This document shows, piece by piece, positions 1 through 64,000 of a DNA stretch of 64,000 nt; positions within the stretch are counted from its first letter, which is position 1; each line of letters begins with the position of its first letter. The notes below the pieces were generated by a model that saw only the letters and a list, made by a program, of their open reading frames with translations, did no database searches and was not told the origin of the DNA. This stretch comes from an uncultured Verrucomicrobiales bacterium (GTDB lineage: Bacteria > Verrucomicrobiota > Verrucomicrobiia > Verrucomicrobiales > DEV007): assembly GCA_938082635.1 (NCBI GenBank), contig CALLLI010000224.1, forward strand, positions 1-64,000. The letters run 5' to 3'. The translations under genes were made by a program, and so were the position numbers.

Positions 1-3000
1 ATTGTTGGTCTCTTCAGCGTTGACCCAGAAGGACCAGGTGAAGTCGGAGTCGAGCGTCTGAGCCGGGATCGTTCCAAGATCCAAGTGATCAGCTGCGGTA
101 GAGACATACTCCGCAGGCCAGTAGCCTTCCAGACCAGCAACCCCGCCGCCGCCGCCGACTGCGATTTGTTCGCCAAGGGAGGCTCCATTGAAGAGGAGAC
201 CCACTTCATCCGCAGACAGACCGCGATTCCAGACGGCCACGTCATCAATGAGACCATTCCAGGTGCGGCCGTTGCCACCACCGTCAGCGTTCTCACCAAT
301 CATCATTGGCCACTCGTTGCCCTGGGTGCCACCTGCTGGTGCTTCACCAGCAAGGACGCCGTCGAGGTAGTAGTTAGAGCCATCAGGGCCATTCGTGATG
401 ATCACGTGGTGAATCTCACCATCATTGACGTCTGGGCCATCAACCATGTCGGCACCAGAATTCGCATTATCGGCCTTTGGGCCTGCAACAGGTCCAAGAT
501 TATCGGCATCACCGCGGCGGTGGATGCGCCAGTTGCTGCCTTCACCCTTAGTGACCAGCGCCTGCCAGTTCTTGTCGAAGGAATCAACGCGGAACCAAGC
601 GGATACTGAGAAGTTGCCTTCAGGGAAGTCGAACAACTCTTCGTTCTCGACCGGCGTGATCACATGGTTTGCACCATTAAGATCAATGCCTTGACCAAAC
701 TGGCCGTCAGCGAACTCGATTGCATCACCAACTCCAGTTCCATGACTGTCACCTGCCTTATCTTCGAGATCTCCATCGAATGGGAAGTAAGCGATGAGGC
801 CTTGTCCCAAATCATCACCATCACCATCACCATCACCACTACTAGCAAAGATGCCCGTGATCTGGATATCAGTAAGCGCCTCGTTGTAGATCCGGACCTC
901 ATCGAGGTCACCACTGAAGAAGCGGGTATCACCGGCCCTCGTCGAGCCAATGGTGATCTCTGCATCGACAGCGACACCACCTTTATCGGCTGCTGTTTGC
1001 ACCTGGACACCATCAACAAAGATCGTTTGGACACCTTCGTCAAAACGGTAGGCCACATGCTGCCATTCCCCGACAACAACGCCGCCGCCAGTAATGTCAT
1101 TGCCCCAGTGACCAATGTGGAAGTTCGCATTGCGAATCCCATTGTGAAGGACGTTTTGGTCCTCAACCTGACCAAAGATCATGTTGTCGCCAGTCGTGTT
1201 CGCAGCGCGCACCCATGTCACCATGGTGTAGGGGCCTTCGGCAATATTCACACCGCCTGCGTCTAGCCCTGTTGCCACATACTGGGCATCAGCTCCGGCC
1301 GCAGCCTCTTCGACAAAGTTCAGGTAACCGCTGTCACCAACGCCGCCAGAGGCTACCCATGCCGCTCCGTGAGCATTTGTCAGCGTGCCGTTTCCACCCG
1401 TGCCGCCATTGCCGATGTCAGTACCACTGCCTTCGTTGAAGTCATACTGTACCACGGCATCTCCAATGCTATTGATGATGTCAGGGAGTGAAGGGCTATC
1501 CGCACTGGTGGGATCGTAGTTGCCCGCGACTTCAGCGCTGTCGCCAAATCCATCACCATCGGTATCCCCACTTAGAGGATTGGTCCCGCGGGTGACTTCG
1601 TCACCGTCTTCGAGGCCGTCGCCATCAGTATCCTTATCCTGAGGATCGGTCATGTACTGGCTGACTTCAAGCTTATCGGAAAGACCGTCGCCATCACTAT
1701 CTGGATCTTGTCCTGTCGCAAACGGATCGAGGACTCTGCCTGCGTTATCTATGAGGAAAGGAACCTCAACTTCAAGGTCGAGAACTCTTCCATAGAACTG
1801 AATGTCATCCAGGATGCCATCCAATCCGAGAGCACCGTCCGACCCAAAGGCTCCCGCGTAAAAGGTACCATCACTAGCCGGTACTGAGACATCATCACTG
1901 GCCACGACAACACCATCGAGAACAATGCTTCCCACCGTGCCATCATAAATCATGGCTACATGATAGGTCTCGCCTATCTCGATAGGCGCTCCAGAAGTGC
2001 TGAAGAGAATCGTTTCTTCACCAAACCAGTGGAGATCGCCGCCGGCAAGAAGCAGTGCCGCTTCTGGAGTGCCCTCTCCTTGACCAACCAAGGTACGCAA
2101 ATCAGCAGGCAAGCCTCCTAGTTCATTCGCTTGGAAGAAGAAGGAAACACTATACTGATCTAGCGGGAATCCCGCATCAAACCGCAACAGCCCGCCACCA
2201 TTGACTGTCATTGAGCTACCCTCACCAGAGAGAGCCGCCCCGCCCAAAGCGAGACTACCGCTATTCTCGTCATAGACGCCTAGATACTGATTCGTCGTCG
2301 TATCTGTCGCGTCCGTGCTTCCTGCGGCGTCGTCCAGTGGGTAGTGCGCGAGTGGTCCGTCAGGATTCGGAATCAGCGCAGTGATCGCCACGACGATCTC
2401 TTTATCATCGGCATCAGGATCATCCGTGGTGTAGGAGACGGTCGCGTTGAAGGTGCCCAGTTGTTGGAAACCATTGAAGGTCATGTTAATCGCGGCCTTA
2501 CTATCAGGTGCAATAGCGGTCGGAGAATCGACGATCGTGAAATGATCCATGTCTGCACCAGCAAGAGTCACATTGGAAATATTCAGTGGCTGGGTATCAC
2601 CCGTGTTGCTGATATTGATGGCAAAGGTTTGCTCCGTTTCGGGAAGCACGTCCCTTAGAGTGACCGACTTGGAGCCGGAAACATTCGGATCGGAAGGGTC
2701 TAGCGCTGTCTCAACGCTCGTGCCGTCGCCACCATTCCAGAGCTGCATGATCTCTTCGTCTGTAAGCGGGCGATTCCACATGGCGACATCATCAATGTTG
2801 CCTTCCCAGGTCCGATCGGCGGTATCCGGGTTCTGACCAATCATCATGGGCATGACATTGCCCTCTGGGTTAATGCTATCTTCGGTCGCATCCTCGGTGC
2901 CATTCACCCAGAAATCGTGTTTGTCATTCTCCCGATCACTGCGCAGCACGAGATGATACCACGTGCCATCGCCATCTTCATCTTCCGATGCTTCGATGAC

Positions 3001-3570
3001 TCCATCAGGGGTGTCCCCATTGCCGCCATTGCCGGTAAACGTTCTGCCATCACCACGACGATGGATACGCCATTGATTCTGCTCCCCTTTGGCAACAGGG
3101 GCCTGCCAGCCTTTGGTAAATTGATCGACCGTGACCCAGACGGAAACGGTAAAGCCTTTCAGATCGGGATCCTCTTCTTCGGGATCATCTTCATCCAAGT
3201 CATCAATCGCGCCGAAATCGAAGCGATCCTCCAACTCCAGAGGAGTCTCGACATAGAATGCGTCCGCGAATTTGCCGCTCTGGCCAAACTTTCCAGGAAC
3301 GTAAGTCGCCTCTGCCTCTTCCAAATCGGCGAGATTCTCGGGCATATTCTGATGGTTTCCTTCCCAGATCTTACCGACGCCATGGGCGGGTGGATCTGAT
3401 TCAGATTTGTCCTCTAAATCTCCGTCAAACGGCCAGTAGCCGACGAGGCCGTCCGAAAGTTCCGCTTGAGCTAGCGGGCCTGATAAGACCAGTGCAAAGC
3501 AGCCCAGTAGGAGCGCAAGCCCTGTTCTAGCCCGCTTGGCGAGCCAGTTAAAATCATGGGTGGTTTTCAT
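1..3570 (-). CDS. Large secreted multi-LamG (concanavalin A-like) protein with a calcium-binding TSP3-like DxDGD linker; 3' end runs off the left edge
   Basis: The reverse strand is open from ATG at 3570 to base 1: MKTTHDFNWLAKRARTGLALLLGCFALVLSGPLAQAELSDGLVGYWPFDGDLEDK... It contains repeated LamG motifs (WRIHRRGD, MMIGQN..RTWEGNIDDVAMWNR) and DPDSDGDGLSDKLEV..DTDGDGLEDGDEV. It is missing from the ORF track because the stop lies outside the window. Confidence 0.9.
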   Translation of the reverse strand, partial: MKTTHDFNWLAKRARTGLALLLGCFALVLSGPLAQAELSDGLVGYWPFDGDLEDKSESDPPAHGVGKIWEGNHQNMPENLADLEEAEATYVPGKFGQSGKFADAFYVETPLELEDRFDFGAIDDLDEDDPEEEDPDLKGFTVSVWVTVDQFTKGWQAPVAKGEQNQWRIHRRGDGRTFTGNGGNGDTPDGVIEASEDEDGDGTWYHLVLRSDRENDKHDFWVNGTEDATEDSINPEGNVMPMMIGQNPDTADRTWEGNIDDVAMWNRPLTDEEIMQLWNGGDGTSVETALDPSDPNVSGSKSVTLRDVLPETEQTFAINISNTGDTQPLNISNVTLAGADMDHFTIVDSPTAIAPDSKAAINMTFNGFQQLGTFNATVSYTTDDPDADDKEIVVAITALIPNPDGPLAHYPLDDAAGSTDATDTTTNQYLGVYDENSGSLALGGAALSGEGSSMTVNGGGLLRFDAGFPLDQYSVSFFFQANELGGLPADLRTLVGQGEGTPEAALLLAGGDLHWFGEETILFSTSGAPIEIGETYHVAMIYDGTVGSIVLDGVVVASDDVSVPASDGTFYAGAFGSDGALGLDGILDDIQFYGRVLDLEVEVPFLIDNAGRVLDPFATGQDPDSDGDGLSDKLEVSQYMTDPQDKDTDGDGLEDGDEVTRGTNPLSGDTDGDGFGDSAEVAGNYDPTSADSPSLPDIINSIGDAVVQYDFNEGSGTDIGNGGTGGNGTLTNAHGAAWVASGGVGDSGYLNFVEEAAAGADAQYVATGLDAGGVNIAEGPYTMVTWVRAANTTGDNMIFGQVEDQNVLHNGIRNANFHIGHWGNDITGGGVVVGEWQHVAYRFDEGVQTIFVDGVQVQTAADKGGVAVDAEITIGSTRAGDTRFFSGDLDEVRIYNEALTDIQITGIFASSGDGDGDGDDLGQGLIAYFPFDGDLEDKAGDSHGTGVGDAIEFADGQFGQGIDLNGANHVITPVENEELFDFPEGNFSVSAWFRVDSFDKNWQALVTKGEGSNWRIHRRGDADNLGPVAGPKADNANSGADMVDGPDVNDGEIHHVIITNGPDGSNYYLDGVLAGEAPAGGTQGNEWPMMIGENADGGGNGRTWNGLIDDVAVWNRGLSADEVGLLFNGASLGEQIAVGGGGGVAGLEGYWPAEYVSTAADHLDLGTIPAQTLDSDFTWSFWVNAEETNN
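810..846. repeat. Short hexanucleotide tandem repeat (CATCAC)n inside the LamG gene, encoding a GDGDGD linker
   Basis: atcatcaccatcaccatcaccatcaccact visible directly. Confidence 0.75.
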
Positions 3571-3795
3571 GAGTATGGTGATGGTTTGGGGTTTGTATCT
3601 TGTCACGAATGCAGGGACACGATGTCATGAACCTACCTGAAACGACAAGAAGACGTATTTACCAGTATAGCACTGCAGGGTGTAAAGGCTAAACGAGGCC
3701 ACTTACGAATACTTAACCGTTGGCTTTCCCTCCTTTCACGACGCAAGAAGCCGCGACGTTTCGCATTGCACCGCTTTTCATGCTAATCTATCACC

Positions 3796-6700
3796 GTGAG
3801 CATGAGAGAGAGTGCCTTGCCTACCTGGATAACACACACGGTTGCTTATCTCGCATTGGGGATGTTCTCTCAAGCCGCGCCACCCAAGGCCGCCACCGAA
3901 GCAACGGCTGTTCCCAGTCTAGAGAGTCGAAACTACGTTGGGCCTCTAGCAGATGCTTATTCACGTATTGATCCCACAAAGGATGGCTGGAACACCGAAG
4001 CGCTGAACGAAGCCGCCAACGAACAACTTCATCTGTTGCAGTCATGGCTCACGAACATGGAGTCCGACTCGCTGCCTGCTCTCAGCAAGAGCTTCCGATC
4101 CACACCCTGGATACCGAGCCAACTGAACACGGCATTCTCGGCAGATGGTCTCACCGTGAGACGATCAATCAACAAGGCGGCATCCAAGCCCAGCATGGGA
4201 TTGAAAGAAGCCGCGTCGACGCTCCAACAAGCGTTCGCTCCCGGCTCGCTCAAACTGAAATTCAAGCTTTACCGAGTCGACCCCAAACCAAACAGCACCC
4301 AGTTCCTAACCAATGTGCGGGTGGAAGCGAGCGGGCTAGCGCCTAACGTCACCCCTAAGGCTAAGAAACAGCATGTCGCAGAATGGAACCTCACTTGGGA
4401 ACGCAAGGGCCTGCAGGCTGAGCTGATGTCCATCACCCTCCAAGCGTTTGAGGAGGTCGTTCATGCTGGAGCAAGTGCCCCCGTTATCTTTGAAGACCGC
4501 ACCCACGCTGTGTTGGGGGACAATGCTTCCTACCACGAGCAACTTCTAAACAGCACCGATCATTGGCGCAGTCGAATCTCTCGCGACTTCGGAGTAGATG
4601 TCGTGGCCAATCACGGCATGGCTTTGGGCGACGTGAATGGAGATCTGCTAGACGACGTTTACTTGTGCATGCAAGGCGGTTTGCCAAACCGTCTCTATCT
4701 GCGTCAGTCTGATGGCACTCTCAAAGACGTCTCACGAGAAAGCGGTGCCGATTGGTTAGACTATTGTGCGAGTGCTCTCATTGTCGACTTCAACAACGAC
4801 GGACATCGTGACCTTGTGGTGGGTCAGGAGTGGCGGCTCCTATTTATGGAGAACGACGGCAAAGGTCATTTCGAACTCGCTTTCGGGCTGGGCACCATGG
4901 CTCAAACCTATTCACTCGCGGCCGCTGACTACGATGGTGATGGCGATGTGGATCTCTATGCCTGCGGCTACAATGGTTCGACCAACTCGATCCGACAGGG
5001 TGCCATGGGGGAGCCCATGCCCTATCATGATGCTCAGAACGGCGGCCCCAGCATGCTGCTAAGAAATGATGGCAACTGGGAATTCAACGAAGCCACCGCA
5101 GAGGTGGGGATGGACCACAACAACAACCGCTTCAGCTTCGCCGCCTCTTGGGAAGACTACGACAACGACGGCGATCTCGATCTCTACGTGGCCAACGACT
5201 ACGGACGCAACAACCTCTACCAACAGACTAATGGTCGCTTCATAGACATCGCTAGTGAGTTAGGCCTAGAAGACATGTCGTCTGGGATGTCTGTCGCCTG
5301 GGGAGACTACAATCGCGATGGCAACATGGATCTCTACGTCAGCAACATGTTCTCCGCAGCAGGCAATCGCATCACCTACCAACGGCAATTCCAAACCCAA
5401 ACCGACGACTCTATCCGCAAAGTGTTCCAGCGCCACGCTCGCGGAAATTCACTCTTCGAGAGCATCGGCAAAGGACAATTTCAGGATGTCAGCGTGGAAC
5501 GTGACGTGACCATGGGCCGCTGGGCTTGGGGCTCCGCCTTCATCGATGTGAACAATGATAGTTGGCAAGACCTCATTGTCGCAAACGGCTTTATTTCTGC
5601 CGAAGACACAGGCGACTTGTGAAGTGTCTACTGGCGGCAGGTCGTGTCGCAAAGCCCGATCAACGATTTTTCACCTGCGGCCACCGAGAGCTACCGCCAA
5701 GGCTGGCAAGCGCTCAACCGCCTCTTGCACGAGAATCGCTCCTTTAGCGGCAATGAACGTCACTGCGCCTACCTCAACACGGGCTCTGGCAAATTTGCCA
5801 ACATCTCGGCCGTGAGTGGACTCGATTTTGCAGAGGACGGACGCGCTATCGCCTCCGTGGACTGGGACTTCGATGGCGACCTCGATCTTTGGATCACCAA
5901 CCGCACCGCACCGCGCACGCGACTCATGCTCAATCAGAGCAAGACGACGAACAGCTTCCTCGCGGTCATGCTCCAAGGAAACGGAAAGACGACGAATCGC
6001 GATGCGATTGGTGCCCGTGTCGAGGTGCTAGGGCTGTCCAAACCCAGCATTCAGACGAAGCATGCAGGCGAGAGCTTCCTTTCCCAATCCAGTGGGTGGA
6101 CGCACTTCGGACTCGGCAAGCAACAAGGCAAAGTCAACGTGTTGGTGCGCTGGCCAAACGCCGCAGCAGAAACCTTCTCAGCGCTCGGAGTGAATGGCCG
6201 CTACATTCTCAAACAAGGAAGCGGACGAGCCCGATCATGGACCCCACCGAAGAACAGCGCAAACTTTGCCGACCACGCAGCCCCAATCGCCCCCCCCGAA
6301 TCTCCCAGCAACGTGCGCCTCGTCTTACCCGGGGGCCTACCACTGATCGAACTCACGCAGTGGCAAGTGGGCGGCAAGGAGTCAGAGCTCGTTTTAGAGA
6401 GCAAGCCGACGCTGATCAATGTGTGGGCGACCTGGTGCCAACCATGCCTTACAGAAATTGCAGCGTGGTCAAAAGAATCGAAGATCTTTGCCAAGGCAGG
6501 CCTCAACATCCTCACGCTCAATGCTGATGAAGACGACGCCGATCGAAAGAAGAGCGCTGCCGTGCTCAAACGATTAGGCTCTCCCTACCCAGCAGCCGTT
6601 GCCACAAACACAACCATTCGCCGGCTGGATATTCTTCAACGGGCAACCGTTGATCTCTGGGAGCCACTCCCCGTGCCTTCCAGCTTCCTAGTCGATTCTC

Positions 6701-7692
6701 AGGGTTATGTCAGGATCATCTACAAAGGTGGCGTCAGCTCTAGTCAACTGATCGAAGATCTCAAACTCTTGTCTGCCAAACCAGCAGCGTTGCGTGATGC
6801 GGCGGTCCCCTTCCCTGGCGTCTGGACCCATGAGCCTTCGGCACCAGAACCGCTTCGCGTCACCACTCAGTTCGTCGACCACAATCTTGTGCACGATGGC
6901 CTAGCCTATCTCCGGAAGGCCACAAAGCTTGATCAGAAGTATCGGCCCATGGAATTTGGCAACGTCGCTCTAGCAGACAGACTATTCGTCGCTGCAACTC
7001 TCCTCCGGGCGCAAGGCGAAATCAAAGGCGCCATCGGCACTTACGAAGATGCACTCAAACTCAATCCCAAAGATCAACGCATCCGGGGAGATCTCGCAGA
7101 TGTCTACGAGAAACAGGGACAGGCCGGAAAGGCAATTTTAGAACTGAAGCGATTGCTCGCCGCCAATCCAAGCGATCAGAAACTCGCAGCGAAACTCGCC
7201 GTGATGCTGGTGCGAACCAATCAGTCGAAAGACGCCCTGCGCTTGTTAGACCAACTCGTCAAATTACAACACACCAATGTGACCCTGCGATTCTATCACG
7301 GCGTGGCGCAACAGCGTACAGGCAATTTGTCAGGGGCTATCGCGAGCTTCGAACTCGCCCACAAGCTCGATCCCGCTCATGCCCTCTCCGCGAATAGCCT
7401 CGCCTGGATCGGTGCCACGCATCCCAAGGCGACGTATCGCAATGGCAAGCGCGCGGTGACCCTTGCCCAACAACTTTGCGAGCGCACTCAATACAGGAAT
7501 CCCTCCTTTCTCATGACGCTGGCTGCTGCTCAGGCTGAAGTCGGCACCTTTCCAGCGGCAGCCAAGACGATTCAGCAGGCGATCTCAGTCATGCGTGCGG
7601 CCAAACAGAAACGGCCTGCCGACGTGAAGGTACTCGAGACGCGCCTCAAGCTCTACCAGTCCGGGAAGCATTTCCGAGACGCCAGTCTCTAA
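3796..7692 (+). CDS. VCBS/FG-GAP repeat + UnbV/ASPIC (CRTAC1-like) + TlpA-like thioredoxin + TPR protein with an in-frame UGA at 5620-5622 (candidate selenoprotein; GTG start 3796 or ATG 3802)
   Basis: ORFs 3796..5622 and 5644..7692 are in the same frame, separated only by TGA at 5620. The VCBS repeats (DFNNDGHRDL, DYDGDGDVDL, DYDNDGDLDL, DYNRDGNMDL, DVNNDSWQDL) continue on the far side (DWDFDGDLDLWITNR). An ASPIC/UnbV segment (GARVEVLGL..HFGLG..VNVLVRWPN), TlpA (NVWATWCQPCLTEIAAW) and TPRs follow. Confidence 0.8.
5634..5650 (+). promoter_or_regulatory. Candidate bacterial SECIS apical hairpin: GCGGCA-GGUCG-UGUCGC
   Basis: 6-bp stem with one G-U wobble and a 5-nt loop starting GG. The loop begins 17 nt after the UGA at 5620-5622. 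Confidence 0.55.
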
Positions 7693-7837
7693 GGCTGGGC
7701 AGGGCTTACGCATGAACAGATGAAGATAACCTTACATTTTGCCTTAATTATAACTGGTGCTTTCATGTGTAATTATTAGAGGGAACTTATGGACGAGCCA
7801 CCTCTCTCAGAAAGCCACAAGCTAGCTTCATCACGGC

Positions 7838-8239
7838 ATGAACCACGAAAGGCACGAAATACACGAAAAGTTGCTCTACAAAGATGAGGTTTACGCCATT
7901 CAAGGTGCCATCTTTGAAGTCTACAAGGAAATGGGCTGTGGTTATCTCGAAGCGGTTTATCAAGAGTGCTTGGAGAAAGAGCTTCGTCTAAGACACATTC
8001 CATTCGTGGCGCAGAGCGAACTCACACTATCTTATAAGGGAATGTTGCTGAATCAGATCTATAAGCCCGACATTGTCTGCCACAACCAAATCATACTCGA
8101 ACTGAAAGCAGTCAAGACCATTGCGCCCGAACATCAGGCTCAAATGTTAAACTACCTCAAAGCCACGGGCTTCAGACTTGGCCTCATCGTCAACTTCGGA
8201 CACCACCCAAAGGTAGAGATCCAAAGGTTCGCCCGGTAA
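7838..8239 (+). CDS. GxxExxY family protein
   Basis: MNHERHEIHEKLLYKDEVYAIQGAIFEVYKEMGCGYLEAVYQECLEKELRLRHIPF...YKPDIVCHNQIILELKAV matches the GxxExxY family pattern. Confidence 0.9.
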   Translation: MNHERHEIHEKLLYKDEVYAIQGAIFEVYKEMGCGYLEAVYQECLEKELRLRHIPFVAQSELTLSYKGMLLNQIYKPDIVCHNQIILELKAVKTIAPEHQAQMLNYLKATGFRLGLIVNFGHHPKVEIQRFAR

Positions 8240-8273
8240 CTCAACTTTCGTGTATTTTGTGTATTTCGTGGTT
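7841..8273. mobile_element. Candidate cassette: GxxExxY gene flanked by ~28-bp imperfect inverted repeats
   Basis: Left arm 7841-7868 aaccacgaaaggcacgaaatacacgaaa. Right arm 8246-8273 tttcgtgtattttgtgtatttcgtggtt, whose reverse complement is aaccacgaaatacacaaaatacacgaaa (25/28 identical by eye). Confidence 0.65.
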
Positions 8274-8382
8274 AAGAAACTAACTTCAGGGCTGAAATCA
8301 TCTGCAACATTCATGCGTAGGCCCTAAGGGCTGTGCCGCTGTCATTTGACCTTCGCCCTCGTGAAGGCCATAGTGTGCGCCT

Positions 8383-9813
8383 ATGAAGCTTTGGGTCCTT
8401 CTCGTCGTCACTGCCGTTGCGGGAGGTCTCGGCGGATTCCTCATTGGAAAAACCAAATCAGGGAGCGAAGACACCGCGTCTTCTTCGTCTTCCGTTGAAA
8501 GTGCCGGACTCCTCAGCGGAGGGGATCAAGGATCAGGTAAAGTAACAGCAGGCCCGGCTAGGCAGACGTCGACAGCCGGTGGGATGAATCGGAACAACCT
8601 GCGACGTGAGTTGGAAACGATCAAACGAGATCCAAACCCGATCAATCGCTTTGCAAGTCTCACACAACTCTTAGGCGACCTCTCGGAAGACAATCTGAGT
8701 TCCGTGCTTTCAGCCTTTGATGAAATTCCCATGCGCAACGAGCACCGAGAGGAGTACCAAATGCTCATCTACGCATGGGCCGCCTTTGATCCCCAGGCCG
8801 CGCTCAAATTCGTCGATGAGAATGCGAACAGTCGCAGCATCAATAAGAATGATCTCATGAATCCACTCGTAGCCTCCTGGGCTTCTGAAGATCCTGACGC
8901 TACTTTGGAGTGGATCAACGAACTTCCCGAAGGTGAGCGTTCCAGTCAACTCATGGCGGGGCTGATGGAAGGTTGGGCGACGAAAGATCCTTATGCTGCC
9001 GCTGAGTACCTCCAAGAGAATGTGGAGCCTGGCAAAGATCGCGAGAAACTAGCCGGCGAAATCGCTAGCCACCTCTTCAAGCAGGATCCTAGCGATGCCG
9101 CCAAGTGGGCTGAATCTCAAGCCGATCTCGGTTTCCGCGCCGAGGCGTTTGAAGAGCTGGCTGAAGATTGGGCCAGCGTGGACCCGCTAGCTTTGGCAGG
9201 TTGGTTAAGAGAACATGCCGACGAGGAATACAGCGCTGAGGCGTTCCAAGATCTAGCCCGTGCCTGGGTGAGCGAAGACCCAAGCGCTGCCACGGAATAT
9301 TTCGAAGGCCTGCCTGACGGAGTCGCGAAAGAGACTGGCATTTATGAAATGGCCGTAACCTGGGGCAAAGATGACCTGGGCGCGTTAGGCGAATGGCTCA
9401 ATGGTTTGCCAGACTCGAACGTGACCGATCTTGGCGTGAAGGCCTATGTGAATCGGCTGGCGAAAGACTCTCCTCAGGCGGCGATTGATTCGGCGCTCTC
9501 CATCACAGGTGATGAAGTCCGTAACGAGACCGTGCAGGACCTCGGCCAGAACTGGTTCCGCCAAGATCCCGAAGCCGCCACTGCCTGGGCCAGTGCCAAT
9601 GGCGTGCCAGTCGAGACGTTCCAATCAAAGGACGACACCATCCGCATGGTCATCAATGGGGAAGAGATCGAAGTGCCAACGGGCGCACCATCAGTGCAAC
9701 TCGACATTTCCAACAACGTTCAGCAAATTCAGGGCACCCTTGAGCAAATGCAGGAGCAAAGAATCGTCATCGATAACGTAGAATCCACCCTCGAACTGGT
9801 CACCCCTCAATAA
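8383..9813 (+). CDS. Membrane-anchored helical-repeat protein (verrucomicrobial type)
   Basis: N-terminal TM (MKLWVLLVVTAVAGGLGGFLIG) followed by ~33-aa repeats of the form W(A/G)xxDPxAAxxW (ASWASEDPDATLEW, EGWATKDPYAAAEY, EDWASVDPLALAGW, RAWVSEDPSAATEY). Confidence 0.75.
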   Translation: MKLWVLLVVTAVAGGLGGFLIGKTKSGSEDTASSSSSVESAGLLSGGDQGSGKVTAGPARQTSTAGGMNRNNLRRELETIKRDPNPINRFASLTQLLGDLSEDNLSSVLSAFDEIPMRNEHREEYQMLIYAWAAFDPQAALKFVDENANSRSINKNDLMNPLVASWASEDPDATLEWINELPEGERSSQLMAGLMEGWATKDPYAAAEYLQENVEPGKDREKLAGEIASHLFKQDPSDAAKWAESQADLGFRAEAFEELAEDWASVDPLALAGWLREHADEEYSAEAFQDLARAWVSEDPSAATEYFEGLPDGVAKETGIYEMAVTWGKDDLGALGEWLNGLPDSNVTDLGVKAYVNRLAKDSPQAAIDSALSITGDEVRNETVQDLGQNWFRQDPEAATAWASANGVPVETFQSKDDTIRMVINGEEIEVPTGAPSVQLDISNNVQQIQGTLEQMQEQRIVIDNVESTLELVTPQ

Positions 9814-9925
9814 AGTAGCGTCGGCCAAGATGGCCGAGCTACTCTAACAAGGCGATTTGTAGGGTAACTTTCCAAAATCGCCTTGGCGGGGTGCCCTCTC
9901 CGTCGCAACTTTGGAAAGTTGCGCT
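9814..9925. repeat. Intergenic REP-like palindrome cluster
   Basis: gtagcgtcGGCCAAGATGGCCgagctac; aaggcgattt...aaatcgcctt; gcaacttt-gg-aaagttgc. Confidence 0.5.
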
Positions 9926-10826
9926 ACACGACTTGTGTGTAGCGGATGAACTCATCGTAGCGGGCTTTGATCTTCGCATCATCGAGCTCGTGAAGCATCT
10001 TGGTAGAGAAGGCTTCGCAAACGAAGCTGGCCATGACCGTTCCTTGGACCACGCCCTGACAGAGATCCTTAAAGGTAACTTCACCCTCGCTCTTCGCCAG
10101 GTAACCTGCGAGAGCTCCGGCAAAGGTATCGCCTGCACCAGTGGGGTCGAGGACCTCGTGAAGAGGAAAGGCACCACAGGTGAAGAAGTGATCCTTGGCA
10201 AAGAGCATGGAGCCGTGTTCGCCCTTCTTAATCACCACATACTTGGAACCCATTTCGAGGAGACGATTCCCGGCCGTGATCAGGTTGCTCGCCCCTGCCA
10301 ACTGCTTGGCTTCGCTGTCGTTGAGGATGAGGAGATCGATCTTCTCAATCAGCGCTTTGAGCGGCTCTAGCGTAACATTAATCCACAAATCCATCGTATC
10401 CGCGATGACGAACTCAGCCTGGCATTGCTCTAGAACTTCCATCTGCGTGACCGGGCTCATGTTAGCCAAGAGAACGATCTTACTTTTAGCCACCGTCTCA
10501 TCGAGCTTGGGATGGTAGTCTTCAATGACGTTCAACTGCACGTCGAGCGTCTCTCGCGTATTGAGATCATCAAAGTACTCGCCCGACCAATAGAAGGTCT
10601 TGCCATCCGAGTGCTCCACGCCGCTCATGTCCACACCGTGCTTCTTCAGCGTCTCGACATGTTCTGCGGGAAAGTCCTGCCCCACAATGCCTTGCAACAC
10701 AGTGGGAGCAAAGTAACTCGCGCTAATGGCTGCATAACAAGCCGATCCTCCGAGAAGGTTCTTGTGCGCAGTGGTGGGAGTTTTGATATCATCAATGGCA
10801 ATGGTGCCTGCTACGAGTACGGACAT
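9924..10826 (-). CDS. PfkB-family sugar/nucleoside kinase
   Basis: MSVLVAGTIAIDDIKTP...LLGGSACYAAISASYFAP...VLDPTGAGDTFAGALAGYLA (PfkB signature DPTGAGDTFAGA). Confidence 0.9.
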   Translation of the reverse strand: MSVLVAGTIAIDDIKTPTTAHKNLLGGSACYAAISASYFAPTVLQGIVGQDFPAEHVETLKKHGVDMSGVEHSDGKTFYWSGEYFDDLNTRETLDVQLNVIEDYHPKLDETVAKSKIVLLANMSPVTQMEVLEQCQAEFVIADTMDLWINVTLEPLKALIEKIDLLILNDSEAKQLAGASNLITAGNRLLEMGSKYVVIKKGEHGSMLFAKDHFFTCGAFPLHEVLDPTGAGDTFAGALAGYLAKSEGEVTFKDLCQGVVQGTVMASFVCEAFSTKMLHELDDAKIKARYDEFIRYTQVV

Positions 10827-10842
10827 GATCTTTTGAGTTTGG

Positions 10843-11469
10843 CTATTGAGTTAGAACAGATTGGCAAGCTGCGATGTAAGCAGCTTTGTCAGAGCTTTGA
10901 AGGATACCTGAAACGACCACCGCTCGCTGAGCGCCCTGTGCCGTGATCGTAGGAAGATTCTCTTGTTTCACACCGCCGATGCAGAAGATCGGCAGATCAA
11001 GGTCTTGGTGGACCTGAGCGATGTCCTCCAATCCAATCGGTGTGTACTCCGGCTTCGTGGGCGTGGCAAAGAGTGGCCCGAAGCCGATATAATCAACAGG
11101 CTCTTTGGCAGCCGCACGCGCTTGCTCCAAGCTATGCGTCGACTTTCCGACAATAGCTTGGTCTCCAACAACGGCTCTAGCCGCTGCCACCGAGTCATCG
11201 TCCTGCCCGACATGAACGCCATCGGCTTCCACCGCGAGAGCGATGTCGGCATGATCATTGATGATGAAGGGAACCTGCCCCAGCTTGGCAATCGGCTGGA
11301 TCTGGCAAGCCATGGCCGCGATGTCGTCTTTGGAGAAGCCCTTGGCACGAAGCTGGAGAATATCCACGCCGCCATCGACGAGTTCCTGCGCGACCGACGC
11401 CACTTGATCGCGCGTGACGTAGCCAAGATCTATGATCCCGTAGATGTGACAGTGATATAGATTCGCCAT
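10843..11469 (-). CDS. thiE: Thiamine phosphate synthase
   Basis: MANLYHCHIYGIIDLGYV...DILQLRAKGFSKDD...FIINDHADIALAVEADGVHVGQDD...VGKSTHSLEQA..DYIGFGPLFATPTK; ORF-track start trimmed to the internal ATG. Confidence 0.92.
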   Translation of the reverse strand: MANLYHCHIYGIIDLGYVTRDQVASVAQELVDGGVDILQLRAKGFSKDDIAAMACQIQPIAKLGQVPFIINDHADIALAVEADGVHVGQDDDSVAAARAVVGDQAIVGKSTHSLEQARAAAKEPVDYIGFGPLFATPTKPEYTPIGLEDIAQVHQDLDLPIFCIGGVKQENLPTITAQGAQRAVVVSGILQSSDKAAYIAACQSVLTQ

Positions 11470-11539
11470 TTGCCTGATCGTTGTAATGTAGCCCTGGCAT
11501 CCTGCCGGGGACGCGGGCTGGATGCCCCCCCCCGCTACA

Positions 11540-12898
11540 CTAATTAGCCGTCGTCTCCCGGGCCATGAACTTCTCGACCCAATCGATGTTGTACTGGCCA
11601 CTCTTGAAGTCGTGATCCTTCAAAATGGAATCCTGGAATGGGATCGTCGTCTTGATTCCTTGGATTAGGAACTCATTGAGAGCACGACGCATGCGAGAGA
11701 TTGCAATATCCCGAGTAGCTCCAGTCACGATGAGCTTGGCGATCATCGAATCGTAATAAGGCGGCACCTCATAGCCTGAGTAAACGTGCGTGTCCACCCG
11801 GACACCACGTCCGCCGGGAGCGTAGAACAGCTCGATCTTGCCTGGACTCGGCATGAAGTTATTGTAAGGATCTTCCGCATTGATGCGGCACTCAATCGCG
11901 TGATGACGCACGATCGCGTTCTTCACGTGATCAGAAAGCTCTTCACCGGCAGCGATACGGATCTGCTCCTTGATGAGGTCGCAACCGTAGATCTCCTCCG
12001 TGATGGGGTGCTCGACTTGGATCCGAGTGTTCATTTCCATGAAGTAGAACTCACCAGAATCGTCTAGCAAATACTCTATCGTGCCACAGTTCTCGTAGCC
12101 GATCTCTTTCGTCAATTTGACAGAAGCCTCGCCCATGCGCTGACGCAGCTCATCGGTCAGCTTGGGAGAAGGACACTCTTCGATGATCTTCTGATGCCGA
12201 CGTTGGAGCGAGCAGTCGCGTTCTCCCAAATGCACGACGTTCCCATGACTATCAGCCACCACCTGAAACTCGATGTGGTGAGGATTCATGATGAGCTTCT
12301 CCATGTAAACCTCCCCATTGCCAAAGGCTTTGAGGGCTTCATTGGAGGCGGCTTGAAAGGCGCCACTAAGCGCAGCTTCATTCAAGGCCGGGCGCATGCC
12401 TTTGCCACCGCCACCGGCCGAGGCTTTGATCATGACAGGGTAGCCAAGCTTCGCCGCAACCTTAAGTGCTTCTTTCTCATCGGAGATGACACCGGCGCTG
12501 CCTGGCGTACAAGGCACGCCTAACCGGGTCGCGGTGGCACGCGCTTGATTCTTATCGCCCATCATCTCAATGATGCGGGCCGATGGACCGATGAACTTGA
12601 TCTTACAGCTCTCGCAGATGTCCGCGAACTGCGCGTTCTCTGACAGAAAGCCATAGCCAGGATGAATGGCGTCTACATTCGCAATCTCTGCCGCGCTGAT
12701 AATGCGATCCGGCAAGAGATAACTCTGCGAACTTGCCGCAGGCCCGATACAAATGGCTTCGTCCGCCAATTGTACGTGCATGGAATCCACATCCGCCTCG
12801 GAGTAAACCGCGACCGTACGAATATCCAACTCTTTGCACGCGCGGATGACACGCAACGCGATTTCGCCTCGGTTGGCGACGAGAACCTTTTGAAACAT
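11540..12898 (-). CDS. accC: Acetyl-CoA carboxylase biotin carboxylase subunit
   Basis: [36 protein letters not shown]...[12 protein letters not shown]...[18 protein letters not shown]. Confidence 0.97.
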
Positions 12899-12919
12899 GC
12901 TAGTTCAGAATGATGTTTA

Positions 12920-13402
12920 TCAATCGCTGCTAACCAAGAAGAGTGGCTGCCCGTACTGGACCGGCATGCCATCCTCAACCAAGCACTTCGTCACCTTCCC
13001 TTTGATCTCAGCCTTGATCTCATTCATCACCTTCATGGCTTCGATAATGCAGACCACACTCTCATCGGAGACGTCATCGCCGACATTCGCAAAGACACCT
13101 GCCTCAGGAGACGCCGCCCGGTAAAAGGTGCCCACCATGGGACTGGCAATCTCTTTCTCGTTCGCGGCCAAGGCTGGAGGCACACTGCCATCTTGCAGTG
13201 CCGCAGAGGCAAGCGGAGCTGGCGCGGAAGCCGCAATCATTTGAGGCGCAGAAGCTTGTTGCATTCGGATCAGAGATTGGATCTCATCCGCATCCATCCC
13301 CTTCTTGAGCTTGAGATTGATACCCTCCCGCTCAAGATGAAAGAGCGACAAGTCGTACTCGTCCATCAACTCCACTATTTGGCGAATCTCTTCGAATTCC
13401 AC
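12920..13402 (-). CDS. accB: Biotin carboxyl carrier protein
   Basis: Adjacent to accC; SPMVGTFYRAASPEA...VVCIIEAMKVMNEIKAEIKG biotinyl motif EAMKV/M. Confidence 0.96.
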   Translation of the reverse strand: MEFEEIRQIVELMDEYDLSLFHLEREGINLKLKKGMDADEIQSLIRMQQASAPQMIAASAPAPLASAALQDGSVPPALAANEKEIASPMVGTFYRAASPEAGVFANVGDDVSDESVVCIIEAMKVMNEIKAEIKGKVTKCLVEDGMPVQYGQPLFLVSSD

Positions 13403-13463
13403 GCGTTTAAAGTAACTTAGGTTTGGGCTAGGGTGCTTGGGTGAAAGGCGATCTAAGAGCGGC

Positions 13464-13829
13464 TCAAACGCGACGGGCGTCCTCGCCTTCTTTGATCAGT
13501 TCCCAGAAGACCTTGGACTGGCTAACAGCCTCGTCCTCTGCGAGCGGAAGTTTGCTGCGATAGAGAAAGTCTTGCAAGGTGTTTTTATGGAGCACTCGGT
13601 GGACGACCACACAGCCCTCGGCCACCTCGAAATAGAGCCGCAAATCCTTCGCACGATAGCGGTAAAGCTTCTCCCCATTCCGCTCGATCACCCCGTAAGC
13701 GTCCGAACTCTCTATGGATTCTAGATCCTTCGGATCTACCTGAAATTCATCCAAGACTTCCAACTGCCCCATCGTGGGCAGTTGGGACATCTCAGCAGCG
13801 CTAATTTCATTGAAGACGACCTGGAACAC
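13464..13829 (-). CDS. RelE/ParE-fold-like hypothetical protein
   Basis: LYRYRAKDLRLYFEVAEGCVVVHRVLHKNTLQDFLYRSKLP resembles the RelE-type core (R-x-YFEV...VVHRVLHK). Confidence 0.55.
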   Translation of the reverse strand: MFQVVFNEISAAEMSQLPTMGQLEVLDEFQVDPKDLESIESSDAYGVIERNGEKLYRYRAKDLRLYFEVAEGCVVVHRVLHKNTLQDFLYRSKLPLAEDEAVSQSKVFWELIKEGEDARRV

Positions 13830-13904
13830 GAGCCCACTATGCCGAAGGCTCCCCTCGCGCGCTACAAGAAACCAACACTCATCGTCTAGGATGTCGTTTG
13901 CAGC

Positions 13905-14906
13905 CTACTCCACCGCCACCGTGAGCCGCAGAAACTGAACCCCATTGACCGGCAACGTGATCTTCGCGGAATCCAGCCCTTCTCCAGGCGTAATGACCCA
14001 ATCCTTGGCCGGAACGTCTACAGTCGACCAGGTGATGCAATCGTCAGAGCCCTCAAGACTAGCGATCACGCCCTCGCGATTCTGGCCCATTGTGTAGCTG
14101 ACCGACACTTGAGTTTCATCGACTCGAGCAATGCTCAACGGCTGTAGATCTGTAGCCAGAGGTGGCCTATCCAGGTAGAACTCAACGCCGTTGGACAGAC
14201 CATCTCCATCGGCATCACCAGAAACGGAGGTGTCAGCAGGGAGGCCGTTATCGTTGAGCCAAACCGAGAACGTTAGTCCACCAGGACCACCACCATCGCC
14301 CGGCATGATGGAATTGATATGCCCGAGCACTTCGTCCTTCACACCAGAACCGTAGGACTGACTGAAGTAAAGAAGTTTCCAAGGATCATGGGACGCCGAG
14401 TCGGTAACCCCGTTCAAGATCAAGAACGCGCGCCGCTGAGCGGAACTCCGAGGGACACGCGAAGAAGGTAGACCGGTGTAGTAAGAGAACCCCTCGCGCA
14501 CCTGGTCCCGCTGATTCCCCTCAAGAACACAATCGACACCGCCTTGATCAAATCCATTCGTATCGACGAAGTCTCTGATCGTGCCATCAAATCCGTCCGG
14601 CTCGATGCTCAGGAGAAGGCTCACGACTTCGACACCGTTCGCATTGACACCATTCAGAGGTTTTAAAATATCGCGGCCAAACTGGCTGCCTTGGACTCCT
14701 CAAGCGCCTCACCACGGTGTGTAGTAATTGACGACCACAACCTTCCCTTCAAAATCCGAGAGAGACTTGTTAGTAAGTGAGTTGCCATCGAACAACGCAA
14801 ACGGCGTGACGTCAGAGGAGGTGCCCACGCCAAGTTGGGCTTGAGAAGAATGAAACGCCACCAAAGAACAGACAGCGGCAATGAAAGTGAGGGGCAAAGA
14901 CTTCAT
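13905..14906 (-). CDS. Thioredoxin/redoxin-fold protein with candidate UxxU (two in-frame UGAs at the CxxC positions) and a verrucomicrobial C-terminal domain; candidate selenoprotein
   Basis: ORF 14709..14906 (ends ..VVVVNYYTPW*) and ORF 13905..14624 share a frame. The joining sequence has only two stops, both TGA (14709-14711 and 14700-14702): NYYTPW-U-GA-U-GVQGSQFGRDILKPLNGVNANGVEVVSLLLSIEPDGFDG... Signal peptide MKSLPLTFIAAVCSLVAFHSSQA. Confidence 0.85.
14673..14689 (-). promoter_or_regulatory. Candidate bacterial SECIS hairpin: GCAGCCA-GUU-UGGCCGC
   Basis: 7-position stem with one A-C mismatch; loop GUU begins 17 nt after the second UGA and 26 nt after the first. Confidence 0.5.
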
Positions 14907-14924
14907 AGATTCGTTCGGGGTTGT

Positions 14925-16073
14925 CTAGAAAGTATGCGTGTAAGTGAGCTGCACAAGTCCCCAACGACGATCATTGTAGAGATTCTCCAGGAAGATATTG
15001 TCCTCAGCCAGCGGGTCATATTCCGTTTGGTAATAACCGGCATACAGATTCACGGCATTGTGAACGCCCTGCCAACGTATGCCCGCACCAAGCTCGACCG
15101 ACTTCAAAGAAGGTGCTGAACTCGTAAAGCCGCCGAGCGAATTCTCAATCTCGCCAGTGTCTTCATAATAGCGCCCATTCAATCGGAAAAACCAATTGTC
15201 CGCGAAACGATACTCTAGAGAGCTACCAAAGTAGTAGGCATCAAAGTTAGGTTGCTCAAGCGCTCCACCTGCATTCAAGCGAAGAAACCAATCATCTGCC
15301 AGCGCGATGTTCCAAGCCGTTTGACCTGACCAGCGCTTCGCTCGGCTCGTGGTATCAGTGAACTGAAAGGTGTTCTGAACAACCACCCGAGGAGAAAGCA
15401 CGTTCTCTGTCTGAAGCTGGAGAAACCTAGTGTACAAGTCAGGACGACTCCGTTCAAAGCCATTTTCACCAAACTCAGATGCAGGTGCGATGGTGTCTTT
15501 ACCGTACCCACCCGTGAGTCGAACCTTGGCCACCACGGGAACATACTCCCACTCTAATCCTAACGACAAGCTACTCCCTTTCGGCGCAGCCTCAATGTAG
15601 CCGGGCACTTCACCGAAGAGCTGACTGTAGTACTCATTAATCCACAACGAGCGATAATCCGTGTAGCCATCGTAGTAAGCCACTGATCCTAACAGATTCC
15701 AATTCGTCGCCAAACCCACCCGCGTATCGAGGGCGTACGCGTAGCTGTCTTCTGAAAGACTGGTTGGGGCACCGAAGACATTCGGCTCATAATCGACATC
15801 ATAAGAACTTCGCGTGATTGTCAGTCCGAGATCAATCGGTTCAGAAGTCAGGCGAGTACCGATCGAATACTCGTCTAAGAGAATCCCATCTGCCCACAGA
15901 ACAGATCCTTCCGCATCAAGACGGGTATTAAAAGACCACCCCCAGCCTTCATCGTCGACTTCAAATGAAGAATCATCCTCCTCGTAGTCAGTAAAGTCCG
16001 CGACCTCGCCAGAGAACGCATTGCTAACACACCAAAGGATAGCCAGGAAACCTACAGAGACACGTCGCATCAT
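14925..16073 (-). CDS. DUF3570-like outer-membrane beta-barrel protein
   Basis: Signal peptide; WGWSFNTRLDAEGSVLWADGILLDEYSIGTRLTSEPIDLGLTI...; alternating beta pattern to C-terminal ..RWGLVQLTYTHTF. Gene order with a DUF4266-like ORF supports DUF3570. Confidence 0.7.
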   Translation of the reverse strand: MMRRVSVGFLAILWCVSNAFSGEVADFTDYEEDDSSFEVDDEGWGWSFNTRLDAEGSVLWADGILLDEYSIGTRLTSEPIDLGLTITRSSYDVDYEPNVFGAPTSLSEDSYAYALDTRVGLATNWNLLGSVAYYDGYTDYRSLWINEYYSQLFGEVPGYIEAAPKGSSLSLGLEWEYVPVVAKVRLTGGYGKDTIAPASEFGENGFERSRPDLYTRFLQLQTENVLSPRVVVQNTFQFTDTTSRAKRWSGQTAWNIALADDWFLRLNAGGALEQPNFDAYYFGSSLEYRFADNWFFRLNGRYYEDTGEIENSLGGFTSSAPSLKSVELGAGIRWQGVHNAVNLYAGYYQTEYDPLAEDNIFLENLYNDRRWGLVQLTYTHTF

Positions 16074-16084
16074 GATTGGGTCGA

Positions 16085-16306
16085 TTAATGACAGGAACTA
16101 CAACCACCACCCGCAGCGCCACCGGAACCCGCGCGACCCGTTTCAATCTGACTCGTCAGGCCACAATCAAACCGATGCGCCCCCGTGCCATCAAAGAGCA
16201 TGCAAGGCTGGGAAATATACTGACGCTTGCTCAAGGGCAGCGTTTCACAGCTAACGAGAAAGAGAGCGACTGCGCCCAGCGCCACACAAGTGAGTTTCGT
16301 AAACAT
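16085..16306 (-). CDS. DUF4266-like small lipoprotein with Gly/Cys-rich C-terminus
   Basis: MFTKLTCVALGAVALFLVSCETLPLSKRQYISQPCMLFDGTGAHRFDCGLTSQIETGRAGSGGAAGGGCSSCH; lipobox LVSC; GGGCxxC tail. Confidence 0.7.
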   Translation of the reverse strand: MFTKLTCVALGAVALFLVSCETLPLSKRQYISQPCMLFDGTGAHRFDCGLTSQIETGRAGSGGAAGGGCSSCH

Positions 16307-16449
16307 AGTTGGGAATATTGAGGTTCCAGAGACAGACAACTGAGCACAGGATTCTATTCCCAGCAATCGGTTCCCGGCAGGGGGCTGTGTGCCTTGACAC
16401 CTGTGAGGATCTGTCAGAGACTGTAGGGCTATTCACTTAACGTTTTAAC

Positions 16450-19400
16450 ATGTCGCTTGGATCCATTCACTATCTCGCCTATTTGAGTCTCCTGATTGCC
16501 ACTGTTCCAGCATTGCTGGCCAGCCCGGTCATCAATGAGTTCATGTTTCATGCCCCAGGAAATCCTGCAGATGACACTCGCGAGGAATGGATTGAACTCT
16601 ACAACACTTCGAAGACTTCGATTAATGTGAGCGGCTGGCGATTCACCAAGGGGATTGATTTCGCCATCCCCGAGGGCACGCAGCTACCTGCAAATGGCTT
16701 CCTCATCGTCGCAGCTGATACAGCGACGTTTCACACAGCGCATCCAGACATTAACACCGACGTCATCGGCAACTGGAGCGGCCGTTTGAGTAATGACAGT
16801 GAAACCATCACGCTCACAAACGCGAATGGCAATCCCGTCGATCAGTTAGACTATGCCACCCAAGGTGACTGGGGACTACGAACGCAGTCTGCACCAGAAA
16901 AGGAGATCACCGGATGGATCTGGGAAAACAAAGCGGACGGCGACGGCCACAGCCTTGAGAAACGCCAGCCCCTTGTCAGACTCTCCAGCGGGATGGCTTG
17001 GGCACCTAGCACTGAAGCAGGCGGCACTCCAGGAGCGACCAATAGCACCTTCACCGAGAACCTCGCTCCGGTAATACAGGATGTCGAGCATGAACCTATC
17101 ATTCCAAAATCTTCTGACACCATCACCATCACCGCTCAGGTCACGGATGATGCCGATCCCAGCCCCGAGGTGTCCTTATTCTATCGGATAGATGGAGACC
17201 AGCCATGGCAACGGCAAGCCATGCTCGATAACAACTCCACCCACAAGACTACCATTGGCCCATTTTCGAATAAGGCGATCATTGAATACTACATCGAAGC
17301 TCAAGACGCTGAGGAACCGAAGCATTCCTGGCCCCGACGATCAAAGAAGCCAGGAGGAGGGATCAATATCTTTGACGTCGATGAGCTAGAGCAGTTCAAC
17401 AATGCTCTTGTCCAGGTAGATGACGCTTACCACCTCAACTCATGGGAACCAGGCAGCCCTCCTCGCTACCGCATCATCATGACCGCCGAACAGCGGGACC
17501 TCCTAAAAAAAGCTCAAGATTTGAGCTCAAGATCTGTTCCCATCAACGTGGCTTTTCACGCTACATTTGTCAGCGAAGACGGCACTGGGGTGAAAGCGCG
17601 CCACAATGTAGCAGTACGTGACCGTGGCTTCTCCAGCCGATCCGGCACCCCTGTGAACTACCATGTCGCTTTCCCCAGCGGAGATCGCTGGAATGAGAGC
17701 AAGTCGATCCAACTCAACTCGCGCTTTCCTTTCAGCCAAGCTCTCGGAGCCGCCATGTTTCAGCTCGCCGGTCTCAGTACGACTGAAGCTGTCCCCGTGG
17801 ACGTCTTCGTGAATGGGGTCAGTACGGCAGACACTGGCGCGATTGGCTATAGCCGCTATGTCAGAGCTGAACCTGTCAACGGAGACTGGATGAAGCGGCT
17901 CCTTCCAAACGACCCAAATGGCAATCTCTACCGTATCGATGACCATGCCGCTATAGGAACCGGGCAGTTCGACTACGCTGGAGAGGACGCTGCCCCCTAT
18001 GATGTCACTTATCTTAAGAAGACCAATGAAGCGCTGCACGACTACAGCGACATCGTTAGGCTAACAAAAGTTTTAAACCAAGCAGCACCCAAAACCTTCC
18101 GCCAGGAAGTCGACCAAGTGGTCAATGTGAGACAATGGCTCCGCTACCTGGCCACCAATGCGCTCATTGCCAATCAAGAAGGTGGCCTCGCAACGGGACG
18201 GGCCGATGACTTTGCCATCTACAGCGGCGTTGAGGACCCACGCTTCATCCTCCTGCCGCATGACCTTGATACCGTCATGAGCATCGGGGAGCGCGACTTC
18301 AACTCAACCCGGTTAGACATCTTCGTATATCGGCGCCTGCGGGGAATGCAGAAGCTTCTCTCAGACGACACTCAGACGATTCGAGAGTATTACCAAGTGT
18401 ACCTGGAGATGCTCGACGATTGGTTCAACTCGGAAACGATCGATCCTGTGATCGATCAGATCTTCGAAGGCTGGGTGCCTAATGACAAGATCACCAAAGC
18501 CAAGAGCTTCGTCGTCGAGCGGAGCGACTACGTTCTCAGCCAAATTCCTCAGGAGAATGTGACGATTCCACGGCCAGAGACACTCGAAAGGATCAATGGT
18601 CGCATACAGAGCACTACCGGAAACATAAGTTTCGAAGGCCGCTTTCACGTTGGCGACGTCGGCTCAATCATGATCGGTGGCGTTGAGGCCTCTCTGTCCT
18701 ACGGTGAACGCACTAACCTTCTAACAAGCGGACAATGGTCTTGGGACTCGGCCGCTTCGATCCTGTCACCTGGGGTAAATGTGCTAGCCGTCCAGTATTA
18801 CTCGGAGCCGGGCGGCCAAGGTGAAATCGTGCACACAAACACCTTCGAAGTCTTCTACCGCCAGCCTGTCACTCAGGTGTCCGCTGACTCCTACGGAGAC
18901 GCCGATGCCGACAACGTCATTCACTGGACCAAAGACGAGAGCCCTTTCCATCTCGTCAGCGACGTCACCATCCCTGCTCGCACTCAGCTGCGCATCGAAC
19001 CAGGCGTCCAAGTCTACTTAGAATCGAAGGTACGTTTGACCGTAGAAGGAACCCTACAAGTCCTCGGTGAGCCTAACCAGCGCGTCCGCTTCGGCCCTCA
19101 TCCCCAAGCGGACGATGAAGATGATCCATTGCTCCCGGGGCAACAGTTCGGCGCGCCCAAATGGGGCGGCATTCGACTCACAGACTCGCTATCCCCAGAA
19201 AACAAGATCCTCTATACGGACTTCATCAATGCTCAACCTACCGATAACAAAGGAAGCATCGGCATCATCCGCTCAGAGTGCTTTATTGATCACTGCACCT
19301 TCAGCGGCACACACTACCGCATGGTCTATGGCCGCAACTGCTCACTTACCGTGCAGTACTGCACCTTCCCTGACATGTTTGCCGAGGATGAGAATCCAGT

Positions 19401-22182
19401 CGCCATCGGTCTCGACAACGTTGCTGAACAACTCAAGGTGGAGTCCGCAAATTTCCCTGAAGTTCAAGGCGATCCGCGCTTCGTCGGCGGCTTTCCCGTG
19501 GGTGGTCATTTCCGAGTCTATCACAATGACTTCTATGGCAACAAGGGTCACAACGATGTCTTCGACGCCGACAGCGGTCGCTGGGGCGTGAGCCCAGTGC
19601 TAGACTGCCGCTACAATCACTTTCATGGCCCCGTGGGTGACGAACACATGGACCTCGGTGGCGATGCCTATGTCGCCTTCAATATCTTTGAGAACGTCAA
19701 CAAAGATGAATTCACGTCTGACCGTGGCTATGCCAATGCCATCTCCACGGGAGATCGCGGCAGCGGCACCACGGTCGTGGTGGTTGGCAATGTCTTTCGC
19801 AACGTCGAGCATGCCATCAACTGCAAGGTCAACACGGCCACCATCTTCGAGCATAACACGTGCTTAGATTTCTTCAGCGACTACGACTACCGTTCCGGAA
19901 ACATCCAGCAAGACATCCAGGCATCTGCCGTAAACTTATTCGTCCCCGAAGACTTCGGCCCGACTCCTGGTGATGGCGCCTACCTCGGTTACAATGTCTT
20001 CCATGGCTCGCAAGACACTCCGGGCCTCTTCATCCCAGGCAAAGGCTTCCCTCGCCTCATCAGCTGGGCTGACCAGGATGTGCCCGCCCGTCCTCCCAAG
20101 ACGAGCCGCATTCAATTCTATCACAACCTCATCGATTCAGCTCTAGAGGATGAATCCATCGGCGAACGACACCCGGGTAGCGTCTTTGATCCGCAATGGG
20201 GAGAAGGCAATGTGCGTGGACTTCCTGACACCCGCCTCGCTCCTAACGACCTTCCCTACGGCGCAGAGATCCCCGAGTGGGCCTACGTCACTGGAATCAC
20301 AGAGACTTCTGGAACTGAAGTCTCTCTAACCATCGGCGGCCCTGGCATCTTCGCCTATCGCTGGCGACTCGATAACGGACCTTGGAGTGATCCCATCGCG
20401 ATTGCTCCAGGCAGATTTCCCCGTGACACGCCCACGACCCGAACCGCCGTTCTTCTCCTTCAAGAACTAACACTCGGACAGCATCGCATGGAAATTCGTG
20501 GGCAAGACTTCGTAGGGAATTGGCAGCCCGAAGAGACACCAACCGTTCTAGAATGGGAAGTTGAAGACAACTCTACCAACATTGTCCTCAACGAAATTCG
20601 CGCTTCCGGAGGTGATGCCCTAGAGCTCTTCAATCGAGGAGAAGCTGTCGACCTCACAGGCTGGTCTGTAAGCGAAGATCCCACCCTCATGACAAACCCC
20701 TCCTTCCCTGAAGGCACGATGATCGAGACGGGCGGCTATTTCATCGTTGAAGACATCCAGATCGATCGCGATGGCGACACACTCTATCTCATGGATTCGA
20801 ATGGGAGCCTACACGATCTCATCGAGTTCGACTACCAACCGAAGGGCTACACGTTAGGCCGTTTCGGAAACGAATGGCAGCTTTGTCAAGACACTCTTGG
20901 GGAGGCCAACGAGGCCGTTGCCTTGGGAGATGTAAGGGAGTTACGTATCCACGAGATACTCGCAGCCACCAGCAGCGGGCCCCTTTCAGACTGGCTTGAG
21001 TTACACAATCCTCTCATGAACCCAGTCGCGCTGACCGGGCTCCATCTCACTGACAATTTCGCTGGAGTTCCCGCAGCTTACACCTTTCCTGCACACTCCT
21101 ATCTGGGACCAGAAGGCTATCTTGCCCTCGAGGCAGACGGCGAAGATAAAGAAGGCCATGTACCTTTCTCTATCAACGCCGATGGTGAGACCCTAGTATT
21201 GACCAGTGAAGGCGGAGAGATCATCGACCGCGTCTTCCTCAGCCCACAAACAGAAGACCACTCTGTCACTTGGACGACGAATGGAATCGCCTCCTTTGCG
21301 ATCATTCCAAGCCGAGGCTTCGACCCAGCTGAAGAAGAGCTCTCACGCATGCACAGCCTGCTCGACCATCTTAGAATAACCGAGATCCACAACGAGTCGC
21401 TTCCACTGAAAGGCGAGGAGTTCATTGAACTTACCAACACCGGGGACACACCGCTCGATCTCACGGGCGTCAGCTTCACTTTTGGAATTGAATTCACGTT
21501 TCCAGAAATGGTGTTAGATTCCAACTCTTACGTAATTGTGGTCAGAGAGGAAGCTGCCATACGAGCACGCTTTCCGGAGGCTGACCTGCCCATCGCAGGC
21601 GTCTTCGATGGGAAACTGGGGAATAACGGCGAGCAGATCACGCTCATGCTTCCGGAGCCTTACCACACAGCCATCTTGGACTTCTCCTACGAACATCGCG
21701 ATCCCGGCTACTCACTGGAGATCGTCGACACCGAAGCCATGACCTGGAAATGGGGCGACACCCTCCACGGCACGCCAGCCGGTTTCACCACAGGGCCCAC
21801 CGCTTCTCTAACAGGTTACTTAAAGTGGGCAGTAGACTTCAATCAGCCAAGCACTACCACTGACACCGACGAAGACGGTGTCAGCGCGCTGATGGAGTAT
21901 GCCCTAGGAACCAGCCCTAACCGGGGCGAGCCACTTCTCCTACCGCGCATCTCCCCAGATCGACGGTTCATCGTCCCAGTGAATCGTGAGAGCACTGATT
22001 TAATCTACGTCATCGAAACGTCTTCTGATCTGCAGATATGGGAACCTACCGCCACTCGTGGTGTGCGACAGGCCTGGCCATTAAGTCTCGATCCCCAGCC
22101 TTCCGCCACAAACACCACCACCGTTCAGCTAACCTTGCCAGACGAGGCGACCTTCGTGCGCTTGCGCGTGGAGTTGCCTTAG
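16450..22182 (+). CDS. Giant secreted lamin-tail-domain / CotH-kinase-like / parallel beta-helix protein
   Basis: LTD repeats (VINEFMFHAPGN..DDTREEWIELYNTS..INVSGWRF), CotH-like core (FILLPHDLDTVMSIGERDF), right-handed beta-helix style segment (19000-20200), further LTDs, C-terminal DTDEDGVSALMEYALGTSP. Confidence 0.85.
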   Translation: MSLGSIHYLAYLSLLIATVPALLASPVINEFMFHAPGNPADDTREEWIELYNTSKTSINVSGWRFTKGIDFAIPEGTQLPANGFLIVAADTATFHTAHPDINTDVIGNWSGRLSNDSETITLTNANGNPVDQLDYATQGDWGLRTQSAPEKEITGWIWENKADGDGHSLEKRQPLVRLSSGMAWAPSTEAGGTPGATNSTFTENLAPVIQDVEHEPIIPKSSDTITITAQVTDDADPSPEVSLFYRIDGDQPWQRQAMLDNNSTHKTTIGPFSNKAIIEYYIEAQDAEEPKHSWPRRSKKPGGGINIFDVDELEQFNNALVQVDDAYHLNSWEPGSPPRYRIIMTAEQRDLLKKAQDLSSRSVPINVAFHATFVSEDGTGVKARHNVAVRDRGFSSRSGTPVNYHVAFPSGDRWNESKSIQLNSRFPFSQALGAAMFQLAGLSTTEAVPVDVFVNGVSTADTGAIGYSRYVRAEPVNGDWMKRLLPNDPNGNLYRIDDHAAIGTGQFDYAGEDAAPYDVTYLKKTNEALHDYSDIVRLTKVLNQAAPKTFRQEVDQVVNVRQWLRYLATNALIANQEGGLATGRADDFAIYSGVEDPRFILLPHDLDTVMSIGERDFNSTRLDIFVYRRLRGMQKLLSDDTQTIREYYQVYLEMLDDWFNSETIDPVIDQIFEGWVPNDKITKAKSFVVERSDYVLSQIPQENVTIPRPETLERINGRIQSTTGNISFEGRFHVGDVGSIMIGGVEASLSYGERTNLLTSGQWSWDSAASILSPGVNVLAVQYYSEPGGQGEIVHTNTFEVFYRQPVTQVSADSYGDADADNVIHWTKDESPFHLVSDVTIPARTQLRIEPGVQVYLESKVRLTVEGTLQVLGEPNQRVRFGPHPQADDEDDPLLPGQQFGAPKWGGIRLTDSLSPENKILYTDFINAQPTDNKGSIGIIRSECFIDHCTFSGTHYRMVYGRNCSLTVQYCTFPDMFAEDENPVAIGLDNVAEQLKVESANFPEVQGDPRFVGGFPVGGHFRVYHNDFYGNKGHNDVFDADSGRWGVSPVLDCRYNHFHGPVGDEHMDLGGDAYVAFNIFENVNKDEFTSDRGYANAISTGDRGSGTTVVVVGNVFRNVEHAINCKVNTATIFEHNTCLDFFSDYDYRSGNIQQDIQASAVNLFVPEDFGPTPGDGAYLGYNVFHGSQDTPGLFIPGKGFPRLISWADQDVPARPPKTSRIQFYHNLIDSALEDESIGERHPGSVFDPQWGEGNVRGLPDTRLAPNDLPYGAEIPEWAYVTGITETSGTEVSLTIGGPGIFAYRWRLDNGPWSDPIAIAPGRFPRDTPTTRTAVLLLQELTLGQHRMEIRGQDFVGNWQPEETPTVLEWEVEDNSTNIVLNEIRASGGDALELFNRGEAVDLTGWSVSEDPTLMTNPSFPEGTMIETGGYFIVEDIQIDRDGDTLYLMDSNGSLHDLIEFDYQPKGYTLGRFGNEWQLCQDTLGEANEAVALGDVRELRIHEILAATSSGPLSDWLELHNPLMNPVALTGLHLTDNFAGVPAAYTFPAHSYLGPEGYLALEADGEDKEGHVPFSINADGETLVLTSEGGEIIDRVFLSPQTEDHSVTWTTNGIASFAIIPSRGFDPAEEELSRMHSLLDHLRITEIHNESLPLKGEEFIELTNTGDTPLDLTGVSFTFGIEFTFPEMVLDSNSYVIVVREEAAIRARFPEADLPIAGVFDGKLGNNGEQITLMLPEPYHTAILDFSYEHRDPGYSLEIVDTEAMTWKWGDTLHGTPAGFTTGPTASLTGYLKWAVDFNQPSTTTDTDEDGVSALMEYALGTSPNRGEPLLLPRISPDRRFIVPVNRESTDLIYVIETSSDLQIWEPTATRGVRQAWPLSLDPQPSATNTTTVQLTLPDEATFVRLRVELP

Positions 22183-22196
22183 TGTCTGCTTGGCGC

Positions 22197-23078
22197 ATGA
22201 CATCTATCGACCCGCTGAACGCCTCTTGGAAAGCACCGGGACTGCATTTCGAAGAAGGGCTCGGTGATTTACCTATTGCAAAACTCAGTCACGAAGGCGC
22301 TGAGGCGAGTATCGCCCTTCACGGCGCGCACGTCCTCTCATACACACCACAAGGAGCCAAACCTATCTTATGGCTGAGTAAAGAGGCGATCTTCAAAGAC
22401 GGCAAAGCCATTCGCGGCGGCATCCCGGTTTGCTGGCCATGGTTTGCGAATCACCCGAGTGAGCCTAACTATCCGGCTCACGGCGTTGCTCGCACGAGCT
22501 CATGGACTGTTATCGATACGGCACCTGCTAGTCTCACCTTGGAGCTGCAAGCTGATGAAACGACCCGCCAGCATTTCCCCCATAATTTCGTTCTACGATT
22601 GCAGGCCACCTTGTCTGACACTCTCGAGGTCAAGCTAAGCATTCACAATCCAGGTCCAGACGCCTTCACCTACACCGGCGCCTTGCACACCTACTTTGCC
22701 GTTTCACACATCGACCGAGCACGCGTCGAGGGGCTAGACGGACGACCATACATTGACTCTATCGATGGGAAATCCCGTAAGACGCAATCCGGCCCCATCC
22801 ATTTCAAGGAAGAAGTCGACCGGATCTATCTAGAAACCGAGGACGACTGTCTCGTCTGCGATGAAGGCTGGGATCGCACGATTCGGATCGAAAAAGAAGG
22901 AAGCCGCTCGACCGTGGTCTGGAATCCTTGGATCGCCAAGGCCCAGCGCATGGCCGATTTCGGTGATCAAGAATACCAAGAAATGCTCTGTGTGGAGACC
23001 ACAAACGCGGCAGACGATGCCATGGCTGTCCCACCAGGGCAGGTCCATCGTGTCCAACTCACTCTCAGCCAGGACTAG
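22197..23078 (+). CDS. D-hexose-6-phosphate mutarotase (glucose-6-phosphate 1-epimerase, YeaD type)
   Basis: GAHVLSYTPQGAKPILWLSKEAIFKDGKAIRGGIPVCWPWFANHP...GALHTYFAVSHID...VVWNPWIAKAQRMADFGDQEYQEMLCVETTNA. Confidence 0.92.
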   Translation: MTSIDPLNASWKAPGLHFEEGLGDLPIAKLSHEGAEASIALHGAHVLSYTPQGAKPILWLSKEAIFKDGKAIRGGIPVCWPWFANHPSEPNYPAHGVARTSSWTVIDTAPASLTLELQADETTRQHFPHNFVLRLQATLSDTLEVKLSIHNPGPDAFTYTGALHTYFAVSHIDRARVEGLDGRPYIDSIDGKSRKTQSGPIHFKEEVDRIYLETEDDCLVCDEGWDRTIRIEKEGSRSTVVWNPWIAKAQRMADFGDQEYQEMLCVETTNAADDAMAVPPGQVHRVQLTLSQD

Positions 23079-23151
23079 CGCCAGGCCGAACTATCGATTA
23101 GCTTGCACTTGGCAAGACGACTTCCCGTCTTCACGCTTGGCCCCTACGCTC

Positions 23152-26100
23152 ATGAAGAAACCCCTATTCCTTGTCCTAAGTCTGGTCTTCCCCTTGCTCG
23201 TTGCACGCGCGCAAGACACCGCCATCATCTCTGAATTCATGGCCTCCAACCTGGAAGCGCTTGAAGACGACGATGGCGACTCCTCGGATTGGATCGAGTT
23301 CTACAATCCCACTGGAAGTGACCTCAGTCTGCGCGATCACTTCCTGACTGACGATCGGCGCAATCTCCGCAAATGGAAGGTGCCAGGTTCACTCAGCGTT
23401 TCTCCAGGCGGCTACGGCCTCCTCTTTGCTTCAGGCAAAGATCGTGGTGGACTCTTTGCTTCCACCTTCCATACAAATTTCGAACTGAGCGAGTCAGGTG
23501 AGTATCTGGCCCTGGTCGCTCCGGATGGGGAAACCATCTTAAGTGAGTTTGCTAGCAAATACCCCAAACAACGTGTCGGACTCTCCTATGGTATCGGGAA
23601 CAACGAGAATGCTGGCACTGAGGAACGCTATTTCGAAACACCGACACCACGTGCCGCCAACGGCCCTGGTCGCGTTGATCTTCCGCCTCGCGTTGCCGAC
23701 ACAAAGTTCAGTGTGAGCCGAGGTTTCTATGAAGAGCCTATCACCGTCGAGATCACGACCGAAACAGAAGGGGCGGTGATCTACTATAGCACTGACGGAA
23801 GTGATCCGAGCAAAGGATCCGTCTTCGTTCCTGGGAATTCTTATACGGAGCCGTTGATCATTGATGAAACGACAGTGCTACGCGCTCGCGCTTTCAAGGA
23901 TGGAATCGAGCCAACCAACATCGATACCAACACTTACATCTTCACTAGCAGTGTAAAACGTCAGCCAGATGATCCAGTCGGTTATCCGGAAAGATGGGAG
24001 CAAGGCCAGAGTGCCGACTACGAGATGGACCCAGACGTGGTGGATGATCCCGCTTACAAAGATGAGATCGAAGTAGCCCTCAAGGATATTCCTTCGATCT
24101 CGGTCGTCTCTGATCCTGACAATCTCTTTGGGAGAGACGGTCTGTATCTCAATGTGACTCGAAGACCGCAACAAGGTGAGGGTGCCGATTTCAATTATGA
24201 ATATGGAGTCTCGGCCGAGTTCCTTTTTGCGGATGGTGAAGCCCTGCAAATTGACTGCGGCCTTCGCTCGCAGGGAGGTGCAAGCCGAAACCCCGGGAGT
24301 TCGCCAAAGCACGCGATGAGCTTACGCTTCAGAAATGCGTATGGTGCTGGCAAGCTCGCCTTTCCCCTGCTGAAGGATTCACCGCAAACTGCATTCAACT
24401 CCATCCAACTTCGGGCCCGCTATAACAATACTTGGCATCATAGCAACAGCGCCCAGCAGGGACGCGCCCAGTTAATGCGGGATCAGTTTGCCCGCGATAC
24501 AGCGTTGGACATGGGCTTCGAAGGGGCCGGTCATGGCAACTACTTCCATCTTTTTTTAAATGGTCTCTACTGGGGGATCTACAATGTCCATGAACGTATG
24601 GATCACACCCACTATGCGTTCTATTACGGTGGTCAAGCGGGTGAGATTGATGCGCTAAATGGTGGTAGCGCAACCAACGGGTCCACCTCTGAGTACAACG
24701 CGATGAAGAGCGCTGTGTCTAATGATAATACACCTTGGGAACGCATTGAAGAGCTTGTGGACATTGATGACTACATTGATTGGACGATCGTTCAGCGTTG
24801 GATGGGAAATCATGATCTTAAGAATGACGGCAACTGGAAAGCTGCTGGTGGTGGTCCTGGCAAATTGCCATGGCGTTTCTTCTTGTGGGATACGGAGCGA
24901 ATTATCGAGGAAGTGAACTTCCGGTTACCGACGCCTGTGGCCGATCCTACTGGTATTCTGGATAACCTCAGTGATCACCCGGAATTTGTTCGCCGCTTTG
25001 GCGACCGCCTACAAAAGCACATGTACAATGGCGGCGCGCTCACTCCCCAAGCCAACATCAGCCGATGGCAAGAACGGGCCGACGAACTCCACCTTGCCAT
25101 GATTGCGGAGAGCGCCCGATGGGGTGACTATCGCCGCGCAAATAATCCCTACACCCGGGATGACGAATGGCTGACGGAACAAAAGCGCATTCTTGAAGAC
25201 TTTTTTCCTAACCGTGGAGAGGAAGCACTCGATAACTTCGAAGGTTGGGGGCTCTATCCGAAAATGGCTGGCGTCGATCTGGGACAGGTCGGCGGAGCAG
25301 TTGCGCAGGATTTCACTCTGAAGCTGTCGTCAAAAGGTGTCTCTTTATTCAATCCAGGAAAGATCTACTACACGCTGAATGGAAACGATCCGAGCACGAT
25401 GGCCGGAGAGATCGATTCGGAAGCGATTGAATATTCCAGTGGAGTAACTCTCACGGATTCCGCATGGGTGAAAGCGCGTGTCCGGACCTCGAGTGGAGAT
25501 TGGAGTGCCCTGACGGAATCTTACTACCGTGTCGCGGCGCCCCCAGCAAATGCCTCGAACACGGTGATCTCCGAAGTGATGTATCATCCGGCACCGCCCA
25601 CCGCTGACGAATCGGCAGCGGGTCACGTGAGTAGCGATGACTTTGAGTATGTCGAGTTGCACAATGCCAGTGATCAAGTGGTGGATCTCACGGGGTGCCG
25701 CTTTAGTCGGGGGCTGCGCTATGAGTTTGTGGCCGGTCCAAATGCTTTGTTAGCGCCCGGTGCGAGCTTGATCCTCGTCGTTGATGAAGCCGCGTTTCGT
25801 TTCCGATATGGCGATGCGATTGCCATTGCCGGAATCTATGATGGTAGCCTGACAAACGGCAGCGAAGCGATCGAGCTCATCAATCCTGAAGGTGCAGTTA
25901 TTCAGGAGTTTGAGTACAGTGATGGCGGCTCGTGGCCCCAAACGGCCGATGGCGTAGGCTTCTCACTCGTTCTCACGGATAACAGCGCTGATCCAAGCAA
26001 AGGCACCTCTTGGCGCGCAAGTGCTGCGCTGGGTGGCTCCCCGGGCACTGATGAAACGGCTCCAAGCTTTGGTGTCGTGATCAATGAGATTCTTACCAAC

Positions 26101-27450
26101 TCCGCACCGCCTGCGGTCGATGCGATCGAGCTTTTCAATAGCGGAGCCGAAGCCGTCGACCTGAGTGGCTGGCTCCTGACGGACGATCCAAATGAACCCA
26201 GCAAGTATACCATTGGAGCAGTATCCAACATTCCTGCTGGGGGCTACCTCGTGATCCTTGAAGACAATGACAGTGATCCTGCAAACAATGCTGACTTGCC
26301 TGCCGAGTTCTTTGGCAACGCCTTCTCGCTCAGTTCACGTGGCGACGCCATTCACCTCTTCTCCGCTCAGAGTGACGGCCAATTGACCGGCTACAGCAAT
26401 GGCTTTTCGTTCGGCGATGCCGAAGAAGGCGTCACCTTTGGGCGAGTCGTCGATTCACAAGGCCGGGTCGAGTATCCTACCCAGGCAACGGCTTCACTCG
26501 GTGATGCCAACAGCGCTCCACGCATTGGCCAGGTTGTCTTCTCAGAGATCATGTACCATTCCTCTCAAGCCGACGACGCCGGTGAATTTCTCGAATTGGT
26601 CAACCGCTCTCAAGCTTCTGTCAGTCTCGCAGGCTGGCAGATAAGCGGCATCGGATTCACCTTCCCCGAAGGCGCCACCATCGCGGCAGGAGAGGTCATT
26701 CTCGTCACCCGCGCCACAGCCGATGCGGCCCGCGCCCTCTACCCGAGCATTCCTGACGGCGTTACCATCTTCGGTGGCTTCAACGGACGACTCAACAACG
26801 ACGGTGAACGCCTCGCCCTAGAACGTCTGGGCGAAACCTACCTCGACAACGGGATCGAGAAGACGACACAGATCACTGAAGACTCGCTTCGTTACAATGA
26901 CGCAGAACCTTGGCCAATTGCAGCCGACGGGACAGGCCGTTCACTTGAACGCACCTCACTAGATGCCTATGCCGATGAAGTCATGAGCTGGAACGCGTCT
27001 ACTGCCGAGCAAGGTAGCCCTGGCACTGCTGATGGAGGTGTCGAGCCTCAACCAGGACTTACTTTCGCACAATGGCAGGCCGAAACGTTTAGCGCTAATC
27101 AGTTAGGCAATGACGCAATCGCAGGCCCCATGGCTGACCCAGACACAGACGGCTTCATCAATCGACTAGAGTATGTCTTTGCCACAGACCCACTAACGTC
27201 AGAGAGCGGCGCAGTCATCACAGCCATCACCGAGGGAGATGCCGTTAAGGTGCGCTATCAACGTCGACGCAATCTCGAGGGATCCCCCGTCAACGCCGAA
27301 ATCTCCCAAGATCTTCAGGGCTGGCAGGCTGCAGGTGCCGCTGTTATTGAATCTGAAACCACTGTCATCGATGCCACACGCGAGACCGTGACACTCACAC
27401 TAGACAGTTCTATGGATGTGCATTTCCTGCGCCTCTCCGTTTCGGAATAG
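23152..27450 (+). CDS. Giant secreted LTD / chitobiase C-terminal-like / CotH-kinase-like protein
   Basis: MKKPLFLVLSLVFPLLVARAQDTAIISEFMASNLEALEDDDGDSSDWIEFYNP...VIYYSTDGSDPSKGSVF...YWGIYNVHERMDHTHYAFYYGG...RFFLWDTERIIEEVNF...; C-terminal VHFLRLSVSE. Internal ATG preferred over track start. Confidence 0.88.
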   Translation: MKKPLFLVLSLVFPLLVARAQDTAIISEFMASNLEALEDDDGDSSDWIEFYNPTGSDLSLRDHFLTDDRRNLRKWKVPGSLSVSPGGYGLLFASGKDRGGLFASTFHTNFELSESGEYLALVAPDGETILSEFASKYPKQRVGLSYGIGNNENAGTEERYFETPTPRAANGPGRVDLPPRVADTKFSVSRGFYEEPITVEITTETEGAVIYYSTDGSDPSKGSVFVPGNSYTEPLIIDETTVLRARAFKDGIEPTNIDTNTYIFTSSVKRQPDDPVGYPERWEQGQSADYEMDPDVVDDPAYKDEIEVALKDIPSISVVSDPDNLFGRDGLYLNVTRRPQQGEGADFNYEYGVSAEFLFADGEALQIDCGLRSQGGASRNPGSSPKHAMSLRFRNAYGAGKLAFPLLKDSPQTAFNSIQLRARYNNTWHHSNSAQQGRAQLMRDQFARDTALDMGFEGAGHGNYFHLFLNGLYWGIYNVHERMDHTHYAFYYGGQAGEIDALNGGSATNGSTSEYNAMKSAVSNDNTPWERIEELVDIDDYIDWTIVQRWMGNHDLKNDGNWKAAGGGPGKLPWRFFLWDTERIIEEVNFRLPTPVADPTGILDNLSDHPEFVRRFGDRLQKHMYNGGALTPQANISRWQERADELHLAMIAESARWGDYRRANNPYTRDDEWLTEQKRILEDFFPNRGEEALDNFEGWGLYPKMAGVDLGQVGGAVAQDFTLKLSSKGVSLFNPGKIYYTLNGNDPSTMAGEIDSEAIEYSSGVTLTDSAWVKARVRTSSGDWSALTESYYRVAAPPANASNTVISEVMYHPAPPTADESAAGHVSSDDFEYVELHNASDQVVDLTGCRFSRGLRYEFVAGPNALLAPGASLILVVDEAAFRFRYGDAIAIAGIYDGSLTNGSEAIELINPEGAVIQEFEYSDGGSWPQTADGVGFSLVLTDNSADPSKGTSWRASAALGGSPGTDETAPSFGVVINEILTNSAPPAVDAIELFNSGAEAVDLSGWLLTDDPNEPSKYTIGAVSNIPAGGYLVILEDNDSDPANNADLPAEFFGNAFSLSSRGDAIHLFSAQSDGQLTGYSNGFSFGDAEEGVTFGRVVDSQGRVEYPTQATASLGDANSAPRIGQVVFSEIMYHSSQADDAGEFLELVNRSQASVSLAGWQISGIGFTFPEGATIAAGEVILVTRATADAARALYPSIPDGVTIFGGFNGRLNNDGERLALERLGETYLDNGIEKTTQITEDSLRYNDAEPWPIAADGTGRSLERTSLDAYADEVMSWNASTAEQGSPGTADGGVEPQPGLTFAQWQAETFSANQLGNDAIAGPMADPDTDGFINRLEYVFATDPLTSESGAVITAITEGDAVKVRYQRRRNLEGSPVNAEISQDLQGWQAAGAAVIESETTVIDATRETVTLTLDSSMDVHFLRLSVSE

Positions 27451-28515
27451 ATGATTCGAGTTCTCCTTTGCCTCGTTCTCCTCTGTCCTGACATCCTCGC
27501 CGAAGAGGCGCCCTCCAGTTTCGGATCCAAGCAACAGAGCCAAGCCTATCGCTGGCTTTGCTCAAAGGATTCCAATACCCGCAGGCGCGCTCACCAATCC
27601 CTTGGCCAGCTCTCAGAGAACGATGGGGCTATCCACAAACGCCTTCTCAAAAAGGCGCACCAGCACCATGCCACACCGTTGGAGAATGCCTTGGAGCGCG
27701 TTTACCAGAACCTCCAGCCATTCGCCGAAGCCCGACGGAATTGGAACTACGAATGCACAAAAGCACTCAAGCTGGGTCGAAAGAACTTGGACTATGACAC
27801 CAATGACCTGAAGAAGCTTGATCAGCTCCTCAAGAAAGTAGCCCGCACCTATAGAGAACTCCAAAGACAAGCGCAGGCCGCCAGCAACAGTCGGAAGGCC
27901 TTGGAGCCAGCTGGAAAAGTTCTGCTAGAACTCGACATGGAACTGGCCATGCTCGTAGGTGACGAAGAGGACGCCTTTGATCTTTCGTTAATCGAGGTCT
28001 ACGAGGACCTGCCTTTCGGGGACAATGTCATTGACTTGATCAAACAGGCCGAAAGCCTCATCGCGCAACACCAGCAGTTTGTTCAGATCGACGCCTATAA
28101 CAACGAAGCCTCGAAATGGCCGACATCACCCCAACGGGGCTTTGCCAAGATCATCAACGAGATGCGCATCGAGCTAGGCCTCAGTCCGCTCTACTTGCAG
28201 AAAGAACTCACTCAAGGAAGCATCCATCACAGCGCCGAAATGGCCAAGCTTGGCTACTTTGCACACCAGTCCCCCACTCCTGCGAATGCCTCACCAGCGA
28301 AACGCGCGAAGAACGCAAGCTACGCCGGCAGCTGGCAAGGCGAGAACATCTACAAAGGAAGCAGCTCACCCATGGCCGCCTACGTCGCGTGGTGGAAGAG
28401 CGATGGCCACCGCAAGATCATGCTCATGGATGGCCCGAACCACCTAGGAATCGGTCTGGTCAAAGCCCATTGGACGTTGAGCATGGGCAAAGGGAAGGCT
28501 CCAAATAGCACTTAG
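27451..28515 (+). CDS. CAP (SCP/PR-1) domain exported protein
   Basis: INEMRIELGLSPLYLQKELTQGSIHHSAEMAKLGYFAHQSP...GENIYKGSSSPMAAYVAWWKSDGHRKIMLMDGPNHLGIGLV. Confidence 0.85.
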   Translation: MIRVLLCLVLLCPDILAEEAPSSFGSKQQSQAYRWLCSKDSNTRRRAHQSLGQLSENDGAIHKRLLKKAHQHHATPLENALERVYQNLQPFAEARRNWNYECTKALKLGRKNLDYDTNDLKKLDQLLKKVARTYRELQRQAQAASNSRKALEPAGKVLLELDMELAMLVGDEEDAFDLSLIEVYEDLPFGDNVIDLIKQAESLIAQHQQFVQIDAYNNEASKWPTSPQRGFAKIINEMRIELGLSPLYLQKELTQGSIHHSAEMAKLGYFAHQSPTPANASPAKRAKNASYAGSWQGENIYKGSSSPMAAYVAWWKSDGHRKIMLMDGPNHLGIGLVKAHWTLSMGKGKAPNST

Positions 28516-28576
28516 CTCAGATAGACTTAACAGAAATTTAACAAAGCCATATTAAACCACAGCAGGAGTAGGGCGT

Positions 28577-29356
28577 CTACACTTCAGCCATTTTTTGAAA
28601 CGGCCGCACCGGAATCCCGCGCTTCTCAAGATGCACTTTGGCTTCAGCAATCGTGTATTCGCCAAAGTGAAAGATACTCGCCGCCAACACCGCGTCGGCT
28701 TTGCCTTCTGTGAGACCATCCGCAAGGTGATCAAGATTTCCCACGCCACCACTGGCGATGACGGGAATGGTAAGCGCCTCGCTCACGGTCCGGGTCAATT
28801 CCAGGTCGAAGCCGTCCTTAGTCCCATCCGCATCCATGCTCGTAAGCAAGATCTCTCCTGCGCCTAACTCTTCACCACGCTTTGCCCACTCGATCGCATC
28901 CAGCTCCGTTGGGTTGCGACCACCATGCGTGTAGACGGTCCAGCTTCCGCATTCGTTGCGCTTGGCATCGATGGCGAGGACAATGCACTGCACGCCAAAG
29001 GCACGAGCGCCTTCGGACAACACTTCAGGCCTGTGAATGGCCGCCGTGTTCACACTCACCTTATCGGCACCGGCACGAAGCATCCTGCGCATGTCCTCCA
29101 CTTCCCTGATACCGCCTCCGACTGTCAGGGGCATGTGACACTGCCGCGCGGTTTCTTCCACCACCTCCACCATGGTCTTACGCGCGTCTGACGACGCCGT
29201 GATGTCCAGGAAGACAAGCTCGTCTGCACCCTGACGTTGATACTCGATGGCGCACTCCACAGGATCTCCCGCGTCACGCAGGTTCACAAACTGAGTGCCC
29301 TTGACCACGCGGCCACCGGTGACATCGAGGCAAGGAATGATTCGTTTGGTCAGCAT
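28577..29356 (-). CDS. hisF: Imidazole glycerol phosphate synthase cyclase subunit
   Basis: [36 protein letters not shown]...[28 protein letters not shown]...ASGGVG. Confidence 0.97.
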
Positions 29357-29415
29357 CGTGTGCTAACGTGACCGACGTCTCTCCGGGCGTCAAAAGGCAT
29401 TTATTTAGATAGACC

Positions 29416-30345
29416 ATGGCGGCTCCTCAAAAGACTCCCTCTCCCGAAGAGGCCGTGGATGACGCCAAGGTAGACGCCTTCCTCGAGTTCATGCGTGTGG
29501 AGAAGGATGCCTCCGACCGCACTGGCCGGAACTACCTCCAGGCTCTCAACCGATTTCGTAAACGTCACCCCCTCGGCTTCAAATCGTGGGAACAGTGCCA
29601 GCCTGACGACTTTCGGGCCTACCTCTTCGAGATGATGAAGGAGGAACGCGCGCGCAGCACGATTCGGCTCCACTTCGCCGCTCTTCGATCCTTCTACAAA
29701 TTTCTCTGCCACCGGCACGGCCTCGAACCGAGTCCGCTAGCAAACGTGCAACTACCGAAGTTAGAGAAGAAGCTTCCAGTTGTCCTCACTCTCAAGCAGA
29801 TCGAAGAACTCCTCGCACTCCCACTGAAGATCGAGCAACCTAAGCAAGCCGCCAGTTGGGTGGGCGAGCGTGATGCCGCCATCCTCGAACTCTTCTACAG
29901 CACCGGCATGCGATTGGAAGAACTCGCGAAGGCAGACATTGCGGATCTGGACACCTACCAAGAAACCATGCGAGTCATCGGCAAAGGACGCAAAGAACGC
30001 CTCTGCCCTGTCGGCCATCACGCGCTCGAGGCCATCCAGCGTTACAGGCAGAAAGCAGGCGTGCACGAAGGACCGATCTTCATTTCCAAGCTGGGCAAAC
30101 GCATGTCACGCACATCGATTCACAATGTGGTAAAGAAGTATCTGCGCCACTCCGGTATCCCCATCGATATCAGCGCCCACAAGCTCCGCCACTCTTTCGC
30201 AACGCATCTGTTAGACAATGGCGCTGATTTGCGAAGCGTGCAGGCCTTGTTAGGCCACGTAAGTCTTTCGACCACACAGATCTACACGCACGTCAGCGTC
30301 GCGCGGATGAAGGAAGCTTACGACGAAGCTCACCCTCGGGCCTAG
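29416..30345 (+). CDS. XerC/XerD-type tyrosine site-specific recombinase
   Basis: YSTGMRLEELAKADIADLD...GKGRKERLCPVG...HKLRHSFATHLLDNGADLRSVQALLGHVSLSTTQIYTHVS catalytic R-H-R-H-Y set. Confidence 0.93.
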   Translation: MAAPQKTPSPEEAVDDAKVDAFLEFMRVEKDASDRTGRNYLQALNRFRKRHPLGFKSWEQCQPDDFRAYLFEMMKEERARSTIRLHFAALRSFYKFLCHRHGLEPSPLANVQLPKLEKKLPVVLTLKQIEELLALPLKIEQPKQAASWVGERDAAILELFYSTGMRLEELAKADIADLDTYQETMRVIGKGRKERLCPVGHHALEAIQRYRQKAGVHEGPIFISKLGKRMSRTSIHNVVKKYLRHSGIPIDISAHKLRHSFATHLLDNGADLRSVQALLGHVSLSTTQIYTHVSVARMKEAYDEAHPRA

Positions 30346-30347
30346 CG

Positions 30348-30872
30348 TTACTCCAACTCGAAGTTGGGCACTTCCATCACTTCCCCGTCTAACGGAATAT
30401 TAAAATCGTCTTGACTGGCCATCCTGATTCCAAAAATGACCATGCCCACCGCGAAGAGGATAACAAGAACAAAGCCGACGATGACCATGATTCCAGTAAT
30501 TTTCCAGAAACCGCGCTGCGCCGATAGAGCACTTTCCAAGTGATCGTTGCTGCCAGAATACTGAAACTGTGTGATTGCCGAACCATATTTCCACAGCTTA
30601 ATTGCTGGGACAATGTAAATCAGGCCCATGAGCACGTAGAGGACTCCAATGAAAAGGGCCCCTGGGCCCATCTGCTTCATCATGGCCGCCGACACCCCCA
30701 GCCCAGCCAGAATCGTAAATCCGGCCCCGAGGAAAGCTAAGACGGCAAGAAACCGCACCCAAGGCTTCGTGCCCGTGAGTTCGCTCACGACACGTGGTGA
30801 CACGGCACCGCCTACAGCAGTATTTGTTCCAAGTGGGTCAGCAGAAGGGCTTTCGTAAGGGTTGGGATCCAT
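30348..30872 (-). CDS. DUF5362-like membrane protein
   Basis: MDPNPYESPSADPLGTN...ELTGTKPWVRFLAVLAFLGAGFTILAG...FIGVLYVLMGLIYIVPAIKLWKYGSAI. Confidence 0.7.
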   Translation of the reverse strand: MDPNPYESPSADPLGTNTAVGGAVSPRVVSELTGTKPWVRFLAVLAFLGAGFTILAGLGVSAAMMKQMGPGALFIGVLYVLMGLIYIVPAIKLWKYGSAITQFQYSGSNDHLESALSAQRGFWKITGIMVIVGFVLVILFAVGMVIFGIRMASQDDFNIPLDGEVMEVPNFELE

Positions 30873-30963
30873 GGCAGCCCACTGGAGCAAAGCGTGCACT
30901 CTTTGTCGACTTCCAAGCCCAGAATTCTGAGGCATTTCTAAAGATCTGTGTTTCTTTGAGCCA

Positions 30964-31692
30964 ATGTCAGAAACATCGCCCGCCATTCCCAAGATTGATA
31001 CGCGTCAACGTATCGAACTGACCGAAGGCGTGGAGATCTGGCTGCCCATCGCTGGGCCTACGGTCCGTGCCATGGCCTACCTGATCGATTTCCTCATCCG
31101 CTGGGGGATCCTCATCGGCGTAGGAATTATCATCGGGCTAGCCAGCACCTTCTTAGGCGAGAATGTCGCCCAAGGGCTGATGCTACTCTTCATGTTCTGG
31201 TGGACGTGGTTCTTCTACGTCTTTTACGAGGTGGGCAAACGTGGTGCCTCTCCTGGCAAACGCGCCATGGGCTTACGAGTGGTGCAAACGTCAGGCGCAC
31301 CACTCACTTGGAGCCAGGCTATTGTTAGGAATCTCCTCAGGTTCGTGGATGCCCTGCCTGTGGGCTATGCCTTCGGTTTAATCGCCTGCTTGTCAGGGAA
31401 TGGCTTTCAACGCTTGGGAGACATGGCCGCAGGCACCTGTGTTATCTATGCGGGCACAGAGCCTCCCACTGAAGGACCCATGCCTCTGAATCTAGAACCC
31501 CTTGCGCCATCCACGGCATTGGAACGATCGGAACAGCTCGCCATCGTGAGTTATCTGGAACGCGCTGGACTCTGGTCCGACGCTCGACGTGAAGAACTTG
31601 CCAATCACGTGCCCACGCTCACTCGCCAAACAGGACGCGAGGGCGTCAATCGCCTCCTCCGAATGGGCCGCTGGATTCGCAACTCTTCCTAG
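30964..31692 (+). CDS. RDD family membrane protein
   Basis: VEIWLPIAGPTVRAMAYLIDFLIRWGILIGVGI...GKRGASPGKRAMGLRVV. Confidence 0.88.
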   Translation: MSETSPAIPKIDTRQRIELTEGVEIWLPIAGPTVRAMAYLIDFLIRWGILIGVGIIIGLASTFLGENVAQGLMLLFMFWWTWFFYVFYEVGKRGASPGKRAMGLRVVQTSGAPLTWSQAIVRNLLRFVDALPVGYAFGLIACLSGNGFQRLGDMAAGTCVIYAGTEPPTEGPMPLNLEPLAPSTALERSEQLAIVSYLERAGLWSDARREELANHVPTLTRQTGREGVNRLLRMGRWIRNSS

Positions 31693-31707
31693 CACTGATC
31701 AGATATC

Positions 31708-32673
31708 ATGAATCGGCATACTTTCGAATCCCTGCACCAGAAGCGTTGGAGTGCTTTTGAAACAATGCTCGATGAACTGGACGGAAAGAATCCGCCGCAG
31801 CAAAGTGCCGAGTTTCCTGCCATGTTTCGACAAGTGTGCAGCGATCTTTCACTCGCACAGCAACGCATGTACGGCTTACGCCTCTGCGAGAGGCTCAATG
31901 CGATGGTCATTCGCGGCCACAAACACCTCTACCGGAGTTCCGCACGACTCGGAGAAGGAGTCTTGCGTTTCATCGCCGTCGATTTCCCCAGGGCCTTTCG
32001 TCAAGACATCAAGCTTTTCTGGATCAACTGCGTCTTCTTCCTCGTCCCGCTCGCTGGCATCATCCTTGGAGCCATGATCGAACCGCGTTGGAGTCATGCA
32101 CTCCTCGGCACAGAGCAAATGTCTCAACTTCAGTCCATGTATGGGAGCGATAGTCCCATCGAGCACTTGCGGGAGGAGTTCGGCTCGAGCTTCATGATGT
32201 TCGCCTTCTACATCATTAATAACATTGGCATTGATTTCCGAATCTTTGCCGGCGGCATCCTGTGCGGCGTAGGCACTCTGTTCTTCATCGTCTTTAACGG
32301 GCTCTTCTTCGGTGCGGCCACCGCCTACATCCACGAAGCCGCCAATCCCGAGGCCTTCTACACGTTTATTTGTGGTCACGCTAGCGTCGAAATCATGGGA
32401 ATGCTCGTAGCGGGCATGGCTGGACTTCACATTGGTTTGGGCATCTTGCATTCGGGGCAGCGCGGGCGGAAGCAAGCTTTGTTAGACGCAGGGAAGCGCG
32501 CGGTCACCTTTCTCTACGGAGCGGCTCTCCTCACGTTCTTAGCGGCCATCATCGAAGGCTTCTGGTCAGCCCAACCCGTCTCGGCTTCTATCAAATACGC
32601 CGTCGCGACTTTTTGGTTCGTCGCCTTAATCGCCTACTTCACCTTTGCCGGGGGACAATCCGATGAAGCTTGA
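31708..32673 (+). CDS. Stage II sporulation protein M (SpoIIM)-family membrane protein
   Basis: NRHTFESLHQKRWSAFETML...FWINCVFFLVPLAGIILGAMIEP...NIGIDFRIFAGGILCGVGTLFFIVFNGLFFGAA..FICGHASVEIMGM. Confidence 0.85.
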   Translation: MNRHTFESLHQKRWSAFETMLDELDGKNPPQQSAEFPAMFRQVCSDLSLAQQRMYGLRLCERLNAMVIRGHKHLYRSSARLGEGVLRFIAVDFPRAFRQDIKLFWINCVFFLVPLAGIILGAMIEPRWSHALLGTEQMSQLQSMYGSDSPIEHLREEFGSSFMMFAFYIINNIGIDFRIFAGGILCGVGTLFFIVFNGLFFGAATAYIHEAANPEAFYTFICGHASVEIMGMLVAGMAGLHIGLGILHSGQRGRKQALLDAGKRAVTFLYGAALLTFLAAIIEGFWSAQPVSASIKYAVATFWFVALIAYFTFAGGQSDEA

Positions 32674-34171
32674 GGATGTCTCGGCCGAGATCCGGCCTCG
32701 CACTTCTTGGGAAGCCATCGATCTCGGCATGGCGCTGGCGCGTCGCGACTATGGCTTCATCATGCTGGCCTGGGCCTGCACGGCATTGCCTTTCTGCGCG
32801 TTGTTAGTCTGCCTTCTCCAAGCTTGGCCTAGCCTATGGGCCATCGCGATCTTCTGGTTCAAACCGCTCTATGACCGTGTGCCCCTCTTCATCCTAAGCC
32901 GTTCGCTCTTTGGCACTCGGCCTCGCTTGCGAGAGATTCTGGGATCTCCCAAGTTCTTCATCGGCATGCTAATCGGCGACCTTACTTGGCGGCGTTTCTC
33001 TCCGGCCCGGAGCTACCTCATGCCAGTAGGCTTGTTAGAAGGACTTTCTGGAAAACCCCGCAGCACACGCGTCAGTATTCTCAATCGCGAGGCAGATGCT
33101 CACACCACCTCGCTCATCACTGCGTGTGCTCTCTTCGAAGTTGCCATCGCATTTGGATTTATCGGCTTGTTAGTCATACTCAACCCGTCACCAGCCATTG
33201 GCGCCGAGCTGGAAGACTGGATGGCAGGTTTCGAGATGGAGGAATTCTCCCCGATTCCGAATATCGTCTACTACCTATTCACGGCGGCCTATTTCCTCGC
33301 CATCAGCCTAGTAGAGCCTTTCTATGTAGGCGGCGGCTTTGGCATGTATGTGAATGGCCGTACCCAGAGCGAGGGCTGGGACCTCGAGTTGAAATTCCGC
33401 CAACTCGAATCTCGTCTGGTCGCCCGCGTGACCAAGACAATAACTATCATTCTTCTATCTACTCTTCTCATTGCCTCAACCAGCCCCGGCCAGGCTCAAG
33501 ACGCGATTCTAGATTTGGAAACAGAGCTGACCCAGACCGAGGAGATCGATTCTGCTCCGAAGACCGTCGCAGAGAAGATACTCGAGCAACCTGAATTCGA
33601 AGTCCACAGCCGCACTCAAGAGAAATGGGATTGGAAAGGAAACAACCGGGAGTCAAACAGAGGTGGTGGCGTTGGTTTCTTTCAAATCCTAGGCAATTTC
33701 TTCTTCTGGCTAGTCGTGGTGGCAGCGATAGGCGGACTGGCCTACTGGATCTACACCTACCGACACGTCTTCCTCAATCGCAGTTTCAAAAGAAGTTCAA
33801 CCCCCTCACACTCACGTGCCACCACCGTGATGGGAATGGATGTTCGCACCGAATCACTTCCTGACAACATCGCCCAAGCAGCCTGGGATGCCTGGACTGC
33901 AGGACAACGTCAGGAGGCGCTGAGCCTTCTCTATCGAGGATCCATTTCTTGGATGGTCGTGCGGGAGAACCTTCCCATCATTGAAAGCGATACGGAATTC
34001 GACTGCATCCAGCGTGCTGAGGCTCTGACAGATCGCCAAATGGTCGCCTATTTCAGCCAGCTCACAGATCGCTGGACCAGTGCCGCCTACGGGAAGCTCT
34101 GGCCTGACGATGCGACAGTCGAACTTCTCTGCAAAGACTGGCCCTTTCACCAGAAGGAGGCGTCTTCATGA
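32663..34171 (+). CDS. Membrane protein with DUF4129-like C-terminal domain
   Basis: Multi-TM N-terminus; C-terminal AWDAWTAGQRQEALSLLYRGSISWMVVRENLPIIESDTEFDCIQRA...YFSQLTDRWTSAAYGKLWPDDATVELLCKDW; located in an RDD/SpoIIM/MoxR operon. Confidence 0.75.
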   Translation: MKLEDVSAEIRPRTSWEAIDLGMALARRDYGFIMLAWACTALPFCALLVCLLQAWPSLWAIAIFWFKPLYDRVPLFILSRSLFGTRPRLREILGSPKFFIGMLIGDLTWRRFSPARSYLMPVGLLEGLSGKPRSTRVSILNREADAHTTSLITACALFEVAIAFGFIGLLVILNPSPAIGAELEDWMAGFEMEEFSPIPNIVYYLFTAAYFLAISLVEPFYVGGGFGMYVNGRTQSEGWDLELKFRQLESRLVARVTKTITIILLSTLLIASTSPGQAQDAILDLETELTQTEEIDSAPKTVAEKILEQPEFEVHSRTQEKWDWKGNNRESNRGGGVGFFQILGNFFFWLVVVAAIGGLAYWIYTYRHVFLNRSFKRSSTPSHSRATTVMGMDVRTESLPDNIAQAAWDAWTAGQRQEALSLLYRGSISWMVVRENLPIIESDTEFDCIQRAEALTDRQMVAYFSQLTDRWTSAAYGKLWPDDATVELLCKDWPFHQKEASS

Positions 34172-35292
34172 AACCTTTCTCCCTAGTATTGGTCAGCCTC
34201 CTGTGCCTGACACTCACCTCATGCCTTGAAAAACGTAAGGAAACCACCGAAATCGGCTACACAGGCGAGGCTCGACGCAATGCTTTCCTTGCTTCCGAGC
34301 AACTCTATCAATCTTACGGTGTCGAGGCTTCTAGTTCACTCCACCTCGATGAAATGCCGTGGGATGGCACCATGTTGATCATGCCCGGGCAGGCCATCAC
34401 GACTCCAAGTCGTGCGCGCCAACTAAAGACATGGGTTGAGAATGGTGGCCACCTTGTCTACTTGCTGCATGGCACCGGCATGATGAGGTGGGAGAGCGAA
34501 GGTGGCCAATACGAGGAACCCGACCTCGTCGATCACCCTCTCCTCGATGCCTACGGAATTCGCTTCGGTGAACTTACCGACAACGAAAGCACAACATCGT
34601 TTGATCTTGGCAACTATTCTGGACGAGTCCTGTTCCCAATCAGCAACACGTTTGACGTGACAGATACAGACGATGTGGACCATTTCATGGGCAAAGATGT
34701 AGAGAATGCCCTCATGGTCAGCATTGACTCTGGCAATGGCCGCTTCACCGCGCTCGCATCAGCTTTCCCCATGCGCAATCGCGCGATCGCTCAAGAAGAC
34801 CACGCTGCCTTCACTCTAGCACTCAGCGAGCTTCACGAATGCTACGAAGTGCTCTTCGTGTATGCCAGCGACCTTTCATTCTGGGGCATGCTCTGGGAAG
34901 CTGGTTGGATGCCCTTGTTAAGCTTGCTCACCCTCTTACTCTTCTGGCTATGGAAATCCCTCCCTAGCTTCGGCCCGCGCCTGCCACCGGCGACTGCCTT
35001 GCCTCGTCATTTCTCCGATCATCTCGGGATGACCGCGCAATTCCTTTGGCGCCACAGCGCACCCAACAGCCTCTTGGCTCCAGTACGACGCCGCTTAGTC
35101 AAACACTATCAGTCCTCTACAGGACGCGCCTTGCCCGGCTTCAATGATCCGGAATTGCACGCTTACCTTGCAGAACGTAGTGGTCTGGCTCTCGATCGCG
35201 TTCACGAAGCCATGCTCGGAGAACCCAAGAAGGATGCCAACCAATTCACACGTTTGATCCAAGACATTACTTTGCTAGAAACGAGCTTATGA
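34168..35292 (+). CDS. DUF4350-like protein
   Basis: Lipoprotein-like start, N..LYQSYGVEASSS...LIMPGQAITTPSRARQLKTWVENGGHLVYLLHGTGM; C-terminal TM and helical domain; overlaps the next gene. Confidence 0.75.
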   Translation: MKPFSLVLVSLLCLTLTSCLEKRKETTEIGYTGEARRNAFLASEQLYQSYGVEASSSLHLDEMPWDGTMLIMPGQAITTPSRARQLKTWVENGGHLVYLLHGTGMMRWESEGGQYEEPDLVDHPLLDAYGIRFGELTDNESTTSFDLGNYSGRVLFPISNTFDVTDTDDVDHFMGKDVENALMVSIDSGNGRFTALASAFPMRNRAIAQEDHAAFTLALSELHECYEVLFVYASDLSFWGMLWEAGWMPLLSLLTLLLFWLWKSLPSFGPRLPPATALPRHFSDHLGMTAQFLWRHSAPNSLLAPVRRRLVKHYQSSTGRALPGFNDPELHAYLAERSGLALDRVHEAMLGEPKKDANQFTRLIQDITLLETSL

Positions 35293-36344
35293 ACGACACA
35301 AACGAACCCACGGGCCCTCCTCTACCTCCTCTACCTCCGCATTCCTCGGAGCCCACGCCACCCACCGACTTCCGTCGAGAGACCGCCGAACTGCCAGCGA
35401 AGCCCCCAAGCATTTGGCAACGCATCCGAAATGAGGTCACTCGTGTCTTCATCGGTCAAGACGCGGTCATCGATCAAGTCCTGGCTGCGCTCATCGCAAG
35501 CGGCCACATTCTACTCGAAGGCAAGCCTGGGCTTGGCAAGACGCATCTCGTCCTCGCATTGTCGCGAACCTTCGCCGGCAACTTCCAGCGGATCCAGTTC
35601 ACCCCAGATCTCATGCCCTCAGATGTCACGGGACATTCTCTCTTCGACATGAGTACCCAGCAGTTCCGATTGCGCAAAGGACCGGTTTTCACCAACCTAC
35701 TCTTGGCTGATGAGATCAATCGCGCTCCCGCCAAGACTCAGGCCGCTTTGTTAGAAGTGATGCAAGAGGCTCAAGTCACGATCGATGGCGAATCCATGCC
35801 GTTGCAACCGCCATTCATGACCTTTGCCACGCAAAACCCGATCGAGCAGGAAGGCACGTACCCATTACCAGAAGCACAACTGGACCGTTTCCTACTCAAG
35901 ATCCTCATCGATTACCCAAGCTTGGCCGATGAAGAGACCATCGTGAAACGCGCTGCCGGAGGCGCAGGTGGACGGGGCCTCGATCCCAACACGATTTCCC
36001 CAATCTGCCAGCCGGAAGACATCATTGCCGGACAGCAGGCGGCCGCCGAAGTTCAAGCAGTCGATGAAGTCATCCACTATGCGGTCAATCTCATCCGAGC
36101 CACTCGCGAGTCTGATGCGATCACTTTGGGTGCCGGTACCCGCGGTGCCATCAGCCTCATTCGCATGGCGAAAGCATTCGCCGTGCTTGATGATCGTCAG
36201 TTCATCACTCCAGCCGACGTCAAACGAGCCACCCTTCCTGTCTTACGTCACCGGGTCGCTCTTGCACCAGAGATTGCCATCAGTGGTCAGCAAATTGACG
36301 ATGTCCTCACGACCATCATCCACACCGTCGAAACACCTCGCTAG
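35289..36344 (+). CDS. MoxR-family AAA ATPase
   Basis: FIGQDAVIDQVLAALIASGHILLEGKPGLGKTHLVLALSRTF...QFTPDLMPSDVTG...LLADEINRAPAKTQAALLEVMQE...TQNPIEQEGTYPLPEAQLDRF. Confidence 0.96.
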   Translation: MNDTNEPTGPPLPPLPPHSSEPTPPTDFRRETAELPAKPPSIWQRIRNEVTRVFIGQDAVIDQVLAALIASGHILLEGKPGLGKTHLVLALSRTFAGNFQRIQFTPDLMPSDVTGHSLFDMSTQQFRLRKGPVFTNLLLADEINRAPAKTQAALLEVMQEAQVTIDGESMPLQPPFMTFATQNPIEQEGTYPLPEAQLDRFLLKILIDYPSLADEETIVKRAAGGAGGRGLDPNTISPICQPEDIIAGQQAAAEVQAVDEVIHYAVNLIRATRESDAITLGAGTRGAISLIRMAKAFAVLDDRQFITPADVKRATLPVLRHRVALAPEIAISGQQIDDVLTTIIHTVETPR

Positions 36345-36364
36345 CAAAGCCTGACGTATTCACG

Positions 36365-37669
36365 ATGAGGCCCACCACTCGTCTACTCCATAGTATCCTG
36401 GTCTGGATCGCTTTCGGTATCGCTGCGTCTTTCTGGCAGCCATTCGTGGCTCTATGGTGGGAATTAGGAGTTCTGCTAGTAGCCCTTTTCGGAATCGACT
36501 TCATCCTTTCCAGATCTAGCAGACGCATCGATATCGAGCGCAAGATTCCGGGACGACTGGCTATCAACGTCGAAGCCGAGATCTCACTCACGTTACACAA
36601 CCGGAGCCGCTTGAACGCCCACCTCTCAGTCTTCGATGAGCTCCCTGAAGAGGCCCACGCCCCGGACATTCCCTGGAACGGCGCTGTCCCGCCCAAAGGC
36701 TACACTGCAGTTACCTACCCAATTCGCATGCGGAAACGAGGGCGCTCCAAGCTCGGCGCTATCCATGTGCTCCACCAATCTCCCCTAGGCCTCTGGCAGC
36801 GCAGGTACCTCACCGATCATGAGGACGAGATCCGGGTTTACCCAAATTACGAACCCGTCGTGCGCTACGCTCTCCTTGCCATGGAGAATCGCGAAAACCA
36901 AATAGGCATCGTCACAAAGAATCGCCGCGGAGCCAGCCTAAACTTCCATCAGCTACGGGACTATCAAGAAGGCGACAACCTCTCGCAGATCAATTGGAAG
37001 GCCACCTCCAAACGCCTCCAACTCATCAGCCGAGAGTACCGCGAAGAACGGGATCAGAACGTCATTCTCATGGTCGATTGCGGACGCCGTATGCGCGCAC
37101 TGGATGGGGATCTCTCACAGTTTGATCACTGCCTCAACGCCATGCTCCTGCTATCATTTATCGCTCTCCGACAGAGCGACCACGTTGGCATCCTCAGTTT
37201 CGGCGGCACCGATCGCTGGCTGCCTCCGGTCAAAGGGCAGCACGCCATGACGACCGTGCTCAACCACCTCTACGACTACGAAACAAGTCCCAAGACAAGC
37301 GATTTCGCAGAAGCCGCCGAGCGCCTGATGAAACGACAACGCCGTCGCGCCCTCGTCATTCTCCTAACCAATCTACGGAGCGAAGACATTGCCAACATCC
37401 TCCCACCGCTCCAACTCATGAAGCGGCGTCACCTCCCACTCATCGCCAGCCTCCGTGAATCTACCACCGAGGGAGCCTTGAAACATCCCGTCAACACCTT
37501 CGAGGGCGCCCTCACCCACAGCGCCACTCAGCGCTATGTCGAAGAGCGCAATCAGACCTTCGAACAGATTCGCTCACACGGTATCCTCACCCTAGACGAC
37601 ACCGCCGCTAATCTCCCTACCGCTCTCACCAATCGGTATCTGGAGATCAAAGACGCCGGGACCCTCTAG
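36365..37669 (+). CDS. DUF58 domain protein
   Basis: RRGASLNFHQLRDYQEGDNLSQINWKATSKRLQLISREYREERDQNVILMVDCGRRM. Confidence 0.92.
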   Translation: MRPTTRLLHSILVWIAFGIAASFWQPFVALWWELGVLLVALFGIDFILSRSSRRIDIERKIPGRLAINVEAEISLTLHNRSRLNAHLSVFDELPEEAHAPDIPWNGAVPPKGYTAVTYPIRMRKRGRSKLGAIHVLHQSPLGLWQRRYLTDHEDEIRVYPNYEPVVRYALLAMENRENQIGIVTKNRRGASLNFHQLRDYQEGDNLSQINWKATSKRLQLISREYREERDQNVILMVDCGRRMRALDGDLSQFDHCLNAMLLLSFIALRQSDHVGILSFGGTDRWLPPVKGQHAMTTVLNHLYDYETSPKTSDFAEAAERLMKRQRRRALVILLTNLRSEDIANILPPLQLMKRRHLPLIASLRESTTEGALKHPVNTFEGALTHSATQRYVEERNQTFEQIRSHGILTLDDTAANLPTALTNRYLEIKDAGTL

Positions 37670-37849
37670 CGCTCACCCTCTTCTTTACCAATATCCTCGG
37701 TCTCACTTCGCTTCCCCGTGATCAAATAACGTGCCAAGTCACAAAGACCCGCATAACGGAAACGCGAATCAGCGTAATGCTCTAGCACATAGAACGCGAA
37801 GTAATAGAACGCCTTTCAGCTTAAGAACCTTGGGAATCGAAATATCCAT
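37667..37849 (-). pseudogene. Frameshifted small ORF
   Basis: Reverse strand MDISIPKVLKLK then a 1-nt shift into AFYYFAFYVLEHYADSRFRYAGLCDLARYLITGKRSETEDIGKEEGER*. Confidence 0.4.
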
Positions 37850-37887
37850 CGTTTCAGCAAAGACAATACTTTCTTGTTAAATGACTA

Positions 37888-38031
37888 TCATTTGCCACGT
37901 CTCTTCGATTTCCACCACTTGATCAAGAGCATGATCGTAATCACTCCCCCAAGGAACGACCAGGCAGCCACTTCTCCATTCATCAGTTTACCGATAAAAT
38001 CTGACTGCCTCGCAGCAACTAGGTAGCTCAT
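37888..38031 (-). CDS. Small single-TM protein
   Basis: MSYLVAARQSDFIGKLMNGEVAAWSFLGGVITIMLLIKWWKSKRRGK. Confidence 0.35.
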   Translation of the reverse strand: MSYLVAARQSDFIGKLMNGEVAAWSFLGGVITIMLLIKWWKSKRRGK

Positions 38032-38172
38032 TAAAATACAAGATAGTTGAGATGATTGGAACGGAGTTGCTCCACCAACTTTCCCATTCCTACAGCCACT
38101 CGATCCTCCTGGCAATGCCAATACAAGCGCATTGCTAGAATCCACTTTGGCCTTAGAACTCCGGACGCGAAC

Positions 38173-39010
38173 TCACAATCGAACCATCCAGACCACAGAA
38201 CCGTTGCCTGCCGGCGACGCTGTGCACTTCACTTTCAGACGCTCGTCTGCGGTGGCTCCAATCGTATCTCCGTCAGGGATCGGCTCGCCTCGATCTGCGA
38301 CATAAGCGAGAAGGTCAAAGAACCTCTCTAACGCCACGCCCACATTGTCTACGGGGGTAATCAGATACAAATCGGGAAGTGCGATCTGGTTCATCCCAAG
38401 GCTAAGAATACTGAATTGCCCATCTGACTCTGATGCCCGACTAATCCCGTTCCAGAGCATGACTCTTGTCATGATCGAATAGTCTTCTGCCATGGAGAGA
38501 AAGAACTCAGAAGGATGGCTCGCTCCTACGTCCCCCCAATAGCCCCCCGTCGCTGAACTTGCTGCCAACAGGGCTGCGAGAACGGACGTAAACGCCATGA
38601 GCCCAGCCACCGGAGTCGGCCCCCTGGTCGACTCCTATAAGAGTCACGATAAGATGAGCAGCATGATCACGGAGCGTAAAGTCCTCTGCTATTGAGGAAA
38701 CGCTGAACTTAACGGCCCGCTCGGCCTCACCATCGGGTATGGGCATCGGCACCAAAACGTCCAAGAGAGAACCTATCCCTTCCAATTAAAGAACCAAGGC
38801 ACTGTCGCTGGATTCTTCATCTGCAGAATCTTCGCCCGAAGACTGGGTAAGTGTTTCCGACGCACCTCGAAATCTAACGAAAGCCGCAATCACATCCTCA
38901 GCCACAGGAAGCCGAGCTTCCGGCAAGAGCACAAAGGCCAAATGACTATCCTTTGGCTCCAATATCGGCAGCGGTTTCTTCTTCCTATTGAACAGTCCAA
39001 ATAACCCCAT
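38173..39010 (-). pseudogene. Degraded DUF4261-like gene (in-frame TAA plus frameshift)
   Basis: MGLFGLFNRKKKPLPILEPKDSHLAFVLLPEARLP...SALVL*LEGIGSLLDVLVPMPIPDGEAERAVKFS...HAAHLIVTLIGVDQGADS, then a shifted frame (VA)GLMAFTSVLAALLAASSATGGYWGDVGASHPSEFFLSMAEDYSIMTRVMLWNGISRASESDGQFSILSLGMNQIALPDL. Confidence 0.75.
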
Positions 39011-39083
39011 AACAGAAATTTATCTACAAATCCAAGCCGTTTGAGGTTACAAGATTGCTTCTGTCAAAGCAAGGCAAAGCAGA

Positions 39084-40613
39084 CTAGCCTCTCGTACGCC
39101 CAGCACTGATGTGAGCGTCAAGCTCCTCAATCATCTTGTTCGCGATGTCAGGATGTTTTTCGATCAAATTATGAGTCTCACCAGGATCCTCTGCCAAATT
39201 GAAGAGCCGATGCTTAGGGACCTTCGTATTCGCAAGCTTGGCCTCGACGACCACGTTTCTAGCCGTGCCCTTCTGGTGGCGCTGGAGCTTCCAATCACCC
39301 TTGCGGTAGCCGTAGTTCCCAGCGCGCCCGTTGTCTTGCTGAATGAAATGCTCACGGCCCTTGGCATTCCCCTCACCTAGCAAGGCGCCCATCACATCGT
39401 AGCTATCCAGGCAGGCATCAGCAGGAAGAGGCGTTTCTGTAAGAGAGGCAAGGCTGGCGGCAATGTCGATCGTGGAAACCAGCGCCTTGCCTTCAACCCC
39501 AGGCTTTATCCGGCCTTTCCAACGAGTGATAAAAGGCGTGCGCGTACCGCCCTCTAGCACACTGTACTTGCCACCACGGAAAGGACCACCTGCTCGGTGG
39601 CGGCCAATCTTCGCGACAGCATCATCAGCATAGCCATCATCCAAAACAGGGCCATTGTCAGAACAGAAGACAACCAAGGTATTCTCAGCCAAGTCGAGAC
39701 GGTCTAGCGTCTTCATCAGTTCGCCCACACACCAGTCTAACTGAACAATCGCATCCCCACGGAAACCTAGCCGCGTCCTACCTTGGAAGCGCTCATGGGG
39801 AATGCGTGGAACGTGAAGGTCATGGGAAGAGAAAAAGAGAAAGAAAGGCTCTTCCTTGTGCTTCTCTATCCAGGCGTTGGAACGATTGACCCATTCGTCA
39901 GCGAGGTCCTCATCACGGAATCGTGCAGCATGGCCACCTGTATAAAACCCGATGCGACTGATGCCATTATGGATCGTCGAATTGTGTCCGTGAGACCAAT
40001 CCATCTTGAGGGTGTCCCGATGAGTAACACCTGTGGGATGATCATCGCTCGGCTTCTTGTTTCCCACCCAAAGAGGATCGCTTGGATCGAGATTCTTGAC
40101 TCGGTGGTCTTCGACGTAAACCTGCGGCACGCGATCATTGGTCGTGGGCAGAAGATAACAATGATCAAAGCCAATCTCAAGCGGCCCTGGCTTCAAGTCG
40201 CCATTCCAATCGGGACCATCTGGCCCACCAAGCCCAAGATGCCATTTGCCGATAACTGCCGTGGCGTAGCCGGCCTTCTGAAGCAAGGATGGGAGCGTTT
40301 CCGTACCGGGCTTGATGACAGCAGGACTGTTAGGAGGCGCAATGCCCGTGCCCTCCTGACGGAACGCATAGGTTCCAGTCAGCAACGAATATCGAGTGGG
40401 CGTACAGGTCGAGGCCGAGCAGTAACCGCTTGTAAATCGGCGGCCCTCTGCGGCAAGCTTATCAATGTGCGGCGTCTGGAGCTCGGTGGCTCCATAGCAA
40501 GACACGTCGCCATAGCCCATGTCATCCGCCATGATGACGATGACGTTAGGCTTCTCAGCAGCGTGCCCGAGATTCCAAGCCAGCAAGGTGAATAACAGAA
40601 AGCGCTTTAGCAT
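39084..40613 (-). CDS. Sulfatase (arylsulfatase family)
   Basis: NVIVIMADDMGYGDVSCYGATELQTPHIDKLAAEGRRFTSGYCSASTCTPTRYSLLTG (C-T-P-T-R sulfatase signature). Confidence 0.95.
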   Translation of the reverse strand: MLKRFLLFTLLAWNLGHAAEKPNVIVIMADDMGYGDVSCYGATELQTPHIDKLAAEGRRFTSGYCSASTCTPTRYSLLTGTYAFRQEGTGIAPPNSPAVIKPGTETLPSLLQKAGYATAVIGKWHLGLGGPDGPDWNGDLKPGPLEIGFDHCYLLPTTNDRVPQVYVEDHRVKNLDPSDPLWVGNKKPSDDHPTGVTHRDTLKMDWSHGHNSTIHNGISRIGFYTGGHAARFRDEDLADEWVNRSNAWIEKHKEEPFFLFFSSHDLHVPRIPHERFQGRTRLGFRGDAIVQLDWCVGELMKTLDRLDLAENTLVVFCSDNGPVLDDGYADDAVAKIGRHRAGGPFRGGKYSVLEGGTRTPFITRWKGRIKPGVEGKALVSTIDIAASLASLTETPLPADACLDSYDVMGALLGEGNAKGREHFIQQDNGRAGNYGYRKGDWKLQRHQKGTARNVVVEAKLANTKVPKHRLFNLAEDPGETHNLIEKHPDIANKMIEELDAHISAGRTRG

Positions 40614-40719
40614 GCGCTATGAGATCGCTCTTGGGTCGCCTTGGCAAGCTTTCAGCAATTCATTGTTGCACGGTGTCTAAAATGCGCTGAACTGCGCCCA
40701 CCTCGGGAGAGCCGGGGTC

Positions 40720-40890
40720 TTCTCTAGGAAGCCCGTCGCTCGGGCAAGAAATAGATGGGGAATCCGGTGACAGCACGTTGTGCCTATTCCGGAGCGGTCC
40801 CGCCACTGTAAGATTGAATGACACGTTCATTCGGTCGAGCCAGATCGCCAGCCTTGAGAAGTGATTGATTCGTCCGCGGAATACGGACGC
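40720..40890 (+). promoter_or_regulatory. Cobalamin (B12) riboswitch
   Basis: GGGAATCCGGTG...CCGGAGCGGTCCCGCCACTGTAA...AGCCAGATCGCCAGCC upstream of a TonB-dependent receptor; boundaries approximate. Confidence 0.85.
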
Positions 40891-40909
40891 CACATCCTTA
40901 AATACACAC

Positions 40910-42703
40910 ATGTCATCAACCACACGCGCACTGCCTCGCAGTGCCATCTTGTTAGTCCTTTCATCAACATTCGCAGGGTTATCGCCCTTAGCCGCTGAAG
41001 AAACGGAGACTCTGGCGCCCACCACCGTGGTCGCCAACCGCATCTTCACTCCCCTGGCCCAGTCGGGCAGCGCCGTCACCGTGCTTGAAGGAGAAATGTT
41101 GGAAGAAGCCCAGGTTTTCCGTTTGGAAGATGCCTTGCGGCGCTCACCCGGCGTCTTCTCAGAATCCACGGGAGGCCAGCGCGGCTCCATCAGCTCACTC
41201 TTTCTCCGCGGCATGAAGACAGCTCACGCCCACGTCCGTGTCGATGGCGTGCGTCTCAGCGATTCCACCGTCTCAACAAACAACTTCCTTGGCAACGGGC
41301 TCCTCGATGGCGTGGGCAGGATTGAGATTCTGCGAGGCCCTCAAAGCGCCCTCTATGGAGGCGAATCCATCGGCGGCGTGATCGGTGTTTATTCTGAGCA
41401 AGGCTCGGGCACACCCGAATCCCACGTCTTTGTCGAAGGCGGCTCGTTTGGAACCCTACGCACAGGAGCCAGCTCCAGTGGCAGTTTTGATAGTGGACTT
41501 TCTTACTCACTTGGCATTGGCTGGGAAACCACAGAGAACGATGCCCAAGGCACGCCCGAACTCGATCATGAACAGTTAGCCTACACGCTCCGCTTAGACT
41601 ACGATCGGAGCGACCACGCAAGATTCGGAGCCACCTTCCGTGGAGGTCATGGCGAGTTCCACGACACCTTCGGTGGCGAGAATTTCACCGATTACCAGTT
41701 AGTCACCGTGTATGGTGAAATCGACATCACCGATACCTGGAAGTCACGCCTACGATTCGGCTCCTACACGGAATCCTACGATTTCGGCCAGCCCTCCACG
41801 TTCGCTACCGATGCCGAGAAGCTCAGTTTAGGTTGGGAGAATGAGATCAAGTGGTCAGGCGATCACACCACGGCATTCGGTGCCTTGTTTGAGCAGACCG
41901 ACTTTGCTCAAGACTTCTCGTTCCCAGCAGACCGCGATCAGTTAGGCCTCTTTGCCACGCACCTTTGGGAAGTATCTGAAGATTTCGTTCTCACCGGCGG
42001 TATCCGTTGGGAAGACTACGACGACTACGGAGATGAATTCACCTGGCGAACCACAGCCGCTTACACGATCCCAAATTCGGAGACCACCCTGCGCGGCAGC
42101 TACGGCACCGCCTTCCGCACCCCAAATTTGCTCGAGCTCAACGGTGGCCCGTTCGAAGCTGGCAACCCTAACCTTTCTCCTGAACGCTCAAAAGGCTGGG
42201 ACCTTGGCATCACGCAGTCCTTTGGAGACGACGTTTCACTCAACCTCACCTGGTTCGAGAACGACGTGGAGAACCTCATCGTCGACCGGTTCGGGGCAGC
42301 TCCTTTCAACACAGCTGGCGAGGGTAAAGCCAGCGGGTTAGAGCTAGGCCTCGAAGGCCAAGCTGGTTCCATTCGCTATGGCCTCGCCTACACTTATCTA
42401 GAGGATAGTTTGGTAAGTTTGCCAGAGCATGTTGTTCAAGCGCATCTCCATTGGGAAGCGAGCGATCAGTTAGACCTCGGCGTCGAAGTTTCTTACGTCG
42501 GAGAGCGTAAGCTAGCAGGAGATCCCCTAGACGCCTACTTGGTCACCAAACTCTACGGCTCATATGAGGTAAATGACCACGTCACCATCAACGCCCGTCT
42601 CGAGAACGCCTTCGATGAGCGCTATGAACACGCCAGCTTCGGAGGCACACCCGTCGCCGCCCGCAGATTGGGCGCCTTCGCCGGTCTAACAGTGACCTGG
42701 TAG
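40910..42703 (+). CDS. btuB: TonB-dependent vitamin B12 receptor, BtuB-like
   Basis: TTVVANRIFTPLAQSGSAVTVLEGEMLEEAQVFRLEDALRRSPGVF...FLRGMKTAHAHVRVDGVRLSD...RIEILRGPQSALYGGESIGGVIGV...; C-terminal TVTW; preceded by a cobalamin riboswitch. Confidence 0.88.
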   Translation: MSSTTRALPRSAILLVLSSTFAGLSPLAAEETETLAPTTVVANRIFTPLAQSGSAVTVLEGEMLEEAQVFRLEDALRRSPGVFSESTGGQRGSISSLFLRGMKTAHAHVRVDGVRLSDSTVSTNNFLGNGLLDGVGRIEILRGPQSALYGGESIGGVIGVYSEQGSGTPESHVFVEGGSFGTLRTGASSSGSFDSGLSYSLGIGWETTENDAQGTPELDHEQLAYTLRLDYDRSDHARFGATFRGGHGEFHDTFGGENFTDYQLVTVYGEIDITDTWKSRLRFGSYTESYDFGQPSTFATDAEKLSLGWENEIKWSGDHTTAFGALFEQTDFAQDFSFPADRDQLGLFATHLWEVSEDFVLTGGIRWEDYDDYGDEFTWRTTAAYTIPNSETTLRGSYGTAFRTPNLLELNGGPFEAGNPNLSPERSKGWDLGITQSFGDDVSLNLTWFENDVENLIVDRFGAAPFNTAGEGKASGLELGLEGQAGSIRYGLAYTYLEDSLVSLPEHVVQAHLHWEASDQLDLGVEVSYVGERKLAGDPLDAYLVTKLYGSYEVNDHVTINARLENAFDERYEHASFGGTPVAARRLGAFAGLTVTW

Positions 42704-42713
42704 CAGCTTTATC

Positions 42714-42786
42714 TTACGCAGAGACGCGAAGACGCAGAGGTTTGGCAAACCATGCCGCCCTTCTTGTCTTCGTGCCTTTGCGTGAG
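42714..42786. repeat. Solo imperfect inverted repeat (MITE-like) of the acgcagagacgcgaag type
   Basis: Left ttacgcagagacgcgaagacgcagagg; right ttcttgtcttcgtgcctttgcgtgag; no ORF between the arms. Confidence 0.45.
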
Positions 42787-42869
42787 CCCCCTTCAACTAA
42801 CCAACCTCTAGCTGAATGGATCAAACAATCCTCCTGGGATTGGTCCTCAGAATGAAGTAATGTTTCACC

Positions 42870-44546
42870 ATGAGACCACTTGCCATCGCCGCATTCTGCC
42901 TGTTGACCATTGCCTACGGCGAACAGGTATCCCCAGTTCGCCATGCCACTGGAACAAACGGCGTTGTGGCCACAGTCCATCCTGCAGCATCTAAGATTGC
43001 CCTCGATATCCTAAAGGACGGCGGCAATGCCATTGACGCCGCCATCGGAGCAGGACTCGCCCTCGGTGTGGTCGATGGCTTCAACTCTGGCATCGGCGGC
43101 GGTTGCTTTCTCCTCATTCACACCGCAAAGGGGGAAATCATCGCGATCGACGGCCGCGAAACAGCTCCCGCAGCAGCCCATGCCGACATGTTTCTTCGCG
43201 AGGGCAAAGCCGTTCCCGACTTGAGTCAGAAAGGCCCGTTGGCGGTGGGAGTCCCCGGTACCCTAGCGGCCTATGCAAAGGTGCTGGAAGCTCATGGCAA
43301 CAAGACTCTAGCCCAAGTCATCACGCCATCGGTTGCTATCGCGCGCGATGGGTTTGTCCTGGGAAAAGACTATGTTAGCAGACTCGACGGCGCCGTGAAG
43401 AAACTCCGCGAATTTCCCGGCGCCGCCGCTATCTTTCTCAATGACGCCCACGCACTGAAAGTGGGTGACCGACTCGTCCAAAAAGACCTCGCCTCCACCT
43501 ACGAGGCCATTGCCAAACACGGCCTCGATCATTTCTATAGCGGCCCCATCTCAACAGCCATCGCCACATGGATGAAGACGAACGGCGGCATTCTCACAGA
43601 ATCAGATTTCGCCAACTACCAGCCCAAGCAGCGCGAAGCAATCCGAACGACCTACCGCAATCACGAAATCATCGGCATGCCGCCACCAAGCTCTGGCGGT
43701 ATTCACGTCGCCCAAATCCTAAACATGCTAGAAACATTCGAACTCGCTTCCATGAAGGAAGCCGACCGCCTTCATGTCATCGCCGAAAGTATGAAGCTCG
43801 CCTTCGCAGACCGAGCCCATTGGTTAGGCGATGCCGACTTCGCTAAAGTACCGAAAGGACTCATCGACAAGAGCTACGCTAAGACACTCGCCAAACGCAT
43901 CGACCTAAACAAAGCCATCGACGTCCCCACTCACGGAACACCCGATGAATCAGACAGCGCTTGGTTCGGCAAACACACCACCCACTTCTGCGTCGCCGAC
44001 AAAGCTGGCAACTGGGTCGCCTGCACCCAAACGGTCAACACAACTTACGGCTCTGGAGTGGTCGTTCCAGGAACGGGGGTCGTCCTCAACAACGAGATGG
44101 ATGACTTCGCTGCCCAACCCGGCGTCCCCAACGCCTTCGGCTTGTTAGGCTCCGCTGCCAACGCCGTCGCCCCTGGCAAACGCCCTCTTTCCAGCATGAG
44201 CCCCACCATCGTGCTCAAAGACGGCAAGCCCGTCTTCTCCGTCGGTGCCGCCGGCGGTCCTACCATCATCACTCAGGCCCTCCAAGCCATCGTCCGTCGC
44301 ATCGATCTCAAGAAACCACTCACCGAATGCCTCAAAGCCCCCAGGATTCACCACCAATGGCGTCCTAACCAGCTCCGGGTAGAACGTGCCATGCCTCAAA
44401 AGGTTCAGGACGCGCTTAAGGCAAAAGGCCACAAGGTCACCCCAACTTCCGGACTCGGCGTCAGCCAAGCCCTCAGCCTTGAAGCCGATGGCGTCCTCGC
44501 CGCTCAAAGCGACCCACGCATCAGTGGCAGTGCGTTAGGATTCTGA
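42870..44546 (+). CDS. ggt: Gamma-glutamyltransferase
   Basis: ATVHPAASKIALDILKDGGNAIDAAIGAGLALGVVDGFNSGIGGGCFLLI...DESDSAWFGKHTTHFCVADKAGNWVACTQTVNTTYGSGVVVPGTGVVLNNEMDDF. Confidence 0.95.
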   Translation: MRPLAIAAFCLLTIAYGEQVSPVRHATGTNGVVATVHPAASKIALDILKDGGNAIDAAIGAGLALGVVDGFNSGIGGGCFLLIHTAKGEIIAIDGRETAPAAAHADMFLREGKAVPDLSQKGPLAVGVPGTLAAYAKVLEAHGNKTLAQVITPSVAIARDGFVLGKDYVSRLDGAVKKLREFPGAAAIFLNDAHALKVGDRLVQKDLASTYEAIAKHGLDHFYSGPISTAIATWMKTNGGILTESDFANYQPKQREAIRTTYRNHEIIGMPPPSSGGIHVAQILNMLETFELASMKEADRLHVIAESMKLAFADRAHWLGDADFAKVPKGLIDKSYAKTLAKRIDLNKAIDVPTHGTPDESDSAWFGKHTTHFCVADKAGNWVACTQTVNTTYGSGVVVPGTGVVLNNEMDDFAAQPGVPNAFGLLGSAANAVAPGKRPLSSMSPTIVLKDGKPVFSVGAAGGPTIITQALQAIVRRIDLKKPLTECLKAPRIHHQWRPNQLRVERAMPQKVQDALKAKGHKVTPTSGLGVSQALSLEADGVLAAQSDPRISGSALGF

Positions 44547-44792
44547 ACCACTACTCTCCAATTTCTATCGGTGTGTTCAACAAGAACTCCACCTCTGTTC
44601 TCTCATTGATCCGGTGATAAACGGCAAGCTGAGCCGAGGAAAACAAGGAAGGATCCGAAGTCGGATGAATCTTCATGTAGCTATGGCCTTTCTCTATAGG
44701 GCAAAAAATCTCCGTTGGATGGCCATTCTTGGCCGTCCAACATACAGGTGTCCACACGGACTCAAGCCAAAAGCTCAAGCTACCCTCTTACA

Positions 44793-47189
44793 CTAGCGCT
44801 GCCTCACATCGCCGAGCTTGGGCAATGCGGCCAAGACTTTGGCATGCGCTTTGTCGATTTCCTCAGACTTCAAGGTACGGTCATTTGAGCGATAGGTGAG
44901 GGTGTAGGCCACCGACTTCCTATCGACCGGGAGTTTCTCGCCAGTTGGATCAGCAAAGAGGTCGAACATCTTGAAGCCTACTAGCAGAACATCATTCCGC
45001 TTGCTGAAGAAGTTTGCCACTTCGGCGTTCTCCATGTCGGCGGGGACTTCGAGGGCGATGTCTCGCGTGATGGCGGGAAATTTGGGAAGGTCTGTGACAG
45101 GCTCCGCTGGCGCGCTCGGCTTGATTGCTTTTCCGAGATCAATCTCGGCAACATAAAGCGGGCCTTGGCAGTCCATCTCGCGTGCCCGCGCTGGGATAAC
45201 TTGACCAAGTCGACCAATGACCGTCTTGCCTAACAAGATCTCCGCAGCAGCAAGAAGACTCTCTTGCTCGAGACGTCGCATGCTCACTGCCTGCTTGCCT
45301 CCGCCGAAGAGCGCTTCGCAGAGACCAATCAGGTCATAAAGGTCCGCTCCGGGTGCGTCCCCATGCCAAGATGGGTTCGCCATGTCACCCGAAAGCACGA
45401 TGCCCAATTGCTGAGATTCAAGAACCTTTGGGCTCTTCTCGTGCTTGGAGAAGACCGTGCCAATCTCGAAGAACTTCAGACTCGTCGCGCCTTGGCGAAT
45501 GTTCCGCTCGGCAACATCGAGCAACCCGGGGATGACGCTAGGTCGCAAGGTCGTGTGATCTTGCGAGAGTGGCTTCTTGAGAGGCACCGCTTGGGTCTGC
45601 CTGCCGAGGCGCAATGAACATAGATCGTCCCCCAACTGAGCGTCCGAAATGAGCTTAATCGTCAGACAGTCATCGTAGCCAAGGTCGACCAGACGCTGGC
45701 GCAGCTGATGAGTGGCATCATAGCGCGCATCTTCCTTACTAGGCTCTGCAAAGGACGCCACTTCACGCGCAGGAATCTTATCGATGCCGTAGACTCTCGC
45801 AATTTCCTCAACGAGATCCACGTGTCGTTCGAGATCACCACGGAAAGTAGGCACTTTCCATGCACCATCACCCTGACTTTCCAAACCAAGACCAGTGAGG
45901 ATCTCTCCCATCTCGGCTTCAGTGAGATCGACGCCCAACAAACGCTGGGCCCGACCATGATCAAGCGTCACGGGCGATGGAGGAGCTGGCACTTCTCCAG
46001 CCACTAGCAGAACGTCTTCCGCTTCACCGCCAGCAATCTCGAGAATGAGCTTGGTCGCCAGTTCAGACGCTCCCACGGTTTGCGCAGGATCGATCCCGCG
46101 CTCAAAGCGATAGCTCGAATCACTGCTCAAATCTAACCGCCGCGAGATGCGACGAATGTGGCTTGGCGTGAAGTAGGCACTTTCCAAGAGTAAGTCTGTG
46201 GTGCCGTCCGTCACCCCAGAATCTTCGCCCCCCATGACACCTCCGATGGCCACGACTTTTGACTGATCGGCAATGACCAAGTCATTCGTCTGCAGGGCAT
46301 ATTCATCGCCATCGAGCGCGGCGAATTTCTCACCGTCATTCGCCAAACGCACGCGAATGCCACCATCAAGCTTAGCCACATCGAAGGCATGCAAAGGCTG
46401 TCCCATTTCAAACAGGACGTAGTTCGTGATATCAACAATGTTATTGATAGGGCGTAAACCGATCGCTTCCAGCTTGCTCTTCAGCCAGTCTGGACTGGGG
46501 CCTACCGTCACTCCCGAAATCCGGCGTGCCGTGTAGAATGCGCAAGACTCCGTGGCGTCCAAAGTGATCTCTTCGGGCTTGGCTGCCTGTTGGATCACTG
46601 TCGTCGCACCATGATGAGCAACACCTTTGAGAGGTCGCTTAGCAAGAGCTGCCAGTTCGCGCGCGATGCCCAAGTGACTCAAGCAATCGGGGCGGTTCGG
46701 AGTTATCTCGAGCTCTAGCAGCGTATCCGATTCGAACAACTCACCAATCGGCATTCCTGTAGCCGCTTCCGTCTTTAGAATAAGGAGGCCGTCATGGTCT
46801 TCTGTTAGTTGAAGTTCACGACCACTGCACATCATGCCATTCGAATCGACACCGCGCAGCTTGCCTTCCTTGATCTTAAAATCGCCAGGCAAGACCGCGC
46901 CAGGCAGAGCCACCGGCACCTTGTCATCGACCTTGTAATTCTTGGCGCCACAAACAATCTGCCGCAGGGTGCCACTGCCGTCATCCACCTGACAGACACT
47001 CAAACGGTCTGCTCCAGGGTGCGGATCCGAACTTTTGATCTGACCGACCACCACATGATCGACGACTGCACCGCGCGCTTGGACGCCTTCGACTTCGACT
47101 CCCGCAAAGGTGAGGAGGTCAGAAAGTGTATCTGTGGAATAGTCCGAGAGATCAATATGATCTTGGAGCCAATTGAGAGAGGTATTCAT
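44793..47189 (-). CDS. pheT: Phenylalanine--tRNA ligase beta subunit
   Basis: MNTSLNWLQDHIDLSDYSTDTLSDLLTFAGVEVEG...ITPNRPDCLSHLGIARELAAL...VDITNYVLFEMGQPLHAFD. Confidence 0.97.
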   Translation of the reverse strand: MNTSLNWLQDHIDLSDYSTDTLSDLLTFAGVEVEGVQARGAVVDHVVVGQIKSSDPHPGADRLSVCQVDDGSGTLRQIVCGAKNYKVDDKVPVALPGAVLPGDFKIKEGKLRGVDSNGMMCSGRELQLTEDHDGLLILKTEAATGMPIGELFESDTLLELEITPNRPDCLSHLGIARELAALAKRPLKGVAHHGATTVIQQAAKPEEITLDATESCAFYTARRISGVTVGPSPDWLKSKLEAIGLRPINNIVDITNYVLFEMGQPLHAFDVAKLDGGIRVRLANDGEKFAALDGDEYALQTNDLVIADQSKVVAIGGVMGGEDSGVTDGTTDLLLESAYFTPSHIRRISRRLDLSSDSSYRFERGIDPAQTVGASELATKLILEIAGGEAEDVLLVAGEVPAPPSPVTLDHGRAQRLLGVDLTEAEMGEILTGLGLESQGDGAWKVPTFRGDLERHVDLVEEIARVYGIDKIPAREVASFAEPSKEDARYDATHQLRQRLVDLGYDDCLTIKLISDAQLGDDLCSLRLGRQTQAVPLKKPLSQDHTTLRPSVIPGLLDVAERNIRQGATSLKFFEIGTVFSKHEKSPKVLESQQLGIVLSGDMANPSWHGDAPGADLYDLIGLCEALFGGGKQAVSMRRLEQESLLAAAEILLGKTVIGRLGQVIPARAREMDCQGPLYVAEIDLGKAIKPSAPAEPVTDLPKFPAITRDIALEVPADMENAEVANFFSKRNDVLLVGFKMFDLFADPTGEKLPVDRKSVAYTLTYRSNDRTLKSEEIDKAHAKVLAALPKLGDVRQR

Positions 47190-47198
47190 GACTAACAG

Positions 47199-48221
47199 TT
47201 ATGCGGATGCGAATTGACGAAGGAAGCGTTGATCGTTCTCGATCAGCAAACGGATATCCGGGATGCCCCACATGATCATAGCGAGGCGCTCAAGCCCGAG
47301 ACCGAAGGCAAATCCAGTCACTTTGTCAGGATCGTAGACATCATCCCCACGCGATTCGCAGATTTGACTGAAGACACTCGGATCAACCATGCCGCAGCCA
47401 GCAATCTCAATCCAACGAGGCTCTTGGCCTTTCGGCTGGAGCTTGATGTCGATCTCGAAGCTGGGCTCGGTGAAGGGGAAAAAGTGCGGGCGGAAACGCA
47501 CCGGCGTCTTGGGACCAAAGATGGCACGGAAGAGACGCTCTAACGTCCCTTTTAAATCACCGAGACTGACATCTTCCGCAACGTAGAGGCCTTCCATCTG
47601 GCTGAAGACACTGAGGTGCGTGGAGTCAATCTCATCCCGACGGTAAGCGCTCCCCGGAGCAATGATGCGGACAGGCGGCTTCGTCGTCTCCATCGTGCGA
47701 ACCTGCACGGAAGAGGTGTGCGTCCGGAGCAAATGGCCGTCAGCAAAGTAGAAGGTGTCCTTCTCATTGCGAGCCGGATGATCTTCAGGTGTGTTCAGCG
47801 CGTCGAAGCAATGGAACTCTGTTTCCACCTCAGGGCCTGCGGCTAACGTGAAGCCCATCTGACGAAGAGCACTGATACCACGGTGCATGACCTGGGTCAG
47901 TGGATGAAGGGCCGCTTGTTGAGGACGACGCCCTGGCAAAGTCACATCGACGCCTTTGGCAGCGTCGGCGTCTTTCAGCGCGAGAAGTTCGGCTGAACGC
48001 GCCTCGACAAAACCGGTCAGCGCTTTACGGACTTCGTTGAGCTTCTGGCCGACAGCGGGCTTGTCTTCTTTAGACACGTTTCGCATTCCGGCAGCCGCCT
48101 GGGTCAGGGCGCCTTTCTTGCCAAGGAAACGGATGCGAAACTCTTCGAGCGCCGCGTCATCGCGGGCGTCTTCGATAGCCGCTTGAGCGTCCTGATGAAT
48201 AGCATCGAGCTGAGCGATCAT
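47199..48221 (-). CDS. pheS: Phenylalanine--tRNA ligase alpha subunit
   Basis: ALNTPEDHPARNEKDTFYFADGHLLRTHTSSVQVRTME...GSAYRRDEIDSTHLSVFSQMEG...GFAFGLGLERLAMIMWGIPDIR. Confidence 0.97.
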   Translation of the reverse strand: MIAQLDAIHQDAQAAIEDARDDAALEEFRIRFLGKKGALTQAAAGMRNVSKEDKPAVGQKLNEVRKALTGFVEARSAELLALKDADAAKGVDVTLPGRRPQQAALHPLTQVMHRGISALRQMGFTLAAGPEVETEFHCFDALNTPEDHPARNEKDTFYFADGHLLRTHTSSVQVRTMETTKPPVRIIAPGSAYRRDEIDSTHLSVFSQMEGLYVAEDVSLGDLKGTLERLFRAIFGPKTPVRFRPHFFPFTEPSFEIDIKLQPKGQEPRWIEIAGCGMVDPSVFSQICESRGDDVYDPDKVTGFAFGLGLERLAMIMWGIPDIRLLIENDQRFLRQFASA

Positions 48222-48322
48222 AGTGATGAGGATAGATTGAGAGTGTTAGGTAGAAATAGCAATGGCCGCGAAACGGCAAAGCGTCGCGGCCATTGAAACT
48301 AGAAATTCGCAGGAAAACCTAT

Positions 48323-48694
48323 CTAACTGGCAACCTTCTTCTCGAGAGCCTCCTTGGCGGTTTCAACGAGAACGTTGAACGCGCCTTCGTCCCGAATGGC
48401 CATGTCGGAGAGCACTTTGCGATCCAACTCAATGCTAGCCGCTTTCAGCCCTTCCATAAATCGGCTGTAACTCAAGCCGTGGGCACGAGCACCAGCATTG
48501 ATACGCTGGATCCAGAGACCGCGAAACTCGCGCTTGCGGACCTTACGGTCACGGTAGGCGTGCTGCTGCGCTTTGTAGACGGCGTCTTTCGCGTAGCGAT
48601 ACAACTTCGAACGGAATCCGCGGAAACCCTTCGCTTTAAGAAGCATGCGTTTCCGACGCTTCCGACTGGCTGGTGAATTAGTTGCTCTAGGCAT
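48323..48694 (-). CDS. rplT: 50S ribosomal protein L20
   Basis: [70 protein letters not shown]. Confidence 0.97.
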
Positions 48695-48831
48695 TGGTTA
48701 GTAGGTGTCGAACAGACCGTTATTCCGATATCACCAGGCAACTCGTCCGTTCGGTGTCCCCGCCGAAGCGAGGTAGATGCCTTGATGAGAGGCCGCCCAC
48801 TGAAGGCGACCATGGAAAGTATTCGGGAACT

Positions 48832-49041
48832 CTAGGCGAAGGGCATGTTTGCCCGCACGGCCTTGAGGTTCGCAGAGGAAACCAAAGTCACCTTACCGAG
48901 ATTGCGTTTCCGCTTACGATTCTTGGCGCGCAACAAGTGACGCTTGCCTTGCTTGCGGCGTAGAATTTTACCTGTGCCGGTCACTTTAAAACGTTTCGCG
49001 ACTGATTTTCTCGTCTTTGCTTTAGAAGTGCCTTTGCCCAT
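48832..49041 (-). CDS. rpmI: 50S ribosomal protein L35
   Basis: MGKGTSKAKTRKSVAKRFKVTGTGKILRRKQGKRHLLRAKNRKRKRNLGK. Confidence 0.96.
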   Translation of the reverse strand: MGKGTSKAKTRKSVAKRFKVTGTGKILRRKQGKRHLLRAKNRKRKRNLGKVTLVSSANLKAVRANMPFA

Positions 49042-49272
49042 GGGAGGACGAAGCTATCGTCGAATGGATCCTTGGCAATCAGTTTTTAACCAGAATGCAC
49101 TGCTGCTCAATTTGGGCATAGGGAGCGAATTTCTATAGCCCACTAGAATTGCCAGTATTCGGTCAATCTTCTTCTCAAATTTAGTCTTTTAATATTGAGA
49201 ATCTTCTAAGACTTCTTAATCATTAGACTTTCTTAACCTCGTCGCATCCTCTCCCTTTGTGACACGATTCCA

Positions 49273-50886
49273 ATGACTTTAGAAGAACTGCAGGCGTTAA
49301 ATCACCACTGGCGACTCGCGATTGATCAGGTTCAAGAAGGCATCCTCATCCTTCAAGGGGGCATCGACGACTTTGATCTTCTTCGAATCGTGTTTGCGAA
49401 CCATGCTGTCGAGACTCAGCTGGAACTTGAGCCCGCTCGGCTGGAGGGGGTGGCTCTGAGCGAGCTCTTTTTAAAGGAGGAACGGAACCGGTTTCGCGAA
49501 GACTGGCTAAAGTCCGACCCGCAGCATGACTTTCGCGGCGCCTACACCATGCGGACGCTCAGTGGCGACTTAGTCGAAGCCGACTGGACAATTTCCTCTC
49601 GTGCAGGTGGCGAAGATCGTGAGGCCGATCACACGGCCACCCTTCTTTGGCGTTTGGCAGTGGAACAGCCGGAGGCAGAAGCTCTCCAAGATTCAAACGA
49701 CGTCATTCCAGAGGGTCACGCGTTCGAACTCAACAAAGCGGATACCATCGCCCACATCGCCAAAGGCATCGTTCACGATTTTAACAACTCTCTCACCACG
49801 ATTCGCGGCCACTTGGAAGTCGCGATGCCGGGAACGGAACCCAGTTCGCCCGTCCACAATGCCTTGGAGCATGCGCTTGAAGCCGCCATGACCACGAGCG
49901 AACTTTGCCAACGGTTGCTCAACTACGCCAAAGGCCGGCGCTCGACCAAGCGCCCTTGCCCCGTACCCGACGTTCTCCATCAAGCGGTCGCCATCACAGG
50001 CTTGGGCTCAAACGTCACTTTCAAACGCGTCGTCAATCCTGACATCTGGCCCATCCTCGCTGACAGCATTGAGATCGTACAGGTGATCAATAACCTCCTC
50101 GTGAATGCCCAGCAGGCCATGCCGAGCGGAGGCACCATTGCCCTCATGGCGGACAATGTCCCCGTCGACGAAGCCTCACCACTGGGTTTGCCTCCGGGCA
50201 ACTATGTCACCCTAACCGTCCGCGATCGCGGTGTAGGCATTCCTCCGGAGCAGCAGGAACACATCTTCGAATCTCTCTACACAACGAAAGCTACTGGCAG
50301 CGGCCTCGGTCTCGCCACCTGCGCTCAGATTGTGTCCGGGCACAACGGCTACATTGATGTCCACTCCGAGCCCAACCGGGGAAGCGAGTTTATTATCTAC
50401 CTCCCCGCCGTGCCAGAAGCCTTTGCTGAGCTCTCAAGCGAACCGCAAACTTCAAAGCCAGCGAATGAAGAGATCCCCATCAAGCAAGCCTCTTTGGCAC
50501 ATCTCAAAATTCTCGTCGTCGAAGACCAAGTCGGGATTAGAAAGATCGCGCAGATGTATCTCGAGCAGCTTGGCCACGTGGTGGTGTGCACGGACAACGG
50601 TCAATCCGCTATCGATACCTACCGCGACGCCTGGCAATCCGGTGACTCCTTCGATATCGCACTCATCGACCTGACCCTACCTGGAGGCATGAACGGCATA
50701 GACACCTTCCGCGAACTCCGTAGCCTCGCGCCTCACATCGTCGGCATCGCCACTAGCGGCTCGCTGGATCAGGATTCGCTAGCAGAATTTCAAGCCAAAG
50801 GCTTTGCTAGTATTCTCCCTAAGCCGTTCGCCCTGAAAGCACTCGGTGACGTTGTGCAAGAGGCCATGCTCTTTCACACCGTGTGA
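49273..50886 (+). CDS. Hybrid PAS sensor histidine kinase / response regulator
   Basis: HIAKGIVHDFNNSLTTIRGHLEVA...INNLLVNAQQAMPSGG...RDRGVGIPPEQQEHIFESLYTTKATGSGLGLATCAQIV...; receiver ILVVEDQVGIRKIAQMYLEQLGHVV..DIALIDLTLPGGMNG. Confidence 0.93.
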   Translation: MTLEELQALNHHWRLAIDQVQEGILILQGGIDDFDLLRIVFANHAVETQLELEPARLEGVALSELFLKEERNRFREDWLKSDPQHDFRGAYTMRTLSGDLVEADWTISSRAGGEDREADHTATLLWRLAVEQPEAEALQDSNDVIPEGHAFELNKADTIAHIAKGIVHDFNNSLTTIRGHLEVAMPGTEPSSPVHNALEHALEAAMTTSELCQRLLNYAKGRRSTKRPCPVPDVLHQAVAITGLGSNVTFKRVVNPDIWPILADSIEIVQVINNLLVNAQQAMPSGGTIALMADNVPVDEASPLGLPPGNYVTLTVRDRGVGIPPEQQEHIFESLYTTKATGSGLGLATCAQIVSGHNGYIDVHSEPNRGSEFIIYLPAVPEAFAELSSEPQTSKPANEEIPIKQASLAHLKILVVEDQVGIRKIAQMYLEQLGHVVVCTDNGQSAIDTYRDAWQSGDSFDIALIDLTLPGGMNGIDTFRELRSLAPHIVGIATSGSLDQDSLAEFQAKGFASILPKPFALKALGDVVQEAMLFHTV

Positions 50887-50887
50887 G

Positions 50888-52663
50888 GTGAGCACCGAAC
50901 CAAACCTGCTTGCCGTACGAGACGAACTCGCAAGCCTTGTTAAGAACGAGCATGATTACCTGAGGAGCTTCTACGAGCAGCTCTGGCGACGCCCCCTGGC
51001 GAAACGAGTTCGGCTTGGACGCGCTGTTGATGGCCTGACTTACGATCGCGTCTCCGACGAGAAACGGCGCGTGCTCCAGTTTCATTGCGCCGTCAATGAA
51101 TCGCGTTTCCGAGCAGGCGATGTCCTCCGCCTGAGCCAGAACACCCCCTCGGGACGCCACTACGAAGTCACTTGGTATGGCGAAGACGACGGCTGGATCG
51201 GCGTCGTGCTCTATCGAAAGGGAGATTTCCCAGCATTCACACAAGAAGCGCTCATCGCCACAGAATGGACCCTAGACGAATCCTACGTGGACTTGCTAGG
51301 ACTCTACGAACGCGCCCTTGGAGATCTGACAGAAACCCAGATCGGCCGGGATCAAGTCCTCCCCACACTCGCTGGTGCGTTGAAACCTAAAGTCGATCTC
51401 GGTGCCTTTGACCAAGCCGCGACTGAACTTGGCGCGCAGCAAATGAACGACACCCAAGTGGAGGCTGCCGCCATGGCGCTCGCCTCCCACCCCTACGCAC
51501 TCATTCAGGGACCACCCGGCACCGGCAAGACACGCACGCTTGCTAGGATCGTTAGGCAACTGGTCGAGCGCGGTGAACGCGTGCTTGTCACCGCACTCAC
51601 ACACCGGGCCATTCACGAAGCTCTGAACAAAGTCTGTGACGTTGTCAGTCCAGACCTGGTGGCCAAGATCGGCGTGCCCATCTACGATCCCGGCCTCACG
51701 ACTAAAGAGTTTGGCTATTTCAAAGACTGCCCCCTGTCCAATGCTGATAGCGGCTATGTCATCGGTGCCACGCCATTCACCCTCTGGGGTCGGCGACTCC
51801 AAGACGTCTTCTTTGACACGGTCATCATCGACGAGTCTAGCCAAGTGACACCCGCCCTGGCCACCATGGCGATGCTCAAGGCCCGGCGTTACGTCTTTGT
51901 CGGAGATCATCAACAACTGCCTCCCGTCATTGCCCATCTCGCCGCCAGCCAAGGGTCGTCTCAAGAAGCCCCTAGCATATTCACTCGCCTCCGCGATCAC
52001 GCCTCATCCACCTTACTCACCACCTGCTACCGCATGAACGCTGAACTATGTCAGTGGTCGAGCGACACCTTCTATCACCAACGTCTCCAAGCCAGCCCTG
52101 ACAATGCCCAACGAACGCTCACCTGGCCCAATTCAGATGGGCTCCCATCAACGCCATGGAACCTGGAGCCATCCTCCGTCTTCATCCGACTAGATCACGA
52201 TGAACGGCGGACTGATTCCCGAGAGGAAGCCGAGATCGTGGTCGCGCTATTACAAGACTGGAGCGCTGGAGGAAACTCGCCAAGCGAGATCGGAGTCGTC
52301 GTCCCCTACCGCAGACAAGCAAATCGCATCCGACGCCTCCTACGACGGCGCTTTCGCGAACACCCTAGCATTACACGGCGGATCACGATTGATACCGTCG
52401 ACCGCTTCCAAGGGAGCGAGCGCGAAGCCATGATCCTTTCGTTCACCGCCTCAGATCCGAAGTTCATTTCAGAACAAGTCCCCTTTCTCTTCCAGGCTCA
52501 GCGACTCAATGTCGCCGTCACCCGCGCCCGCTCGAAACGGCTTCTCCTCGTCAGTCACGGCCTCATCGACACGGCAGAGACGCTCGCCAGCCAGGGAAAT
52601 GAATCAGCCGCACTCTTTCTCAGCCTCCTAGAGGATGCTACCTTGGCACCATGGCCCGGCTGA
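50888..52663 (+). CDS. Superfamily 1 (Upf1/Dna2-like) helicase
   Basis: HPYALIQGPPGTGKTRTLARIVRQLVERGERVLVTALTHRAIHEAL...DTVIIDESSQVTPALATMAMLKARRYVFVGDHQQLPPVI...TIDTVDRFQGSEREAMILSFT...QAQRLNVAVTRARSKRLLLVS; GTG start at 50888. Confidence 0.9.
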   Translation: MSTEPNLLAVRDELASLVKNEHDYLRSFYEQLWRRPLAKRVRLGRAVDGLTYDRVSDEKRRVLQFHCAVNESRFRAGDVLRLSQNTPSGRHYEVTWYGEDDGWIGVVLYRKGDFPAFTQEALIATEWTLDESYVDLLGLYERALGDLTETQIGRDQVLPTLAGALKPKVDLGAFDQAATELGAQQMNDTQVEAAAMALASHPYALIQGPPGTGKTRTLARIVRQLVERGERVLVTALTHRAIHEALNKVCDVVSPDLVAKIGVPIYDPGLTTKEFGYFKDCPLSNADSGYVIGATPFTLWGRRLQDVFFDTVIIDESSQVTPALATMAMLKARRYVFVGDHQQLPPVIAHLAASQGSSQEAPSIFTRLRDHASSTLLTTCYRMNAELCQWSSDTFYHQRLQASPDNAQRTLTWPNSDGLPSTPWNLEPSSVFIRLDHDERRTDSREEAEIVVALLQDWSAGGNSPSEIGVVVPYRRQANRIRRLLRRRFREHPSITRRITIDTVDRFQGSEREAMILSFTASDPKFISEQVPFLFQAQRLNVAVTRARSKRLLLVSHGLIDTAETLASQGNESAALFLSLLEDATLAPWPG

Positions 52664-54744
52664 TTCCTAGCGAACCCACCGGAAACGTACGCCCGCCGGT
52701 CGCCCGCATGTTTAGGCTCGTCAAAGCGCTACCGAACACCTTCACCGCGTGGTTTGCTCTAGAAGAAGACGCCTTAGTAAAGCCGCATTTCATGCTCGTG
52801 TGGAAGGAATGTTATGGATTCCTCATCCAAGTAGCCGAAACCACTCAGCAACTCGCCGAGTCCGCCCTCCAGCAAGACTTCCTCGTCGAGCCGGTGGAAA
52901 CGCTCTCCGCCGACACGTTAGGCCAATCAGAAACAGACGTGATCGAACGCTTCGCTCAACGTGTCCACGAAGAACTCGGGCTTCCAGCTAACGGAAGCGT
53001 CCCCGTACGCCGCTTGGTCGTGTTCCCAAATGTTGAAGAGAACACCATCAACGAAATCGTCCTGCAACGCGCAGAAGAGTCCGAGACGTCGTTTCTTGGA
53101 TGCCATCAGTTAGGCGAAGGGAAGTTCGCACAGTATCTGGAACACATCGCCACCGAAGCCTTGCCAGAACTTTCTCTAACCATCTTCCGCAAACACTTCA
53201 CGCCCGAGAGCAAGATCCCTCGACACTTCAGTCCGCTCACACCACCAGAGCGTAACACGGCAGCGTCTCTCACAGACATGCTGATCGACTTTGATCAAGA
53301 AGCCGTGGCCAAAGCTGAACTGAACTTACCACCAGAGAGCGAAAGCGTGGTCAGTGATCTCAGCGCGCGCTTAGTCACGGGCGTCGCTGGTAGCGGGAAG
53401 TCTCTCATTCTCATCATCCGCGCTCTCCTCATGACACGCCTGAACAAAGGCGCCCGTCTCCTCGTCCTCACGCACAACCGCCCTCTCAATGGCGAATTGA
53501 AACAGCGCTTCCGTCACCTTGCAGGCACGTGGCCGCACTTCGAGTGGATGACCTATTTCCAATGGGTCAAACATTGCCTACCAGACGACGCCTGGCCCGA
53601 CAAGATTCTGTCAGGACGCCCACTCGAAGACATCGCCCGTTCGGCAGCGGCGCGTCATCCCGAGCTCACGTCCTTCAACCTTGCCTTCCTCATCGATGAG
53701 CTGAACTGGATCAAGGATCAGCGCTTTCATGAGCGTCGCACCTACCTAGAAGCCAAACGCCAAGGACGCGAGCTGCCTCTTTCTTCCAAACAACGCGAAG
53801 CCATGTGGGCCTTCTTTCGCGACTATCAGTTAGGCTTAGAACGCGAAGGCGCCACGGACTGGAGCGGCGTGGCCATGCGCTTCTGGAAGAAGGCGATTCA
53901 CGATCAATCTATCACTCTTCCAAGTTACGATGGTATCTTTGTCGATGAGGCTCAGTTCTTCGCACCTGCTTGGTTCGATTGCGTGAAAACGTCGCTCCGT
54001 CCCGGCGGGCAACTCTTTCTCTGTGCCGACCCAACCCAGGGATTCCTCAAGCGACGCCAATCCTGGCTTGCCAGCGGCATCGAAGTCCGCGGACGAACGG
54101 TAAAGCTGATTCACTCTTACCGGAGCAGCCGAGCCATCCTCGAATTTGCCAAGAACTTCTACCAAAGCCGCCTCGGTGAAGAGCAGGCGGAAGAAGCTCT
54201 CAACCTGCCCACGCCAGAACAGTTAGCAGCAGCTCCCGAACTCCCTCATGTCCCCATCGTGGAAGTTTGCGGCAGCCCGCAAGACGTCCAAACCAGGCTC
54301 ATCCACGAGATCAAGCAGCTCGTCAATCACGACCTCCGGCCAGGTTCCATCCTCGTCATGCACCGCTCTTACACAGCCCTAGAGAACATCCACCAAAGAC
54401 TTACGCGGGAACTCGGCCCAAACCAATCCCAACTCTTACAAAACGCAAGCCGCCCCGCTCCAGAACCCCTCATTGGCCTGACCACCCTAAATGCAGGCAC
54501 CGGCTTGGAAGCCCCGATCGTCTTTCTTCTCGGTTGTGATGAACTGATAGAACGCGAGTCTGACCTGAAGCTCAGTCAGGAAGAACGCACTGCCCTTTGC
54601 CGTGACCACACCCGCCAGCTCTACATGGCCATGACCCGCGCAGCTCGACAACTCGTCATCCTTTGCCACCAAGGAACCACCGCAAAGATCCTGCGCAGAG
54701 CAGCGGACCGATTCGTCGATGTTTCTACCATTGGCACGCTCTAA
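52651..54744 (+). CDS. UvrD/DUF2075-type SF1 helicase/ATPase
   Basis: SARLVTGVAGSGKSLILIIRALLMTRLNKGARLLVLTHNRPLNGELKQRF...DGIFVDEAQFFAPAWFDCVKTSLRPGGQLFLCADPTQGFLKRRQSW...LTTLNAGTGLEAPIVFLLG...RQLYMAMTRAARQLVILCH. Confidence 0.88.
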   Translation: MARLIPSEPTGNVRPPVARMFRLVKALPNTFTAWFALEEDALVKPHFMLVWKECYGFLIQVAETTQQLAESALQQDFLVEPVETLSADTLGQSETDVIERFAQRVHEELGLPANGSVPVRRLVVFPNVEENTINEIVLQRAEESETSFLGCHQLGEGKFAQYLEHIATEALPELSLTIFRKHFTPESKIPRHFSPLTPPERNTAASLTDMLIDFDQEAVAKAELNLPPESESVVSDLSARLVTGVAGSGKSLILIIRALLMTRLNKGARLLVLTHNRPLNGELKQRFRHLAGTWPHFEWMTYFQWVKHCLPDDAWPDKILSGRPLEDIARSAAARHPELTSFNLAFLIDELNWIKDQRFHERRTYLEAKRQGRELPLSSKQREAMWAFFRDYQLGLEREGATDWSGVAMRFWKKAIHDQSITLPSYDGIFVDEAQFFAPAWFDCVKTSLRPGGQLFLCADPTQGFLKRRQSWLASGIEVRGRTVKLIHSYRSSRAILEFAKNFYQSRLGEEQAEEALNLPTPEQLAAAPELPHVPIVEVCGSPQDVQTRLIHEIKQLVNHDLRPGSILVMHRSYTALENIHQRLTRELGPNQSQLLQNASRPAPEPLIGLTTLNAGTGLEAPIVFLLGCDELIERESDLKLSQEERTALCRDHTRQLYMAMTRAARQLVILCHQGTTAKILRRAADRFVDVSTIGTL

Positions 54745-54900
54745 ATATGCTAGACCTAGAAATAACAGAAAGCCGTCAAGGACACTACGGCAAATCGCTC
54801 TAAAAGGAGACTCTATCTCAAATCTTTAGATGATCAGGTGTGACCTTTTTTTCACGGGATTACTCCAATGTATTAATCCGACCAATTAAACCACACACCT

Positions 54901-56433
54901 ATGAGACTCTCCACTCTTTCCTTCATCGCCTTCATCGCCTTCTTGGGATTGCACTATTCGCTATCCGCCCAGGATCAAGGTGTCCGCTCTACTTCTGGTA
55001 TCCAAGAAATGGAAGACCAGTTATCACTCGCCAACGATTCCGAGATCGACCTCTGGAAGATTTCCGTAAACATCGGTCTCTCGATTTCTTTGGGAAACTC
55101 TGACAGTTCGTTAATCTACGCTGATCTGCAAACAACGCGCGCCTGGGGCCAGAATGAGCTACTCATGGGTCTCGGTGGCACTTACAGCGAATCCGATAGC
55201 GTTACTACGAGTGACTATCAGTTTGCTTATCTTCAGTACAACCGTCTCCTGACCGATCGGTTTTACTTTGGCGCCAAGGCTTACGGCATCCGTGACGAAC
55301 TCGCCATTCTCGACTACCGCCTGCACCTCGGCCCAGTTTGGGGATACTACTTCATCAAGGATGCGAACACCACGTTCAGCCTTGAAGCAGGTCCAGCCCA
55401 CACCTGGGAGAACCAAGGTGGAGTAACAGATAAATACGTAAGTCTTCTCATCTCCGAGCGCTTTGAGCACCAGTTCACGGATCGCTTGAAACTTTGGCAG
55501 CGGCTAGAATTCAGACCTGAAATCGATGCCTTCAATTCTTACACACTCACTGCTGAGCTAGGCATCGAGACAAGAATGACGGACAACCTCAGTTTAAAAA
55601 CCTTCGTCCGCAACATTCACGATTCCACACCAACCAACGGTTTGAAGCGCAATGACCTGGCCTTCGTCACGGCACTTTCTTACTCCTTTGGCGGCGAAGA
55701 TGCACTGGATCTCACCGCAAAGAAGAGAAGCCTTCGTCTCTCCGGCGAGAATATGAACGACCTCGCAGGCAATGTAGACGGCAACGTCACCAAGGCAGCT
55801 CTCGGAGCGACACTCAACCGAGGCAACACCGAGTCACTCGCGATCACTGGAGATCTCCTCGGCATTCGCCGTTCTGGGAATGACGAATTGACCTTCGGAG
55901 CTTCGGCCACCTACGGCGAGTTTGAGGACGCCAATGGCACGAAAGTCACCGATCAGAACATCTACGGCGTCGTGCAGTTCAATCGTCAGTTCGCAGATCC
56001 TTGGTATTTCGGACTTCGCACGGACCTCTTCCATGATCAGCTTGCTGATCTCGACTATCGGTGAACGACGTCCCCCGTGCTTGGTTTCTATGCAATCAAA
56101 GACGCAGACACAGGCCTGAGCTTCGAAGCAGGGCCTGCCTACGTGCGTGAAAAGCAGGGTGACGAGAAGACGTATTCTGCGGCCATCTTCACTCAAGAAA
56201 AGTTCACCCATCGCTTCTCGGACAATCTCCACATGTGGCAATCCGTTTCCTACCTCGCTCCATTCAACGACACCGAGGACTAGGTACTTCGTGAAGAAAT
56301 CGGAGCCGCTGTCCAACTCGGTGGCGGCTACAGCTGGCGCACGTCACTGGAAGATGTTTACACCAATTACCCCTCGAATGGTCGGGATCGCAACGACCTT
56401 CGACTGAAGAGCGCTCTAGCCTTCACCTTCTAG
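54901..56433 (+). pseudogene. Internally duplicated DUF481-like outer-membrane beta-barrel gene interrupted by in-frame TGA (56062) and TAG (56281)
   Basis: Frame 54901..56433 is uninterrupted except for the two stops; the second half (..DLDYR*TTSPVLGFYAIKDADTGLSFEAGPAYVREKQGDEKTYSAAIFTQEKFTHRFSDNLHMWQ..FNDTED*VLREEIGAAV..LALAFTF-like end) parallels the first half (DLDYRLHLGPVWGYYFIKDANTTFSLEAGPAHTWENQGGVTDKYVSLLISERFEHQFTDRLKLWQ). Confidence 0.75.
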
Positions 56434-56471
56434 GAATCCTTTACTAATCCTTATTAATAAGCCCAGAACGA

Positions 56472-56508
56472 CCCAAGAGAGCCCGGCTCTCCTGGGTTTC
56501 TTTGTTTC
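56472..56508 (+). terminator. Rho-independent terminator
   Basis: CCCAAGAGAGC-CCG-GCTCTCCTGGG followed by TTTCTTTGTTTCT. Confidence 0.8.
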
Positions 56509-56590
56509 TAAAAACTCGCTATCGTCATGACCCGCGCCACTCGGCAGGAGACTGGGTTGACCCTTACCTAGCCCCCTGGCAAGTTAACGG

Positions 56591-57379
56591 ATGACCTTGT
56601 CTCGTATTCTCGGTGTTCTGATGCTCGGCATCTTCATGAGCGCGGCTCTCGCCGAGGACCCACCCACGCCAATTAAGACCGATGACGAACGCATGGATGC
56701 GGCTATTGCCGAAGCGCGCTCTCGAATCGACGAGTTTCTGACCGTCCTCAAAACCAACGACAAAGAGCGCTATCCAAAGTTCGCCGTGAAGGCGGCCGTC
56801 ACTGAAGGCGAACACGTCGAACACCTTTGGCTCACTGACATCAAATTCGTAGCCGGGCACTTTACAGGCAATGTCGGCAACGACCCGCACATGATCACCA
56901 AGGTAAAACGTGGCGATGAGATCAAGGTAGCGAAGAACAAGATCTCCGACTGGGTCTACGCCGATGCCGAGAAACGCGCCATGGTCGGTCGATTCACTGA
57001 CAAAGCTATGGAAAAACCCGTCGTCGATCTCGGCGAGCATGAATTGCTCGGACTCTGGCTGGTCAAAGAAGTGGATGCAGGCAAGGGCGCTCGCGAGCAG
57101 CCCGGCGCAGCCATCGCATTCACGCGCAACGCCGTCTTCATGGTTCAGTTAGGCGACAAGGCAACACGGGCCAAGATGGCTGATCTCGCTCAGATCGACA
57201 CCAAAGCCTGGCCAAAACAGATCGACTTCAGTCGCGAAGACACCCTCGGCTACGGCGCCTACAACTTGGACGGAGACAATCTAACGCTTTCCATACGGAA
57301 TCCCGGAGAGCAGCGCCCCACATCCTTGAAAGCCTCTCCTGGCGGGATGGTCTTTCAGCTCGTCCGCGAAGGTGAGTGA
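56591..57379 (+). CDS. Exported DUF2314 + TIGR03067-like two-domain protein
   Basis: N-terminal DERMDAAIAEARSRIDEFLTVLKTNDKERYPKFAVKAAVTEGEHVEHLWLTDIKFVAGHFTGNVGN (DUF2314-like) and C-terminal LLGLWLVKEVDAGKGAREQPGAAIAFTR..LGYGAYNLDGDNLTLSIRNPGEQRPTSL (TIGR03067-like). Confidence 0.8.
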   Translation: MTLSRILGVLMLGIFMSAALAEDPPTPIKTDDERMDAAIAEARSRIDEFLTVLKTNDKERYPKFAVKAAVTEGEHVEHLWLTDIKFVAGHFTGNVGNDPHMITKVKRGDEIKVAKNKISDWVYADAEKRAMVGRFTDKAMEKPVVDLGEHELLGLWLVKEVDAGKGAREQPGAAIAFTRNAVFMVQLGDKATRAKMADLAQIDTKAWPKQIDFSREDTLGYGAYNLDGDNLTLSIRNPGEQRPTSLKASPGGMVFQLVREGE

Positions 57380-57552
57380 ATACATTCGAATGCGCATGAT
57401 CGCTAAGACAGAGAACCACGACTGCACACCAATTGCCTGTTGAGAATCTCAGTGCCCACCGCAGACTCCAAACGGCTCTTCGTGATCCAACTTAAGGTAG
57501 ACGAGGCATCCTGCCTCAGCCACCTATACGGACCTCACTTATGGAGCGGAGA

Positions 57553-60500
57553 CTACTTTGCGGCAGCGGCAGGAGCCATACCTGGGGTGCCCCCATCCTG
57601 AGCCGATGCCTTCCAGGATTCGGGATCATCGGAGAATTCGACGGTGGGAACACGTTCTAGGGAGACTCCTTCGCCGTCGGCGTCTTCGGGCCAGGGGTCG
57701 CGGTCGTTGTAGCGGACGGTGTCGACTTCTAGCATAGGCACGGTGATTTCCTGCGTCTGTGGATCGATGTCAGGGAGATCGGGGCGGAGGAGACGGATGC
57801 GTTCGCCTTTGTTTGAAAGTTTGGCTTTCTCATCGAGGGGGCCGAAGACTTTGACCGAGGCATCGACCTTGTAGCGACGTCGGAAGGTGTCGGGATCCAA
57901 TCGAGTGATCAGGGCAACTTCATTTGGCTTGAGCGTCTGTTTCTCGGGGAAGGTGAACTTCACGCCGCCGAGTTTCCACGTGTGGGCCGGGTGAGCCGGA
58001 TCGAACAGTTGGGCGGCCTGCTTGCTCCTGTTCCAGATCTCGATGAACTCGCCTTCTTCCTCTTTCTCGCTGTCATCGGGATGGTACATGATCTCGCTGA
58101 TCACGACAATTGGCTTGATAGGGCCTACATTCTCAGCTCCCAGGGTTACCGCCAACTGAGGTGGGAAGAGCTCTTTGCCCTCGGAGTTGATATGGCGGCC
58201 AAAGGAGACGCCATTCTGGGCGGCTATGAATTCGAAGCCGTGGCTGTATCCGGTGCGCATACCAGAGGCGTCTGCCGCAAAGAGATAAATCTCTTCGCCG
58301 TGTGAACTGAGCGAGAAGCTCTTGGCGAAGCGATCGGCAGGAAGCGAGTTATTGTTGGTAGGAACATCATCGTTGTCGCCCTTGATCACGATGTAGTCCT
58401 TTGCTGCGATCTTGGTGCCCGATGCGATTCGGTACTTGTCAGGAGTATCCTTGTTGTCGGTGAGAAACCAGCCGCTGAGATCGATCTCGGCATCCGTGGG
58501 ATTGTAGAGTTCGATCGCATCAACGTTTGGTAGATCCGTGTGCGTGAGGATCTCGTTGATCACAACGCCACCCGATGTGGATTCATCTCCAGAGCCTGGC
58601 GAACCTTCGACCGCACTACTCGCTTGCCAATTTCCTGCTTGGTTTGGCGATGGATTCGTTTCTGGAGCCTTGAGCACAAGCGAGAAACCAAGCCCGTCAG
58701 CACTCTGTGGCCACGGCGTGCTGTCCTTGTAAGACACACTCGCAATCTCATCATCGTCGGAATCGATCAAGGTAAGCTTCTCTCCAGAATTTTTCAGCCC
58801 CCCCTCATACAAGCCCAAGACTTTCACCTTACTGCCAGCATAGCGCTTCTGGAAGGCTCCCAGGTTTTTGACAATGACCGCACGTTCGCCTGCCTTGAGA
58901 GCCGCGTTCTTGGGGAAGATGTAGTCAATGCCGTTGGAGAAAGACGCACCCGCTAGGCTGACGTCTTGATCACTGATGTTCATCACCTCGACGAACTCGA
59001 AGTCATCGGGATCTTCCGACACATCGGCCGCTTCGTCATCGGTGGGTTTGCCAGGATGATACATGATTTCGGAAATGACCACGTTTCCAGCGGCCGCGGC
59101 CGTGACCGTTGCCGGCTCTCCAGTAACGATCGGCACGACACGCATGGGGCTCCAGCGATCCAATTCGAAGGCACGAGCACGTAATTCACACACGCCTTTC
59201 GCGAGGGTGATCTCGGTACCTGCAATTTCGCGTTCGGCGACAAGCTCAGGATAGATGAGTAGATCGGAGCTGCCCACGCGATCATTCATCGTCTGGATGG
59301 CGAGGACGTTGTCCTTTCCTGTGACAAGAAGGTCTTTGTGATCGCTGAGATCGAACGGCTTCCACTGCAGGGCTTCGTTGTCCATGTGTGGCCCCCTAGC
59401 GCTCGCCACATTATCAGGATCTTTCGGCGCATTGTGCGAAGCCACGGGCACTCCGTTGAGATAGGCGATGAAGCCGTCTTCAAATTTCAAGTTGAGTATG
59501 AGCTTCTCAACCGGCTCCCCATCCCATTCAAACAGTGACCGTGTCAGAACACTTGGGAGCTTTCCGGCTGCTTCTTCTCGGACATCGATGCCGATAAGAG
59601 ATTTATAGTCGCTCCTAAAGTCATACCCGACACCGCCGATCCCAGCGCGCCATTTCGAATCATCGAAGCCTGGCTTGGTCCAGGTCTGCTTGAGCTCATT
59701 GTCCTTGGGCACGAATGCACGGATGACAATGCCGGCAGGGAGAAGCGATTTGTGCGCGGTGGTCGATGGCGTGGCTTCACTTGCCGCGCCTGTCTCCTTC
59801 GGATCAGAACCATCCGTCGTGTAGAAGACCTTCTTGCCTTGGCTCAAGCGGAAAGAACCTCGAGTCTTGGCATCGTCTCGCCAGTGCATCACAGGAATCG
59901 GCACTGGATTGAAGAGGGGTGCGGGAACGAGTCCCCCGGAAACCCTACCATTCTTAAAACGTCGAGAAAGTCGAAGTTGCTCAGGCAGAATCTGGGTCCG
60001 GACGGAGGCCACTTCTTTCAAGCGCTCGATGGCTCCCTGCCAGTCTTGCTTGGTGTAGCTTGGTTGATCTTTGTAGTCTCCCCAACGAGCGCATTCGGCG
60101 AGGATCGCTTTCCCGACAGTGCCAGCACGTCTATCAATACGCTCGAGCACCGCTACTTCTGTCAATGGGCCGTTCTCATTGAGCAAGGCCCATTCCGCGC
60201 GGTCCTGGAAAGCTTGTCGATACTCATCCACAGCCAGCAACTGCTGATGAACCCATTGAGGATTGCTACCGCGATACTGTTCTCCGGCAGGAAACGGCCC
60301 GACGCGATTGATAAGAGCACCGCCATCCGAGCCTAACGAATGCTCCGAGTCATGACAGAAGAACTGAAATCCTCGACGGCCGTCATGTTGGAAGATGGAG
60401 AACCAATTGTTCGCCATCCGATTCCCCGTGAAGCGAGAAATGGGCGCATCAAAGTTGCCTGTGTAGAAGATGATCATCATGTAATCGATCAGGTTCTGCG

Positions 60501-62211
60501 AATCGAGATAGACCGTCTTCTCAAGATTAGGTTTACCCGAGGCATCGAGCCCCTGCAGGCCATAATAACGCGCTAGTCGCTTGCTAGGGTCTTGCTCGGT
60601 CGCAATGCTACCTGACTCTTCATACAAATACTGCCAGGCCTCTTCATTGCCATCCGTGGCACGCTCCCCCGTGCGTGAGGCTTTGATGGTGTCGTAGTCT
60701 TCTTCATCGCCTCCAAAGTAACTAGCACCGTAAGACGCCTCAGTGTGCTCCTGGCTCTGATAGAGCCCCCAATAGAGCCCATTCAAATACAAGTGGTAGT
60801 AGCGACTCCGCGCGTAGGGCTGACCAAAGGCGCGTTGGGTATCACGAGAGAAGACCTCGCGGACCATGGTGTTCTGGGAACCATCATCAGAATAATGATA
60901 GGAATAGTTCTGTGCGGTTCGCAAATCAATGTCGTCAAATTCATCGACGCCTTCACTCCCGAAGAGTGGGTAGATCAGCTTGCCATCGCCATAGTCATCT
61001 CGGAAATACACACGGAAGGCATGCTTCGCACAGCGAGGACTGCGACTGTGGCCACCACGGATACGCAGGCCAGCATTCCAATGAAAGCCTTTCTCGTTTC
61101 CAGTCGGATCAATCAGTTCGATGGAAACGGGCCGTTCCCAATCTCGCCCACGCTCGCTGGGATTCGCATAGATGCCTTCCTTGCTATCTAACAAGTGGGA
61201 CAATTCCGTCACCACAGAGAGCGAAGGAATCGCGGTAAGCGCTTCGATGAGCTCTGCCTCTGTCGCCTTCACCTCGCTCGGGGGTGCCATGGCGTAGTCC
61301 ATGGGCATATCACCACCGCCCTGGCGCCGACCAAAGCCAAAGAAGCCACCACCGCCTCGGCCACCGCGGCCCGACCGCGTGCTTGGCCAACCTTCAGGAC
61401 TCTTGGGCTGCTGAACGACCGCTTTCGGAAAGATATAGGTGTGCGTGTCAATGTCAGAAGATTGCATACCTTCGGAGAACGCCGCGGCACGCAGCGTGGT
61501 CGTCGTCGCAATCTCAACGGGCCCTTCATAGAGAGTGCCGCTTTCTTCCGTAGGCGGGCTACCATCCGTTGTGTAACGAATCTGCGCGCCTCCCGTGGCA
61601 GAAGCGATCGTCACTTTAAAAGGAGCCTCATAAAAACCACGATCCTGACTAAATTTGGTATCGGCCGTCTGCGGCAGGGCCCAAGCCTCGGCATTAGGCT
61701 GCCCAGGAGTTGGCTCTAACAGGGCACCTAATTTCTCCATGTCAGCCTGCCCACCTCGGAAGACCACTCCATAAGACTCATTCTGACCTAACTTCGGCAA
61801 GGACGGCGCGAACGTTTGAATAGACTCCTCACCTTTATACATCCCCAGAAACTCACCCTTGGCCCCGAGCTTGAAATTCGTGTGCAAAGTCTCGCCCTTA
61901 GCGCGGTCTTTCCCCGAAGCAAAGACCAGGAGAAATTCGCCGCTTCTCAATTGGCGATCCGGAAAAGCCCATTTCCCGAGATTCGCAGGATCATCCGTCA
62001 AGGTGTAGCCCATCAAGGCCACCGGCTCGCTCCCCGCATTAAAGATCTCAACCCAATCAGACGCATCGCCATCCTCATCGGAAATAACGCCCTTGTTAGA
62101 CGGCATCACCTCAGTGATCACGAGCGCGGGAGCAGAGACACCGGATACAGTAGTGACTACTCCTAAGGAGGCCATCAAGCTTGATAAGAGGCGCTTACAG
62201 TTCATCATCAT
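57553..62211 (-). CDS. Giant secreted LTD / chitobiase-C-like / CotH-kinase-like protein
   Basis: ALVITEVMPSNKGVISDEDGDASDWVEIFNAGSEPVALMGYTLTDD...QIRYTTDGSPPTEESGTLYEG...YWGLYQSQEHTEASYGASYFGGD...FQFFCHDSEHSLGSDGG...VVISEIMYHPGKP repeats. Confidence 0.88.
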   Translation of the reverse strand: MMMNCKRLLSSLMASLGVVTTVSGVSAPALVITEVMPSNKGVISDEDGDASDWVEIFNAGSEPVALMGYTLTDDPANLGKWAFPDRQLRSGEFLLVFASGKDRAKGETLHTNFKLGAKGEFLGMYKGEESIQTFAPSLPKLGQNESYGVVFRGGQADMEKLGALLEPTPGQPNAEAWALPQTADTKFSQDRGFYEAPFKVTIASATGGAQIRYTTDGSPPTEESGTLYEGPVEIATTTTLRAAAFSEGMQSSDIDTHTYIFPKAVVQQPKSPEGWPSTRSGRGGRGGGGFFGFGRRQGGGDMPMDYAMAPPSEVKATEAELIEALTAIPSLSVVTELSHLLDSKEGIYANPSERGRDWERPVSIELIDPTGNEKGFHWNAGLRIRGGHSRSPRCAKHAFRVYFRDDYGDGKLIYPLFGSEGVDEFDDIDLRTAQNYSYHYSDDGSQNTMVREVFSRDTQRAFGQPYARSRYYHLYLNGLYWGLYQSQEHTEASYGASYFGGDEEDYDTIKASRTGERATDGNEEAWQYLYEESGSIATEQDPSKRLARYYGLQGLDASGKPNLEKTVYLDSQNLIDYMMIIFYTGNFDAPISRFTGNRMANNWFSIFQHDGRRGFQFFCHDSEHSLGSDGGALINRVGPFPAGEQYRGSNPQWVHQQLLAVDEYRQAFQDRAEWALLNENGPLTEVAVLERIDRRAGTVGKAILAECARWGDYKDQPSYTKQDWQGAIERLKEVASVRTQILPEQLRLSRRFKNGRVSGGLVPAPLFNPVPIPVMHWRDDAKTRGSFRLSQGKKVFYTTDGSDPKETGAASEATPSTTAHKSLLPAGIVIRAFVPKDNELKQTWTKPGFDDSKWRAGIGGVGYDFRSDYKSLIGIDVREEAAGKLPSVLTRSLFEWDGEPVEKLILNLKFEDGFIAYLNGVPVASHNAPKDPDNVASARGPHMDNEALQWKPFDLSDHKDLLVTGKDNVLAIQTMNDRVGSSDLLIYPELVAEREIAGTEITLAKGVCELRARAFELDRWSPMRVVPIVTGEPATVTAAAAGNVVISEIMYHPGKPTDDEAADVSEDPDDFEFVEVMNISDQDVSLAGASFSNGIDYIFPKNAALKAGERAVIVKNLGAFQKRYAGSKVKVLGLYEGGLKNSGEKLTLIDSDDDEIASVSYKDSTPWPQSADGLGFSLVLKAPETNPSPNQAGNWQASSAVEGSPGSGDESTSGGVVINEILTHTDLPNVDAIELYNPTDAEIDLSGWFLTDNKDTPDKYRIASGTKIAAKDYIVIKGDNDDVPTNNNSLPADRFAKSFSLSSHGEEIYLFAADASGMRTGYSHGFEFIAAQNGVSFGRHINSEGKELFPPQLAVTLGAENVGPIKPIVVISEIMYHPDDSEKEEEGEFIEIWNRSKQAAQLFDPAHPAHTWKLGGVKFTFPEKQTLKPNEVALITRLDPDTFRRRYKVDASVKVFGPLDEKAKLSNKGERIRLLRPDLPDIDPQTQEITVPMLEVDTVRYNDRDPWPEDADGEGVSLERVPTVEFSDDPESWKASAQDGGTPGMAPAAAAK

Positions 62212-64000
62212 CTTGTTTGTCGTTCGTTGTTGGTTTAAAAGTCAGGAAAGTGGTGCCAGGGCTTCCGCCAGCCGTTACGGAGGCTTGCCAAGTATTCGGC
62301 TCATCGGTGATCCCAGAACTATCGCGACGCTCTAGCGATTGGCCAGCGCCGTCTGCCTCTTGCGGCCATGGGGCCTTGTCATTGTAGCGGATGGAATCGA
62401 CGGGAACCATAGGAATGACCAAGAGTTCGCCATCAGCCTCAGGGGCCAACGGACGCTCTAAGGTGAGTCGCTCACCGCTATTGTTCAAGTTTCCCTCGAA
62501 CGGCCCGTATACTTTCACGTCCGCTGACAGCCCGCGTATTCTCCGGAATTCTTGAGGCTCCATGCGTGCCACGAGCGCCGTTTCCCCCGGAGCAAGTGTC
62601 TGGTCCGGCGGAAAGGTGAATTTGGCCCCCTTCAGCGCCCACGTATTCTCCGGGCGCTTTGGATCGAAGAGCGGTATCGGATGATCCGTCCGATTCCAGA
62701 TCTCAACGAACTCTGTCACTTCCTCCGTATCGCTTTCTTCAGGATGATAGTGAACCTCCGTGAAGAGCACGGGGCCTAGTAAAGGCATGCCATTCGCGTT
62801 GCCAAGGGTCGGCTTACGAATGGCAAAGACATCTTTGCCCGCCGAATTGATAGAGCGACCATAGGCGATCCCCGTGGGCAAGGCATCGAACTCGCAGCCA
62901 TGGGTATAACCTGTCAATGTACCCTTGGCGTCCGCAGAGAAGAGAAACACTTCCTCGCCCAGGGAACTCAGAGAGAACGCACTCCCAAAGTAGTTCGGCC
63001 CAAGATCAGCATTGTTCGTGAGGTCGGCATCGTTGTCTTCTTGAACGACCCAGTATCCCTTCGCCGGGATCACTGTTCCGGTAGGGATTGGCCACTTCTT
63101 AGGCTCCTTCACGTCATCCGTTAGAAACCAGCCACTCACATCAACCGCGCGATCGCTCGGATTGTGCAACTCGATGGCATCCGTATCCGGCCAGTCTGAG
63201 TTCGTGAGGACTTCATTGATGACAATACCAGCAAAGCTCGAATCCGGCTCGGCACGGCCCGGAGAGCCATGCACTTCCGTACTCGCTCGCCAACTAGACG
63301 CTTTGCCCAGGTTCGCCTTCCCGCTCGCCGAGCTCAACACGAGCGAGAAGCCGAGGCCGTCCGCGCTACTAGGCCACGGAGCATCATCGTCATACCGAAA
63401 CCTCAAGATTGGCTGGCTGCGGCTGTCTAGGATGGTGAGACGTTCGCCGCCGTTCTTCAGGCCACCCGCATAGGGGCCTAGCACACCTTTCACTTTAGGA
63501 TAGCGCACCGCGAAAGCGCGCGGATCCTTGGCCACGACCAATCGCTGCCCTGGCCCAAGGGGCGCGCCTCGATCGGGAAACTGAAACTGAATGCCATCGA
63601 TGAACCGGACCTTCGACAGATTGATCGGCTTGCTTCCGGTATTGAGGAACTCAAGGAACTCAAACGAGTCTGGGTCCTTCACACCGCGTTGTTTCTCCTT
63701 CGTCGAGAGCGCTGGAGGGTGGTACATGATTTCCGAAATGACCAAATTCGCAGCGGAGGCACGTTCCGCCTTCCCCGTGGAACGATAAACCGCTAGAGCA
63801 CTCCATTGCCTCCCCAACTTCGAACGGGCCTCGATCGTTTCACCTGGTGGAACCGACAGCCGCTTTCCTCCCGTGACAAAGGTGGCTTCCAAACGAGGCG
63901 CAAATTCGATGTCACTACTGACACGGCTCTTTCGATGGATGGCGAAGGCGAGCAGATTCGCTCCTTTACGCAAGTGTGAGTAAAACTCTCGCAGGTCAAG
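62195..64000 (-). CDS. Second tandem LTD-repeat protein (CotH/LTD family); 5' end off the right edge
   Basis: Frame is open through 64000 (..REFYSHLRKGANLLAFAIHRK..); NLVISEIMYHPPALSTKEKQRGVKDPDSFEFLEFLNTGSKPINLSKVRFIDGIQFQFPD; strongly similar to the C-terminal half of 57553..62211. Confidence 0.88.
   Translation of the reverse strand, partial: LDLREFYSHLRKGANLLAFAIHRKSRVSSDIEFAPRLEATFVTGGKRLSVPPGETIEARSKLGRQWSALAVYRSTGKAERASAANLVISEIMYHPPALSTKEKQRGVKDPDSFEFLEFLNTGSKPINLSKVRFIDGIQFQFPDRGAPLGPGQRLVVAKDPRAFAVRYPKVKGVLGPYAGGLKNGGERLTILDSRSQPILRFRYDDDAPWPSSADGLGFSLVLSSASGKANLGKASSWRASTEVHGSPGRAEPDSSFAGIVINEVLTNSDWPDTDAIELHNPSDRAVDVSGWFLTDDVKEPKKWPIPTGTVIPAKGYWVVQEDNDADLTNNADLGPNYFGSAFSLSSLGEEVFLFSADAKGTLTGYTHGCEFDALPTGIAYGRSINSAGKDVFAIRKPTLGNANGMPLLGPVLFTEVHYHPEESDTEEVTEFVEIWNRTDHPIPLFDPKRPENTWALKGAKFTFPPDQTLAPGETALVARMEPQEFRRIRGLSADVKVYGPFEGNLNNSGERLTLERPLAPEADGELLVIPMVPVDSIRYNDKAPWPQEADGAGQSLERRDSSGITDEPNTWQASVTAGGSPGTTFLTFKPTTNDKQDDDEL

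Follow-up and report, generated by a model that had tools for sequence, protein, structure and literature searches.

A central question at this locus is whether a TGA that splits an otherwise continuous reading frame ends translation or encodes selenocysteine (Sec). The window – the whole stretch of 64,000 nucleotides analysed, from a contig of an uncultured Verrucomicrobiales bacterium – carries on its plus strand, at 3796..7692, a frame that closes with the TAA at 7690 and contains just one earlier stop, the TGA at 5620–5622. The initial annotation described two ORFs in one frame split only by this codon, with some 690 open codons after it; the first description is exact and the second agrees with our count of 689 (608 codons lie on the 5′ side). 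From this it proposed that the UGA is read as Sec, a proposal that conservation of the TGA, a covarying hairpin just behind it and the presence of selA, selB and selD in the genome all favour. Taking these together with synonymous-site constraint, purifying selection before and after the codon, co-occurrence with the Sec machinery and shared architecture, we regard it as almost certain, as far as sequence can tell, that UGA 5620 encodes Sec.

A conserved UGA in a conserved protein

Read through the UGA, the gene encodes 1298 residues with Sec at position 609, although translation may actually begin at ATG 3802 instead of GTG 3796. A hydrophobic N-terminus read from the sequence, MRESALPTWITHTVAYLALGMFSQA (3802..3879, plus strand), is a probable export signal. 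Downstream on the same strand lie a UnbV/ASPIC domain (PF07593; residues 737–803; 6004..6204), a TlpA/ResA-like thioredoxin domain that matches AhpC-TSA and contains W-A-T-W-C-Q-P-C (6394..6714), and TPR repeats (residues about 1062–1200; 6979..7395). The VCBS repeats, UnbV, TlpA and TPR first read from the letters thus reappear as Pfam matches (FG-GAP, UnbV, AhpC-TSA/TlpA and TPR) that fall on both sides of the TGA, and full-length homologs and eight paralogs from the same genome share this architecture. On the minus strand, a divergent neighbouring frame of more than 1208 amino acids occupies positions 1–3624 and runs off the left edge of the window; it combines Asp-rich D-x-D-x-D-G repeats with repeated lectin-like stretches. 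Downstream of the Sec gene, at 7838–8239, is a small ORF of 133 amino acids, presumably a GxxExxY-type protein.

The UGA is a constant feature of the family. When 85,462 species genomes were scanned, 79 loci encoding relatives came to light, and the codon at the Sec column, read by tblastn, is TGA in 79/79. Addition of eight UnbV loci from the window's own genome brings the figure to 81/87, the six exceptions all being own-genome paralogs: one has TGC (Cys), and the others lack the motif or are gapped. Sec sits in the context D-L-U-S-[FV]-x-W-R-Q-V, and alignments of 47 and 59 rows show no variation in its D, L, U, S, W and R, so the impression that the UGA is flanked by a conserved motif was sound. 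A motif profile search of the own genome recovered nine family copies (contigs C224, C78, C28, C472, C351, C273 and C234, with two on C362), each with one TGA and all sharing the FG-GAP, UnbV and TlpA-like architecture; in two of the nine the residue after Sec is Gly or Met, not Ser. In 38 other genomes the same motif gave 248 matches (E up to 1e-10), from 1 to 25 per genome, and one TGA is present in every match, among the matches listed. A variable residue at this position, named at the outset as grounds for abandoning the Sec reading, is therefore not what the loci, the nine own genes and these matches hold; the alignment called for at the same time finds TGA in all 79 homolog loci and Cys in the closest non-Sec subfamily.

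The 79 TGA loci span Verrucomicrobiota, Planctomycetota, Lentisphaerota and Acidobacteriota. In a quick tree the nine own copies are scattered over many branches among genes of these four phyla, a distribution suggestive of ancient duplication, of transfer or of both, the UGA being retained throughout. Clusters of Sec genes are frequent (three within 12 kb at locus L068; two each at L064, L076 and, on the own contig C362, L136), and no relatives turned up when viral contigs were searched with the Sec motif. Locus L024, labelled Pseudomonadota, groups with near-identical Verrucomicrobiota sequences and probably owes its label to a mistake in binning or naming. The closest non-Sec subfamily is represented by four Cys homologs with D-Y-C-[ST]-x-x-W, one of them from the own genome; in the tree the Cys proteins fall outside, on very long branches. 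Related UnbV subfamilies (L176, L177, L179 and L180) keep W-R-H-D and show Asp or Gly in place of Sec.

Comparison of homologs gives dN/dS values of 0.08–0.15 before the UGA and 0.12–0.25 after it; the latter indicate that selection acts on the sequence 3′ of the UGA as protein, in the same frame. With purifying selection 3′ of the codon and dozens of independent genomes carrying this very TGA, the probability that we are dealing with a pseudogene or a sequencing error is negligible. As to error at TGA 5620 in particular, the independent genomes rule it out, which disposes of the suggestion that resequencing might remove the stop.

The hairpin behind the UGA

An 11-nt spacer encoding S-V-Y-W (5623..5633, plus strand) separates the UGA from a hairpin of bacterial SECIS type at 5634..5650 (plus strand), in which 5634–5639 pairs with 5645–5650 around the loop GGUCG at 5640–5644. 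This is the GCGGCA-GGUCG-UGUCGC structure originally reported, found where it was said to be, with its loop 17 nt from the UGA. A degenerate pattern of UGA plus hairpin has a single match in the window, where shuffles lead one to expect 0.01. Across the family the hairpin reads GCG[GA]CA-GGUCG-UGUCGC, with 97.2% of pair cells standard in 59 sequences and 95.5% of hairpin cells paired once all nine own copies are included. Compensatory changes occur at two to three of the six pairs (three pairs change on both sides when the own copies are counted), and covariation stands at 0.287 as against 0.139 when shuffled: none of 500 shuffles reaches 0.287, and the signal is lost when the pairing partner is slid. 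The own-genome copy on C234, GAGGCG-GGUCG-CGCCUC, differs from that of the window at three pairs (one of them single-sided) and yet all six remain paired.

The same stretch is frozen at synonymous sites. The Ser codon after the UGA is AGY in 85/87 genes (30 expected); codon Sec+7 is GTC in 78/86 (32 expected), Sec+8 is GTG in all 78 cases of Val (25 expected) and Sec+9 is TCG in 74/77 (17 expected). Third positions are free again from codon Sec+11 onward, such that frozen sites are limited to the stretch from UGA to hairpin, and where a homolog has Cys, Asp or Gly in place of Sec, the hairpin does not form in the same register. Covariation and synonymous-site constraint thus uphold the earlier reading of the hairpin as a SECIS element. 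On the other side of the UGA, the preceding Leu codon (5617–5619) is TTG in 74/87 genes, from which it seems that RNA-level constraint extends 5′ of the UGA.

The constancy of GTG at Sec+8 bears on a different explanation, namely that the UGA is a true stop and that a second cistron re-initiates at this codon. An ORF of 682 amino acids does begin at the Sec+8 GTG, and the 78/78 usage speaks for such a start; the position of the codon inside the hairpin explains it. Codons from the UGA to the GTG at 5644, which is the first possible downstream start, are conserved as protein, with S, W and R invariant. In 9/87 genes, moreover, Sec+8 is GCG, CTG, GGG, ATG or ACG – mostly unusable as starts – and re-initiation would sever the propeller and yield a TlpA part that lacks a signal. 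We judge this explanation very improbable and retain insertion of Sec at the UGA.

In its geometry the hairpin lies within the published bSECIS limits (a G in the first two loop bases, spacing of 16–37 nt, a stem of 4–16 bp and a loop of 3–9 nt; PMC13188914), having a spacing of 17 nt, a 6-bp stem and a 5-nt loop. The energy cut-off, a minimum free energy of at most −7.5 kcal/mol (PMC13188914), is a closer matter: the window's hairpin alone gives −7.3 kcal/mol, just above it, and −8.7 kcal/mol with three flanking bases on each side, while the median for the bare hairpin in 93 genes is −7.4 kcal/mol. Longer sequence windows around the hairpin can fold otherwise, and an Rfam search returned no bacterial SECIS match.

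Set beside the SECIS of E. coli fdhF and the bacterial consensus, the family hairpin is alike in following straight after the UGA, in its GGU-starting loop and in its 17-nt spacing; the GCAGGUC segment of the window is, we assume, a further resemblance to fdhF. It differs in being energetically borderline in isolation and nearly frozen in sequence over four phyla. A very divergent paralog at L067 (2727–2771) keeps the UGA and has a hairpin in shifted register, GCGUGC-GGUC-GUGCGC, nearer to a GGUC tetraloop.

Decoding machinery

The genome encodes selA (497 bits), selB (259 bits, with SelB winged-helix and beta-barrel domains) and selD, the last fused to a pyridine nucleotide-disulphide oxidoreductase; the fusion is a 751-amino-acid frame at locus L105 on own contig C160, with the oxidoreductase N-terminal to selD. 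Absence of the machinery had been named as fatal to the Sec reading. As regards selA, selB and selD it is present; tRNA-Sec was found in the own assembly (88.65% complete, 472 contigs) neither by Rfam, nor by Rfam at laxer limits, nor with the DNA of a relative's tRNA-Sec, and it is present in the closest relative. ARAGORN confirmed tRNA-Sec(UCA) in 17/17 loci inspected, including that relative (the genome of L034).

More broadly, selA occurs in 33/38 genomes that hold the family versus 25/386 that do not (Fisher p 4e-28, a value that ignores relatedness and MAG quality), tRNA-Sec at 60 bits or more in about 29/38 holders, and at least one of the two in 36/38. A sample of the phylum has selA in only 27/388 genomes, both holders included.

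The association with selA and tRNA-Sec also weighs against a reading in which UGA specifies a standard amino acid, through a suppressor tRNA or a reassigned code. The frame is indeed open under such codes. A reassigned codon should hardly be confined, as here, to one UGA in roughly 1300 codons at a single constant position; and TGA is the normal terminator in 25/80 family genes whose end is seen, from which we conclude that the code is not reassigned. This reading is more improbable still than re-initiation. With confidence only a shade below that for Sec itself, we hold that UGA 5620 is decoded by the ordinary SelD/SelA/SelB route in an exported CRTAC1-like propeller protein. SelD would supply selenophosphate, SelA would make Sec-tRNA, and SelB, docked on the hairpin immediately 3′ of the UGA, would direct insertion at 5620; the product, one of nine paralogs in this genome, would presumably be exported.

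A possible redox role and the place of the family

What Sec does in the protein is a further issue. A 1200-residue AlphaFold model for which 59 homologs were used (mean pLDDT 91.4, pTM 0.88) has structural matches to murine CRTAC1 (9etn, the best, E 2e-20), to TPR proteins and to ResA. In this predicted model Sec609 (model residue 570) occupies the first turn of a short helix, 569–576, that follows an FG-GAP strand; the D-L-U-S-x-x-W-R-x-V motif would thus place Sec at the start of a helix inserted beside an FG-GAP blade. Conservation of D, L, U, S, W and R at this helix start, along with the existence of a Cys subfamily, argues for a chemical role.

It is these features that count against the idea that Sec is inserted mainly as a selenium control, with low selenium giving a truncated N-terminal half and high selenium the full protein with TlpA and TPR. 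In its favour the UGA divides the N-terminal half from the UnbV-TlpA-TPR half in every copy, but truncation would fall inside the propeller. We find selenium control improbable, though less so than the other alternatives weighed above, and prefer a chemical role for Sec.

Candidates for partners of Sec609 can be named. Cys657 (E-R-x-C; codon 5764..5766, plus strand) is Cys in 92% of the family; Cys291 is conserved in 95% and Cys390 in 90%, while Cys881 and Cys884 of the TlpA domain are invariant in 59/59 Sec forms. A by-eye alignment of the Cys subfamily on S-W-N-G-F-E-H-N puts His or Phe at position 657, and no W-x-x-W-C-x-x-C motif was found among the non-Sec UnbV proteins checked, of which some are partial frames. 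It follows that Cys657 and the TlpA fusion accompany the Sec form. A tentative redox circuit, somewhat less likely than not, would make Sec609 the working selenol, with Cys657 possibly acting as resolving thiol and the fused TlpA C-x-x-C serving as the reductant that returns Sec609 to its reduced state, electrons passing from TlpA to Sec; the TPR part perhaps binds a partner.

The remark that this family was not an established selenoprotein family has found nothing to contradict it. A 2026 review catalogues 119 prokaryotic selenoprotein families and subfamilies (PMC13188914), none with FG-GAP, VCBS, UnbV or CRTAC1, and describes no comparable expansion of a single selenoprotein family. NCBIfam release 20 has no model for the family; the only match to one of its selenoprotein models, WAxxUGC_long, scores 16.9 bits against a cut-off of 300 and lies over the TlpA domain. 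The deep-Sep paper (2025), whose homology module discards candidates without known Sec or Cys homologs, does not mention VCBS or FG-GAP, nor are these domains named in the main text of a 2016 paper on selenoproteins of Planctomycetes. Literature that joins selenoprotein to UnbV/ASPIC or selenocysteine to FG-GAP gave no report of Sec, in a search outside which preprints and most subscription papers fall.

We think it likely that these proteins form an uncatalogued superfamily of CRTAC1-propeller selenoenzymes, with up to 25 Sec paralogs per genome, their own TlpA reductase, a range of at least four phyla and a large share of their hosts' selenoproteome; the largest bacterial selenoproteome found in the literature search numbers 46 genes, all families together (PMC12013277). 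The standard bacterial code splits each such gene at the UGA, and a family that numbers up to 25 members per genome among Verrucomicrobiota and Planctomycetota is consequently likely to be misannotated and the selenium need of its hosts overlooked. The Sec site, in turn, offers a concrete handle on the role of bacterial CRTAC1/UnbV proteins.

Comparison with known systems places the family at a junction. With the CRTAC1/UnbV-ASPIC proteins (PF07593) it shares the propeller and the UnbV fold (Foldseek to 9etn, E 2e-20, target TM 0.72; sequence match to the protein family, E 2e-21), whereas the bacterial members checked that lack Sec have no D-L-U-S-x-x-W-R, SECIS hairpin or TlpA WCxxC. With the catalogued selenoprotein families (PMC13188914) it shares a conserved UGA, a SECIS, Cys homologs and the Sec machinery. 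Its C-terminal half has, like the TlpA/ResA oxidoreductases, a ResA-like domain with an invariant C-x-x-C; in known TlpA selenoproteins, however, Sec lies in a U-G-C motif, whereas here it sits on the propeller, about 270 residues upstream. The majority of characterised selenoproteins are thioredoxin-like (PMC13188914): this family would place Sec on a CRTAC1-type propeller instead of a thioredoxin fold, with a reductase built in.
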